Assembly: GCA_024644465.1 (NCBI GenBank)
Contig: JAHEKY010000012.1
Coordinates: forward strand, 1 to 47,613
Direction: 5' to 3'
Origin: Ilumatobacteraceae bacterium
Lineage (GTDB): Bacteria; Actinomycetota; Acidimicrobiia; Acidimicrobiales; Ilumatobacteraceae
Length of the DNA stretch: 47,613 bases
The notes below the pieces were generated by a model. The model was given only the letters and a program-made list of their open reading frames with translations, was not told the DNA's origin and did no database searches. Below are positions 1 to 47,613 of the stretch, in pieces. Position 1 is the first letter of the stretch. Each line of letters opens with the position of its first letter. Made by a program: the position numbers and the translations under genes.

Positions 1-1357
1 TGGCGCTGCTCGTCTGGTCGTGGGTGGCGATCAACGGGGCACTCGACGTCGGCTGGTATCGGGCGGCTTCCTCGCCCACGCGGTCGCCGTCGCGGTGATC
101 ATCGCACTGCTCACGTACCGATCCGACGGGCCCGCCAGCCGGTTGCTCTCGTTCGCTCCGCTGCGCGGGCTCGGCATCGTCTCCTACGGGCTGTACCTGT
201 GGCACTGGCCGGTGATCGTGATCCTCGACGCCGAGCGCACCGGCCTCACCGGGTTCGCCCTGCTCATGACGCGCCTCGTGGTCTCGATGGCGTTGACGTT
301 GGCGTCGTACTACCTGATCGAACACCCCGCGCGCGCCGTGCTCGCGAAGCGGATGTCCGCGCTCGTCGTCTTTCCCGCCCTGGGCGTACTCGTCGCGCTG
401 GCGGTGTTCGTCGCCACCGTCGTGCCGGCCAGCGACCCGGTGATCGGTGCGCCGCCGCCACCGGCGCCGTCGCCGTCCGCCGGCGCCGCCGTGACGGTCG
501 AGTCGGCACCGGCGACCGACGCGGTCGCCGACCCGGACGCGTCCGTACCCGAGACGACGCCTGCGGCCGCCGAGCCGGCGGTCGCGACGACGGACGTACC
601 GGCGACGACGGAGCCGGCGCCGGAACCCGAACCGCTGCTGGTCACGACACCGGCCGAACTGCCGACCGCGCGGACGCCGACCGCAGAGGACCCACTGCGG
701 GTGCTGCTGGTCGGCGACTCGTACATGTTCGACGCCGGCCCCGGCATCGAGGCGGCGATGGAGACGACCGGCGTCGTCGACGTGGAGGACGCGTCCGGGT
801 TCGGGTTCGCGCTGACCGCCGACGGGTGGGAGGAGCGGCTGACCGACCTCGTCGCGACCCACGAACCCGAACTCGTCGTCGCGCTGTGGGCGGCGTTCGA
901 CGCCGTGTGGCTGTCGCGCAACGATCCGGCGGAGTATGCGCGGTTGCTCGACCGGGCGACGGAGATCCTCACGACGGGCGACGCCGTGCTGGCGTACATC
1001 GGGTTCGCCCCCTCGCTGAGCGCCGGCGTCGACCGCGAGCTGCTCGATCGCACGATCAACGAGTTGTTCGAGGCGGTCCCGACGCGGCACCCCGGGACCG
1101 TCTACGTCGACCCTGACCCGATCGTCGCGCCCGACGGCGTTCCGGAACGCCGGATCGACACACCGAGCGGCACGCTCCTCGTCCGCAAGATCGACCTGAG
1201 CCACTTCTGCAGCGACGGCGCGGCGCGCTTCGGGCTCGCGATCGGCGTACTCGTCTCGGGCGTCGCGGGCGTCGCGCCGGCGGACCCGGCCGAGTGGTGG
1301 GCGGGATCGTGGCGCAGTGACCCGCGTTACGACGAGCCGACCGGCGCCTGCGTCTGA
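1..1357 (+). CDS. Acyltransferase-3 / SGNH-domain membrane protein, 3' part, with apparent frameshift
   Basis: C-terminal part of an OafA/YrhL-type integral membrane O-acyltransferase fused to an extracytoplasmic SGNH hydrolase domain; such proteins acylate surface sugars. The intact frame (from about position 62 to the TGA at 1357) shows transmembrane segments, the family motif SYGLYLWHWPV, a Pro/Ala/Thr-rich linker of about 80 residues, a GDSYM block I (GDS near nt 713) and a DLSHF block V (Asp-x-x-His near nt 1192). Upstream of position 62 the membrane-like reading (ALLVWSWVAINGALDVGWYR) is in frame 3 whereas GGFLAHAV is in frame 2; homologues typically read ...YRGGF across this point, so one G appears to be missing. 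The GTG at 20 is therefore not a credible start. Its 3' end overlaps the convergent GT39 gene by 31 nt. Specific acyl substrate is unknown. Confidence 0.8.
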   Translation, partial: GAARLVVGGDQRGTRRRLVSGGFLAHAVAVAVIIALLTYRSDGPASRLLSFAPLRGLGIVSYGLYLWHWPVIVILDAERTGLTGFALLMTRLVVSMALTLASYYLIEHPARAVLAKRMSALVVFPALGVLVALAVFVATVVPASDPVIGAPPPPAPSPSAGAAVTVESAPATDAVADPDASVPETTPAAAEPAVATTDVPATTEPAPEPEPLLVTTPAELPTARTPTAEDPLRVLLVGDSYMFDAGPGIEAAMETTGVVDVEDASGFGFALTADGWEERLTDLVATHEPELVVALWAAFDAVWLSRNDPAEYARLLDRATEILTTGDAVLAYIGFAPSLSAGVDRELLDRTINELFEAVPTRHPGTVYVDPDPIVAPDGVPERRIDTPSGTLLVRKIDLSHFCSDGAARFGLAIGVLVSGVAGVAPADPAEWWAGSWRSDPRYDEPTGACV

Positions 1358-2616
1358 TCCTCGACGGGTGGCCGGCGCCGGATGTGGGCCGCGAGGGCGA
1401 CGACGCCGACCGCGGCGAGCACGACGAGCCCCGGTTCGGCCATCATCCGGAATCGCTGATTGCCGTAGCTGACCATCGACATCAGGGCGACGATCGCCAC
1501 CGGTACGAGCAGCGGCCACACGTCGCGACCGGTGTGCCGACGCGCGACGACTCCGGCGACGGCGAGGCCGGCGACGACGAGCCACGCATACCACGCCGCC
1601 CACAGCCAGTCGTAGTGGCGTCCTTCGAGGCTCTCGAGGAACAGGTTCGTCCTGATGTCCCATGCCCCGAACGTCCGCGCCACCCGCACCGCGATCACCT
1701 TCGGCACCTCGCCGGCGTGGTCGAGGGCGTAGTCGATCCCCGTCGAGCGCAGGTCGGTCGCGGCGTCGGTCTCGTCGAGGCCGCTGGGGTACACCGCCGT
1801 GACGCAGTCGAATCGCCAGCTGCCGAGCTGGGGGCCGCTGTAGACCGCGTCGCAGTTGGCGCCGGCGAGCAGCGTCCCGCTGTTGTTCGTCAGCGGCAGG
1901 AAGTGACCGAGCGTGATCGCATTGCGCGTCGTCCAGGCGCCGACGAGCACCATCGTCCCCGCTGCGCCGACGAGCACGAGCCGTGCCCACGCTCGCCGGT
2001 CGCCGATCACCCGCGTCGCCGGGACGACCAGGAAGGGGAGCAGCAGCACCGCCTCGGATCGCGTCATCACGGCGAGGCCGATCGCGACGCTCGCGAGGAG
2101 CAGCCAGCGCCGGTCCGCGTCGGCCCGGAACCGCACGATCGCAAGCAGTGTCGTGGCGATCAGCAGTGCGTAGAACCCCTCGCTCAGCAGCGAACCGTCG
2201 AACACGACGAGCTGCGGGTACAGCGCGGCGATCCACGCTGCGACCGCCCCGACGACGCGCCCCGCGACTGCGGCACCCAGCAGCGCGATCACGACGATCG
2301 TCACACCCCCGATCAGCGTTCCCACCAGGCGTTGACCGATCGGTGCGTCGATGCCGACCAGGTCGAGCACCGCCAGCAGCATCGGGTACGCGGGCGGGAA
2401 CTCGGCGGTCGGGATGACCTCGCCGTGGAACACGTAGTCGCTCGCGCGGATGTAGCCCCGGCCGTTCGCCAGGCCGTCGGCGAGCCAGTGGTATGTCCGC
2501 GAATCGCCGTCCAGCACGATCCTGTCGCGCACCGCGCCGAGCACGTACGCCATTCGCAGGGCCACGCCGACGATGGCCGCCGCTGCGGTCGTGGTCCAGA
2601 AACGGCGAGCGTGCAT
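1327..2616 (-). CDS. GT39 / PMT_2-like membrane glycosyltransferase
   Basis: A 429-residue multi-pass membrane protein of the ArnT/PMT_2 type, which transfers sugars from polyprenyl-phosphate donors on the outer face of the membrane. After an N-terminal hydrophobic helix (residues about 8-28) the first loop has the family pattern with acidic residues (VLDGDSRTYHWLADGLANG) and a later FPPAYP motif, then about ten hydrophobic helices and a short hydrophilic tail. The reading frame stays open far upstream, but that part is antisense to the PhoX-like gene, so the ATG at 2616, in the gap between the divergent genes, is the sensible start. The acceptor is unknown. It ends inside the 3' end of the convergent acyltransferase. 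Confidence 0.82.
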   Translation of the reverse strand: MHARRFWTTTAAAAIVGVALRMAYVLGAVRDRIVLDGDSRTYHWLADGLANGRGYIRASDYVFHGEVIPTAEFPPAYPMLLAVLDLVGIDAPIGQRLVGTLIGGVTIVVIALLGAAVAGRVVGAVAAWIAALYPQLVVFDGSLLSEGFYALLIATTLLAIVRFRADADRRWLLLASVAIGLAVMTRSEAVLLLPFLVVPATRVIGDRRAWARLVLVGAAGTMVLVGAWTTRNAITLGHFLPLTNNSGTLLAGANCDAVYSGPQLGSWRFDCVTAVYPSGLDETDAATDLRSTGIDYALDHAGEVPKVIAVRVARTFGAWDIRTNLFLESLEGRHYDWLWAAWYAWLVVAGLAVAGVVARRHTGRDVWPLLVPVAIVALMSMVSYGNQRFRMMAEPGLVVLAAVGVVALAAHIRRRPPVEDQTQAPVGSS

Positions 2617-2733
2617 GCGGGCGTAGTCTTGCAGCGTCGGGTCGGATGCGGCCGCCCCGCCGACGGCTCGGACACCACAACGGATAGCCTGCCGTGCAGG
2701 AAGTCGGGAGCGAGCGCGGGCGAAGGCGGTGTC

Positions 2734-4467
2734 ATGCGGCGCAGGACATTTGTGAAGAACGTGGCCGGCGCTTCGGTCGCGTCCCTGCTTCCGGCAGCCT
2801 GGTGGCGTTCGGCCGTGTTCGCCGCGTCTCCCGCCACGCCGGGCGCCGGCCCGTACGGGCCGCTGCTCGCGCCCGACGACAACGGCCTCGAACTCCCTGC
2901 CGGGTTCACCTCCAAGGTGATCGCGGTCACCGGCGAGCGGGTCGCGGGAACCTCGCACGTGTGGCATTCCGCGCCCGACGGGGGCGGGTGCGTCGCAGTG
3001 GAGGGCGGCGGTTGGGTGTACACCTCCAACGCCGAACTGGAGAACGACACGGGCGGCGCCGGAGCGATCCGATTCGCTGCTGACGGATCGATCGTCGATG
3101 CCTACTCGATTCTCTCGGGGACCAGCCGCAACTGTGCCGGCGGCATGACGCCGTGGTCGACCTGGTTGTCGTGCGAGGAGCGCGGCCCCACGGGGCGCGT
3201 CTACGAGTGCGATCCGTTCGGCCCGGGCGAGGGCATCGTCAGACCACTGCTCGGATCGTTCAACCACGAGGCGGCCGCTGTCGACCCCGCGACCGGCGAC
3301 GTGTACCTGACCGAGGATCATCTCGACGGCCGCTTCTACCGGTTCGTACCAGACCGCCCCGGCCAGCTCTCCGCAGGCACGTTGTTGGCGGCGGTCGTCG
3401 ACGATGACGGTGCAGTGAACTGGGTGCCGACGTCCACGCGCGTTCCGGACCGGCGCCGGGCGACGACCCCGTTCGCCGGCGGCGAGGGCATCCACATCGG
3501 TGACGGCGTCGTGTACTTCGCGACGAAGATCGACAAGCGGATCTGGGAGCTCGACCTCGCGACGTCCGAGCTGTCCGTGGCGTACGACTGCCTCGCCCAT
3601 CCCGAGGGATCGCTCGACGCGGTCGACAACGTGACGGTGCACGCACCGACCGGACAGGTGCTCGTCGCCGAGGACGGCGGCAACATGGAGATCGGCGTCA
3701 TGTCCGGGAGCGGCAGCAACCGAACGGTGTCGGCGCTCTGCCGGATCCAGGGCCAGCGCTCGTCCGAGGTCGCCGGCCTCGCGTTCTCACCGGACGGCCG
3801 GCGACTGTACTTCTCCTCGCAGCGCGGCATCAGCAGCGACGTCGGGATCACGTACGAGATCATCGGCCCGTTCGGTGCCTCGGACACGAGCAGCCGCACG
3901 ACGACGCTGGCGATCGCGCGCGCCACCCACGTGCGGGGCGGAAGCCATTCGGACGAGATCTTCGCCGGCCGGCAGACGTTGCAGATCTGCTCGAACAGCG
4001 ACGAGGAGTACGTCCGCCGGGCGTTCCTCGCGACGCCGATCACCGCGGCACCGGGGCCGTACTCGCAGGCGGTGCTGCGGTTGTACGCGCGGGTGTGGCA
4101 GGGCGGCCCGTCGCGGATCGACGTCATCCCCACGCCGACCGACTGGGAGCCGGCGACGATGTCGTGGAACAACCAGGCCGAACCCGTCGGCGCACCGGTC
4201 TCGTCGTTCGTGATCACGTCGGATGAGGACGCGTGGTACGAGGCCGATGTCACCGATCACCTCAACCGGCTGCACGCGGACGGCGTCACCGCCGCCGGGT
4301 TCACGCTGCGCCACGCGCAACGCAGTGGCCCGGTCGCGTACGTCAGCTCGCCGTCCGCCCGGAGCGATCGACCTGAACTCGTCCTGACGGCCGGGCAGCC
4401 GTCGGCGGCCACTGCCGGCAACCGACCCTCACCTCGCGGGCGCTACCCCGCCGGCCGGGTGCGCTAG
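2734..4467 (+). CDS. Tat-exported PhoX-like (DUF839) protein with C-terminal DNRLRE-like domain
   Basis: 577 residues. The N-terminus has a twin-arginine signal (RRRTFVK, residues 2-8) followed by a hydrophobic stretch and an Ala-x-Ala-like site near residue 30. Residues about 45-390 resemble the PhoX/DUF839 beta-propeller family, which includes calcium/iron-dependent alkaline phosphatases: CEERGPTGRVYE, FNHEAAAVDP, LTEDHLDGRFYRF and EDGGNM motifs are visible. From about residue 395 (THVRGGSHSDEIFAG...) to 555 the sequence looks like a DNRLRE/disaggregatase-related beta-sandwich, likely a binding module. Phosphatase activity is an inference; some DUF839 proteins are not phosphatases. Start chosen at ATG 2734 because the Tat motif begins there and a GGCGG-like ribosome site precedes it. 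The TAG stop abuts the convergent MFS stop codon. Confidence 0.82.
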   Translation: MRRRTFVKNVAGASVASLLPAAWWRSAVFAASPATPGAGPYGPLLAPDDNGLELPAGFTSKVIAVTGERVAGTSHVWHSAPDGGGCVAVEGGGWVYTSNAELENDTGGAGAIRFAADGSIVDAYSILSGTSRNCAGGMTPWSTWLSCEERGPTGRVYECDPFGPGEGIVRPLLGSFNHEAAAVDPATGDVYLTEDHLDGRFYRFVPDRPGQLSAGTLLAAVVDDDGAVNWVPTSTRVPDRRRATTPFAGGEGIHIGDGVVYFATKIDKRIWELDLATSELSVAYDCLAHPEGSLDAVDNVTVHAPTGQVLVAEDGGNMEIGVMSGSGSNRTVSALCRIQGQRSSEVAGLAFSPDGRRLYFSSQRGISSDVGITYEIIGPFGASDTSSRTTTLAIARATHVRGGSHSDEIFAGRQTLQICSNSDEEYVRRAFLATPITAAPGPYSQAVLRLYARVWQGGPSRIDVIPTPTDWEPATMSWNNQAEPVGAPVSSFVITSDEDAWYEADVTDHLNRLHADGVTAAGFTLRHAQRSGPVAYVSSPSARSDRPELVLTAGQPSAATAGNRPSPRGRYPAGRVR

Positions 4468-5655
4468 TCAGGGCATCCAGTCGCCGGACGATCGGCCGCT
4501 CGACGCGATCCGCATCCGGCTGAAGTCGGTGGCACGGTTGTAGACGTGCGCGACGTAGCGGCGGTCCGCGTAGAGCAGCAGCAATGACGCGCTGGTGATG
4601 ATCCCCGCGGCGACGAATCCGAGCGTCGTGCTCGATCCGTGGGCGATCAGTGCCCCGCCGATCAGCGGGCCGAAGACGCGCCCCGCGGCCATCACCGCCT
4701 GCGCGTCGCCCGCCCGTTCCTCCGGCCACGCCGAGCGGGAGGCGAGAAGCGCGAACGCCGCGGGGATGCCCATGAAGAAGATGAACCCCCACCCGACGAG
4801 ACCGATCGCGAAGACGTAGTCGTTGCGGCTGCTCGCGATCAGGATCGCGCACGTCGCGGTGCCGATGAACCAGATGCCGGCCGGACCACGACGGCCGTGC
4901 CACTTCGCGGCCGGGATCCCGACGAGGGCGTTCGCGCTGAACAGCAGTGACACCGTGACGGCGGAGATCCCGTTGAGGGTCGTGCCGATCGCCGCGGCGT
5001 ACACGAACACCGCCGATCCGCCCATCGTGATCATGCCGAGCGCGAGCAGGATGACGCGCGCGGCTCGCGTCGCCGCGTGGCGGGTGCGGTGGGGGCGCAC
5101 GACGTCGACCTTGGCGACTCGCCCGGCGAACAGCAATGGGCTTGCGGTGACGACGGCGAGCGCGACGAACAGCCAGTCGACGCCTGCCCACTCGATGAAC
5201 GCGGAGACGCCGGGCGCCGTGACGGTGCCGACGAGTGGGCCGATCACCGCGACGTCGCCGGTCTTGCCGTGGTCGCCGAACGCCGCCTGCCAGGCGAACC
5301 ATGCGGCGAGGCCGAGCGAGACGCCGCTGACCGATCGGGCGAGCGACAGCAGCAGCAGGTTCGGGGCGACCGCCGACGCGAGGTTCGCGATCATGCCGAG
5401 CAGGGCGCCGGTCACGAACACGGAGCGGACCGGCCGGAGGAACTTGCCGCCGAACCACGACGCGACGACGAACCCCGCCAGCTGGGCCGTCGAGATCCAG
5501 CTGACCATTCCGAGTGAGATGCCGCGGTCGGCGGCGACCGCCGGGAGGAGGAACGGCGTCGCGACGAACACGACGGTGCTCGTACCGATCGCGACGAGCA
5601 GTGCGGGTGCGACCGACGGCCGCACGGCCATCAACAGGCGAACGGGAACCTGCAT
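4468..5655 (-). CDS. MFS transporter
   Basis: 395-residue major facilitator superfamily protein with about twelve hydrophobic helices. The first two helices (LLVAIGTSTVVFVATPFLLPAVAA and WISTAQLAGFVVASWFGGKFL) are separated by a short loop, and a Gly/Arg-containing loop between helices 2 and 3 (GGKFLRPVRS) corresponds to the family's conserved A motif. Resembles drug or metabolite exporters of the DHA type, but the substrate cannot be read from sequence. It starts 15 nt after the end of plsC and is probably transcribed with it; its TGA directly abuts the stop of the convergent PhoX-like gene. Confidence 0.85.
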   Translation of the reverse strand: MQVPVRLLMAVRPSVAPALLVAIGTSTVVFVATPFLLPAVAADRGISLGMVSWISTAQLAGFVVASWFGGKFLRPVRSVFVTGALLGMIANLASAVAPNLLLLSLARSVSGVSLGLAAWFAWQAAFGDHGKTGDVAVIGPLVGTVTAPGVSAFIEWAGVDWLFVALAVVTASPLLFAGRVAKVDVVRPHRTRHAATRAARVILLALGMITMGGSAVFVYAAAIGTTLNGISAVTVSLLFSANALVGIPAAKWHGRRGPAGIWFIGTATCAILIASSRNDYVFAIGLVGWGFIFFMGIPAAFALLASRSAWPEERAGDAQAVMAAGRVFGPLIGGALIAHGSSTTLGFVAAGIITSASLLLLYADRRYVAHVYNRATDFSRMRIASSGRSSGDWMP

Positions 5656-5670
5656 CGCGCCGCGTCAGGG

Positions 5671-6537
5671 TCAGTCGGCGGACTGCGCGTCGGTGGACTC
5701 GTCCGGTCGGCGGTCCGCCCCGCTCGACGCAGCGTCGGACGCGGCGGCTGCCGCAGACTCCTCGGCCGAGATCACCGGTGGAACGTAGCCGTGCTCGGTC
5801 CGCAGATCCTCACGTGCCTCTTCGATCACTGCGCGCACGCGGGCGCGCAGATCGGAGAGATCGTCGATCGTCAGGCCCTCGGTCGGAATCGGGTCGAGGA
5901 CACGGACCTCCGCATGGGCGACACCCAATCGCCAATCGTTCTTGCGCAACGCGTCGCGGGTGCCGTGCACGGCCATCGGCAGGATCGGGTGTTGGCCCTC
6001 GATCGCCAACTTGAACGCGCCGGCACGGAACTTGCGCATCTCGCCGGTCCGCGAGCGGGTGCCCTCGGGGAAGATCATCACCGACACCCGGTTCGCGAGC
6101 CGCTCACGCGCCTGATCGAGTGCGGCTGCGCCCGACGTCGAGTCGCCCCGCTCGAGCGGGATGTCACGGGCGAAGCGCATCATCCAGCCGAGGACCGGGA
6201 TCTTCATGATCTCGATCTTCGAGAGCCACTTGAACTCGGTCGGCAGGTGGGAGATCAGCAAGATGTCGACGAAGCTCTCGTGGTTCGCGACGCCGACGTA
6301 CGGTCGCCGCATGTCGGTCGGCAACGTGCCCGATGTCGTGAACGTCCACTGCGGCGTCAGCCGGGAGTGGATCACCGTCAGCTTGCGGAACAGGTAGCCC
6401 GCGGCGTAGGCACCCTTGTCGAACGGCATCGTGACGAGGCGGACGAGGCCGACGGTCGGCGTGAAGACGAGCACGAGCAGCCCGAGCACGAACCAGCTCC
6501 AGATGCTCAGGACGCTCAGCACGAGCTTGGACTGCAT
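5671..6537 (-). CDS. plsC: 1-acyl-sn-glycerol-3-phosphate acyltransferase (PlsC)
   Basis: 288-residue membrane-associated acyltransferase that acylates lysophosphatidate to phosphatidate. An N-terminal hydrophobic segment (residues about 5-36) is followed by the catalytic HX4D motif NHESFVD (His86, Asp91), a FPEGTR substrate-binding motif (156-161), and a charged C-terminal tail rich in Glu, Ala and Asp. Length fits the family. A TACACT hexamer ends 6 nt before the ATG, consistent with a leaderless transcript starting at the initiation codon. The downstream MFS gene is close enough to be co-transcribed. Confidence 0.9.
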   Translation of the reverse strand: MQSKLVLSVLSIWSWFVLGLLVLVFTPTVGLVRLVTMPFDKGAYAAGYLFRKLTVIHSRLTPQWTFTTSGTLPTDMRRPYVGVANHESFVDILLISHLPTEFKWLSKIEIMKIPVLGWMMRFARDIPLERGDSTSGAAALDQARERLANRVSVMIFPEGTRSRTGEMRKFRAGAFKLAIEGQHPILPMAVHGTRDALRKNDWRLGVAHAEVRVLDPIPTEGLTIDDLSDLRARVRAVIEEAREDLRTEHGYVPPVISAEESAAAAASDAASSGADRRPDESTDAQSAD

Positions 6538-6543
6538 TCGGCG

Positions 6544-6549
6544 AGTGTA
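6544..6549 (-). promoter_or_regulatory. Leaderless-type -10 element for plsC
   Basis: TACACT separated by exactly 6 nt from the plsC ATG, so a transcript would start at or next to the start codon. Inferred from spacing only. Confidence 0.45.
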
Positions 6550-6556
6550 CGCGGCG

Positions 6557-7642
6557 TCAGAGCGCGGGCTGGCGGTCGACGAACAGGTTCGACGCCTGTG
6601 TCGTCTGGGTGATCCCGTCGACGGCGAGCACGATCGCTGCGGCGGTGTACGACGTGTGTTCGTCGAACGGGAACAGCACCCGCTCGCCGTCGTCGACCGG
6701 ATGGACGATGCCGGTCCAGTACGCGCCCGGTGCAGCTGCGCCCGGCGTGTCGGTCAGCGGGGACCCCGACTCGGACTCGATCCGGTGGGGTCGCACCCAG
6801 CGGAGCAGCTCGGTCGCCGTCGACACATCGCCGATCGTCGCGAACGCGAGCGCGCACTCGGCGGTCTCCGACGCGGTGACCCACGGCTCGTCACTGACGC
6901 ACCGGATGCCGAGGCCCTCCATCGCGAACTCGTCCCAGCGATCCGCCATCCTGTCCTTCGCCCGTTCGCCGGTCAGGGCGCCGGTCAGCACGGGGTAGTA
7001 CCAGTCCATCGCCCAGCGTGTCTTGGGTTCGAACGCGTATGGGTCGGTTCGCAGGATCTCGCACATCAGCGACGCGGCCTCGCGCCACTCGGGACGCGGC
7101 TCGCCGAGTGCTGCACCGAGGTGTGCTCCGCAGCGCAGCGCGTGCTGGATGCTCGCGGTACCGGTGAGCAGCGCGTAGTTCCACGGCCGCCCGTCGGGTT
7201 CGACAGCCCACAGCGGGAGGCCGTCCGGGCGACGCAGCGTCAACACCCACTCGAGCGCGCGTTCGACGGTCGGCCACATGTTCTCCGCGAAGCCACGGTC
7301 CCACGTGCTGCGCCAGTGGTGCCAGACGCCGGTCGCGATGTAGGCGCAGACGTTGGTGTCGAGTTTCGTGTCCTCGATGGAACCGTCAGAGGCGTAGTAG
7401 CTGTGCCAGCTGCCGTCGGCGCGCTGCGTCGCAGCCAACCACTCGTATGCATGCTCGGCCTCGTGGTGGAATCCGGCGATGTCGAGCGCCATTGCCGACT
7501 CGACGTGGTTCCACGGGTCGCAGTGCCCGCCCGGGAACCACGGGATCATGCCGTTCGGCAGTTGCAGTGACGCGAGGTGCTGCGCCGTCTCGCGGACTTC
7601 TTGCGCGGAGATCACGCCGGGCAGCCCGGGAATCGCGGTCAT
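6557..7642 (-). CDS. Prenyltransferase/squalene-cyclase-like alpha/alpha-barrel protein
   Basis: 361 residues. The sequence has repeated alpha-helical units with WFPGGHCDPWNHVESAMAL near the N-terminus, RADGSWHSYY, DTNVCAYIATGVWHHW and RPDGLPLWAV, a pattern seen in actinobacterial proteins usually annotated 'prenyltransferase' because of similarity to squalene-hopene cyclase repeats. It lacks the cyclase DxDD motif as far as I can see, and the real reaction is unknown; a glycoside-processing (alpha/alpha)6 barrel is an equally fair guess. The ATG overlaps the TGA of the upstream methyltransferase (ATGA), implying translational coupling within the GT4-methyltransferase trio. The frame is open upstream but only antisense to that gene. 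Confidence 0.72.
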   Translation of the reverse strand: MTAIPGLPGVISAQEVRETAQHLASLQLPNGMIPWFPGGHCDPWNHVESAMALDIAGFHHEAEHAYEWLAATQRADGSWHSYYASDGSIEDTKLDTNVCAYIATGVWHHWRSTWDRGFAENMWPTVERALEWVLTLRRPDGLPLWAVEPDGRPWNYALLTGTASIQHALRCGAHLGAALGEPRPEWREAASLMCEILRTDPYAFEPKTRWAMDWYYPVLTGALTGERAKDRMADRWDEFAMEGLGIRCVSDEPWVTASETAECALAFATIGDVSTATELLRWVRPHRIESESGSPLTDTPGAAAPGAYWTGIVHPVDDGERVLFPFDEHTSYTAAAIVLAVDGITQTTQASNLFVDRQPAL

Positions 7643-8409
7643 GACGCCCTGCGCTCCGGCGTGTCGGCGGCGAGCATGTCGACCGCGACGACGGCCGGCT
7701 TGCGCCCGTACAGGACGATGCTCTTGCCGATCGCCGGCGAGAGCACTCGCTCCGCGAGGCGCGTCGAGCGAGGCTGGCTCACGATGTCCCACTCGAGGAA
7801 CTGCCGGTACCTGGCGACGAGGGGATGGTCGTCGTTGTGTGGGCCGACTGCGCACTTCAACCACCAGTACGGCGAGTGCAGCGCGTGGGCACGGTGCCGG
7901 CCGAGCGGCTCCAGCCCGGCGGCGACGAGCTTCGCCTTCAGCTCCGTCGCCGAGTAGATCCGGACGTGGCCGCCGGCGCTCTTCGGAGCGTGGTACTCGT
8001 CGGACAGCATCCAGTTGATCTTCTCCGGGAGCCACGCCGGAACGGTCGCCGCGAACATGCCGCCCGGGCGCAGCACGCGCACCATCTCGGCGATCGCCGC
8101 GACATCGTCCTGGATGTGTTCGAGCACCTCCGACGTGATCACCGCGTCGAATGAGCTGTCGGCGAACGGCAGCCGGGTCGCGTCGCCCCGCAGGACGCCC
8201 TTGAATCGCTCGAGGTCGATCTCACCGGTGTCGACCATCGCCCCGAGCGTGGCGCGAGTCTGGACGACTTCGTCTTCGGCGTAGTCGAGCGCCACGACGT
8301 CCGCGCCGCGACGGGCACACTCGAAGACGTGGCGGCCGAAGCCGGCACCGACGTCGAGGACCCGGTCGCCGGGCGCGATCGCGAGCTTGTCGAAGCGAAT
8401 CGTCAGCAT
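7639..8409 (-). CDS. Class I SAM-dependent methyltransferase
   Basis: 256-residue methyltransferase with the Rossmann SAM motif VLDVGAGFGRH (residues about 19-29), an acidic second strand (VVALDYAEDE), GDATRLPFADSSFD (motif for the adenine/SAM carboxylate) and SEVLEHIQD. The C-terminal half is probably the acceptor-binding part. It sits between the GT4 glycosyltransferase (7 nt upstream) and the prenyltransferase-like gene (4-nt overlap), so its substrate is probably a glycosylated or lipid-linked product of the same pathway; that is inference. ATG at 8409 is chosen because the sequence before it lies in the upstream gene. Confidence 0.85.
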   Translation of the reverse strand: MLTIRFDKLAIAPGDRVLDVGAGFGRHVFECARRGADVVALDYAEDEVVQTRATLGAMVDTGEIDLERFKGVLRGDATRLPFADSSFDAVITSEVLEHIQDDVAAIAEMVRVLRPGGMFAATVPAWLPEKINWMLSDEYHAPKSAGGHVRIYSATELKAKLVAAGLEPLGRHRAHALHSPYWWLKCAVGPHNDDHPLVARYRQFLEWDIVSQPRSTRLAERVLSPAIGKSIVLYGRKPAVVAVDMLAADTPERRAS

Positions 8410-8416
8410 CGCACCG

Positions 8417-9727
8417 TCAGTCGATCCGGCCGTTGCGCCGGAGCTTGGCGATGTTGTCCGGCATCGCGAGCACCTCGCGGTACTGCTCGACGGTCTGCTC
8501 GGCGCACAGCTTCCACGTCCACCGGTCGAGCACCCGTCGGCGGCCGGCGGCCCCGATGCGCGCCCGCGCCTCGGGGTTGTCCAGCCCGCGGCGCAGCGCG
8601 TCCACCAGTGAGTCGACGTCGCCGGCGCGGCATCCGAAGACGGTCTCGCCATCACTGCCCGTCACTTCCGGCAGTGCGCCACCGTCGGTCGCGACGAGCG
8701 GTGTGCCGGTGCACATCGCCTCGATCGCCGGCAACGAGAACCCTTCGTACAGGCTGGGAACGACAGCGAGTTCGGCCGCCGCGTAGAGCTCGACGATCGC
8801 CTCGTCGGTGACGCCGCTGACGAACTCGATGTGCGGACGCAGGCCGAGCTGGTCGATCAGATCCATCGAGTGGCCCGGCCGCGGCTTGCCGATGATCGTC
8901 AGCGAGATGTCGCGCTCGGTGCGTAGTTTGGCCATTGCCTCGAGGAGGTAGGCGAGGCCCTTCAGCGCGACGTCGGCCGACGCGGTGGTGATCAGGTGCC
9001 CCGGGCGACGTTCGATGTGGTCGATCGGGCGGAACAGGTCCGGGTCGACGCCGACGGGGACGAGCCGCATCCGGTCCTTCGCGACGCCCATGTCGCTGTG
9101 GATGTCGTCGATCGAGTTCTGGCTGACGACGACGATCCGCGGCAGCTTCGATGCGACCTTGCCCTGCATCTTGACGAACGAGTACCAGCGCCCGACCGAC
9201 CACCGCTTGTAGCGCGACTTCGCGTGCTCCATCTCCAGTTTGCGATCCTTCGTGATCGGGTGGTGGAGCGTGACGATCGTCGGGATCTGCTCTTCGATCT
9301 TGAGGATCCCGTAGCCGAGGCACTGGTTGTCGTGGACGAGGTCGAACTCGCCGGCTCGGGGCAGGAGGTGCCGTTTCGCACGGGCGCTGAAGGCGAGCGG
9401 TTCGGGGAACGTGCCGGTCAGGAACTGGGCGATCTCGAGCAGGTCTTCCCGGCTCTTGATTTCCCAGTAGCCCGGGAGCCGGCCGGGGTAGTGGTCGTTG
9501 AACGTGTCGAGGCTCGGCAGTTTCGTGAGTGGCACGCGCTCATCGAGGACCGGGTACGGCTGGCCGCCGAACACCTCGACGGTGTGGCCGAGGTCGACGA
9601 GTGCTTTCGTCAGGTGGCGCGTGTACACGCCCTGGCCGCCGACGTGCGGCTTGCCGCGGTAGGTCAGGTACGCGAGCGCGAGCGGCTCGCCGGGATCGAG
9701 GAGGCGGTGCTTCCCGGCCGAAGACAT
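8417..9727 (-). CDS. GT4 family glycosyltransferase
   Basis: 436-residue GT-B glycosyltransferase of family GT4. The N-terminal domain begins LALAYLTYRGKPHVGGQGVYTRHLTKAL, with the glycine loop that closes over the donor. The C-terminal domain has LVPVGVDPDLF, TTASADVALKGLAYLLEAM and the GT4 E-x7-E signature in PSLYEGFSLPAIEAM. The first enzyme of a three-gene unit with the methyltransferase and prenyltransferase-like protein. The reading frame could begin at GTG 9736, but that codon lies inside a TAGCGT -10 element placed 7 nt before ATG 9727, so I take the ATG as a leaderless start. Donor and acceptor are unknown. Confidence 0.87.
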   Translation of the reverse strand: MSSAGKHRLLDPGEPLALAYLTYRGKPHVGGQGVYTRHLTKALVDLGHTVEVFGGQPYPVLDERVPLTKLPSLDTFNDHYPGRLPGYWEIKSREDLLEIAQFLTGTFPEPLAFSARAKRHLLPRAGEFDLVHDNQCLGYGILKIEEQIPTIVTLHHPITKDRKLEMEHAKSRYKRWSVGRWYSFVKMQGKVASKLPRIVVVSQNSIDDIHSDMGVAKDRMRLVPVGVDPDLFRPIDHIERRPGHLITTASADVALKGLAYLLEAMAKLRTERDISLTIIGKPRPGHSMDLIDQLGLRPHIEFVSGVTDEAIVELYAAAELAVVPSLYEGFSLPAIEAMCTGTPLVATDGGALPEVTGSDGETVFGCRAGDVDSLVDALRRGLDNPEARARIGAAGRRRVLDRWTWKLCAEQTVEQYREVLAMPDNIAKLRRNGRID

Positions 9728-9734
9728 TCCTCGC

Positions 9735-9740
9735 ACGCTA
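9735..9740 (-). promoter_or_regulatory. Leaderless-type -10 element for the GT4 gene
   Basis: TAGCGT, 7 nt before ATG 9727. It argues for 9727 over the upstream GTG at 9736 and would serve the whole three-gene unit. Confidence 0.45.
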
Positions 9741-9781
9741 TCGGGCCTGGGTTACCGCTCGGGAGGCGACCCGTGCCGCCG

Positions 9782-10657
9782 TCACCAGGCGATGTTCATC
9801 GTGCGCCGCAACGGGTGCGTGTGGGTGACGAGTCGGGGCCTGATGTTGAACGCATCGGGTGGCCCGGACTGCGGTTCGCAACACGTCGCGCCGGCCTGTT
9901 CGTCGTAGACGACCCAGTGGTCGCAGTCGGAGCTGAGCGTGACGATGCACTCATCGTCGGTGTCGGCCTCGTCGCTCTCGTGCAGCGTCACGGGGGACGT
10001 GTTGACGAAGCAGTCGTCCCACGGCCCGTCGGTCGGTGCCACCAGGCGCCCGGTCGGTAGTCCGATCTCGTCGCGTTCGTACATCGCGTCCGGGTGGAAG
10101 GTGAGCTGTGTCGGCTCGACGAACCATGGATGCCAGCCGATCTCGCCGAGGAACGGCGAGTGCGTCTCGTGGTCGACTTCGATCGCGAGATGGCAGCAGA
10201 GCTGGCCGTCGAGCAGTTCCAAGGTCTGGCGAGCGGTTCCGCCGAAGGTCCAGCCGAAGTGCCGCAGTTCCGACGTCGTGCGCTCCGCGGCGGTGAGCGG
10301 GCAGCTCGCCGTGAGCGTGGTCGCCGTCGTGGTCTCGATCGTCCAGGATCGGTCGAACACGGTGCCGTGGATCGCGTGGCGCCGGTTCGGGTCGTTGCCG
10401 GGCCCGTCCTGGTGGTTCAGTTCGAGCTCGCGGTCGACGTCGAACAGCCGGAACTGCCCGTGGCGGATCCGCCCGGCCCACGGTGCCATCGGGAAGGACC
10501 CCCACTGTGTCGAGCGCGGGTCGCGATCGCCGGGGTCGACGAGCAGCCGACGTCCCCGGGCGGTGATCTGGGCCACTCGGCATCCGGCGGCGGGGTCGAT
10601 CTCGACGGTGGCGTGACCGTGCTGCCCGTCGACGGCGAGCGTGATGAGCTCCGACAT
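9782..10657 (-). CDS. Aldose 1-epimerase-like protein
   Basis: 291 residues of the galactose mutarotase-like beta-sandwich family. Visible landmarks are GCRVAQI near the N-terminus, the FPMAPWAGRIRHGQF stretch (residues about 55-69), HAIHGTVFDRSW (the first active-site His region) and GEIGWHPWFV (second His). Probably interconverts anomers of a sugar in the cytoplasm, or is a hexose-6-phosphate mutarotase-like protein; the exact sugar is unknown. Starts at ATG 10657, with a TACGAT hexamer 9 nt upstream. Divergent from dtd, with 48 nt between the two starts. Confidence 0.82.
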   Translation of the reverse strand: MSELITLAVDGQHGHATVEIDPAAGCRVAQITARGRRLLVDPGDRDPRSTQWGSFPMAPWAGRIRHGQFRLFDVDRELELNHQDGPGNDPNRRHAIHGTVFDRSWTIETTTATTLTASCPLTAAERTTSELRHFGWTFGGTARQTLELLDGQLCCHLAIEVDHETHSPFLGEIGWHPWFVEPTQLTFHPDAMYERDEIGLPTGRLVAPTDGPWDDCFVNTSPVTLHESDEADTDDECIVTLSSDCDHWVVYDEQAGATCCEPQSGPPDAFNIRPRLVTHTHPLRRTMNIAW

Positions 10658-10705
10658 GATGCCCGAATCGTAGAACGTGACGGTGGGGGCTGGCAGTCTG
10701 GGCCG

Positions 10706-11161
10706 ATGCGAGCACTGGTGCAGCGCGTCGTTCGGGCCGCCGTGACGAGCCGGACAGGGGACGGAACCTGGGTCGAGGTCGGCTCGATCGGTGCCGGGCT
10801 GTGCGTGTTCGTCGGCGCCACGCATTCCGACGACGAGGCACTCGCGACGCGGATGGCGGGCAAGCTGTGGGGGCTGCGGGTGTTCGACGACGACGAGGGC
10901 GTGATGAACCGTTCGCTGGCCGACCTCGACGCCGGCGCGGTGTTGGTCGTCAGCCAGTTCACCCTGTACGGCGACACGTCGAAGGGCCGCCGGCCGAGCT
11001 GGGTCGGGGCGGCGCGCCCGGAGCACGCGGAGCCGTTGATCGAGCGGGTCGTCGCCGAGTTGCGATCGTTCGGCGCAACCGTCGCCACCGGCCGCTTTCG
11101 CACCGAGATGCAGGTCGAGCTCGTCAACGACGGCCCGGTCACGCTCACCTTGGAGTTGTGA
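10706..11161 (+). CDS. dtd: D-aminoacyl-tRNA deacylase
   Basis: 151 residues, the usual length for Dtd, which removes D-amino acids (and glycine from tRNA-Ala) mischarged onto tRNA. It begins with the family's MRALVQRVVRAAVT, has the SQFTLYGDTSKGRRPSW active-site motif, and ends with the MQVELVNDGPVTLTLE block containing the cross-subunit Gly-Pro motif. The start at ATG 10706 is fixed by family length. It stands alone, convergent with the DUF2332 gene. Confidence 0.95.
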   Translation: MRALVQRVVRAAVTSRTGDGTWVEVGSIGAGLCVFVGATHSDDEALATRMAGKLWGLRVFDDDEGVMNRSLADLDAGAVLVVSQFTLYGDTSKGRRPSWVGAARPEHAEPLIERVVAELRSFGATVATGRFRTEMQVELVNDGPVTLTLEL

Positions 11162-11257
11162 TCGGCGCCGGCGATCGCCCAGGCGTCCGCGCGCAGTTCA
11201 CCTCTGTTCGATATCACTTTGGGGGGCCACGCACGGGGTGGCATGGGGTTCGCCCGA

Positions 11258-12322
11258 TCAGGGCGTGTCCACCAGCAATGGATCCCAGCGGATCGCTGTG
11301 GCGTGCGGGGTCAGCCTCGCGAGGCGATGGGTCGTCCCGGCCGGCCACTGGGTGACGAGCAGGTCGACGTCGTCGACATCGCCGGCGTCGAGTGCGAGTT
11401 CCATCCGTAGCCACGCCAGCCGGTGAGTACCGTCGGCGCGCGCACCCGCAGCCCGCACGACGGCGTCGAACTCGCGACGGGCATCGCTCGGCAGGTACGG
11501 CATGACGATCGTGTGGAACAGGACGGCCTGTCCCGGCGCGGGGTCCGCGAGCCGGTGCCGCGTCCACTCGACCGCGTCGCCGTGCTCGACCGTCGCGGCC
11601 GGGCACGCATCGAGGGCGAGGTCGAGGCGGCGGAGACGTTCGACGTGGTCCGGCCACACGAACGATCGGAGCAGGCGGCGATGCTCGGCATGCGTCGGAT
11701 CGAGCGGTCGGCGGTCGCACCCGAGGCGCCTCGTCACCCGGAACCCACCGCTCGGAAACCGGCCACTGACGACGTCAGGCCGCAACGTGAGCGTTGCATC
11801 GGCGGGCCCCAACGCGCCGCCGGCTGCCGCAATGCGATACCGGTCCGGCCAGAGGTTGAGACCGGCGCTCGCGCCGACCTCGAGCAGCGAGATCTCGCCA
11901 CCGAGCCAGTTCAGTGCCGCGGCGATCGGCGCCGAACGCATCACCTCGTTCGTCTGCACGGGTTCGCCGAGGCCCGCCGACACCGCGTCCCCATGCCGTG
12001 CGACGAACCCGTCGAAGCGAGCCGCAGCGGCCGGAGGATCGGCCGCCCCACCCGCCGTCGGCAGCACGTCGCGCAACTCGTCGTCGACGCCGTCGAGGAC
12101 GAGACGGTGTGCCGCGCCGAGCAACCGGAGCCACACGTTGGATGTCAGCGGGTCGTCGCGGTCGGCCGCGAGCAGTTCGATCGCGGCGGTCGACCGACCG
12201 CTCTCGATCGCGCTGAGCTGACCGTCGATCACGGCCGCCCACGTCGGCGAGCCCATCGACGCGCACAGCCCGGACTGCACCCGGCCGGCGAGCAGCAACC
12301 GATCCACGTTCACGACGTCCAT
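11258..12322 (-). CDS. DUF2332 family protein
   Basis: 354-residue protein of the actinobacterial DUF2332 family, of unknown function. Family marks are QTNEVMRSAPIAAALNWL followed by LLEVGASAGLNLWPDRYRI (near residue 155), the latter resembling a glycine-rich methyltransferase-like loop, and IVMPYLP further on. The family may be methyltransferase-related, but that is speculative. It begins 5 nt after the stop of the APH-fold kinase gene, so the two are likely one transcript. ATG 12322 is chosen from that junction. Confidence 0.8.
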   Translation of the reverse strand: MDVVNVDRLLLAGRVQSGLCASMGSPTWAAVIDGQLSAIESGRSTAAIELLAADRDDPLTSNVWLRLLGAAHRLVLDGVDDELRDVLPTAGGAADPPAAAARFDGFVARHGDAVSAGLGEPVQTNEVMRSAPIAAALNWLGGEISLLEVGASAGLNLWPDRYRIAAAGGALGPADATLTLRPDVVSGRFPSGGFRVTRRLGCDRRPLDPTHAEHRRLLRSFVWPDHVERLRRLDLALDACPAATVEHGDAVEWTRHRLADPAPGQAVLFHTIVMPYLPSDARREFDAVVRAAGARADGTHRLAWLRMELALDAGDVDDVDLLVTQWPAGTTHRLARLTPHATAIRWDPLLVDTP

Positions 12323-12327
12323 CCTGA

Positions 12328-13215
12328 TCAGTCGGCCAGCAGTTCGGTGAGGGCGTGCGAGGCCTGGCGGATCATGCCCGGGTTCGTGTCCCAGTAGTAC
12401 GGCAGCGCGACGACGGCCTGGGAGAGCGCCCAGCCACGGCCGCGCTGCCATGCCGCATCGTCCATGTCCAGCGCTCGCCGGTAGCGGTCCCGGCCGGCGC
12501 CGGTGAACACGTTCCAGGCGGGCAGCAGATCACACGCCGGATCACCGACGGCCAGACCGCCGAAGTCGATCACCGCCGACAGCCGGCCGTCGACGGCGAG
12601 CAGGTTGCCGGGCAGCAGATCGGCATGGATCCACACGTCGTCGCCGGCCCAGCGATCAGCGGCGAGTGATTCGTCCCACGAGCGCACGACCGCCGCGCGG
12701 ACGATGCGATCGCCGAGTTCCGTGATCGAGCGGCGGACCTGCTCATCGCGTTCGCCCAGCGGACCGCCTCGCCGGCCGGGGGTCCGGGGCGGCGCGTCGG
12801 TGGTGTCGATGCTGCGGAGCGCGACGACGAACGCGGCGAGGTCGTCCGCGGCTCGGTCGCTGTCCGCAAGCGTGCCGTTCACTGCGGAGCCCGGCAGCCA
12901 TCGGACGATCGACCAGTCGAACGGATACCCGTCGCCCGGCCGACCCGAGGCGATCGGCTCCGGCACCGCGAGCGGCAAGTGCGGAGCGAGCCGGGGCAGC
13001 CACTCGGCTTCCTTCCGCGCCTGCGCCGTCGCCCACCCGATCCGTGGCAGCCGCGCGGCGAGGTCGTCGCCGAGGCGGTAGATGTCGTGATCCGTCCCGA
13101 AGGAGTCGACGAGCTCGATCGGCAACCCCGCCCACTGGGGAAACTGATCGGCGAGCAGCGTGCGCAGCAGCGCGCCGTCGGTCTCGATTTCATCGGCGTG
13201 CATCCGTGGGCGCAT
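12328..13215 (-). CDS. Aminoglycoside phosphotransferase-fold kinase
   Basis: 295 residues with the APH/choline-kinase fold. The catalytic loop WIHADLLPGNLL (H-x-D-x4-N) and the metal-binding VIDFGGLAVGDPACDLLPAW are intact, and the N-lobe has an RLPRIGWATAQARKEAEWLPRL segment with the usual Lys-Glu pair. These proteins are often annotated as resistance enzymes, but in environmental actinobacteria most phosphorylate unknown small molecules, so I do not claim antibiotic resistance. The upstream ATG 13215 is used; an internal ATG at 13203 (MHADEIETDG) matches how many relatives begin and is an alternative. Confidence 0.85.
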   Translation of the reverse strand: MRPRMHADEIETDGALLRTLLADQFPQWAGLPIELVDSFGTDHDIYRLGDDLAARLPRIGWATAQARKEAEWLPRLAPHLPLAVPEPIASGRPGDGYPFDWSIVRWLPGSAVNGTLADSDRAADDLAAFVVALRSIDTTDAPPRTPGRRGGPLGERDEQVRRSITELGDRIVRAAVVRSWDESLAADRWAGDDVWIHADLLPGNLLAVDGRLSAVIDFGGLAVGDPACDLLPAWNVFTGAGRDRYRRALDMDDAAWQRGRGWALSQAVVALPYYWDTNPGMIRQASHALTELLAD

Positions 13216-13312
13216 CGAGGCCAGTGTGGCATTCGAAACCCCGGCGCCGCAGAGGATTGGCGGACGAGCAGGGGGTGGGAGTCGGCCGAGGCGGCGGTCG
13301 ACGGCGCCGGGT

Positions 13313-13318
13313 TAGCGT
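13313..13318 (+). promoter_or_regulatory. Leaderless-type -10 element for MFS gene
   Basis: TAGCGT exactly 6 nt before the GTG at 13325; supports GTG 13325 as the start rather than the internal ATG at 13343. Confidence 0.45.
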
Positions 13319-13324
13319 GGGTCC

Positions 13325-14659
13325 GTGGGGGACCGGGCCGACATGCCGATCGAGGCCGGCCTGCTCGTCCGCCGCTACTTCGTCTACAGCGGCCTGTACA
13401 CGCTGGCGGCGTCGGTGATCTGGGGCGTCAACACGCTCTTCCTGCTCGACGCGGGGCTGTCGATCAGCGAGGTGTTCATTGCCAACGCGGCGTTCTCCGC
13501 AGGCACGATGCTGTTCGAACTGCCGACCGGCGTCGTCGCCGACACGGTCGGCCGGCGGGCGTCGTTCCTGCTCTCGATCGCGATTCTCGGCGGCGCGACC
13601 GGCGGGTACGTCGCGCTCGCCAGCTTCGACAGCGGGATCGTCGCGTTCGGCGCTGTCTCGGTACTGCTCGGGCTCGGCTTCACGTTCTATTCCGGAGCGA
13701 TGGAGGCATGGCTCGTCGACGGCGTCCGCCACCTCGGCTACGACGGCGAACTCGACGTCGTCTTCAGCCGGGCCCAGATCATCAGCGGGGCGGCGATGCT
13801 CGTCGGCACGGTCGGCGGCGGTCTGCTCGGGCAGATCGACCTCGCCGTGCCGTTCGTCGTTCGTTCCGCGCTGCTGGTGATCCTCTTCGTCCTCGCACGC
13901 AGCGGGATGCGCGACATCGGCTTCGCGCCACGCCATGTCGGCCTGCGCGCGCTCCCTGCCGAGGCGGCGCGGATGGCGGCCGACGGCGTGCGATTCGGTT
14001 GGGGTCATCGCTCGCTGCGGCTGCTGATGGTCGTGACAGCGATCCAGGGCGGCTTCATGGCGTGGGCCTGGTACGCCTGGCAGCCCTACTTCCTCGACCT
14101 GCTCGGGCGTGACGCGGTCTGGGTTGCGGGCGTGGTCGCGGCCCTGCTGGCGATCTCGATGATGGTGGGCAACGCGATCGTCGAGATCGCGATGCGTTGG
14201 TGCGGGCGGCGCACGACGCTGTTCCTCGTCGCCGGCGGCGTGTTCTCGCTGGCGCTCGTCGGTGTCGGCGCCGTCGACTCGTTCTGGGCGGCCCTCGGCC
14301 TGCTCTTCGTCGGCGGCGTCACGATGGGCGTACAGCGGCCGGTCCGGCAGTCGTTCGTCCACCATGTCGTGCCGTCCGAGCAGCGGGCGACGGTGGTGTC
14401 GTTCGACTCGATGATCGCCGGCGGTGGAAGCGTCGCCGGCCAGGCCGGCCTCGGTGCACTGTCCGGCCGGCGAGGGTTCCCGGCGGGCTACATCGTCGGC
14501 GGCACGATCACGTTGGCCGCGCTCCCGCTGCTGTTCCTGTTGCGCCGGCGGCGCGACGACGCGGACTTCTACACGGGGACCGAGGTCGAGCACGCCTGCG
14601 CGGCACCCGCGCTGCCGGCGATCTCGAACGTCGCCGCCGAACCGGTCAGCTCTGGGTGA
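13325..14659 (+). CDS. MFS transporter
   Basis: 444-residue major facilitator protein with about twelve transmembrane helices. After FVYSGLYTLAASVIWGVNTLFLLDAGL comes FELPTGVVADTVGRRASFL, the conserved loop 2-3 motif (D-x3-GRR). A second copy of the loop appears between helices 8 and 9 (MRWCGRRTTLFLVAG). Substrate unknown; relatives include multidrug and tetracycline-type exporters, but nothing here fixes a drug. GTG 13325 start is supported by the upstream -10. Its 3' end overlaps the convergent thioredoxin gene by 14 nt. Confidence 0.87.
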   Translation: MGDRADMPIEAGLLVRRYFVYSGLYTLAASVIWGVNTLFLLDAGLSISEVFIANAAFSAGTMLFELPTGVVADTVGRRASFLLSIAILGGATGGYVALASFDSGIVAFGAVSVLLGLGFTFYSGAMEAWLVDGVRHLGYDGELDVVFSRAQIISGAAMLVGTVGGGLLGQIDLAVPFVVRSALLVILFVLARSGMRDIGFAPRHVGLRALPAEAARMAADGVRFGWGHRSLRLLMVVTAIQGGFMAWAWYAWQPYFLDLLGRDAVWVAGVVAALLAISMMVGNAIVEIAMRWCGRRTTLFLVAGGVFSLALVGVGAVDSFWAALGLLFVGGVTMGVQRPVRQSFVHHVVPSEQRATVVSFDSMIAGGGSVAGQAGLGALSGRRGFPAGYIVGGTITLAALPLLFLLRRRRDDADFYTGTEVEHACAAPALPAISNVAAEPVSSG

Positions 14660-14972
14660 CGAGCACCTCGGTGATCGCAGACGGTGTCGCCGCCCCGGTC
14701 AGCCGCTCGACCTCGACACCGCCGTCGACGAACACGAGCGTCGGCGTGCACATCACGCCGTACTTCGTCGCGACGTCCATCTGCCGGTCGGTGTGGACCG
14801 CGACGAACCGCCAGCGGTCGGCGTGGTCGCGTGCCATCTGTTCGAGGTGGGGGCGCAGCGTCCGGCACGGCTGACACCACGTGCCCCAGAAGTCGATCAC
14901 GACGCCGCGCTGCTCCTCGAGCAGTACCTCGTCGAGGCGGCCGAGGTCGACCTCCTCGAGCGGTTCGGTCAC
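14646..14972 (-). CDS. Thioredoxin-like protein encoded with the CxxU protein
   Basis: 108-residue thioredoxin-fold protein with WGTWCQPCR (redox Cys33 and Cys36; CQPC instead of the common CGPC) and the cis-proline region MCTPTLVFVDGG, with an extra Cys just before the Thr-Pro. No signal peptide, so cytoplasmic. The GTG start overlaps the TGA of the upstream AhpD-like gene (GTGA), implying coupled translation; AhpD-family proteins are themselves reduced by thiol-disulphide partners, so this is a likely electron donor or partner. Its start lies at the very end of the upstream frame, so its expression could depend on read-through of the in-frame TGA there. Confidence 0.88.
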   Translation of the reverse strand: MTEPLEEVDLGRLDEVLLEEQRGVVIDFWGTWCQPCRTLRPHLEQMARDHADRWRFVAVHTDRQMDVATKYGVMCTPTLVFVDGGVEVERLTGAATPSAITEVLVTQS

Positions 14973-15550
14973 GCGATGTCTTCCTGCCGGTACTCCATCC
15001 CGGTCTCGTACTCGGATTCCGGTTCGGAGTCGAGGTTCATCGTGATGTTGAACTTGTTGCCCCAGTTGAAGATCCCGCACGAGAAGACCATTTCGACGAT
15101 CTCGTCGTCGCTGAAGTGTTCCCTCAGCTTCGCGAAGAATGCGTCGGTCACGGTGTGGGGGTCGAGCGCGATGCGCTCGGCGAGCGAGACACCGAGTGCC
15201 TCGCGATCGGTGAGCTCGTCGCCGGCCTGCGGCTGGTGACTGGCGCACGCTGCTTCCTTCGGACCGACGACACCGCGCACGGCGGTGGTACGTACGGTCA
15301 TTCAATAGGCGCAGTCGTTGATCTGACCGGTCTTCAGCCGCATCATCTCGTGGATGTGGGGTTCGACGCTGCCCTCCCCGAAGAACGCGCCGAAGACCGG
15401 CACGATCGTCTTGAGCAGCGCGGGGTTGCGGCCGATGACGCCGAACATCGCGGCGTCGCCCCACCACCCCTCGCGGCCCTGCTCGAGCAGTTCGTTGACC
15501 TCGGCGTCGGGGCTTTCACCCGGCGCGAGTGGCGTGATCCGTGATGCCAT
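14969..15550 (-). CDS. Putative selenoprotein: carboxymuconolactone decarboxylase/AhpD-like, CxxU
   Basis: Read through a single in-frame TGA (15302-15304) this is one 193-residue CMD/AhpD-like protein; read strictly it would be an 82-residue fragment plus a 110-residue fragment in the same frame. The N-terminal part ends RLKTGQINDCAY and the TGA follows, then MTVRTTAVRGVVG. Cysteine homologues have NDCAYC there, so the TGA replaces the second Cys of the redox CxxC: Cys80-Ala-Tyr-Sec83. Glu68 is 12 residues before Cys80, the same spacing as the catalytic Glu and Cys of AhpD; the AhpD His position is Arg87. The C-terminal part keeps EMVFSCGIFNWGNKFNITMNLD. ATG 15550 has a strong GAGGAGGG ribosome site. 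Probable cytoplasmic peroxide or thiol oxidoreductase. The alternative is a TGC-to-TGA nonsense mutation or sequencing error. Confidence 0.75.
15262..15299 (-). promoter_or_regulatory. SECIS-like hairpin downstream of in-frame TGA
   Basis: Starting 3 nt after the TGA, the minus-strand RNA can fold as GACCG/CGGUC, a one-base U bulge, ACG/CGU, a small 3x1 internal loop, then CACCGC/GCGGUG closed by the pentaloop CGUGC. That is 14 base pairs in 38 nt, with the apical loop starting 21 nt after the TGA and a G in its second position. This fits the published bacterial SECIS consensus (apical loop about 16-37 nt from UGA, a G among the first two loop bases). GC-rich coding DNA forms hairpins easily, so this is supportive, not proof. 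Confidence 0.55.
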
Positions 15551-15728
15551 CGGTGCCCTCCTCAGGGTGTCCGGTGTCGACGCTACTCCCCGTGTCAACC
15601 GTCACACCGTCGGTCGACGTCCGGACAGGATCACGCCGGTGGCGTAGCGGTCGAGGCACGATGTGACCGGCTTCGCCTGCCCGCCTCTCCGGTGAATGAC
15701 TACGATCGACACCGACGAGGAGCGACGA

Positions 15729-16637
15729 ATGGCGAACCCGAACGAACTGGCCACGTTCTCGGTGAAATCGTACCGCTACCTGCGGTTGTCGATCGTCGTC
15801 GTCGTCACGGCCGTGCTCGCTTCGGTAGTGATCGAACGGACCCACGTCGACTGTTGGCAGGGTTCGATCAGCGCCTATTACTACACGCCGGTCCAAGCGG
15901 TCTTCGTCGGTGCACTGCTGACGATCGGCGTCAGCCTCATCGCGATCAAGGGCAGCACGGACCTCGAGGACACGCTGCTCAACGTCGCCGGCGTGCTCGC
16001 ACCGATCGTCGCCTTCGTCCCGACATCGTCGCCGGCCCGGGTGTGCGCGTCAGCACCGTTCGTCGGCGGCGACACCGAGCCGTACATCGACAACAACGTC
16101 CTCGCGTTCGCGATCGGCGGTGCGCTGGCGATCATCCTGACGATCGGGCCTGCGCTCGTGCTGCGCAAGGCGAAGATCCGCCGCCTGGACCCGGGGTCGA
16201 TGATCGGCGTCGGTCTGGGCGCGGTACTGCTGGTCGCCGGGCTGCTCTGGTACGGGTTCTTCCGGGACAGCTTCCTCGAGCGGGCCCACGGCGGCGCAGC
16301 GATCGCGATGTTCTTCTTCATCTGGATCGTGATGGTGATCAACGCCAGAACGGCGCGGCCCGCGTACCGGAAGTGGTATGCCGAATCGGCGATCGCGATG
16401 GCCGTGTCGGTCGTCGTCGTGGTCGCCGGGAAGGTCGTCGACAGCGGCTGGCGTCATCAGATCCTGTGGCTCGAAGTGCTCGTGCTGACCGCGTTCGCGG
16501 TCTTCTGGATCGTGCAGACGTTCGAGCACTGGGACGGCGGTGTACCGACCGGCACCGAGCGAACCGAGCGCGTCGCGGAGGGCCCGCTCGCCGCTCAGAT
16601 GCGCAAGATCGCCCCGGAGCAGCCGCCCGGCGACTGA
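15729..16637 (+). CDS. Multi-pass membrane protein of unknown function
   Basis: 302 residues with about seven hydrophobic helices. It opens with SVKSYRYLRLSIVVVVTAVLASVVIE, then WQGSISAYYYTPVQAVFVGALLTIGVSLIAIKG, a pattern I recognise from uncharacterised actinobacterial membrane proteins but cannot name. Two Cys (in HVDCW and ARVCAS) fall in loops. The C-terminal tail is hydrophilic. ATG 15729 is preferred over ATG 15696 because a GAGGAG ribosome site lies 8 nt before it. No function is proposed. The RidA gene follows 33 nt downstream. Confidence 0.75.
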   Translation: MANPNELATFSVKSYRYLRLSIVVVVTAVLASVVIERTHVDCWQGSISAYYYTPVQAVFVGALLTIGVSLIAIKGSTDLEDTLLNVAGVLAPIVAFVPTSSPARVCASAPFVGGDTEPYIDNNVLAFAIGGALAIILTIGPALVLRKAKIRRLDPGSMIGVGLGAVLLVAGLLWYGFFRDSFLERAHGGAAIAMFFFIWIVMVINARTARPAYRKWYAESAIAMAVSVVVVVAGKVVDSGWRHQILWLEVLVLTAFAVFWIVQTFEHWDGGVPTGTERTERVAEGPLAAQMRKIAPEQPPGD

Positions 16638-16670
16638 CACGCCGACGCCCGGGTGTGCGATGCTCGGCCG

Positions 16671-17060
16671 ATGAGCGACGATCGGCTGCGGATCAGCCAG
16701 GGAAGCACCTTCGAACAGCAGGTCGGCTACTCGCGGGCGGTCGTCGACGGGCGCTGGGTGTTCGTCGCAGGGACGACCGGCTTCGACTACACCACGATGA
16801 CGATCTCCGACGACATCGTCGAGCAGGTCGACCAGACGCTGGCGAACATCGACGCCGCGCTGCGCGAGGCGGGGTCCGGCCCCGACGACGTCGTTCGCGT
16901 CCGCTACTTCTTGCCCGACGCCGCCGACTTCGAGCCGTGCTGGCCGTCGCTACGCGCGTACTTCGGCACCGCACGTCCGGCTGCGACGATGCTCGTCGTC
17001 GGCCTGGCCGACCCGCGGATGAAGATCGAGATCGAGGTCACGGCGCGTACACCGCGCTGA
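16671..17060 (+). CDS. RidA family (YjgF/UK114) protein
   Basis: 129-residue RidA-fold protein; the family hydrolyses reactive enamine/imine intermediates released by PLP enzymes, or has diverged roles. Motifs: FEQQVGYSRAVVDGRWVFVAGTTG at the start, QTLANIDAALREAG, VRYFLPD, and ARPAATMLVV with the active-site Arg, followed by KIEIEVTA with the conserved Glu. An upstream in-frame codon at 16653 exists but ATG 16671 matches family length. Convergent with the hydrolase, 7 nt between stops. Confidence 0.87.
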   Translation: MSDDRLRISQGSTFEQQVGYSRAVVDGRWVFVAGTTGFDYTTMTISDDIVEQVDQTLANIDAALREAGSGPDDVVRVRYFLPDAADFEPCWPSLRAYFGTARPAATMLVVGLADPRMKIEIEVTARTPR

Positions 17061-17067
17061 CGCCCGA

Positions 17068-18099
17068 TCAGACCGTTCGGCAGAAGTTGGCGATGCTCGC
17101 GGCGGTCTCGTAGCTGACGTCGGGACACGCGATCGAGAAGATCTCGGTGCCGTGGATCGTGCCCATGACCGTGCGGCACTGGGCCGACACGCCGGCGCGC
17201 ACGAGCAGGCGATAGAACTCGATGCCCTCGTCGCGCAAGGGGTCGCACTCGTTGACGCTGATGAATGTCGGCGGGAAGCCCTCGACGTCGCCCTCGGTGG
17301 CGAACGACGGCCAGGCGAGCGGGTTGCCCGCCTCGAACTGCTCGATGCCGTACGCGACGCGACCCCGGTTGTTGTGCAGCGACAGGAGGATGCCTTCGTT
17401 CTCGGTCGAGGACGGGAATCGTTCCTGCGGCCACTCGCCCGCGATGTACGGGCACAGCGCGTACAGCCCGCGGATCAAACCGATGTCGCCGTCCTGCGCC
17501 AGCCGCAGGCCGGTCGCGATCGTCAGGTTGCCGCCGCCGCTCTCGCCGGCGACGATCACGTGGTCGGCATCGATGCCCAGGTCCGCGGCGTTCGCGACGA
17601 TGTGCTTCAACCCCGACACGCAGTCGTTCAGCCCCGCCGGGAACGGCTCGACCTCGGGCGCCGACGACGCCACGAGGCAGTTCCGGAAGTCGACCATCGC
17701 GACGGCGACACCCTGCCGCGCGATGATCCGCCCCCACGATCGGTACATCCCGTCGAAGCACGACATCGTCTGCATCCCGCCGCCGTGGATGTAGTACACG
17801 CATGGCACCGGCGCGTCCGACTCGGGTCGGATGTACTGGATCTTCACGGTGTTGCCGTCGGGCTGCGACGTGAACTCGATCGTGCTGACGTCGAGGCCCG
17901 TCGAGGGTGCGATGTCCTCGTTGTCGACCATGTCGAGCAAGCCGACGAGCATCTTCCGTTCGAGGACCTTCTCGGGCTGGTTGACTTCCGCGAGATACGT
18001 CTCGCGATCGGCGATGTCGGGCTCGACGGGGATCGGCATCGCCCCCATCACCGCCTTGATCCGCGGGTCGATCCGGGGGTCGTCGTTGATCTTGCTCAT
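17068..18099 (-). CDS. HSL-type alpha/beta hydrolase (esterase)
   Basis: 343 residues, alpha/beta hydrolase fold-3 (hormone-sensitive-lipase group). Oxyanion-hole HGGG at 105-108, nucleophile elbow GESGGG (Ser187), an Asp in NECDPLRDEG and His in MGTIHGTEIF complete the triad. Cytoplasmic carboxylesterase or lactonase; substrate unknown. It has its own leaderless-type promoter (TACGGT, 6 nt before the ATG) in the 50-nt gap after the flavin monooxygenase gene, so it can be expressed separately while still lying in the oxygenase region. Confidence 0.88.
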   Translation of the reverse strand: MSKINDDPRIDPRIKAVMGAMPIPVEPDIADRETYLAEVNQPEKVLERKMLVGLLDMVDNEDIAPSTGLDVSTIEFTSQPDGNTVKIQYIRPESDAPVPCVYYIHGGGMQTMSCFDGMYRSWGRIIARQGVAVAMVDFRNCLVASSAPEVEPFPAGLNDCVSGLKHIVANAADLGIDADHVIVAGESGGGNLTIATGLRLAQDGDIGLIRGLYALCPYIAGEWPQERFPSSTENEGILLSLHNNRGRVAYGIEQFEAGNPLAWPSFATEGDVEGFPPTFISVNECDPLRDEGIEFYRLLVRAGVSAQCRTVMGTIHGTEIFSIACPDVSYETAASIANFCRTV

Positions 18100-18105
18100 C
18101 CACCG

Positions 18106-18111
18106 ACCGTA
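18106..18111 (-). promoter_or_regulatory. Leaderless-type -10 element for the hydrolase
   Basis: TACGGT exactly 6 nt before the ATG at 18099. Confidence 0.45.
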
Positions 18112-18149
18112 CGTGCGCTGCCCGGTCCGCGGCGAAGCCGGCGCGCGTG

Positions 18150-19397
18150 TCAGTCGGCGTCGGCGAGTGCCCGGAGGTGTGCGAGGTCGAACCCGGCGAG
18201 TTGCTTGTAGGCGTTGGCCTCGCGCTCCAACTCGCCGGCCGGGACACATGTGTGGACGCCATCGCACGAACCACCGCATCGGTCCGCGACCCATTGCATC
18301 ACCCGCTCCGGGCCGGCCTGGCGGTTCGCGAGCGTCAACCGCGACGTCGGTTCGAGCCGTTCCTGCTCGTAGGACGCGAGGCCGGTGACGACGTCGGCGG
18401 CCGTCGCGAGCGCGGCGGCAAGCGCCTCGCCGTCGAGGATCGCCTGGCTCGAGCCGTTGCTGCCGTTCGGACGCATCGGATGGGCGGCGTCGCCGAGCAG
18501 CGTCACGCGCCCGAACGACCATCGCTCGACCGGGTCGCGGTCGACCATCGGGAACTCGTACGCCGCGGCACTCGAGGCGATCAGCTCGCCGACGTTCAGC
18601 CAGCCGTAGTCCCACGAGCGGAAGAACTCGGCAACCGTGTCGACGTCGACCTCCCGGTTCCAGCTGACCGTCGCCATGTCGACGTCGAGTGGCCGTTCCG
18701 CGACCCAGTTGATCAGCGCCCGGCCATCGCTGTCCGGGGTGGTGATCGGGTAGACGACCGCCTTCTGCCCGTCGTCACCGGCCATGAACATCGTGCGCCC
18801 GTCGAGGAACGCCGGTGCCTCGACCGCGCCGCGCCACAACACGAGGCCGCTCGGGTGCGGGTGCCCCTGTTGCGGGTAGAGCTGCCGGCGGACGGCCGAG
18901 TGGATCCCGTCCGCTCCGACGAGCACGTCAGCGCGGACGGCGATTTCGGCACCGTCGCGGCGGCGGTCCGCGAAGAGCGCGATCACCGCGTCGTCGGTCT
19001 GGTCGAACGACTCGAAGCGGTGGCCGGTGTGCAGCCGCGCTGCCCCGAGCCGTTGTTCCGCCGCGCGCCAGAGCAGCATCTGGAACCGCCCCCGGTGGAT
19101 CGAGAACTGGGGCCACGGGTTTCCGGCGTCGACCCCGCGCGGCTCGGACCAGATGCGGATGCCGTCGCGCGACAGGAACATCAAGGTGCTCGTCCGGACT
19201 GCGGCCCGGTCGAGTTCGTCGAGCAGGCCGAGTTCGTCGAGGACGCGTACCGAGTGCGGCAGGACGTTGATGCCGACGCCGAGTTCGGCCGGTTCGACGA
19301 CCGCTTCGTACACATCGACGTCGTGGCCCGCGTCGTGGAGGCACATCGCGGCGACCAACCCGCCGATGCCACCGCCGACGATCGCGATCGCGGTCAT
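18150..19397 (-). CDS. FAD-dependent monooxygenase (PHBH fold, PhzS-like)
   Basis: 415-residue single-component flavoprotein hydroxylase using FAD, NAD(P)H and O2. FAD-binding GGGIGG at 8-13, a DVLVGADGIHSAVR (DG) motif, and GDAAHPMRPNGSNGSSQAILD, which is close to the GDAAHPM...SNG motif of PhzS-like monooxygenases rather than the GDAAH-x-x-P-x-x-x-G of classical phenol hydroxylases. Aromatic or heteroaromatic substrate likely, identity unknown. Its ATG overlaps the TGA of the upstream dioxygenase gene (4 nt), so it belongs to a coupled set of three oxygenase genes. Confidence 0.85.
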   Translation of the reverse strand: MTAIAIVGGGIGGLVAAMCLHDAGHDVDVYEAVVEPAELGVGINVLPHSVRVLDELGLLDELDRAAVRTSTLMFLSRDGIRIWSEPRGVDAGNPWPQFSIHRGRFQMLLWRAAEQRLGAARLHTGHRFESFDQTDDAVIALFADRRRDGAEIAVRADVLVGADGIHSAVRRQLYPQQGHPHPSGLVLWRGAVEAPAFLDGRTMFMAGDDGQKAVVYPITTPDSDGRALINWVAERPLDVDMATVSWNREVDVDTVAEFFRSWDYGWLNVGELIASSAAAYEFPMVDRDPVERWSFGRVTLLGDAAHPMRPNGSNGSSQAILDGEALAAALATAADVVTGLASYEQERLEPTSRLTLANRQAGPERVMQWVADRCGGSCDGVHTCVPAGELEREANAYKQLAGFDLAHLRALADAD

Positions 19398-20488
19398 CGG
19401 TGCCGCGCCCTCGTCGTTCGCATCGTGCTGTCGACGTCCTCCCGGTTGACGTAGCCACCGGCGAGATGTCGTTCGCCGGTGAATGCCCGCCGCCCGTGGA
19501 GCACCCTCCAGTTGTCGACGATCACCATGTCGCCCGGACGCAAATCGACCTCGAACTGCAAGTCGGCGGCGTTGGCCAGCGCATCGAACCGGTGCAGCGC
19601 GGCGTACAACTCGCTCATCGTCGGTTCCGGCAGCAGGAACGGCGCGCGGTCGTGATGGTTGTAGCTGACCTGCACGAGGCTGCCCCCGACGTGACGCAGC
19701 ACCGGGCGTGCGGCGACGAGATGGACACCGTCGCCGATGTATCGACCGGGGATGTCGATCGTTCGCAGCACGTCGACGAACTCGGGTGCTTCGGCCGCGA
19801 GGCGGGCGGCGAGCTCGTGACCGTCGACGAACACGTTCGCGCCGCCGGCTGCGGCGTACACCAGGCAGTGCAACGCGAGCAGACCGGGTGCATCGTTGCT
19901 GTACGTGCCGTCGGTGTGCGGCGTGATCTCGAGCCGCGTCGACGCGGTGTCGTCGAGCGCACCGTCGGACCCGAACTCCCACACGTCGCCGAAGATCGAG
20001 CTGCGGACGTAGCCGAATCGTTCGAGTACCCCTCGCGTTGCGGAGGCCTCGGTGGGCACGTCGTGGATCAGCAGGACGCCGTCGCGTTCGAGCCCGGCGA
20101 GCGCGCGGGCGTGGCCGGCATCGTCGGCGATCTCCTCGGCGGTGAGCGTCGTCAGCCGGTCGCCGAGTTCACCGCCGGACCACGCAACGGCTTCGGGCCC
20201 GCCGACGACAGACGCCGCCGGCCCGAGCGATCGGAGGTCGCCCACGTCGTACGACGCAGCCGGGCCGTCCGGCCACGTGACGGTCATCGTGGCGCCCTCG
20301 ACGGCGATGTCGCCGGGCCCCACCGCGGCGACCGTCGCAGCGGTGACCAGGCGCTGGCGCGTGACCGGGTGGAACGAGCCCGCGTCCCCGGCGTGATCCC
20401 GCAGCCACTGCCACGAGAGCTCGATCACGTCGCCGTCGACCGCGACGCACACGCCATGGCGCGAAGTGCGCACCGATTCGATCGTCAA
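19394..20488 (-). CDS. TauD/TfdA dioxygenase, gamma-butyrobetaine hydroxylase-like
   Basis: 364-residue Fe(II)/2-oxoglutarate dioxygenase with a short N-terminal GBBH-like domain ([23 protein letters not shown], residues 25-47) and a TauD domain. Metal ligands are the HTD of PHTDGTY (His191, Asp193) and a distal His in [10 protein letters not shown]. The N-terminal domain of classical GBBH/TMLH binds zinc through Cys residues; here those Cys are absent and only the His remains. Start is a TTG whose last bases overlap the TGA of the upstream TauD gene (TTGA); no better ATG or GTG fits. A hydroxylase of an unknown substrate; carnitine biosynthesis is unlikely from context. Confidence 0.82.
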
Positions 20489-21324
20489 CGTGGCCGATCG
20501 CCCTTGATCGTCACCCGGCGCATGTGACGCCGGTGGCCGCCGTAGTCGTGCAGCGCGTAGTGCTGCACGCTGCGGTTGTCCCACATCGCCAGCGTGCCCG
20601 GCGCCCACCGCACGCGGCAGGTGAATCGCTCCTGCACCGCGTGGGCGAGCAGGAACCGCAGCAGCGCCGCAGACTCGTCGCGGTGGAGGCCCTCGATCCC
20701 GATGGTGAACGCGCCGTTGACATAGAGGGACCTGCGGCCGGACTCCGGATGGGTGCGCACGACGGGATGCTCGACGCGGCGTTCGGCCACGTCGGCGTTC
20801 TTCGTCCTCATCGACTTCGACTTCGTCGACGTCCCGCCGGGCGCGTACTGCGGGCCGGCCGAATGGATGCCGACCAGGCCGTCGAGCATCGACTTCATCG
20901 TCGGGCTGAGGGCGTCGTAGGCCGCGTGCTGATCGGCGAAGAGCGTGTCACCGCCGACCGGTGGCACGTCGACCGCGTACAGCACCGAACCGAGGTCGGG
21001 TTCCTCCAGGAACGTGACGTCGGTGTGCCAGCCGCCGCCGAAGTTGACCCGGTCGTCCGGTTCCGTGATCACGTCGAGCACCTCGGGATGTGCGGCCTGA
21101 CCCTCGACGAACGGGTGGGTGTCGAGCTCGCCGAACTGGCGGGCGAAGGCCATCTGCTGCTCCGCGGTGAGATCCTGATCGCGTACGACGATCACGTGGT
21201 GTTCGACGAACGCCTGCCGGAACTCGGCCAGCGTCTCGGCGCTCATCGGCTCCGCGAGGTCGACGCCGCGCAACTCGGCGCCGAGCACGCCGGACAGCGG
21301 CGTGACATCGAGGGTCGTGGTCAC
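20485..21324 (-). CDS. TauD/TfdA family dioxygenase
   Basis: 279-residue Fe(II)/2-oxoglutarate-dependent dioxygenase. Facial triad: [10 protein letters not shown] (His100, Asp102) and distal His in [12 protein letters not shown] (about residue 255), followed by a basic segment ([13 protein letters not shown]) holding the 2-oxoglutarate Arg. Members cleave taurine, alkyl sulfonates, 2,4-D-like ethers and others. First gene of a set with overlapping starts and stops (TauD, GBBH-like, PhzS-like). Start is GTG 21324; a CACACT hexamer sits 7 nt upstream, similar to several other starts in this window. Confidence 0.88.
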
Positions 21325-21378
21325 GACGTCCAGTGTGTCAGCTGGGAGTGCGCGCCGGCCCAGCGGGCGGCGCCGGCC

Positions 21379-22101
21379 TCAGAACTGCGAGAGCAGGACG
21401 AGCGTGATCAGCGCAGTCGCCGCCGCAACCGACAGCGTGATGATCGCATCCTGCAACCGCACGATCGGCCGGCGCGTCCGCGTCGGCGCGATGTCGCCGG
21501 TGACGGCCACGTCGGCGACCGTCACGTCGGTCGCGGGGGCGGGTACGTCGACGTCGGCTCCGACCGGGGCGTCCGCCGGCGTGGGGAGCGGCGCGGCGGG
21601 CGGCGTCGGCTCGGGTGCGGGCGCAGGCGTGACCTCGACCGGTGGCGGCGCGAGCTGGACGCCCGGCGGTGGCAGCGGTGCGGGCGCCGGAGGGGCGAGC
21701 GTGGGAGGGGCGAGCGGCGGCGGGGCGAGCAGCAGCGACACGATCGGCGGGGCCAGCGCACGCGGCGACGATGCGGGGGGCGCCGCGAGCGGGGCGGGGG
21801 CCGCGAACACCTCGGGTGCGGGCAGCGGCGTCGGCGGTGCCGCGAACGGGGCGGCGAACGACACCGGGTCGGCGGTCGGTGCCGGGAGCCGCAGCAGCGC
21901 CACGGGTTCGATTGGTGGCGCTGCCGGCTCGAACGCGCTGTCGGCCCATGCCAACGTGTCGAGCGTCGGCGCGGGCCAGGTGTTGCTCCGGCGGAGCGCA
22001 ACCACTTCGGGCGCCGGCCACGACCTGATCTGGTTCGAGACGCGCGGCTGGAGCGGCAAGAACGACCGAGGGGCCGGGACGAGTTGGAACGGAGCACTCA
22101 C
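21379..22101 (-). CDS. Pro/Ala-rich tail-anchored protein, unknown
   Basis: 240 residues with no recognisable catalytic domain. After an N-terminal region with Trp and Phe residues comes a low-complexity Pro/Ala stretch of over 120 residues, then a basic RTRRPIVR patch and one C-terminal hydrophobic helix (IITLSVAAATALITLVLLSQF) that ends the protein, the arrangement of a tail-anchored protein with its bulk in the cytoplasm. GTG 22101 is my start; the frame extends a little further (to 22146). A longer plus-strand reading of the same DNA is Gly/Ala/Ser-rich and overlaps flanking genes, so I prefer this strand. Moderate confidence that it is expressed. Confidence 0.5.
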   Translation of the reverse strand: MSAPFQLVPAPRSFLPLQPRVSNQIRSWPAPEVVALRRSNTWPAPTLDTLAWADSAFEPAAPPIEPVALLRLPAPTADPVSFAAPFAAPPTPLPAPEVFAAPAPLAAPPASSPRALAPPIVSLLLAPPPLAPPTLAPPAPAPLPPPGVQLAPPPVEVTPAPAPEPTPPAAPLPTPADAPVGADVDVPAPATDVTVADVAVTGDIAPTRTRRPIVRLQDAIITLSVAAATALITLVLLSQF

Positions 22102-22206
22102 TTGGTTCCGAGTTTCACACGCACGGCCACGCACAGCGGGGACCATCCGCGAAAATCTCGGAACTCCCGACGGGCTCGGGGCCGGGCCGGACGGGCGGTT
22201 CGTCCG

Positions 22207-24018
22207 CTACTCGCGCGCTCCGTGGCCGCGGGACCGGAACTCGAGGCCCGCGAACTCGCCGGAGCTGCGCCACTGGTCGATGTACTCGAAGTAGGCCACC
22301 GGCCCCTCCGGGAATCCGAGGGTGTTGCGGAGCCCGGCGCGAGTCGGCGTCTGGCCCTCGTTGTTGTAGTACCCAGGTGTGCAGTCGGGCTGATTGCCGA
22401 ACCGCCTTCCGCCCGCTTCGAGCCGCTCCATCCACGCCTGCTCGGCGGCTGCGGTGACTTCGACCTCCTCGGCGCCGATCTCGAGTGCGTGGCGGACGAC
22501 CGCCGCGATCGTGTTGCCGCGCTCGATCAAGTTGTGGGGGATGTTCGAGATGAGGTTGGCGCCGTGCGCCGGTTGCACCATGAACAGATTCGGGAAGCCG
22601 TGCATGTGGATGCCGTGGAGCGTCGACATCCCGTCGGCCCAGTAGTCGGACAGCGTCACGCCGTTGCGGCCCGTCGTCTCGTAGCCCGCCCGCCGGACGT
22701 ACTCGGTGCCGACCTCGAACCCGGACGCGTAGATCAGGCAGTCGAGCTCGTAGTGCCGACCGTCGACCCAGGCGCCGGTCTCGTCGATCCGCTCGACGCC
22801 CTTGCCATCGGTGTCGACGAGGTGGGTGCCCGGCACGTTGAACGCCTGGAGATACTCGTCGTGAAAGCAGGGCCGCTTGCAGAGCTGCCGGTACCACGGC
22901 TTGAGCGCTTCAGCCGTCGCGGGGTCGGCGACGATCTCGTCGACTCGTGAGCGGATCTCGGTCATCTTCTCGTCGTCGCTCGCGTGATACGCGCGCTCGA
23001 ACGCCTCGGGCGTGAACTCGAGCGGCTCGGCGGACAGCAGCTTGTCGCGGATCCGCTGCGCGATGTCGGTCCAGCCGTCGTGCACGAGATCCTCGTCGGC
23101 CATCCCACCGGTCTGCAGCAGCGTGAAATTGTCGAGCCACCGCTGCTGCCAGCCGGGCTCGAGCGTGTCGAACCAGTCGGGGTCGATCGGGTGGTTGTTG
23201 CGGACGTCGATCGACGACGGTGTGCGCTGGAACACGTAGAGCTCCCGGCAGGCCGGCGCGAGGTGGGGGATCGCCTGGACCGACGTCGCGCCGGTACCGA
23301 TGATTCCGACCCGCTTGTCGCCGAGGCGGTCGAGCGGCGCGCCGGCCGGGTCGCCGCCGGTGTAGTCGTAGTCCCACCGGCTGGTGTGGAAGCTGTGCCC
23401 CGCGAACGTGTCGAGGCCGGGGATCCCCGGCAGTTTCGGCCGGTGCAGCGGACCGGTCCCCATCGCGACGAACCGGGCCCGCATCTCGTCGCCGCGGTTG
23501 GTGCGGATGATCCAACGGCACGACGGCTCGTCCCACTCGAGCCCCGTGACCTCCGTCGACATCAGGGCGTTGTCGTAGAGGTCGAAGTGATCGGCGATCC
23601 GGCGGCAGTGTCCGAGGATCTCGGGCCCTTTGGCGTACTTCTCGGTCGGCATGTGCCCGGTCTCTTCGAGCAACGGCATGTACACGAACGCAGCCGTGTC
23701 GCACTGCGCGCCGGGATAACGGTTCCAGTACCACGTGCCGCCGAAGTCGCCGGCCTTCTCGATGATCCGGACGTCGTCGACGCCGGCCTGCTTCAGCTTC
23801 GCGCCGGCGAGCAGCCCCGAGAACCCTCCGCCGATGAACGCGAACGTCACCTCGTCGGTCAGCGGTTCCCGATCGACCGGCTCGACGTACGGATCCTCCA
23901 GGTACTTGGCGAACTGGCCCTTGAGTTCGACGTACTGCTCGTTGCCGTCGCTGCGGAGGCGCTTGTCCCGCTCGGCGAGATACTTCTGGCGCAGCTCCTC
24001 CGCGTCGATCGTGACCAT
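22207..24018 (-). CDS. Type I Baeyer-Villiger monooxygenase
   Basis: 603-residue FAD/NADPH flavoprotein that inserts oxygen next to a ketone to form an ester or lactone. The two Rossmann motifs (GGGFSG at 63-68 and GTGATS at 241-246) flank the BVMO fingerprint FAGHSFHTSRWD (205-216; F-x-G-x3-H-x3-W-D). Length and the roughly 55-residue N-terminal extension resemble the larger-ring or CPDMO-like BVMOs more than the 540-residue CHMO group. Substrate unknown; esters it makes could be cut by the HSL-type hydrolase nearby. TACAGT lies 6 nt before the ATG, so the transcript is probably leaderless. Divergent from sdaA. Confidence 0.9.
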   Translation of the reverse strand: MVTIDAEELRQKYLAERDKRLRSDGNEQYVELKGQFAKYLEDPYVEPVDREPLTDEVTFAFIGGGFSGLLAGAKLKQAGVDDVRIIEKAGDFGGTWYWNRYPGAQCDTAAFVYMPLLEETGHMPTEKYAKGPEILGHCRRIADHFDLYDNALMSTEVTGLEWDEPSCRWIIRTNRGDEMRARFVAMGTGPLHRPKLPGIPGLDTFAGHSFHTSRWDYDYTGGDPAGAPLDRLGDKRVGIIGTGATSVQAIPHLAPACRELYVFQRTPSSIDVRNNHPIDPDWFDTLEPGWQQRWLDNFTLLQTGGMADEDLVHDGWTDIAQRIRDKLLSAEPLEFTPEAFERAYHASDDEKMTEIRSRVDEIVADPATAEALKPWYRQLCKRPCFHDEYLQAFNVPGTHLVDTDGKGVERIDETGAWVDGRHYELDCLIYASGFEVGTEYVRRAGYETTGRNGVTLSDYWADGMSTLHGIHMHGFPNLFMVQPAHGANLISNIPHNLIERGNTIAAVVRHALEIGAEEVEVTAAAEQAWMERLEAGGRRFGNQPDCTPGYYNNEGQTPTRAGLRNTLGFPEGPVAYFEYIDQWRSSGEFAGLEFRSRGHGARE

Positions 24019-24024
24019 GGTTGC

Positions 24025-24030
24025 ACTGTA
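24025..24030 (-). promoter_or_regulatory. Leaderless-type -10 element for BVMO, inside a short palindrome
   Basis: TACAGT, 6 nt before the BVMO ATG. It lies within an imperfect palindrome, CACTGTACAAGTAGTG (24024-24039), that could be an operator. Confidence 0.4.
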
Positions 24031-24086
24031 CAAGTAGTGAGCGGCGACCGGGCTGCCGGACGACATTCGTCGCGGCGGCGAGTCGG

Positions 24087-24092
24087 TAGGTT
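24087..24092 (+). promoter_or_regulatory. Leaderless-type -10 element for sdaA
   Basis: TAGGTT exactly 6 nt before the sdaA ATG at 24099. Confidence 0.45.
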
Positions 24093-24098
24093 CTGCGC

Positions 24099-25541
24099 AT
24101 GGACCCGCCGCGCGAAGCACTCAGCGTGTTCGACATGCTGAAGATCGGCGTCGGGCCGTCGAGTTCGCACACGCTCGGGCCATGGCGCGCGCTGCAGCGG
24201 TGGCTGCGCGAACTCGACGACGAACTCGGCGGCCTCGCCGGGGTGAGCGCCGTGCGGGTCCACCTCTACGGTTCGCTCGCACTGACGGGCACGGGGCACG
24301 CCACCGACAAGGCGATTGCGCTCGCGCTGCTCGGCCACGAACCCGAGACCGTCCCGGTCGAGTCGATCTCGACGTTCGTCGCTGAGCTGGCGGCAGCGCG
24401 CGTGGTCCACCTCGCCGACGGCCACTCGGCGACGTTCGACCCCGCGACCGACATCGTCTTCCACCCGGACGAACGCCTGCCGGGTCATGCGAACGGGATG
24501 ATCTGCGAGGCGGTCGTCGACGGCCGGGCGCAGTCGTCGACGTTCTACTCGATCGGCGGTGGATTCGTGCTCGCGGCCGACGAGGTCGTCGGGTCGGGTG
24601 GCGCCGCGGCGATGGTGCTGCCGCACCCGAGCCAGACGCCGGAGGAGCTCCGCGCCCACTGCGCGGGGCGCGCCTGCCGCATCGCCGACGTCGTGTGGTC
24701 CAACGAGCAGGCGTGGCGCACGCCCGAGGAGATCCGACGGCAACTCGGCGAGATCTGGCGGGTGATGCTGGAAGCGGTGTACCGCGGGTGTCACACCGAC
24801 GGCCTGCTGCCGGGTGGGCTCGGCGTCCGCCGGCGGGCACCCGCTCTCGTGCGACGGTTGCTCGGCGACGCGGACGCCGACGAGCCCGACGCGTGGGTCG
24901 ATCTGATCCGTTCGCGGCCGTGCCGGTTCTCCGAGGTGCTGCAGTTCGTCAGCGCGTTCGCGATGGCGGTCAACGAGGAGAACGCCGACCTCGGGCGAGT
25001 CGTCACGGCGCCGACGAACGGGGCGGCCGGTGTGATCCCCGCCGTGCTGCTGTACCACGTGTGCTTCTCCGAGCGTGCCGTGTCCGAGGACGAGATCCTC
25101 GACTTCCTGATGGTCGCCGGCGAGGTCGGCACCCTGTTCAAGAAGGGCGCCACGATCTCCGCGGCGATGGGCGGGTGCCAGGCCGAAGTCGGCGTGTCGA
25201 GCGCAATGGCCGCAGCCGCCCTCGCAGAAGCGCTCGGCGGTTCGGTCGACCAGGCGATGATGGCCGCGGAGATCGCGATGGAACACCATCTCGGGATGAC
25301 GTGCGACCCGGTCGCCGGTCTCGTCCAGGTGCCGTGCATCGAACGCAACACGATGGGCGCGATCAAGGCGATCAACGCCGCCGAACTGGCCGTCGCCGGC
25401 AATCCCGACGATGCCCGCGTCTCACTCGGTGACGTGATCAGGGCGCTGCGCGAAACGGCGGAGGACATGTCCGACCGCTACAAGGAGACCTCCCAGGGCG
25501 GCCTCGCGGTCAACGTGTCGGTCCGTGTCCCGGAGTGTTGA
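24099..25541 (+). CDS. sdaA: L-serine ammonia-lyase, iron-sulfur type, single chain
   Basis: 480-residue [4Fe-4S] L-serine dehydratase converting serine to pyruvate and ammonia. The N-terminal domain starts SVFDMLKIGVGPSSSHTLGPW, the hallmark of the beta-type domain, and the C-terminal catalytic domain has NEENADLGRVVTAPTNGAAGV, GGCQAEVGVSSAMAAA and GMTCDPVAGLVQVPCIERN, which contain the three cluster-binding cysteines. Length fits the fused form. Leaderless-type promoter upstream. Its stop is followed by a C-rich and repeat-rich gap before the convergent transporter permease. Confidence 0.95.
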   Translation: MDPPREALSVFDMLKIGVGPSSSHTLGPWRALQRWLRELDDELGGLAGVSAVRVHLYGSLALTGTGHATDKAIALALLGHEPETVPVESISTFVAELAAARVVHLADGHSATFDPATDIVFHPDERLPGHANGMICEAVVDGRAQSSTFYSIGGGFVLAADEVVGSGGAAAMVLPHPSQTPEELRAHCAGRACRIADVVWSNEQAWRTPEEIRRQLGEIWRVMLEAVYRGCHTDGLLPGGLGVRRRAPALVRRLLGDADADEPDAWVDLIRSRPCRFSEVLQFVSAFAMAVNEENADLGRVVTAPTNGAAGVIPAVLLYHVCFSERAVSEDEILDFLMVAGEVGTLFKKGATISAAMGGCQAEVGVSSAMAAAALAEALGGSVDQAMMAAEIAMEHHLGMTCDPVAGLVQVPCIERNTMGAIKAINAAELAVAGNPDDARVSLGDVIRALRETAEDMSDRYKETSQGGLAVNVSVRVPEC

Positions 25542-25568
25542 CCCCGACCCACCCCCACCCCCACCCCC
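25542..25568 (-). repeat. G-quadruplex-capable tract (five G-runs on minus strand)
   Basis: On the plus strand runs of 4, 3, 5, 5 and 5 C are separated by one or two bases; the minus strand therefore has five G-runs with 1-2-nt loops, a strong G-quadruplex motif. It lies directly after the sdaA stop, downstream of the convergent permease gene. Confidence 0.6.
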
Positions 25569-25601
25569 GCCGACTGCCGACTGCCGAACCCCGTACCCCG
25601 T
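25569..25601 (+). repeat. Two short tandem repeats (7-bp units)
   Basis: GCCGACT occurs twice in tandem and partly a third time (25569-25587), then ACCCCGT twice (25588-25601). Part of the repeat-rich patch between sdaA and the permease gene. Confidence 0.7.
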
Positions 25602-25707
25602 CCGGTGAGAGGTGAGAGCACCTGTCACGCCCAACTCTCACCGCAGCGGCAGTTCGTCGCCTTCCGGTGAGATCTGGGGGGACCTGTGCCTCTCACCTCT
25701 CACCGGA
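25601..25707. repeat. 18-bp perfect inverted repeat with an extra partial copy, entering a gene
   Basis: TCCGGTGAGAGGTGAGAG at 25601-25618 is matched by its exact reverse complement at 25690-25707. A 10-base direct copy of the core (TCCGGTGAGA) is at 25663-25672 and a short inverted core (CTCTCACCG) at 25635-25643. The right arm lies inside the 3' end of the ABC permease gene and encodes part of its C-terminal tail. Looks like a dispersed intergenic repeat or a large-loop hairpin between convergent genes. Confidence 0.75.
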
Positions 25708-26543
25708 AGGGTTTGGCGGCGGAGGTACGTGGTGGCCTCGGTGGCGGCGAGCACGACGAAGAACTGCGCGACCGCGATGCCGGCGATCGTCGCGGACGCG
25801 GCCGTGTCGTGGTGGTAGCTGACCGTCAGCCCGACGACGACCGAGAGCCAGCCGAACCCGGTTGCGACGATCATCGCGACCGGAATGCGGCGCACGATCA
25901 GCACGGCGGTCGCCGGCGGGGCGACGAGCAGGCCGAACACGAGCAGCGTGCCGACCACGCGGAAGCTCGACACGACCGACAGCGCGAGCAGCGACAGCAG
26001 CGCGCCGTGTGCGACCGCGGGCCGCAACCCGAGCGTGACCGCCTTGTCACGGTTGACCGCGAGCGCGAGGAACGACCGGTGGCCGAGAACCAGGCCGATG
26101 ATCGTGATCGCGAGCACCGCGACCCCGAGGCGGATCTCTCCGGCGCGCACGCCGAGCACGTCGCCGAAGAGGAAGCTCGTCAGATCGCCGGCGAACGTCG
26201 CCTCGCGGCTCAGGATGACGACGCCGAGCGCGAGCATCCCGACGAACAGGAGGCCGATCCCGGTGTCGTCGGACAGCCGTGTCGTGCGGTTGACGAGGTT
26301 GACACCGAGCACCATCACGACGGCACTCGCGAGCGCGCCGAGCGTCAGGTCGTACCCCCAGATCGCCGCGAGGGCGATGCCCGGGAGGACGCCGTGGGCG
26401 AGTGCGTCGCCGAAGAACGCGAGGCCGCGCACGACGACCCACGTGCCGACGAGCGCGGTTGCCGTCGCCGCGAGCAGACCGCCGAGGAGCGCGCGCCGGG
26501 TGATGTCAGACGCGAAGGCGTCGAGGACGAAGTCGAACGTCAC
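25638..26543 (-). CDS. znuB: Zinc/manganese ABC transporter permease
   Basis: 301-residue ABC-3 family membrane permease with about eight or nine helices; FGDALAHGVLPGIALA is the conserved cytoplasmic loop that contacts the ATPase, and GDVLGVRAGEI and FGLLVAPPATAVLI are family blocks. Imports Zn2+ or Mn2+ with the adjacent binding protein and ATPase. ATG overlaps the TGA of the binding-protein gene by 4 nt. The final 20 or so residues (after TTYLRRQT) are encoded by the inverted-repeat element rather than by family sequence, so the C-terminus seems to have been replaced or extended. Zinc is favoured because of the nearby Zur-like regulator. Confidence 0.87.
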   Translation of the reverse strand: MTFDFVLDAFASDITRRALLGGLLAATATALVGTWVVVRGLAFFGDALAHGVLPGIALAAIWGYDLTLGALASAVVMVLGVNLVNRTTRLSDDTGIGLLFVGMLALGVVILSREATFAGDLTSFLFGDVLGVRAGEIRLGVAVLAITIIGLVLGHRSFLALAVNRDKAVTLGLRPAVAHGALLSLLALSVVSSFRVVGTLLVFGLLVAPPATAVLIVRRIPVAMIVATGFGWLSVVVGLTVSYHHDTAASATIAGIAVAQFFVVLAATEATTYLRRQTLPVRGERHRSPQISPEGDELPLR

Positions 26544-27454
26544 GTCAACGCCGTCCCGATCCGTTCGGCGTTCACCGTCATCGCCTCGATGTAGGTCCCG
26601 GCGCCGGAACCCGGGCCACCCAGACTGCCGGTGAACAACTCGACGACGGCAACGCCACCGACCTCGTCGGCGACGGCCCGCGCGAGCCGGTCCGACTCGG
26701 TCGTCTCGACGAAGATCGCCGGAAGACCGAGATCGCGAATCAGCGTGGCGAGCGTCTCCAGGTCGGCTGCGGACGCTTCGGCGCTCGTGCTGACCGACGA
26801 GATCACGGTGCCGTCGATCCGCAAGCCGTACCGGCGCGCGAAGTAGGCCAGCGAGTCGTGGTTCGTCACGAGGACGCGCCGTTCCGGCGGGATCGGGGCG
26901 AGCGTCGAAGTGATCGAGGCGTCGAGGGCGCGCAGGTCACCGATGTATGCGGCCGTGTTGCGCCCGACGGCGTCGGCATCGAGGCCGGTCGTCTCGACGA
27001 GTTCGGCTGCGAGCGCGGCGACTGCGGTCGCCATCGCGTCGGGGTCGAGCCAGATGTGCGGGTCGCCGGCGATCTGGTCGGCGCCGAGGGTGTCGGCCAC
27101 CGTGAAGACGTCGGTCCCGCTGTCGCGAACGTTGGCGAGGATGTCGGCCATCCCGGCTTCGGCGCCCAACCCGTTGACGACGAGCAGGTCGGCCCGCTCC
27201 ATCGCCTCCGCCTGGCGCGCGGACGGGGCGAACTCGTGCGGGTCCGCGCCGACCGGCATGATCACGTCGACGTCGACGCTCGAGCCGACCATGTCACCGA
27301 GTGCCGACGAGACGATGTCGCCGAGCACGTTCGTCGTGACGACGACGGTCGGGATGTCGTCGGGCCCGCCATCCGCGTCCGATGTCGCGCACGCGGACGC
27401 CAGCGCGGCGAGCAGCAACGCGCCGAGCCGGAGCGGAGTGAGAATCCTTCTCAT
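26540..27454 (-). CDS. znuA: Zinc/manganese ABC transporter substrate-binding lipoprotein
   Basis: 304 residues, cluster A-I metal-binding protein. Signal peptide ends in a lipobox-like ALASAC (Cys22), so it is a membrane-anchored lipoprotein. Metal-ligand candidates are the His of GADPHEFAPS, GDPHIWLDP and VTNHDSLAYFARRYG, plus the acidic cluster ETTESDR. There is no His-rich loop of the ZnuA type, so Mn2+ cannot be excluded. I use ATG 27454; a TTG three bases upstream also opens the frame. The first codons overlap a palindromic candidate Zur site, and a TACGAT -10 lies 8 nt upstream. Confidence 0.85.
   Translation of the reverse strand: MRRILTPLRLGALLLAALASACATSDADGGPDDIPTVVVTTNVLGDIVSSALGDMVGSSVDVDVIMPVGADPHEFAPSARQAEAMERADLLVVNGLGAEAGMADILANVRDSGTDVFTVADTLGADQIAGDPHIWLDPDAMATAVAALAAELVETTGLDADAVGRNTAAYIGDLRALDASITSTLAPIPPERRVLVTNHDSLAYFARRYGLRIDGTVISSVSTSAEASAADLETLATLIRDLGLPAIFVETTESDRLARAVADEVGGVAVVELFTGSLGGPGSGAGTYIEAMTVNAERIGTALT
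27439..27453. promoter_or_regulatory. Candidate Zur operator 1 (perfect palindrome over znuA start)
   Basis: TGAGAA-TCC-TTCTCA, a perfect 6-3-6 inverted repeat, covers the first codons of znuA just downstream of its -10. It matches the two other sites in this region at 11-12 of 15 positions. Confidence 0.55.
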
Positions 27455-27462
27455 CAAGAGCT

Positions 27463-27468
27463 ATCGTA
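27463..27468 (-). promoter_or_regulatory. Candidate -10 element for znuA-znuB
   Basis: TACGAT, 8 nt before the znuA ATG (5 nt before the alternative TTG); gives an RNA with almost no leader. Confidence 0.35.
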
Positions 27469-28295
27469 TGGGAATCACTCTCACTTCTCCACCGGATCCC
27501 GTCGAACACCCGCGGGGCGCAGCGAGCCACGGCACCGCGCCCGCGATCTCGATGCGCGGCGTCTCGGTGCACCGCGGTGGTCGGAGCGTGCTCACGGTCG
27601 GGCACCTCGACATCCCGACCGGCGTCACCGCGATCGTCGGCCCGAACGGGTCGGGCAAGTCGACGCTGTTGCACGCGATCGCCGGCGTGCTGCCGCTCGC
27701 CGCTGGGGACGTGTCCGTGAGCGGCACCGTCGCCTACGTCCTGCAGTCGCAGCACGCGTCCGAGCACCTGCTCGTCACGGCCCGCGAGGTCGTCGCGTTG
27801 GCACGAGCGGCCGAACGTGGCCCGTTCGGCCGCCTCCGGCCAGCCGACCGGGCTGCCGTGGACGAGGCGCTGGAACGCCTCGACGTCGCGGCGCTCGGCC
27901 GTCGACACCTCGCCGAGATGTCCGGTGGTGAACGCCAGCGGGTGTTCGTCGCGCAGGGCCTCGCGCAGGGCGCGGACATCCTGCTGCTCGACGAGCCGGT
28001 CGCCGGTCTCGACGTCCTGTCGATGCGCAAGATCCGCGAGATCATCTCGGACGAACGCGCCGCCGGCAGGGCGGTCGTCGTGGCGATGCACGACCTCGAC
28101 GAGGCGGCCCGGTCGGACCACGTCGTGCTCGTCAACGGCCGGGTCGTCGCCGCCGGGCCGCCCGCTGCGGCGCTCACCCCGGAGCACCTGCGAGCGGCAT
28201 ACGGCGGCCGCGTCCTGGCGCTCGGCGACGACCTCGTCGCGATCGACGACGGCATCCACCACGCGGATCACGAGCATCACCACCACGACCACTGA
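27468..28295 (+). CDS. znuC: Zinc/manganese ABC transporter ATP-binding protein
   Basis: 275-residue ABC ATPase: Walker A GPNGSGKST (58-66), Q-loop in VLQSQH, signature MSGGERQRV, Walker B ILLLDEP and switch His in AMHDLDEA. It ends with a His-rich tail (HHADHEHHHHDH) that probably binds the transported metal or senses it. The first 25 or so residues before AISMRGVSV are longer than usual; an internal ATG at 27552 would trim them, but it would cut into the first strand. It is head-to-head with znuA, only 13 bp between start codons, instead of in one operon. Confidence 0.87.
   Translation: MGITLTSPPDPVEHPRGAASHGTAPAISMRGVSVHRGGRSVLTVGHLDIPTGVTAIVGPNGSGKSTLLHAIAGVLPLAAGDVSVSGTVAYVLQSQHASEHLLVTAREVVALARAAERGPFGRLRPADRAAVDEALERLDVAALGRRHLAEMSGGERQRVFVAQGLAQGADILLLDEPVAGLDVLSMRKIREIISDERAAGRAVVVAMHDLDEAARSDHVVLVNGRVVAAGPPAAALTPEHLRAAYGGRVLALGDDLVAIDDGIHHADHEHHHHDH
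27469..27483. promoter_or_regulatory. Candidate Zur operator 2 (over znuC start)
   Basis: TGGGAATCACTCTCA overlaps the start codon and first codons of znuC and matches operator 1 at 12 of 15 positions. Confidence 0.45.
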
Positions 28296-28331
28296 GTCGT
28301 CGTGTCAGCAATGCGACGCCGCCGCGAGTTC

Positions 28332-28775
28332 TCAGCCGGTGCAGTCCCCGCACACGCCGTACACGTCCACGGTGTGGTGCGTCGGTGTGAAACCTTCGTT
28401 TGCAGCCAATTCGTCGAACGACCGGTCGAGCGTGCGCTCGAGTCCTGCGTCGAGCGTGATGTCGCGGACCTGCCCGCACGATTCGCAGATCAGGTGGTGG
28501 TGGTGTTCGGTCAGCGACTCGGCGAGTTCGAAGTGGGCGTGCTCGCCCCCGTGCACGAGTCGCCGGACGACGCCGGCCCCCTCGAGCAGTGAGAGATTCC
28601 GATACGCCGAGCTCTGGGCGAGGTCGGGTGAGCACTCCAGGAGCTCGGGGAGGGTGATCGGCCCCTCGGCGCGCTTCAAGCCCTCGACGATCGCGCGACG
28701 TCCACTCGTGTATCGCAGATCGTGGTCGGCGAGCCGATCGTTGATCGCCCGTTCGAGTTCGCTCGTGGCCACCAT
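28332..28775 (-). CDS. zur: Fur-family metalloregulator, Zur-like
   Basis: 147-residue Fur-superfamily repressor: winged-helix domain with SGRRAIVEGL and SSAYRNLSLLEGAGVV (recognition helix), then a metal-binding dimerisation domain with GGEHAHFEL, EHHHHLICESCGQV (first Cys pair) and a C-terminal VCGDCTG (second Cys pair forming the structural zinc site). The HHHHLIC pattern resembles Zur more than Fur or PerR. Next to the metal ABC genes and itself preceded by a related palindrome, suggesting zinc-responsive repression and autoregulation. A TATCGT -10 lies 8 nt before the ATG. Confidence 0.85.
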   Translation of the reverse strand: MVATSELERAINDRLADHDLRYTSGRRAIVEGLKRAEGPITLPELLECSPDLAQSSAYRNLSLLEGAGVVRRLVHGGEHAHFELAESLTEHHHHLICESCGQVRDITLDAGLERTLDRSFDELAANEGFTPTHHTVDVYGVCGDCTG

Positions 28776-28783
28776 TGCCGAAA

Positions 28784-28789
28784 ACGATA
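28784..28789 (-). promoter_or_regulatory. Candidate -10 element for zur
   Basis: TATCGT, 8 nt before the zur ATG, giving a very short or absent leader. Confidence 0.4.
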
Positions 28790-28798
28790 TCCGACGAA

Positions 28799-28813
28799 TG
28801 AGAACCACTCTCC
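28799..28813. promoter_or_regulatory. Candidate Zur operator 3 (zur-aroQ divide)
   Basis: TGAGAACCACTCTCC, matching operator 2 at 12 of 15 and operator 1 at 11 of 15 positions. It lies 10 nt upstream of the zur -10 and also within reach of the aroQ promoter, so autoregulation is likely and an effect on aroQ possible. Confidence 0.45.
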
Positions 28814-28826
28814 ATCGGTGCCTGCG

Positions 28827-28832
28827 TAGTGT
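28827..28832 (+). promoter_or_regulatory. Leaderless-type -10 element for aroQ
   Basis: TAGTGT exactly 6 nt before the aroQ ATG. Confidence 0.45.
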
Positions 28833-28838
28833 CGTGGC

Positions 28839-29279
28839 ATGGCGCGCTCGATCCTGGTGCTCAACGGCCCGAACCTCAACCTGCTCGGAACCCGTGAACC
28901 GGACGTCTACGGCGCGACGACGCTCGCCGAGATCATCGCGGGGCTGCGCACGCGAGCGTCCGAGCACGGCGTCGAGCTGCGCGACATCCAGTCGAACCAC
29001 GAGGGCGAACTCGTCGACGCCCTGCACGACGCCCGCGACTGGGCCGACGGCGTCGTCTTCAACCCCGGTGCCTACACCCACACCAGCGTCGCGCTGCGCG
29101 ACGCGATCTCGGCGTGCGGGCTGCCGGTCGTGGAGACGCACCTCTCGAACGTCCACGCCCGCGAGGAGTTCCGCCACACGTCGATGCTGAGCGCGGTGTG
29201 CCTCGGCGTCGTCGGCGGGTTCGGGCGTCACAGCTACTCGCTCGCCCTCGACGGCCTGCTCGACCACCTCGGCGCCTGA
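28839..29279 (+). CDS. aroQ: 3-dehydroquinate dehydratase, type II
   Basis: 146-residue type II enzyme converting 3-dehydroquinate to 3-dehydroshikimate in the shikimate pathway. [18 protein letters not shown] carries the catalytic Arg19 and Tyr24, [18 protein letters not shown] the substrate-binding Asn and His-containing loop, and [17 protein letters not shown] the catalytic His. Length is typical of the dodecameric enzyme. It is not with other aro genes. Leaderless-type promoter; the Dabb-domain gene follows 22 nt downstream. Confidence 0.95.
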
Positions 29280-29301
29280 CCCGGCGGGCCATGATGGGGA
29301 G

Positions 29302-29598
29302 ATGTTCCGCCACGTCGTGATGTTCATCTGGGCCGACGATGTCGACGACGACCACATCGCCGCTGCCGGCCACGCGCTCGACACGTTGCCGGCCAAGATC
29401 GACACGATCCGGAGCTACGTCCACGGACGCGACGCCGGCCTCGGGCCGACGAACGCGAACTACGTGCTCGTCGCCGACTTCGACGACGTCGACGGGTTCG
29501 CCACCTACCGCGACCACCCCGACCACGTCGCCGTCGTGCGGCAGTACTTCGCGAAGCACACCGCGCAGCGAATGGCAGTACAGCACCACGTCGACTGA
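29302..29598 (+). CDS. Dabb (stress-response A/B barrel) domain protein
   Basis: 98-residue single-domain dimeric alpha/beta-barrel protein. MFRHVVMFIWADDV at the start (Dabb proteins begin with a similar H-V-V-x-F-x-x), LPAKIDTIRSYVHGRDAG and DHPDHVAVVRQYF at the end are family hallmarks. Function unknown; some Dabb proteins are cyclases or peptide-handling enzymes. Probably co-transcribed with aroQ; a GGGGAG ribosome site also lies next to the start. Confidence 0.85.
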   Translation: MFRHVVMFIWADDVDDDHIAAAGHALDTLPAKIDTIRSYVHGRDAGLGPTNANYVLVADFDDVDGFATYRDHPDHVAVVRQYFAKHTAQRMAVQHHVD

Positions 29599-29637
29599 GC
29601 GTCACGTCGAATCGGGTGACGTGATAGACCCGCGGAC

Positions 29638-30420
29638 GTGCAGGGGCTGCGGCAGATCTGGAACGGTGGTGGTTCGACGCTCGGGGCGTGGTTGTCCGTT
29701 CCGAGCACGGTGACCGCGGAGGCCACGGCGCGAGCCGGGTTCGACTACGTCTGCATCGACACCCAGCACGGCGCGATCGACTACTCGGACGCGGTACCGA
29801 TGATCCAGGCGATCGCGCTCGGCGGATCACGCCCGGTGGTCAGGGTTCCCTGGAACGAGCCGGGCGTGATCGGCAAGGCGCTCGACGCCGGTGCCCACGG
29901 GGTGATCGTCCCGATGGTCAACAGCGTCGCCGAAGCAGAGGCAGCGGTGAAGGCGTGCCGGTATGCGCCGGCCGGCGCGCGCAGCTACGGGCCGGCGATC
30001 GCCGCCCAGCGCGTCGACGGGGCGTACGTCGAGTGGGCCCACGACAACGTCACCGTCATCCCGATGATCGAGACGGCGCAGGCCGTCGAGCAACTCGACG
30101 CGATTCTCGCGGTGGCGGGCATCGACGCGATCTACGTCGGGCCGGCCGACCTGTCGCTGACGCTCGGCCTGCCCCCCGGCAACAACGACGACGCACCCTC
30201 GTTCGCCGAGGCGCTCACCACGATCGCGAACGGTTGTCAGCGGGCGGGCGTCGTGGCCGGGATCCACGCCTCGGCGGCACTGGCCGGGCGTCGGGCCGAG
30301 ATGGGGTTCCGGATGATCACCGTGTCGACCGACCTGATCGCCCTGACGGCCGCGCTGCGGTCGGACGTCGCGTCCGCACGCGAGGCCGTCCCGGGTCGAC
30401 CGGGTGCCCCACGCAGCTGA
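29638..30420 (+). CDS. HpcH/HpaI family class II aldolase
   Basis: 260-residue TIM-barrel aldolase, divalent-metal dependent, of the HpcH/HpaI (4-hydroxy-2-oxovalerate/2-keto-3-deoxysugar acid) group. ARAGFDYVCIDTQHGAIDY contains the catalytic His, PMIETAQAVE the metal Glu, and YVGPADLSLTLGLP the metal Asp. Cytoplasmic; substrate is probably a 2-oxo acid from sugar acid or aromatic breakdown. GTG start, preceded by a TAGACC hexamer 7 nt upstream. Convergent with a TauD gene, 12 nt between stops. Confidence 0.9.
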   Translation: MQGLRQIWNGGGSTLGAWLSVPSTVTAEATARAGFDYVCIDTQHGAIDYSDAVPMIQAIALGGSRPVVRVPWNEPGVIGKALDAGAHGVIVPMVNSVAEAEAAVKACRYAPAGARSYGPAIAAQRVDGAYVEWAHDNVTVIPMIETAQAVEQLDAILAVAGIDAIYVGPADLSLTLGLPPGNNDDAPSFAEALTTIANGCQRAGVVAGIHASAALAGRRAEMGFRMITVSTDLIALTAALRSDVASAREAVPGRPGAPRS

Positions 30421-30432
30421 CCGCGACCCGGG

Positions 30433-31362
30433 TCAGCTGTCCGACCAGCGCTTGATGACACCCCGGAACGGCCGCTCCGGGAGTTCCGCAGGGGCCTGGG
30501 ACGCGTCGTAGTACGGCGCATCGCCGATGATCGTGACCCGCTCGGCACGTCGCACCTGCGGGTAGTAGTCCGACACCGCGTAGTGCTGACACGCGCGGTT
30601 GTCCCAGAACGCGATCGAGTTCGGCCGCCACGCGAAGCGCACCTGGTACTCGGGGAACGTCGCCTGGCGGTAGAGGATCTCCAGCAATTCGGCGCTCTCG
30701 TCGGCGTCCATCCCGACGATCTCCTGGGTGAACGCCTGGTTGACGTAGATCGCCTTGCGTCCCGTCTCGGGGTGGGTCCGGATCACGGGATGCTCGGGGT
30801 TCGGGTAGGTCTCGTTGAACTCCTCGATCTGCTCCGGCGTGGCACCACGGCCGATCATCCGCTTGCGGAAGCCGACGAAGTCGTGGCGGGCGACGCGCCC
30901 TTCGACCTTCTCCCTGATCCGCTGGGGGAGGCCCTCGTAGGCGGCGTACATGTCGGCGAACAGCGTGTCGCCGCCGAGATCGGGGCACTCGACGAGCCGC
31001 AGCACCGAACCGAGCGACGGCTCGAGCCGCCATGTCACGTCGGAGTGCCACAGGTTCTCGAAGCCGTAGGACACCTCGTCGTGGGTGATCGCCAGCACCT
31101 CGGGGTAACCGGGCTTCTCCGGCGCGAACGGGTGCACCTCCAGTTCACCGAAGCGGCGAGCGAAGCCGAGGTGCTGTTCCGTCGTGATGTCCTGGTCGCG
31201 GAAGAACAGCACCTGCCAGTCGAGCAACGCCCGCCGGAGCACGTCGATCGCCTCGCCGCTCAGTTCGTTGCGCAGATCGATTCCGCCGACTTCCGCGCCG
31301 ATCGTGGGCGACTGCGGGGTGATCGTGACCCGCTCGGCGTCGGTGCGGTCGATGGTCGTCAT
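30433..31362 (-). CDS. TauD/TfdA family dioxygenase
   Basis: 309-residue Fe(II)/2-oxoglutarate dioxygenase, distinct from the two upstream ones. Metal ligands His106 and Asp108 in LWHSDVTW and a distal His in DNRACQHYAVSDY; the 2-oxoglutarate Arg is in VRRAERVTIIGD. A C-terminal extension of about 25 residues (DASQAPAELPERPFRGVIKRW) follows the core. Taurine, alkyl sulfate or other ether cleavage is possible. GGAGG ribosome site 7 nt before ATG 31362 fixes the start. Divergent from the VOC gene. Confidence 0.88.
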   Translation of the reverse strand: MTTIDRTDAERVTITPQSPTIGAEVGGIDLRNELSGEAIDVLRRALLDWQVLFFRDQDITTEQHLGFARRFGELEVHPFAPEKPGYPEVLAITHDEVSYGFENLWHSDVTWRLEPSLGSVLRLVECPDLGGDTLFADMYAAYEGLPQRIREKVEGRVARHDFVGFRKRMIGRGATPEQIEEFNETYPNPEHPVIRTHPETGRKAIYVNQAFTQEIVGMDADESAELLEILYRQATFPEYQVRFAWRPNSIAFWDNRACQHYAVSDYYPQVRRAERVTIIGDAPYYDASQAPAELPERPFRGVIKRWSDS

Positions 31363-31469
31363 GGGTGCCTCCTGGCGTTCACGGCCAGTCTTGCCGCAGG
31401 TGCGGCCGGGGTGGGAGTCGGGTGGCGGCACCGCTGGACGCGGTCGCTGCGACGATCCACACTGGTGGG

Positions 31470-31994
31470 GTGACGACCGCACCGCATTTCGGATCCGAGC
31501 ACGACGGGGACCACCCCGAGCGGGAGGACGAGTGGTCGAGGCTGCGCTCGAAGCACCTGCGGCCGCCGGGCGAGCGCCCGGCGTCGAGCGCTCGCGGCGT
31601 GCACCACCAGGCGCTGATCTCCAGTGACGTCGAGCGGACGATCGCGTTCTATCAGGACGTGCTGGAGTTCCCGTTGACCGAACTGTTCGAGAACCGCGAC
31701 TACACCGGCTCGACGCACTTCTTCTTCGACATCGGCAACGGCAATGCGCTTGCGTTCTTCGACTTTCCCGGCCTCGGCCTGAACGAGTACGCGGAGGTCC
31801 TCGGCGGCCACCACCACCTCGCGATCTCCGTCCCGCCCGACACGTGGGACCGGTTGCGCGGGAAGCTCGAAGCCGCCGGTGTCGAGACCTTCGTCGTCGG
31901 CGGGACGTCGGTCTACTTCGCGGGCCCCGACGGTGAGCGCCTGGAGCTGATCAAGGACCCGCTCGGCGAGATGTACGGGATGACCGTCCTCTAG
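31470..31994 (+). CDS. VOC (glyoxalase/dioxygenase fold) family protein
   Basis: 174 residues with one VOC domain after a charged N-terminal tail of about 40 residues (EHDGDHPEREDEWSRLRSKHLRPPGERP). The domain begins VHHQALISSDVERTIAFYQDVLEFPL, with metal-ligand His candidates there and in EVLGGHHHLAISV, and a Glu in DGERLELIKDP. Metal-dependent lyase, isomerase or dioxygenase; reaction unknown. GTG 31470 is chosen because a CACACT hexamer sits 6 nt before it and upstream sequence is not family-like. Confidence 0.82.
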   Translation: MTTAPHFGSEHDGDHPEREDEWSRLRSKHLRPPGERPASSARGVHHQALISSDVERTIAFYQDVLEFPLTELFENRDYTGSTHFFFDIGNGNALAFFDFPGLGLNEYAEVLGGHHHLAISVPPDTWDRLRGKLEAAGVETFVVGGTSVYFAGPDGERLELIKDPLGEMYGMTVL

Positions 31995-32011
31995 AGGCGG
32001 TCACGGAAGGG

Positions 32012-32866
32012 TCACGGAAGGTCGTAGCCGTTGCGCGGCACGGCGACGGTCGTGGCGACCAGCGTCCCGGTCGCCGTCCCCGCCGAGACCGAGGGGTGTG
32101 AGTCCTTGCACGTCAGCGCGAACAGCCGATCGCCGTCGGGTCCTCCGAGCATGCACGCGTACGTGTGGTCGTCGGTCGGGAGCCGGTCCGTGACCTCGCC
32201 GCCCTCCCGGACCCGTACGACCTGTCTGCCGATCGCGTCTGCGTACCAGATCGCGCCGTCGGCATCGATCGTGCAGCCGTCCGGCGCGGTGCCCGGAACG
32301 GTGGCCCAGACCCGGGCGTTCGAGAGTGATGCGTCATCGCCGATGTCATACGCCGTGAACTGCCCGCCGAACGATTCGCCGACGATCAGCGTCGTGCCGT
32401 CGTTCGTGATGACCGAGCCGTTCGGGAACAGCAGGCTGTCGGCGGCGACCTCGACCGCGCCGTCCGGGCGGACGAGCGCGAGCTTTGCCGCCGCGAACTC
32501 CTCTCCGCCTTCCATGTCGAAGCCGAAGTTGCCGACGTACGCGTTCCCGGCCCTGTCGACGACCATGTCGTTGCAGTGGCCCGTCGCGATTCCGGACAGG
32601 TCGGCGTGGGTGACGATGCTGCCGTCGGGCTCGACGCGCATCACCGACCGGTCGAGCATCGAGACGAACAGCAGGCGGCCGTCGGGCAGCCAACCGAGGC
32701 CGGACGGCCGGCCGCCACCGGGATGCTCGACCTCGATTCGCCGCGTGCGGTCGTCGCCGACGGAGGAGATCGTGTGCTGGTGGAAGTCGCTGAACCACAA
32801 CCGGCCGTCGTGCCAGCGTGGCCCCTCGCCGAAGTCGATGCCGGTGAGGATCGTTTCCCAGGTCAT
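32012..32866 (-). CDS. SMP-30/gluconolactonase-like protein
   Basis: 284-residue six-bladed beta-propeller lactonase. FGEGPRWHDGRLWFSDF supplies the first metal Glu, PSGLGWLPDGRLLFVSM a blade repeat, TGHCNDMVVDRAGNAYVGNFG the metal Asn, and PDGCTIDADGAIWYAD the metal Asp; these match the SMP-30 calcium or zinc site. Hydrolyses sugar lactones or related esters. Starts at ATG 32866, 28 nt after the GFA gene stop, so both may be one transcript. Confidence 0.88.
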   Translation of the reverse strand: MTWETILTGIDFGEGPRWHDGRLWFSDFHQHTISSVGDDRTRRIEVEHPGGGRPSGLGWLPDGRLLFVSMLDRSVMRVEPDGSIVTHADLSGIATGHCNDMVVDRAGNAYVGNFGFDMEGGEEFAAAKLALVRPDGAVEVAADSLLFPNGSVITNDGTTLIVGESFGGQFTAYDIGDDASLSNARVWATVPGTAPDGCTIDADGAIWYADAIGRQVVRVREGGEVTDRLPTDDHTYACMLGGPDGDRLFALTCKDSHPSVSAGTATGTLVATTVAVPRNGYDLP

Positions 32867-32894
32867 CCCGTGCACGGTAACGAACGCGAGGTGC

Positions 32895-33305
32895 TCAGCG
32901 ATCGGTTGAGCGTTCGATCGTGGGGTCGAGCGGCGTGTGTGGGGCGGCATCGTCCGCGAACCAGATCGCGGTCGTGTGCAGGCTGGGTGCTGCGTCGAGG
33001 GTGCCCGCACAGATCGAGATCCGCGGCGGGTCGTCGCCCTGGTCGACGACGCGCCACAACAGCGACGAACCGCACCGGTTGCAGAACCCGTATGCGACGT
33101 TCGGATCGTCGTCCGGCGAGTACCACGTGAGCGTCGCGCCGGCGTCGAAGGTGACGTCGCCCAGTAGCGCGCCGGTTGCCGCCATGAAGTTGCCGGTGAC
33201 CTTCTGGCATCGTCGGCAGTGGCACTGCCAGACATCGCGCAACCGACCTTCGACCCGGTATCGGATCGCGCCGCAGAGACAGCTTCCCGTCGCGATGTCG
33301 GCCAT
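32895..33305 (-). CDS. GFA (CENP-V/GFA domain) family zinc protein
   Basis: 136 residues. The fold binds zinc through GSCLCGAIRY (Cys9, Cys11), WQCHCRRCQ (Cys28, 30, 33) and GFCNRCGSS. Family members include glutathione-dependent formaldehyde-activating enzymes, but in actinobacteria, which lack glutathione, the role is unclear. ATG 33305 start; a GACACT hexamer sits 6 nt upstream. Divergent from the GYD-domain gene. Confidence 0.87.
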   Translation of the reverse strand: MADIATGSCLCGAIRYRVEGRLRDVWQCHCRRCQKVTGNFMAATGALLGDVTFDAGATLTWYSPDDDPNVAYGFCNRCGSSLLWRVVDQGDDPPRISICAGTLDAAPSLHTTAIWFADDAAPHTPLDPTIERSTDR

Positions 33306-33426
33306 CGGCCCAGTGTCGCATCGTCGCCGCACTACCACGCGACGTGGCGTCGGAAATCGGGTTCGAGCCGCACTGGTACGGTTGATCGACTGCCCATCGG
33401 GGTCGTCACCCAAGGAGGGATCGATC

Positions 33427-33747
33427 ATGTCCAAGTACCTGGTCAGAGGAAACTACGTCGGCGACGGGGTGAAGGGATTGATGCAGGAGGGTGGCACGAA
33501 GCGCCTCGCCGCCGCGACTGCTGCCATCGAATCGGTCGGCGGATCCGTCGACTGCTTCTACTACGCGTTCGGCGACACCGACGTGTTCGGGATCTGTGAC
33601 TTCCCCGACGACGCGAGCGCGGCAGCGGTGTCCCTGATGATCAGCGCGAGCGGCGCCGTCGAGGTCTCGCTGACCCCGCTGCTGACCGTCGAGGACCTCG
33701 ACGCCGCCGCCGCGAAGACACCGTCGTACCGGCCGCCGGGCGGCTGA
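33427..33747 (+). CDS. GYD domain protein
   Basis: 106-residue protein of the GYD family: MSKYLVRGNYVGDGVKGLMQEGG, VGGSVDCFYYAFGDTDVFGICDFPDD and SLTPLLTVEDLDAA. Ferredoxin-like fold, function unknown; seen widely in environmental bacteria. A strong AAGGAGGG ribosome site precedes the ATG, unlike many neighbours with leaderless-type starts. Confidence 0.87.
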   Translation: MSKYLVRGNYVGDGVKGLMQEGGTKRLAAATAAIESVGGSVDCFYYAFGDTDVFGICDFPDDASAAAVSLMISASGAVEVSLTPLLTVEDLDAAAAKTPSYRPPGG

Positions 33748-33776
33748 TCCGCTCGTGGCGGGCTCATGCCGCGAAG

Positions 33777-33782
33777 TAGGTT
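33777..33782 (+). promoter_or_regulatory. Leaderless-type -10 element for LLM gene
   Basis: TAGGTT exactly 6 nt before ATG 33789. Confidence 0.45.
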
Positions 33783-33788
33783 CGCGGC

Positions 33789-34694
33789 ATGAGAATCGGC
33801 ATCAACGGCTCCGGCCAGCTCGCACGGCCCGACCTCGATCTGATCGTCTCGGACATCGAGGCGACGGAGAGCGCGGGGCTGGCGAGCTATTGGCTCGCGC
33901 AGACTGCGCTCGCCGACTCGCTGTCGATTCTCGCCATCGCGGGCCGGACGACCTCCGCGATCGAACTGGGGACGGCGGTCGTCCCGACGTGGACCCGCCA
34001 TCCCGAAGTGATGGCCGCGGGAGCGCTCACTGCGCAGGCCGCGGCGCAGGGGCGGATCGTGCTCGGCATCGGGCTCGCCCACCAGCCGACGGTCGAGGAC
34101 CGGTGGGGGATGACATGGGAGCGGCCGGTGAAGCACATGTCGGAGTACCTCGCGATCCTCGAGTCGTTGCTCGCGACCGGGTCGGCGAGCCTGCGTGGTG
34201 AGATCTGGTCACTCGAGCTGGAGGGCGCATCGATCGCCCACGACGACCCACCGCTCGTGATGGTCGCCGCGCTCGGTGAGCAGATGTTGAAGATCGCCGG
34301 CCGCCGCACCGACGGCACGATCCTCTGGGGCGTCGGGCCGAAGACGCTCGAACAGCAGATCATGCCGACGATCACCGCGGCAGCAGAATCGGCCGGGCGG
34401 GCCGCGCCGCGCATCGTGTGCAGCCTGCCGGTGTGCGTCACCGACGATCCCGAACCGACCCGCGAGTTCGTCGGCACGATTCTCGCGGGCTACGCGACGC
34501 TGCCGTCCTACCGGGCGATGCTCGACATCGAGGGTGTCCACGGCGTCGAGGACATCAGCCTGATCGGCGACGAGGCGACGGTGCGGGCGGGCATCGATCG
34601 GGTGCGCGCCGCAGGCGCGACCGACTTCACCGCGGCGGTGATCCCGGAGCGCACCGGCCCGCAGCGGACCCTCGATCTGCTGCAGTCACTGTGA
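33789..34694 (+). CDS. LLM-class F420-dependent oxidoreductase
   Basis: 301-residue luciferase-like TIM-barrel oxidoreductase, probably using coenzyme F420. [20 protein letters not shown] at the start, [19 protein letters not shown] (cofactor-binding strand), [11 protein letters not shown] and the [12 protein letters not shown] block match the mycobacterial LLM group. Substrate unknown. Ends 9 nt inside the convergent haloalkane dehalogenase gene. Confidence 0.88.
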
Positions 34695-35606
34695 GCTGAT
34701 CCAGGCGGCGATCGCGCCGCCGATCTCGTGGGGGCTGTCCTCCTGGACGAAGTGGGCGCCGGGGACGCGCACCTCGGTCTGGTTCGGCCAGTTCCGGCAG
34801 AACTCCCGCTGCGCACCCGTGAGGATCGCGCCCGGCTCGGCATCGACGAACAGTTTCGGGATGTCGCTGCCGGACATGAAGTCGGCGTAGGCACCGACGA
34901 TCTCGGTCACGTCGGCGGGTTCGCCCTCGATCGGGATCTGCCGCGGCCACGTCAGGGTGGGCCGCCGCCCCTCGCCCGGCTCGGCGAAGGGCCGGCGGTA
35001 CTCGGCGTGTTCGTCCGCGGTCAACCCGCGCAGGATCGCGTTGGGCAGCACCGCCTCGACGAAGAGGTTCTTCTCGATCACCATCTCCTCGCCGGCGTCG
35101 GAGCGGAAACCCTGGAAGATGCCGCGAGCGTTCGGCGGCCAGTCGTCCCACGACGCAACCGGCTGGACGATCGCTTCCATGTAGGCGATGCCGGCGACAC
35201 GGTCGGGATGGCGCACCGTCCAATCGAACCCGAGCGCCGAACCCCAGTCGTGGATGACGAGCACGACCTCGTCGCCGAGGTCGAGTTGGTCGAGCAGCCC
35301 GTCGAGCCACGACCGATGCTCGACGAACGTGTAGGAGTCCGGGCCGCTGTCGTCGAGCTTGTCCGAATCGCCCTGGCCGATCAGGTCCGGCGCGACGCAA
35401 CGTCCGAGAGCAGCGACGTGCGGGATGACGTTGCGCCAGAGGTACGACGACGTCGGGTTGCCGTGGAGGAAGAGGAACGTCCTGCCCGAGCCGTCGACCG
35501 GCCCGGAGTCGTGGTACGCCATCTGCTTCGTCACGCCGGCGACGCTGACGGTGGCGTGCTGCTTCGGCAGCGGCGTGGTGTCGAACGGTGCGTCGGTGGT
35601 GCTCAT
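34686..35606 (-). CDS. Haloalkane dehalogenase, HLD-II type
   Basis: 306-residue alpha/beta hydrolase. [12 protein letters not shown] carries the halide-binding Asn50, [13 protein letters not shown] the nucleophile Asp120 and halide Trp121, the catalytic acid is Glu143 in MEAIVQPV, and the base is His285 in [10 protein letters not shown]. The Asp-His-Glu arrangement is that of the HLD-II group (DhaA, LinB), which hydrolyse halogenated alkanes to alcohols. The native substrate may be a marine halogenated compound, an inference from family members only. Ends overlap the LLM gene. Confidence 0.9.
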
Positions 35607-35644
35607 CGGGCCAGGTTTGCACGCCGGCCCGGTGACGGTCGCAG

Positions 35645-36502
35645 TCAGGCGGTGCGCATCGTCTCGATCAGCGGGGCGACTCGTTCGACTTCGTTGAGCA
35701 CCTCGTCGCGGGGCCCCTGCGGAAGGATGAAGACCGCGCGGCTGACCCCCGCCTCGGCGAGACCCGTCAGCTTCTCCTCGTCTGCCTTCGACCCGAACAC
35801 CCCGAACTCGATCGTCGCCGGATCACGGCCGATCGCATCGCACGCCTCGACGATCGCCTGCCATCCGCCGAGCGCGTACCGTCCGCCGATCGGCATCCAG
35901 CCGTCGCAGAACTCGGCGATGTGCGCGGCCGTCTTCGGCCCGGCCGCCCCGCCGAGGATGACCGGCGGTCCGCCGGCCTGGGCCGGCTTGGGCCATGCCC
36001 AGCTCGGCTCGATCTGCACGAGTTCGCCGTCGAAGGACGCCTCGTCCTGCGTCCACAGTGCCTTCATCGCGAGCACGTTCTCGCGCAGGAGGGCGCGGCG
36101 CTGGGCGTAGTCCGTTCCGTGCTGGGCCATCTCCTCCTTGTTCCAGCCGTACCCGACGCCGAACAGCATCCGGCCGCCGGACAGCGCGTCGACACTGGCG
36201 ACCTCTTTGGCGGTGTGGATCGGATCGCGCTGGGCGACGAGGCAGATCCCCGTCGCCAGCTTCAGCGTCGACGTGACCGCGGTGCACGCTGCGAGCGCGA
36301 CGAACGGGTCGTATGTGCGCCAGTAGAACTCGGGCAGGGGAGGGGCGCCCTCCCGGCCACCCCACGGTGTCGTGCGGCGCGTGGGGATGTGTGAGTGCTC
36401 GGGGAACCACAGCGACTCGAAGCCGTGCGCCTCGGCTTCGCGTGCCAGCTCGACCGGGTTGATCGTCTGGTCGGTCGGGAAGATCGTCAGGCCGATGTCC
36501 AT
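35645..36502 (-). CDS. LLM-class F420-dependent oxidoreductase
   Basis: 285-residue luciferase-like oxidoreductase of the TIGR03619-like group. [52 protein letters not shown] and [18 protein letters not shown] are characteristic of the F420-binding family. Substrate unknown. TACGGT lies 7 nt before its ATG; it probably has its own promoter. Confidence 0.9.
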
Positions 36503-36509
36503 GCGACCG

Positions 36510-36515
36510 ACCGTA
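36510..36515 (-). promoter_or_regulatory. Leaderless-type -10 element for LLM gene
   Basis: TACGGT, 7 nt before ATG 36502. Confidence 0.45.
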
Positions 36516-36545
36516 GTCGGGGGCGCCCTCGCGTCGTTCGCCCGG

Positions 36546-37373
36546 TCAGATGTTCCCGGCGGCGAGTCGGGCGTCGATCCATTCGACGATCGCGGCGATC
36601 ACCTCGTCGCGTTCGGGCTCGTTCAGGCACTCGTGCCGCAGCCGGGGCCAGAGCTTGCGAGTCACGTTCCGGAGCAGTTCGAGCGGGGCGGATGCCGCCG
36701 GCGGCACGAGCTCGTCCGCGGCGCCGTGCAGGACGTACGTCGGCACCGTGATCCGGTGGAGCGCGGCGGATGTCGACTTCATCGCCGCCATCACGTGACG
36801 GCCGAGCGCGGCCGTCGAGCCGTTGACGCGCAGCGGGTCGTTGTCGTACGCGTCCTGCACCGCCTCGTCGCGCGAGAGAACGCTGCCGTCGAAGTCCGAC
36901 TCGACGTGCAGTTTCGGCGCGACTCTGCTGAGCACCGGCACGGCGAGCCGCTGCCAGCGCGGGATCTCCGCCGTGAGCGCGGGCGCACTGAGTATCGCCA
37001 GATCCGGCTCCGGGCGGTCGCCGACCAGGTACGTCGCCACGATCAGCCCGCCGAGCGAGTGGCCCATCAGGATGACCGGGACGCCGAGGCTGCGGCGCTC
37101 GGCGAGCAGGTCGGCGACATCGACGACGTAGTCCTCGAACGAGTCGACGTGGCCGCGCCGGCCGGCGGTCTGCCCGAATCCGCGTCCGTCGTACGAGAGC
37201 GTGTCGATGCCGGCGTCGGCGAACGCACCACCAACGTGTTCGTACCGACCGGAGTGTTCGCCGATGCCGTGCACGAGCAGCAGTGCGGCGCGCGGGTCGG
37301 CTGCCTTCCAGTGCCGGCGGAGTTGGCGCACCCCGTCGCGCGTCGTTGCGAACTGAGTCGTGGAGGCCGTCAC
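36546..37373 (-). CDS. Monoacylglycerol lipase-like alpha/beta hydrolase
   Basis: 275 residues, serine hydrolase_4 (monoacylglycerol lipase) group. LVHGIGEHSGRYEHV is the oxyanion/HG motif typical of these lipases, ILMGHSLGGLIVATYL the nucleophile elbow (Ser106), HGAADELVPPAAS the Asp and LRHECLNEPERDEV the His. Probably releases fatty acids from monoacylglycerols or related lipids. GTG 37373 is chosen: a TAATGT -10 sits 7 nt upstream and the frame before it is not family-like. Confidence 0.88.
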   Translation of the reverse strand: MTASTTQFATTRDGVRQLRRHWKAADPRAALLLVHGIGEHSGRYEHVGGAFADAGIDTLSYDGRGFGQTAGRRGHVDSFEDYVVDVADLLAERRSLGVPVILMGHSLGGLIVATYLVGDRPEPDLAILSAPALTAEIPRWQRLAVPVLSRVAPKLHVESDFDGSVLSRDEAVQDAYDNDPLRVNGSTAALGRHVMAAMKSTSAALHRITVPTYVLHGAADELVPPAASAPLELLRNVTRKLWPRLRHECLNEPERDEVIAAIVEWIDARLAAGNI

Positions 37374-37380
37374 GGCCCGG

Positions 37381-37386
37381 ACATTA
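37381..37386 (-). promoter_or_regulatory. Leaderless-type -10 element for lipase gene
   Basis: TAATGT, 7 nt before the GTG at 37373. Confidence 0.45.
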
Positions 37387-37536
37387 CCGTTGGTTGCCCT
37401 GCCTGCAGTCGGTGCGGTCGTTCTCGGCGCCGGCGATGCGGGCTCGGGTGGTTGCACGCGAGCACCGCCGTCGCGCCGGAGAACGTCGTGGCGATGTCGG
37501 GGCGACGAGCCGATTCCGGTGTGGGAGAGTGACGTC

Positions 37537-38289
37537 GTGCAGGTTGCGCTGACGCTCTTTCCCGGCGTCTCGGCCGACGAGTGCGAGGCGTTCACACTCG
37601 CGTTCTCACTGCTGCCGGACTGCACCCTCGTGGGCGTCGGCGCGGCCGTCGGGGAGGTCGTCGGCCCCGGCGGGCGGCAGGTGGTGGACGCCACGTTCGC
37701 CGACGTGCTCGCGCCGGACGTCGTGCTCGTGCCGGGCGGGCTGGGCGTCGATCGCACTGCTCACGACGAAGCCGTGCTCGGCTGGCTCCGTCGGGTCGAA
37801 CCGACATGTCAGTGGATGGCTGCCAGTTCGACCGGGACCGTCGTCGTGGCTGCCGCCGGGTTGCTCGCCGACCGGCCCGCCGCGACGCACTGGCTGGCGG
37901 GCCCGATGCTGGCGCAGTACGGCTCGCGGGCTTCGGAGGAGCGGATCGTCGAGGTCGGCCACGTGCTGACCTGCCACGGCCGCATCTCGGCGATGGACGT
38001 CGCGCTGCTGATGATCCTGCGGCTCTACAACCGCGAGACCGCGGCACGGGTGAAGCGGGAGATCGTCGACGGGCACCTCGAAGTCGCGGCGAAGCCGGCG
38101 TCACTCACCGACCGGATGCTCGGCACCCGCTTCGCGCGCTGGCTCCGGCGGGCGGGGGCGGTGCGGGCCCGCCGGCAACCGCGTCCGCGCAACGAGGAGT
38201 TGGTGACATCGGAGTGGATCGAGATGGAGCTCGTCGAGGAGCCCCGCCCGCCTAGCGGCGGAACCAGTCGCCGGAGGCGATCCTCGTGA
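37537..38289 (+). CDS. DJ-1/PfpI family protein lacking the nucleophilic Cys
   Basis: 250 residues with a class I glutamine-amidotransferase-like fold (DJ-1/PfpI, as in GATase1 of AraC-type regulators). VALTLFPGVSADECEAF, DVVLVPGGLGVD and CQWMAASSTGTVVVAAAGLLADRPAATHW align with the family, but the nucleophile elbow normally A-S-x-C-T-G reads AASSTG: Ser98 stands where the Cys should be. A basic C-terminal extension of roughly 75 residues follows the core. Probably a non-catalytic or altered sensor-type member; function unknown. GTG start. Overlaps the convergent gene by 38 nt. Confidence 0.78.
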   Translation: MQVALTLFPGVSADECEAFTLAFSLLPDCTLVGVGAAVGEVVGPGGRQVVDATFADVLAPDVVLVPGGLGVDRTAHDEAVLGWLRRVEPTCQWMAASSTGTVVVAAAGLLADRPAATHWLAGPMLAQYGSRASEERIVEVGHVLTCHGRISAMDVALLMILRLYNRETAARVKREIVDGHLEVAAKPASLTDRMLGTRFARWLRRAGAVRARRQPRPRNEELVTSEWIEMELVEEPRPPSGGTSRRRRSS

Positions 38290-38632
38290 GTTCTAGCCCG
38301 CTGCCGTACTCGTAGGCCCAGGCGACGATGCCCCGGCCGGTCGTGACCATCACCCGTCGGTAGTCGCCGCCGACGGTGTTCTCCTCGTGGTCGAGCGCCG
38401 CGAGACACGCTGCGATCGTCGTCGGTCGCAAGGCGTAGGTCCGCCCGCGAACGGTCCCGGAACCGTCGAACAGCGCCGCCGGGTAGTCGAAACCGGTGTC
38501 GAACACCGCCCCCGCCACCGAGTCGGCCGTGCCGTCGTCGAGCACGAAGGGAGACAGGAGTCGCCACCGCACGTCTCCCGGTCGCAGGGTGCCGTAGACG
38601 AAGAGATGCGTGATCGATTCGCGTCCGGCCAT
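38252..38632 (-). CDS. Gamma-glutamylcyclotransferase-like (AIG2/GGCT) protein
   Basis: 126-residue GGCT-fold protein. HLFVYGTLRPGD (residues about 9-20) is the substrate-binding YGSLxxG-type loop, and an acidic residue in ALDHEENTVGGDYRR is in the position of the catalytic Glu. Could act on gamma-glutamyl or other amide substrates; exact reaction unknown. ATG 38632 start, divergent from the SulP gene by 45 nt. Its 3' end overlaps the DJ-1/PfpI gene. Confidence 0.83.
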   Translation of the reverse strand: MAGRESITHLFVYGTLRPGDVRWRLLSPFVLDDGTADSVAGAVFDTGFDYPAALFDGSGTVRGRTYALRPTTIAACLAALDHEENTVGGDYRRVMVTTGRGIVAWAYEYGSGLELTRIASGDWFRR

Positions 38633-38677
38633 CGCCCACGAGCCTGTCACATCGTGGGGCGGTGCGAGACTGATGCG

Positions 38678-40399
38678 ATGCAGCTTCCGTCCGCCCTGCG
38701 CATGCCCGGTCTGCACCTCGCGAAGCGGTACCAACGGCAATGGCTGCGCGGCGACATCGCGGCCGGTCTCGCGGTGACCGCCCTGATGATCCCGCACGGC
38801 ATGGCGTACGCCGAGCTCGCCGGCGTGCCGGCCGTGACCGGTCTGTACACGACGATCGCCGCCCTGCTCGCCTACGCGCTGTTCGGTCCGTCGCGAGTGC
38901 TGCTGCTCGGTCCGGATTCGTCACTCGCCCCGCTGATCGCGGTCGCGATCGCCGTCGTCGGCAGCGACGGCGACCCGGCGAAGGCGATCGCGACGGCGAG
39001 CGTCCTCGCGTTGTCGACCGGCGTGCTGTGCGTGCTCGCCGGGCTGAGCCGGCTCGGCTCGATCGCGGAGCTGCTGTCTCGTCCCGTGCAACTCGGCTAC
39101 CTGAACGGGTTGGCGATCGTGATGGTGATCAGCCAGCTGCCGAAGCTGTCCGGGTTCTCGGTCGACGGGGACCTGCCGCCCGAACAGATCCGTGGGTTCG
39201 CCACCGGCCTGACCGACGGGCTGGTCAACGCGACCGCGCTGCTGCTCGGGGCGGCCACGCTCGCGACCATCCTGCTCCTGTCCCGCGTATCACGTGCGAT
39301 TCCTGGCGTTCTCGTCGCGGTCGTCGGTGCGATCCTCGCCGTGCGGCTCTTCGATCTCGTCGCCGATGGCGTCGATGTCGTGGGCACGCTGCCGACCGGG
39401 TTCCCCACACCCCGGTGGCCGTCGATCGACGTCGGCCACCTGCCGTCGCTGGCCCTCGCCTCGGTCGGGCTCGCCTGGGTCACCCTGTCTGACACGACCG
39501 CGCTGTCGCGGGGCTTCGCCGTCAAGACCGGCGAGCGGATCGACCCGAACGACGAGATCGTCGCGCTCGGGATGTCGAACCTCGCAGCCGGCGCGTTTCA
39601 GGGCTTTCCGGTGAGCGCGAGCACGAGTCGCACGACGATCGGGCTGGCGAGCGGGGCGAAGAGCCAGTTGGTCGGCGTCATCAGCGCCGTGCTCGTGCTG
39701 CTGCTGCTGATCTTCGGGAGCGCGCTCGTCGAGTTCCTTCCCTCGACCGCGCTGGCGGCGATCGTGATCGCCGCGGCGATCAAGCTGTTCGACGTCGGCC
39801 AGCTCAGGTGGTTGGCAGCGGTTCGCCGGAGCGAGTTCGCCTTGGCGGTCGCCGCGATGATCGCCGTCGTCGGCCTCGGTGTGCTCAACGGGCTCGCGGT
39901 CGCGGTGGTGTTGTCGCTCGCGAACTTCATCCGGCAGGTCTGGCGACCCTACGACGCGGTCCTCGGGCGGGTGACACAGCGCAAGGGGTATCACGACGTC
40001 GGCCGTCATCCCGACGCGCGGCAAGTGCCCGGTCTGGTCATCTTCCGCTTCGATGCGCCGCTGTTCTTCGCCAACGCCGACCACTTCGAGCGGCGGATGC
40101 GCGCGATCATCCGGACGGCGGACGGTCCGGTGCGGCGCGTCGTGATCGCGGCAGAGCCGATCACCGACATCGACACGAGCGCCGCGGTGATGCTCGAAGC
40201 GCTGGTCTCCGAATTGAGTGGGCGGGGGGTCGAACTGGCCTTCGCCGAGTTGAAGGGCCCGGTCAAGGACCGCCTCGTTCGCTACGGGCTCTATGCCGAG
40301 ATCGGGCCCGATCGTTTCCATCCGACGATCGGTTCTGCGGTGAGGAACTTCATCGACGACTACGACGTCGACTGGGTCAACTGGGACGATCGGGTGTGA
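38678..40399 (+). CDS. SulP family anion transporter with STAS domain
   Basis: 573-residue membrane protein. LRGDIAAGLAVTALMIPHGMAYAELAGVPAVTGLYTT is the SulP signature in the first helices, followed by about twelve to fourteen helices, then a cytoplasmic STAS domain (residues about 435-555; VIFRFDAPLFFANADHF and ITDIDTSAAVMLEAL). Transports sulfate, bicarbonate or another anion; substrate not fixed by sequence. GAGACT sits 6 nt before ATG 38678. Ends 23 nt inside the convergent aguA gene. Confidence 0.9.
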   Translation: MQLPSALRMPGLHLAKRYQRQWLRGDIAAGLAVTALMIPHGMAYAELAGVPAVTGLYTTIAALLAYALFGPSRVLLLGPDSSLAPLIAVAIAVVGSDGDPAKAIATASVLALSTGVLCVLAGLSRLGSIAELLSRPVQLGYLNGLAIVMVISQLPKLSGFSVDGDLPPEQIRGFATGLTDGLVNATALLLGAATLATILLLSRVSRAIPGVLVAVVGAILAVRLFDLVADGVDVVGTLPTGFPTPRWPSIDVGHLPSLALASVGLAWVTLSDTTALSRGFAVKTGERIDPNDEIVALGMSNLAAGAFQGFPVSASTSRTTIGLASGAKSQLVGVISAVLVLLLLIFGSALVEFLPSTALAAIVIAAAIKLFDVGQLRWLAAVRRSEFALAVAAMIAVVGLGVLNGLAVAVVLSLANFIRQVWRPYDAVLGRVTQRKGYHDVGRHPDARQVPGLVIFRFDAPLFFANADHFERRMRAIIRTADGPVRRVVIAAEPITDIDTSAAVMLEALVSELSGRGVELAFAELKGPVKDRLVRYGLYAEIGPDRFHPTIGSAVRNFIDDYDVDWVNWDDRV

Positions 40400-41393
40400 C
40401 CGCAGGAATCTGCTGCGTGATGCAGTGGATGCCGCCGCCGCCGAACGCGAGCACCGCCCCGACATCGAGGCCGAGCACGGCGCGGCCCGGGTACTGCTCG
40501 CCGATCAGCGCCAGCATCTCGGCGTCGGCGTCATGGCCGCAGGTCGGAACAGCGACGAACCCGTTGCCGATGTAGTAGTTGAGGTACGGCACGGCGATGC
40601 GTCTGCCACCGATCTCCGCGAACGGCAGCACCGGGACGACGACGGCGTCGAGGGCGTGGTCGCCGGCGTTGGTCGTCTCGGCGACGGCGCGTGCGTTGAT
40701 CGCGAGGCGGGTCGAGTCGGGTTCGTCCGGATCGGCACACCCCTGGAGCACGAGGCGTGACGGGCCCGCGAACGCCGCGACGTTGTCGACGTGGCCGTCG
40801 GTGTCGGCGTCGAACGCGAGGCCGTACGGCAACCAGATCAAGCGTTCGGCGCCGAACTCGGTCAACACGGTCCGCTCGATCTGCGCCTGTGACAGCGACG
40901 GGTTCCGGTTGGGGTGCAGCAGGCACTGCGCAGTGGTCGCGAGCGTCCCGGCACCGTTGCCCGTGACCGAGCCGCCTTCCAGCACCATGTCGACACTCCT
41001 GACGGCGTGCCCCGACAACGTCGCGAACCTGCGGGCGGCGGCGGCATCGTCCTCGTACGGCTGGACCTTCTCACCCCATGCGTTGAACTCCCAGTCGATC
41101 GCCACGCGCCGGCCGTCGTCGTCGAACACGTAGATCGGGCCGCTGTCGCGGAACCACGAGTCGTCAATCGGGAACTCGACGATTTCGACGCCGCCGCCGC
41201 AGCGGTGCGCGGCCCGTTCGGCGACGGGCGCAGGTGCGAGCATCGTCACCGGTTCGAAGTCCGCGATCGCTCGGGCAACGGCTGCGTAGGCGTGCTCGGC
41301 GAGGTCGAGTTGGTCGGCCCACAGGTCGGTTCGTGCCGGCCAGCACATCACCGTCCGTTCGTGGGGTTCCCACTCGGCGGGAAGCCGGGTCAT
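40377..41393 (-). CDS. aguA: Agmatine deiminase
   Basis: 338 residues, guanidino-modifying enzyme fold; converts agmatine to N-carbamoylputrescine. MTRLPAEWEPHERTVMCWP at the start, WFRDSGPIYVF, LEGGSVTGNGAGTL and the nucleophile Cys324 in GGGGIHCITQQIP are family hallmarks. Overlaps the upstream aguB stop by 4 nt (ATGA). With aguB and the FAD oxidoreductase it forms a putrescine-related operon. Its 3' end overlaps the SulP gene. Confidence 0.93.
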   Translation of the reverse strand: MTRLPAEWEPHERTVMCWPARTDLWADQLDLAEHAYAAVARAIADFEPVTMLAPAPVAERAAHRCGGGVEIVEFPIDDSWFRDSGPIYVFDDDGRRVAIDWEFNAWGEKVQPYEDDAAAARRFATLSGHAVRSVDMVLEGGSVTGNGAGTLATTAQCLLHPNRNPSLSQAQIERTVLTEFGAERLIWLPYGLAFDADTDGHVDNVAAFAGPSRLVLQGCADPDEPDSTRLAINARAVAETTNAGDHALDAVVVPVLPFAEIGGRRIAVPYLNYYIGNGFVAVPTCGHDADAEMLALIGEQYPGRAVLGLDVGAVLAFGGGGIHCITQQIPAVTPDRPS

Positions 41394-42265
41394 CGCGGCG
41401 TGTGCCCGTCGAGTGTCGTGATCGCACCGTAGAGGTCCGGCCGGCGGTCGCGGAACAGGCCCCATGTGGCTCGCTGCGCGGACAGGGAGGCACGATCGAA
41501 GTCGGCGGTGATCACCGCCTCGCCCTCGCGCTCGGCGGTGGCGACGAGCGCGCCGGTCGGGTCGGCGATGAACGACGACCCGTAGAACGTGATCTCCGTC
41601 GGTGACCCGACCTCGCGGCCGACGCGGTTGGCAGCGACGACAGGCACGAGGTTGGCGCCGGCGTGGCCCTGCATCACCCGCCGCCAGTGGCCGCTCGAGT
41701 CCCACTGCGGGTCGGGTGGCTCGGAGCCGATCGCCGTCGGGTAGAGCAGTACCTCTGCGCCCTGCAGGGCCATCGCTCGGGCCGCTTCGGGGAACCACTG
41801 GTCCCAGCAGATGCCGACCCCGATCGTGCCGTGCGCGGTCTTCCACACGGTGAAGCCGGTGTCGCCGGGAGAGAAGTAGTACTTCTCGTTGTAGCCCGGG
41901 CCGTCGGGGATGTGGCTCTTGCGGTAGCAGCCGAGCTCGGCGCCGTCGGCGTCGATGACGACGACCGAGTTGAAGCGGGCCTGGCCGGCCAGTTCGTAGA
42001 CGCTGATCGGCAGGACGACGCCGAGCTCCGCGGCGAGAGCGGAGAAGTGCGCCAACGTCGGGTGGCCCGTCAGCGGCCGGGCCCTGCCGAGAAGGTGCGG
42101 CAGTTGGTCCTTGCAGAAGTACGGACCCTCGAACAGCTCCGGGAGCAGGATGATCTGCGCGCCCTCGCGGGCGGCTGCCCGCACCAGCCGATCCGCGGTC
42201 GCGACGTTGGACTCGGTGTCGTCGCCCATTGCCATCTGCACGGCCGCGAGGCGAACCTGGGTCAC
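41390..42265 (-). CDS. aguB: N-carbamoylputrescine amidase
   Basis: 291-residue nitrilase-superfamily amidase; hydrolyses N-carbamoylputrescine to putrescine, CO2 and ammonia. Catalytic triad Glu43 (LLPELFEGPYF), Lys116 (CYRKSHIPDG) and Cys153 (GVGICWDQWFPE); GYNEKYYFSPGDTGF and YPTAIGSEP match plant and bacterial AguB. GTG start at 42265, 27 nt after the FAD oxidoreductase gene; aguA follows with a 4-nt overlap. Confidence 0.93.
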   Translation of the reverse strand: MTQVRLAAVQMAMGDDTESNVATADRLVRAAAREGAQIILLPELFEGPYFCKDQLPHLLGRARPLTGHPTLAHFSALAAELGVVLPISVYELAGQARFNSVVVIDADGAELGCYRKSHIPDGPGYNEKYYFSPGDTGFTVWKTAHGTIGVGICWDQWFPEAARAMALQGAEVLLYPTAIGSEPPDPQWDSSGHWRRVMQGHAGANLVPVVAANRVGREVGSPTEITFYGSSFIADPTGALVATAEREGEAVITADFDRASLSAQRATWGLFRDRRPDLYGAITTLDGHTPR

Positions 42266-42292
42266 CGCGCCAACCTACTGATCCGGCGAAGG

Positions 42293-43669
42293 TCAGCCGC
42301 GCACGGCACGTGCGAGCCACGCCGCAGGCCGGGACTCGTGGCCCGTTCGCCGCTCGACCCGGTCGGCGTGCGCCAGCAGTGTGCCGACGCCGCGGACGCC
42401 GAGCCATCGCAGCGGCTCCGGTTCCCACCGCCGCGAACGCAGCCCGACCCAGGGAAGCCGCGTGCGGTCGGTGTCGTTGCCGACGATCAGGTCGGCCAAC
42501 GTACGCCCGGCCAGATTGGATGCGGCGACGCCCTCGCCGACGTACCCGCCGGCCCATCCCTGCCCGGTCGAGCGGTCGTAGTCGACGGCAGGCATCCAGT
42601 TCCGCGGCACGCCGAGCACGCCGCCCCAACGGTGGGTGATCTGCGCGTCGGCGAGCACGGGGAACAACTCGCGCAGCGTCGTCGCGATCTGCTCGTGCGA
42701 CCGTTCACGACGTTCGAGCCGTTCGTCGATGCGCGAACCGAATGCATACGGCACCGCTCGCCCACCGAATGCGATGCGGTCGTCGTCGGTCCGCTGGCCG
42801 TAGATCACCATGTAGCGCTCGTCGGCGAACGTCGGCCGCCCGGCGAGGCCGATCTCGTCGAACACGTGTGGTTCCAGCGGCTCGGTGGCGATCATCAGCG
42901 AGTACACCGGGATCAGCGCCCGCCGCAGGCCCAGCAGGTCGCGGGTGTACGCCTCGGTCGCCCTGATGACCACATCCGCGGTGACGATCCCGCCGGCGGC
43001 TGTGACCCGGTGGTCGTCGATCGCAACGACCGGCGTCTGCTCGTGGATCGTCACCCCGCGCCCCTCGACGGCATCGGCGAGGCCACGGACGAGTCGAGCA
43101 GGGTCCAGCGCCGCGGTCGCGGCGAAGTACGCGCCGAGGTGTACGTCGGTCGCGTTGGCCAGTCGACGGGCCTCGTCGGCCGCGAGCAACCGCAACTCGT
43201 CCTCGGTGACGCCGAGCGCGTGCTCGCGCGCGACGACGTCGCGCAGCCGCCGCGCCTGCGCCGGGTTGCGGGCGAGGCGGATCGTGCCGCCCTTTGCGTA
43301 TCCGCATTCGATCCGGGCCGCGCTCGTGACCCGACCGATCTCGTCGACGGCGTCACCCACGGCCCGCAACTGCCGCAACGCGGCGTCGAGCGATGCGTGC
43401 CGGGCGTACTTCTCCAACCCGCCGGCGAGCTCGCCGATCGCCCAGCCGCCGTTGCGGCCCGACGCGCCGAAGCCGCAGATCGTCCGCTCGAGGACGCGGA
43501 TCCGGATCGTCGGGTCGAGCTGGTTGAGGTAGTACGCGGTCCACAATCCGGTGAATCCGCCGCCGACGATCGCGACATCGGCCTGGACGTCGGCGTCGAG
43601 CGGCGGGCGCGGGTCGAGCGGACCGGGGTGCCGGTCGAACCACAGCGATGTGCGGCGGAGGTCGGTCAT
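42293..43669 (-). CDS. FAD-dependent amine oxidoreductase (DAO/PuuB-like)
   Basis: 458-residue flavoprotein of the D-amino-acid oxidase/DadA superfamily. FAD-binding GGGFTG (36-41) with GLWTAYYLNQ, then GASGRNGGWAIGEL, which resembles gamma-glutamylputrescine oxidoreductase (PuuB). First gene of the agmatine operon, so oxidation of putrescine or a derivative is likely, but no gamma-glutamylputrescine synthetase is in this window. TAGTCT sits 7 nt before ATG 43669, a leaderless-type promoter for the operon. Confidence 0.82.
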   Translation of the reverse strand: MTDLRRTSLWFDRHPGPLDPRPPLDADVQADVAIVGGGFTGLWTAYYLNQLDPTIRIRVLERTICGFGASGRNGGWAIGELAGGLEKYARHASLDAALRQLRAVGDAVDEIGRVTSAARIECGYAKGGTIRLARNPAQARRLRDVVAREHALGVTEDELRLLAADEARRLANATDVHLGAYFAATAALDPARLVRGLADAVEGRGVTIHEQTPVVAIDDHRVTAAGGIVTADVVIRATEAYTRDLLGLRRALIPVYSLMIATEPLEPHVFDEIGLAGRPTFADERYMVIYGQRTDDDRIAFGGRAVPYAFGSRIDERLERRERSHEQIATTLRELFPVLADAQITHRWGGVLGVPRNWMPAVDYDRSTGQGWAGGYVGEGVAASNLAGRTLADLIVGNDTDRTRLPWVGLRSRRWEPEPLRWLGVRGVGTLLAHADRVERRTGHESRPAAWLARAVRG

Positions 43670-43676
43670 CGGCAAC

Positions 43677-43682
43677 AGACTA
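43677..43682 (-). promoter_or_regulatory. Leaderless-type -10 element for the agmatine operon
   Basis: TAGTCT, 7 nt before ATG 43669. Confidence 0.45.
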
Positions 43683-43762
43683 CGAACGGCGGGCGCGCGT
43701 GTTTCGCAAACCGTTCGCGGCGGCGCGGACGACCGACGACCGGCGTCGTGTTGGGTTGAGAC

Positions 43763-44989
43763 ATGCGACGTCTCGCCGTTCTCGGGCTCGGTGCAATCGT
43801 GCTCGCCGCGTGCGGGTCGACGGCGGCACCGTCGGCGGAACCGGCCCCGATGTCCGGATCCGTGCCGGCGGGCACCGGCCCGGTCGTCGTCGAGACGACG
43901 AACGCCGAACCGAGTCCGCGCGAGGACGTGCCGTCCGGGCTGCGCACGTTTCGCGAGTCGGTCGACGCGCTCCCGCCGCCGACGATCGACCTGTCCCGGC
44001 TCCGTTCCGGTGGTCCGCCGCCGGACGGCATCCCTGCGGTCGACGATCCGGTCTTCTACACCGCCGCGAGCGTCGACTACATGCAGCCGCAGGCGCCGGT
44101 GCTGGCGCTCGAGATCAACGGTGACGCGCGGGCGTACCCGCTCGATGTGATGGTGTGGCACGAGATCGTCAACGACACGGTCGGCGGCGTCCCGGTCGCT
44201 GTCGGGTACTGCCCGCTGTGCAACTCGGCCACCGTCTTCGATCGCAGGATCGCCGGCCGAGTGCTCGACTTCGGTGTGTCCGGGTTGCTCTACAACTCGA
44301 GCCTCGTGATGTACGACCGCCAGACCGAGACGCTGTGGAGTCACTTCGCGGGTGTGCCGCTCTACGGGCTGCTCGGCGAGGAGGAGCTGGTCGACCACCC
44401 GGTGACGATCGCCGGGTTCGAGGAATGGCGCACGGCGCATCCGGGTGGGCTCGTGCTCTCACGCCGAACCGGCCACGACCGCAACTACGGCGTCAATCCG
44501 TATCCCGGCTACGACGACGTCGACAGCGACCCGTTCTTGTTCGAGGGCGACGTCGACGGCCGGTACACGGCGATGACGCGGGTCGTCGGTGTCGTCCCGA
44601 ACGGGCGGGCCGACGCCGTCGAGGCGATTGCGATCCCGCTGCTCGAACTGCGCGCCGCCGGGCTGGCGACCGCGCGGCTCGGAGACCGGTCGATCGTCGC
44701 CTTCTGGGTGCCCGGCAGCTCGTCGGCTCTCGACACCGCCTCGGTCGCGGCCGGCGCCGACGTCGGTGCGACCGGCGTGTTCGTCCCCGAGATCGACGGG
44801 ATGCCGCTCACGTTCGCCGTCGTCGACGCGGTGATCACCGACGCCGAGACGGGCTCGACGTGGAACATCTTCGGCGAAGCGATCGCGGGCGAACTGAGCG
44901 GGTCGCGACTCGAACAGCTGACCCACATCGACACGTTCTGGTTCGCGTGGACGGCGTTCCACCCGAACTCGGTCGTCGTCAACCCGTGA
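43763..44989 (+). CDS. DUF3179 domain lipoprotein
   Basis: 408 residues. Signal peptide with lipobox LAAC (Cys17), a Pro/Thr/Ser-rich linker to about residue 45, then DUF3179: EINGDARAYPLDVMVWHEIVND, VAVGYCPLCNSATVFDR (a CxxC, residues about 149-152) and ETLWSHFAG. Membrane-anchored, extracytoplasmic. The function of the family is unknown; the CxxC and conserved His/Trp suggest metal binding or redox. Convergent with the antiporter, 10 nt between stops. Confidence 0.87.
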   Translation: MRRLAVLGLGAIVLAACGSTAAPSAEPAPMSGSVPAGTGPVVVETTNAEPSPREDVPSGLRTFRESVDALPPPTIDLSRLRSGGPPPDGIPAVDDPVFYTAASVDYMQPQAPVLALEINGDARAYPLDVMVWHEIVNDTVGGVPVAVGYCPLCNSATVFDRRIAGRVLDFGVSGLLYNSSLVMYDRQTETLWSHFAGVPLYGLLGEEELVDHPVTIAGFEEWRTAHPGGLVLSRRTGHDRNYGVNPYPGYDDVDSDPFLFEGDVDGRYTAMTRVVGVVPNGRADAVEAIAIPLLELRAAGLATARLGDRSIVAFWVPGSSSALDTASVAAGADVGATGVFVPEIDGMPLTFAVVDAVITDAETGSTWNIFGEAIAGELSGSRLEQLTHIDTFWFAWTAFHPNSVVVNP

Positions 44990-44999
44990 TGGGCTCCGC

Positions 45000-46958
45000 T
45001 CACGCAGGGTCCGGAGACGACTCCAAGTCGCTGGACGCGGGCTCCGGGGACGGCTTGGCGGCCGCGCGGTCCCGTTCAGATTCGGCGATCGCGTCTGCCT
45101 CGTCGGCCGGCTGATCGACGTCGGCGACGTCGGCCCGTTCGCGTTCTTCGTTGTCGAGCTGGCGTTGGAGCGAGGGCGAGGCGAGACCGATCACGATGCC
45201 GTCGACCGGCACGGCGTCGTTGCGGCAGAGGAACGCCATGCGATCGTCGATGAGGCGCACCATCGGCACGAACACGTCGTCGTCGACCGCGATCTGGATC
45301 GTCGCGTCGACGTGCGCGCTGCGTACCTTCCACCCCTGTCGCGCCCGTTCGTCGAGCGTCGAGTAGGTGAGTCCGTTGATCCCGATCTGGCGCCCGAGGT
45401 ACTCGGCAGGAACGCCGGCTTCACCGGAGCGGCGCTTGGTGGGAGACAGCTGGAACACTTCGCGGCGGCCGAAGACGCGGGCGAAGCGAGCGGTCGCGAG
45501 TGCGTTCACCTCGTCGTTCGAGGTGAACGCGAGCAGCCGTCCGATGCCGCGGAGATCGAGGTCGTGGGCGGCGTTCTCGGCGAGCACGCTGAGGCGCCGG
45601 GCGGACAGGCCCATCGAGATCGACCGGGTGACGTTGTACGGGTCGGTGTCGACGAGCAAGGTCCGGATGCCGTGTTCCTTGAGCTGCAGCGCGAGCCCCC
45701 GCGAGGTCGCGTGTGCGCCGGCGATCAGCACCCCGTCGGCCTGTGCCTCGGCGAGGCCGAGGACGCGCGCGGCCGGCCCCGCGAGGAACCCGTAGACGAC
45801 GATCGTGCCGATGATCACGAGGAACACGATCGGCACGATCTGATCCGCGTCAGGGATCATCTCCTCTTCCAGCCGGATCGCGAAGATCGCGGAGACCGCC
45901 GCGGCGACGATGCCGCGCGGGGCCATCGTCGTCAGGAACAGCCGTTCCCGCCAGCTCAGCGACGTCCGCACGGTCGAGACGAGCACGGTGAGCGGCCGGC
46001 CGACGAGGACGAGCACCGCGATGAAGCCGAGCGCGGGCAGGAGGACTTCGCGCAGCGCCTCGGCCTCGATGCGCGCGGCGAGCAGGATGAACAGCGTCGA
46101 GATCAGCAACGTCCGCAGGCTCTCGCTGAACTCGAGGACGTGCCGGATCGTCGAGCTGTCACGGCGTGCGAGGTACATGCCGAGAACGGTGACCGTCAGC
46201 AGGCCCGACTCCTCCTGGACCTCGTTCGCAGCGACGAACGTGGCGACGACGAACGCGAACGTGACGGGCACCGTGAGCTGGTCGGGGATCAGGAATCGGC
46301 GGAGGGCCTCGTCGAGCACGAAGGCCGCTGCGATCCCGATGCCGGCGCCCGCCAGCAGCGTCAGGCCCATGATCCCGGCGACCTTCAGAATCGCCTCGTT
46401 GGCGTCTTCGAGCAGCACGATCTCGAATGCGAGCAGGGCCGCCGTCGCTCCGATCGGGTCGATCAGTACACCCTCCGCGCGCAGGATCGGCCCGGTGGTC
46501 CCCGACGGCCGCACGAATCGCAGTAGCGGGCCGACGACGGTCGGGCCGGTGACCACCAGGACTGCGCCGAGCACGATCGCCGACTGGTTCGAGATGCCGA
46601 TGATCTCGCGAGATGCGTACCACCCGACGAGGAACGTGACCACTGCGCCGACCGAGATCAGTCGTCGGACGACGGTTCCGGTGTTGCGCAGCTCCCGGGG
46701 CGGCAGGTCGAGGCCACCCTCGAACAGGATCAACGCAACCGACAGCGACACGAGGGGGAACAACGTGCCACCCAGCAGTTGGTCCGGATCGATCACGCCG
46801 GTGACCGGGCCGAGTAGCAGTCCGGCGAGCAGCAGCGCCACGATCGACGGCACCTGGGTTCGCCATGCGAGCCACTGGGCGGCCATGCCCGCGCCGACGA
46901 TCAGCGCGAGTGTCGGACCGATGGTCGACTCGCCTGCGGCAAGAAGCGCGGCGCTCAT
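45000..46958 (-). CDS. CPA-type cation:proton antiporter with TrkA-like regulatory domain
   Basis: 652 residues. About twelve helices in residues 10-400 with [11 protein letters not shown] (helix 3) and [12 protein letters not shown] (about 165-174), the NhaP-like acidic motif in the ion site, then a TrkA/RCK-like Rossmann stretch from about 405 ([30 protein letters not shown]) and a further segment rich in [16 protein letters not shown] Glu/Asp/Ala/Ser-rich tail ends the protein. Na+ or K+ for H+ exchange, regulated by nucleotide, is likely. GAGAGGA ribosome site before the ATG. Divergent from the terminal hydrolase. Confidence 0.88.
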
Positions 46959-47072
46959 GCGTCAGTCCTCTCGACCATCTCGCCAGATGGTAGCGCCCGA
47001 GCGTTCGTTGGTCGCTGCGATGGCGAAACTGGTGGCTCACGTGCGGCGAACCACCTTCGACGGTCGCGCGAC

Positions 47073-47078
47073 TACGTT
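47073..47078 (+). promoter_or_regulatory. Leaderless-type -10 element for terminal hydrolase
   Basis: TACGTT, 7 nt before GTG 47086; argues for that start over the in-frame ATG at 47020. Confidence 0.4.
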
Positions 47079-47085
47079 CGCGAGC

Positions 47086-47613
47086 GTGTCCGTACGCATC
47101 GAACGAATCACGTTTCCGGGAAGCAAGGGTGACGAGTTGGCGGCAAGGCTCGACCTGCCACCGGGCCCGCCGAGAGCGCTCGCCCTGTTCGCCCACTGCT
47201 TCACGTGCGGCAAGGACATCAAGGCCGCTTCGCGCATCGCGACGGCGCTGACCGAAACCGGTTTCGGCGTCCTGCGCTTCGATTTCACGGGCCTCGGCAA
47301 GAGCGACGGCGAGTTCGCCAACACGAACTTCACGTCGAACACCGAGGACGTGCTGGCGGCCGCCGATTGGTTGCGCACGGCGCACTCGGCGCCGCAGTTG
47401 CTGATCGGGCACTCCCTCGGCGGCGCCGCGGTCCTGGCGATCGCCGGGGACATCCCCGAAGTCCGCGCCGTCGCCACGATCGGCGCGCCCGCTGATCCGC
47501 AACACGTGACGGGCGTGTTCTCGTCGTCGATCGACGAGATCGAGCGGTCCGGCGAGGCGGCCGTGCAACTCGCCGGGCGATCGTTCACGATCACCCGCCA
47601 GTTCCTCGACGAC
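47086..47613 (+). CDS. Alpha/beta hydrolase (possibly hydrolase-OsmC type), 5' part
   Basis: The frame is open to the end of the window (176 codons), so the gene is cut off. [39 protein letters not shown] is typical of the N-terminal domain of bifunctional alpha/beta hydrolase-OsmC proteins; [13 protein letters not shown] and [13 protein letters not shown] (nucleophile Ser110) follow. Whether the OsmC domain is present lies outside the window. GTG 47086 is chosen because of the upstream -10 and family N-terminus; ATG 47020 in the same frame would add 22 residues. Confidence 0.82.

Follow-up and report, generated by a model that had tools for sequence, protein, structure and literature searches.

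A probable AhpD-like CxxU selenoprotein with a SECIS-like stem-loop and a neighbouring thioredoxin gene in an Ilumatobacteraceae genome

Introduction

AhpD-like selenoproteins with a CxxU motif have been in print since 2005, when 27 sequences assigned to COG2128 were described from the Sargasso Sea (PMC1088965). AhpD-like 1 has been counted 299 times in GOS, and the family is treated in several surveys and reviews (PMC1088965, PMC2398784, PMC9312934, PMC13188914). Two reviews, from 2022 and 2026, list it (PMC9312934, PMC13188914), and the later one files it under TIGR01926. As described in these accounts, the published proteins (COG2128, YciW) have the CxxU motif, a bacterial SECIS element right after the UGA and widespread cysteine (Cys) homologues.

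The chemistry of AhpD has been assigned to a relay of the form Glu-Cys-His/Tyr-Cys-His, with His at the last position in all of the AhpD-like structures compared (PMC3141380). According to the same source, Mycobacterium tuberculosis AhpD acts as an adaptor for AhpC and differs in topology from PA0269, a protein that is only weakly active as a peroxidase (PMC3141380).

Here we analyze an AhpD-like gene in a 47,613-nucleotide stretch of DNA (contig JAHEKY010000012.1; hereafter the window) from an Ilumatobacteraceae bacterium whose 3.37 Mb genome is 82.9% complete. The original prediction allowed that the family might not be new, and the window gene is indeed a fresh example of the known AhpD-like CxxU kind, sharing by description the CxxU motif, the element that follows the UGA and the Cys homologues. 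The locus is a clean case, combining a covarying SECIS-like element, both selenocysteine (Sec) and Cys homologues and a recurring thioredoxin neighbour. Less expected are its patchy spread and an invariant Arg at the position of the relay His of AhpD-like peroxidases; neither the thioredoxin pairing nor this residue (Arg87) appears in the accessible portions of the published accounts of AhpD-like selenoproteins, which may report them nonetheless. A literature search for selenoproteins in Acidimicrob- returned nothing that, judged from the listed entries, was to the point.

Results

A conserved reading frame with TGA at the redox cysteine codon

The features discussed below are as follows.

14969..15550, minus strand: predicted gene of an AhpD-like selenoprotein, encoding 193 residues from an ATG at 15550 and ending in its own TGA (14971-14969); from the translation, a 28-row alignment and the AhpD/peroxidase-related fold.
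15302..15304, minus strand: in-frame TGA, codon 83, predicted to be read as Sec, giving the motif C80-A-Y-U83; of 27 covering loci, 20 have TGA here and 7 have a Cys codon.
15271..15287, minus strand: SECIS-like stem-loop with a 6 bp stem and the 5-nt loop CGUGC (alignment columns 18-34); covarying, missing in Cys genes.
14646..14972, minus strand: thioredoxin gene, 108 residues, with WCQPC; Pfam Thioredoxin 73 bits, TIGR01068 84.7 bits (below the cut-off of 96.8).

The frame of 193 codons contains a single internal TGA, flanked by GCC-TAT and ATG, and an ordinary reading of stop codons splits the gene in two. Translation across this codon gives N-D-C80-A-Y-U83, with Glu68 12 residues ahead of Cys80, and places codon 83 at the second Cys position of the CxxC found in AhpD-like proteins. 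The coordinates and frame first proposed for the gene are correct, and the spacing of Glu68 and Cys80 is as had been claimed.

To survey the diversity of this codon, a collection that represents each of 84,980 species by a single genome was scanned with six short peptide patterns, yielding 151 candidate stretches, 28 of which encode a relative. The sample is incomplete, because the scan reaches close relatives only and one of the patterns has Cys at codon 83. Homologues share 54 to 80% identity with the window protein and are conserved on both sides of the TGA. One locus (L034) comprises the C-terminal part only, and the other 27 cover codon 83, which is TGC or TGT wherever it is not TGA. The loci with TGA come from Actinomycetota (Acidimicrobiia and Haloechinothrix), Chloroflexota, Acidobacteriota, Alphaproteobacteria and two further bacteria, and those with Cys from a Pseudonocardia, a Rhodococcus MAG and five Proteobacteria. 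The observation that 20 of the 27 covering loci have TGA at exactly this codon, and the other 7 a Cys codon, argues that the in-frame TGA is not there by chance, and an error of sequencing is very unlikely given that the same TGA recurs in 20 other species. A tree of the 28 proteins requires two changes between Sec and Cys and is also compatible with one, with 10 of its 25 inner branches well supported. The placement of the TGA at the redox Cys codon and its expected alternation with TGC/TGT, two central elements of the original prediction, are thus upheld by homologues in which the surrounding protein is conserved.

It is formally possible that translation restarts in the window gene, since its TGA is followed by ATG. 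The TGA would then be an ordinary stop, leaving a pseudogene or two cistrons, and the two fragments in the mechanical list of open reading frames are as such a reading would have it. However, ATG follows the TGA in only 4 of the 21 TGA genes (the window gene, L008, L014 and L016), and a break at residue 82 would part the two active-site positions. In the 28-row alignment conservation of the protein runs on to the C-terminus with no disruption around the TGA, in keeping with the earlier view of one intact 193-residue protein rather than a decaying gene. A pseudogene or restart would also leave the covarying stem-loop and the Sec machinery described below without a role. On these grounds we reject this explanation, to which we assign a close to negligible probability. 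A changed genetic code that places another amino acid at TGA was likewise rejected, because the gene's own stop is TGA, homologues have only TGA or a Cys codon at this position and a tRNA-Sec is present in the genome.

A SECIS-like stem-loop downstream of the TGA

Bacterial SECIS elements are characterized by a small apical loop with a guanosine (PMC1088965), and the TGA genes have a stem-loop directly 3' of the UGA whose small apical loop contains a G. In the window, 14 nt separate the TGA from this stem-loop, and the window's own sequence folds with -20.8 kcal/mol (z -2.56). In an alignment of the 21 TGA genes (the window gene plus 20 loci) that starts at the TGA and spans 48 nt, the stem was paired in 97.6% of 126 cells, the three unpaired cells all falling at pair 20-32, and four of the six pairs had changed on both sides. 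Among 500 shuffles, none came up to the real alignment in its pairing, its count of cells with two-sided change or its covariation score. When the partner was shifted by 1 to 3 columns, pairing fell to 15-64%. Two other measures of covariation were not above the shuffles: 48 of 500 had at least as many pairs with two-sided change, and 404 of 500 reached the observed figure for further pair types. Loop positions G25 and U26 are invariant in all 21 TGA rows.

The same helix was predicted in the TGA genes by RNAalifold, unprompted, and single-sequence folds of these 21 genes contained the whole 6-bp helix in 13 cases, five of its pairs in 3, three pairs in 1 and none in 4 (L010, L016, L019 and L028). 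In the seven Cys genes, the same columns were paired in 35.7% of cells, which is no better than shuffles; RNAalifold found only two pairs, located elsewhere, and no part of the helix was seen in any of the seven when folded singly. No Rfam family matched the window at its gathering score.

Sec machinery and other probable Sec-coded genes of the genome

Searches at E 0.001 in 14 control genomes gave matches to tRNA-Sec, selB and selD in all 14, with scores over the cut-off in 5, 2 and 2 of them, respectively, and matches to selA in 4, one of which was over the cut-off. Since matches below the cut-off are widespread in control genomes, only scores over the cut-off were counted as Sec machinery. 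The source genome has a tRNA-Sec that scores 65.1 bits (cut-off 47) and that ARAGORN also reports as tRNA-SeC with anticodon tca, and selA (395.5 bits) and selB (276.6 bits) lie side by side on one of its contigs (C149). With the selD gene described next, all four components whose search had been proposed (selA, selB, selC, selD) are present. An ARAGORN scan of the window itself found no tRNA.

The selD gene (contig C169:3-608, L036; 272.8 bits) is truncated by the contig end and contains one in-frame TGA in GAG-TGA-GCK, which we take to be the Sec site of SelD, so the selenophosphate synthetase of this genome is probably itself a selenoprotein. A gene for a formate dehydrogenase alpha chain (contig C36:21342-23243, L057), which scores 603.7 bits and so falls below the family cut-off of 666.25, also has one in-frame TGA, in NRT-TGA-HAPSV; this is presumably the Sec site of that protein, which is probably another selenoprotein. 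With the AhpD-like gene, three genes of the source genome therefore look Sec-coded.

Co-occurrence with selA and spread of the gene

When the 27 genomes with a locus covering codon 83 were searched for selA, it was over the cut-off in 18 of the 20 TGA genomes versus 2 of the 7 Cys genomes (Fisher p 0.005, a rough figure because the genomes are not independent). The two TGA genomes lacking a full selA are both MAGs, one with a fragment at a contig end (L024) and one with none (L025). The Cys genomes that have selA are those of Pseudonocardia sulfidoxydans and Duganella aceris, which indicates that the Sec machinery does not force the Sec form.

Within the class of the source genome, the AhpD-like gene was found at E 1e-30 or better in 3 of 395 genomes, all three with TGA at codon 83 and with selA; two of these are the genomes of L012 and L013, as judged from identical selA coordinates. 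Of 396 genomes sampled from the phylum, the source genome alone contained it, and the gene is absent at E 1e-30 from two genomes of the same genus, though both have selA. This patchy spread fits an accessory gene that is frequently gained or lost. Use of Sec looks common in the class, since 256 of the 395 genomes have a selA that scores above the family cut-off.

Misbinning of the contig was also considered. The window region 6577-9675 is 76-78% identical to sequence in both same-genus genomes, so the contig is consistent with this genus. For the stretch containing the AhpD-like and thioredoxin genes, the matches listed are only scraps (31 bases in one same-genus genome and about 50 in a same-family one).

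Fold, family and active site

The window protein reaches the cut-off of no Pfam or NCBIfam model. It scores 18.5 bits with Pfam CMD (PF02627; gathering score 23) and 66.6 bits with the best NCBIfam model, TIGR01926 for a peroxidase-related enzyme (cut-off 81.8), and a PHROGs search gave no match. A model for a YciW-related (seleno)protein, NF053654 GroundWater_YciW, matches over nearly its whole length and finds 28 of the 28 rows at E 0.001. Its equivalog cut-off is 310 bits and the window protein scores 51.6, so the protein probably belongs to a different subfamily.

The predicted structure (mean pLDDT 91.8, pTM 0.88) is all-helical and has the AhpD-like fold; with a limit of E 0.001, it matched 33 PDB chains, with titles that include AhpD/alkyl hydroperoxide reductase, peroxidase-related, antioxidant defence, the CMD family, Bmp8, and PA0269 and ATU0492 of unknown function. 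The nearest solved relative by sequence is PA0269. The structure of M. tuberculosis AhpD (1gu9) resembles the prediction poorly (E about 1, TM about 0.3). The separate second AhpD-like half that had been proposed was not found, as the prediction is one all-helical chain, AhpD/peroxidase-related structures match over most of it, and the stretch around and after the TGA aligns undivided to PA0269 (profile positions 58-174).

Like PA0269 and other AhpD-like or peroxidase-related structures (2o4d, 2ijc, 2oyo, 3c1l, 6k40), the window protein combines a helical fold with E-x11-C-A-Y-C, and Glu68, Cys80, Tyr82 and Cys/Sec83 of the relay are retained in the alignment. It differs from the PA0269-type structures in having Sec for the second Cys and Arg87 for the relay His. 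The full AhpD relay is thus absent from this family sample, Arg87 standing at the last position in 28 of 28 rows, in Sec and Cys proteins alike. The presence of Arg for His in all rows raises the question of whether the chemistry departs from that of AhpD.

A recurring thioredoxin neighbour

The start codon of the downstream thioredoxin gene (GTG at 14972) overlaps the stop of the predicted selenoprotein gene as GTGA. A thioredoxin gene lies directly downstream in 19 of the 28 loci (all 7 with Cys and 12 of the 20 with TGA), 16 of them found by tblastn with the window thioredoxin and the others (L021, L024 and L028) by Pfam Thioredoxin. Judged from one open reading frame per locus, the first downstream gene is not a thioredoxin in L018, L019 and L020 (Chloroflexota) or in L023 and L026 (Acidobacteriota), and tblastn with the window thioredoxin gave no match at L025, L027, L029 and L034. 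A downstream thioredoxin is present in another locus from Acidobacteria (L014). The recurrence of this neighbour suggests that thioredoxin is the natural reductant of the AhpD-like selenoprotein.

Discussion

The alternation of TGA and Cys codons, the covarying stem-loop, the Sec machinery and the co-occurrence with selA support the original prediction of a probable CxxU selenoprotein, and decoding of the UGA as Sec is supported at the level of sequence comparison. We are highly confident that the gene encodes a genuine selenoprotein, a judgement that covers both the decoding of the TGA as Sec and a thiol/selenol redox role. The ribosome would insert Sec at UGA codon 83, directed by the downstream stem-loop, SelB and tRNA-Sec, and the active site of the product would be C80-A-Y-U83, set in a helical fold like that of AhpD-like proteins. 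The selenolate of Sec83 may then attack a peroxide or similar oxidant, Cys80 may resolve Sec83 to form a selenenyl-sulfide, and the thioredoxin encoded by the overlapping downstream gene may reduce this bond. We infer the peroxide-like substrate and the thioredoxin step from the fold, the motif and the gene pairing, and the specific assignment as a peroxidase acting with thioredoxin has, in our judgement, slightly better than an even chance of being right.

The substrate could be a different one. A Sec enzyme of the same fold might catalyze another reaction, such as reductive dehalogenation or disulfide exchange, as could be surmised from the occurrence of the debrominase Bmp8 (6ohi, 6ohj) among both sequence and structural matches (the fold is shared, with a TM of about 0.7, and structurally aligned residues are 18-19% identical) and from the Arg found in 28 of 28 rows where the AhpD-like structures compared in the literature have His (PMC3141380). 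However, the peroxidase-related proteins are at least as close as Bmp8, and the peroxidase relay residues Glu68, Cys80, Tyr82 and Cys/Sec83 are kept, so we regard this as unlikely. Alternatively, by analogy with the adaptor role of M. tuberculosis AhpD towards AhpC (PMC3141380), the protein might recharge a separate peroxiredoxin and not itself be the main peroxide-reducing enzyme. The usual neighbour is instead a thioredoxin, in a survey that covered the first downstream gene only and that a nearby ahpC would escape, and we consider an adaptor role improbable to a similar degree. A more speculative proposal, to which we attach only a slight probability, is that AhpD-U and thioredoxin form a distinct mobile module with an Arg-based active site, transferred among Sec-using Actinomycetota, Chloroflexota, Acidobacteriota and Proteobacteria, which would carry out a reaction other than classical peroxide reduction, possibly a selenol-based reductive dehalogenation like that of Bmp8.

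The pair formed by the AhpD-like and thioredoxin genes is followed in the window by a gene for a transporter-like membrane protein (13325-14659; MFS type by eye), which runs toward the pair and shares 14 bases with the end of the thioredoxin gene.
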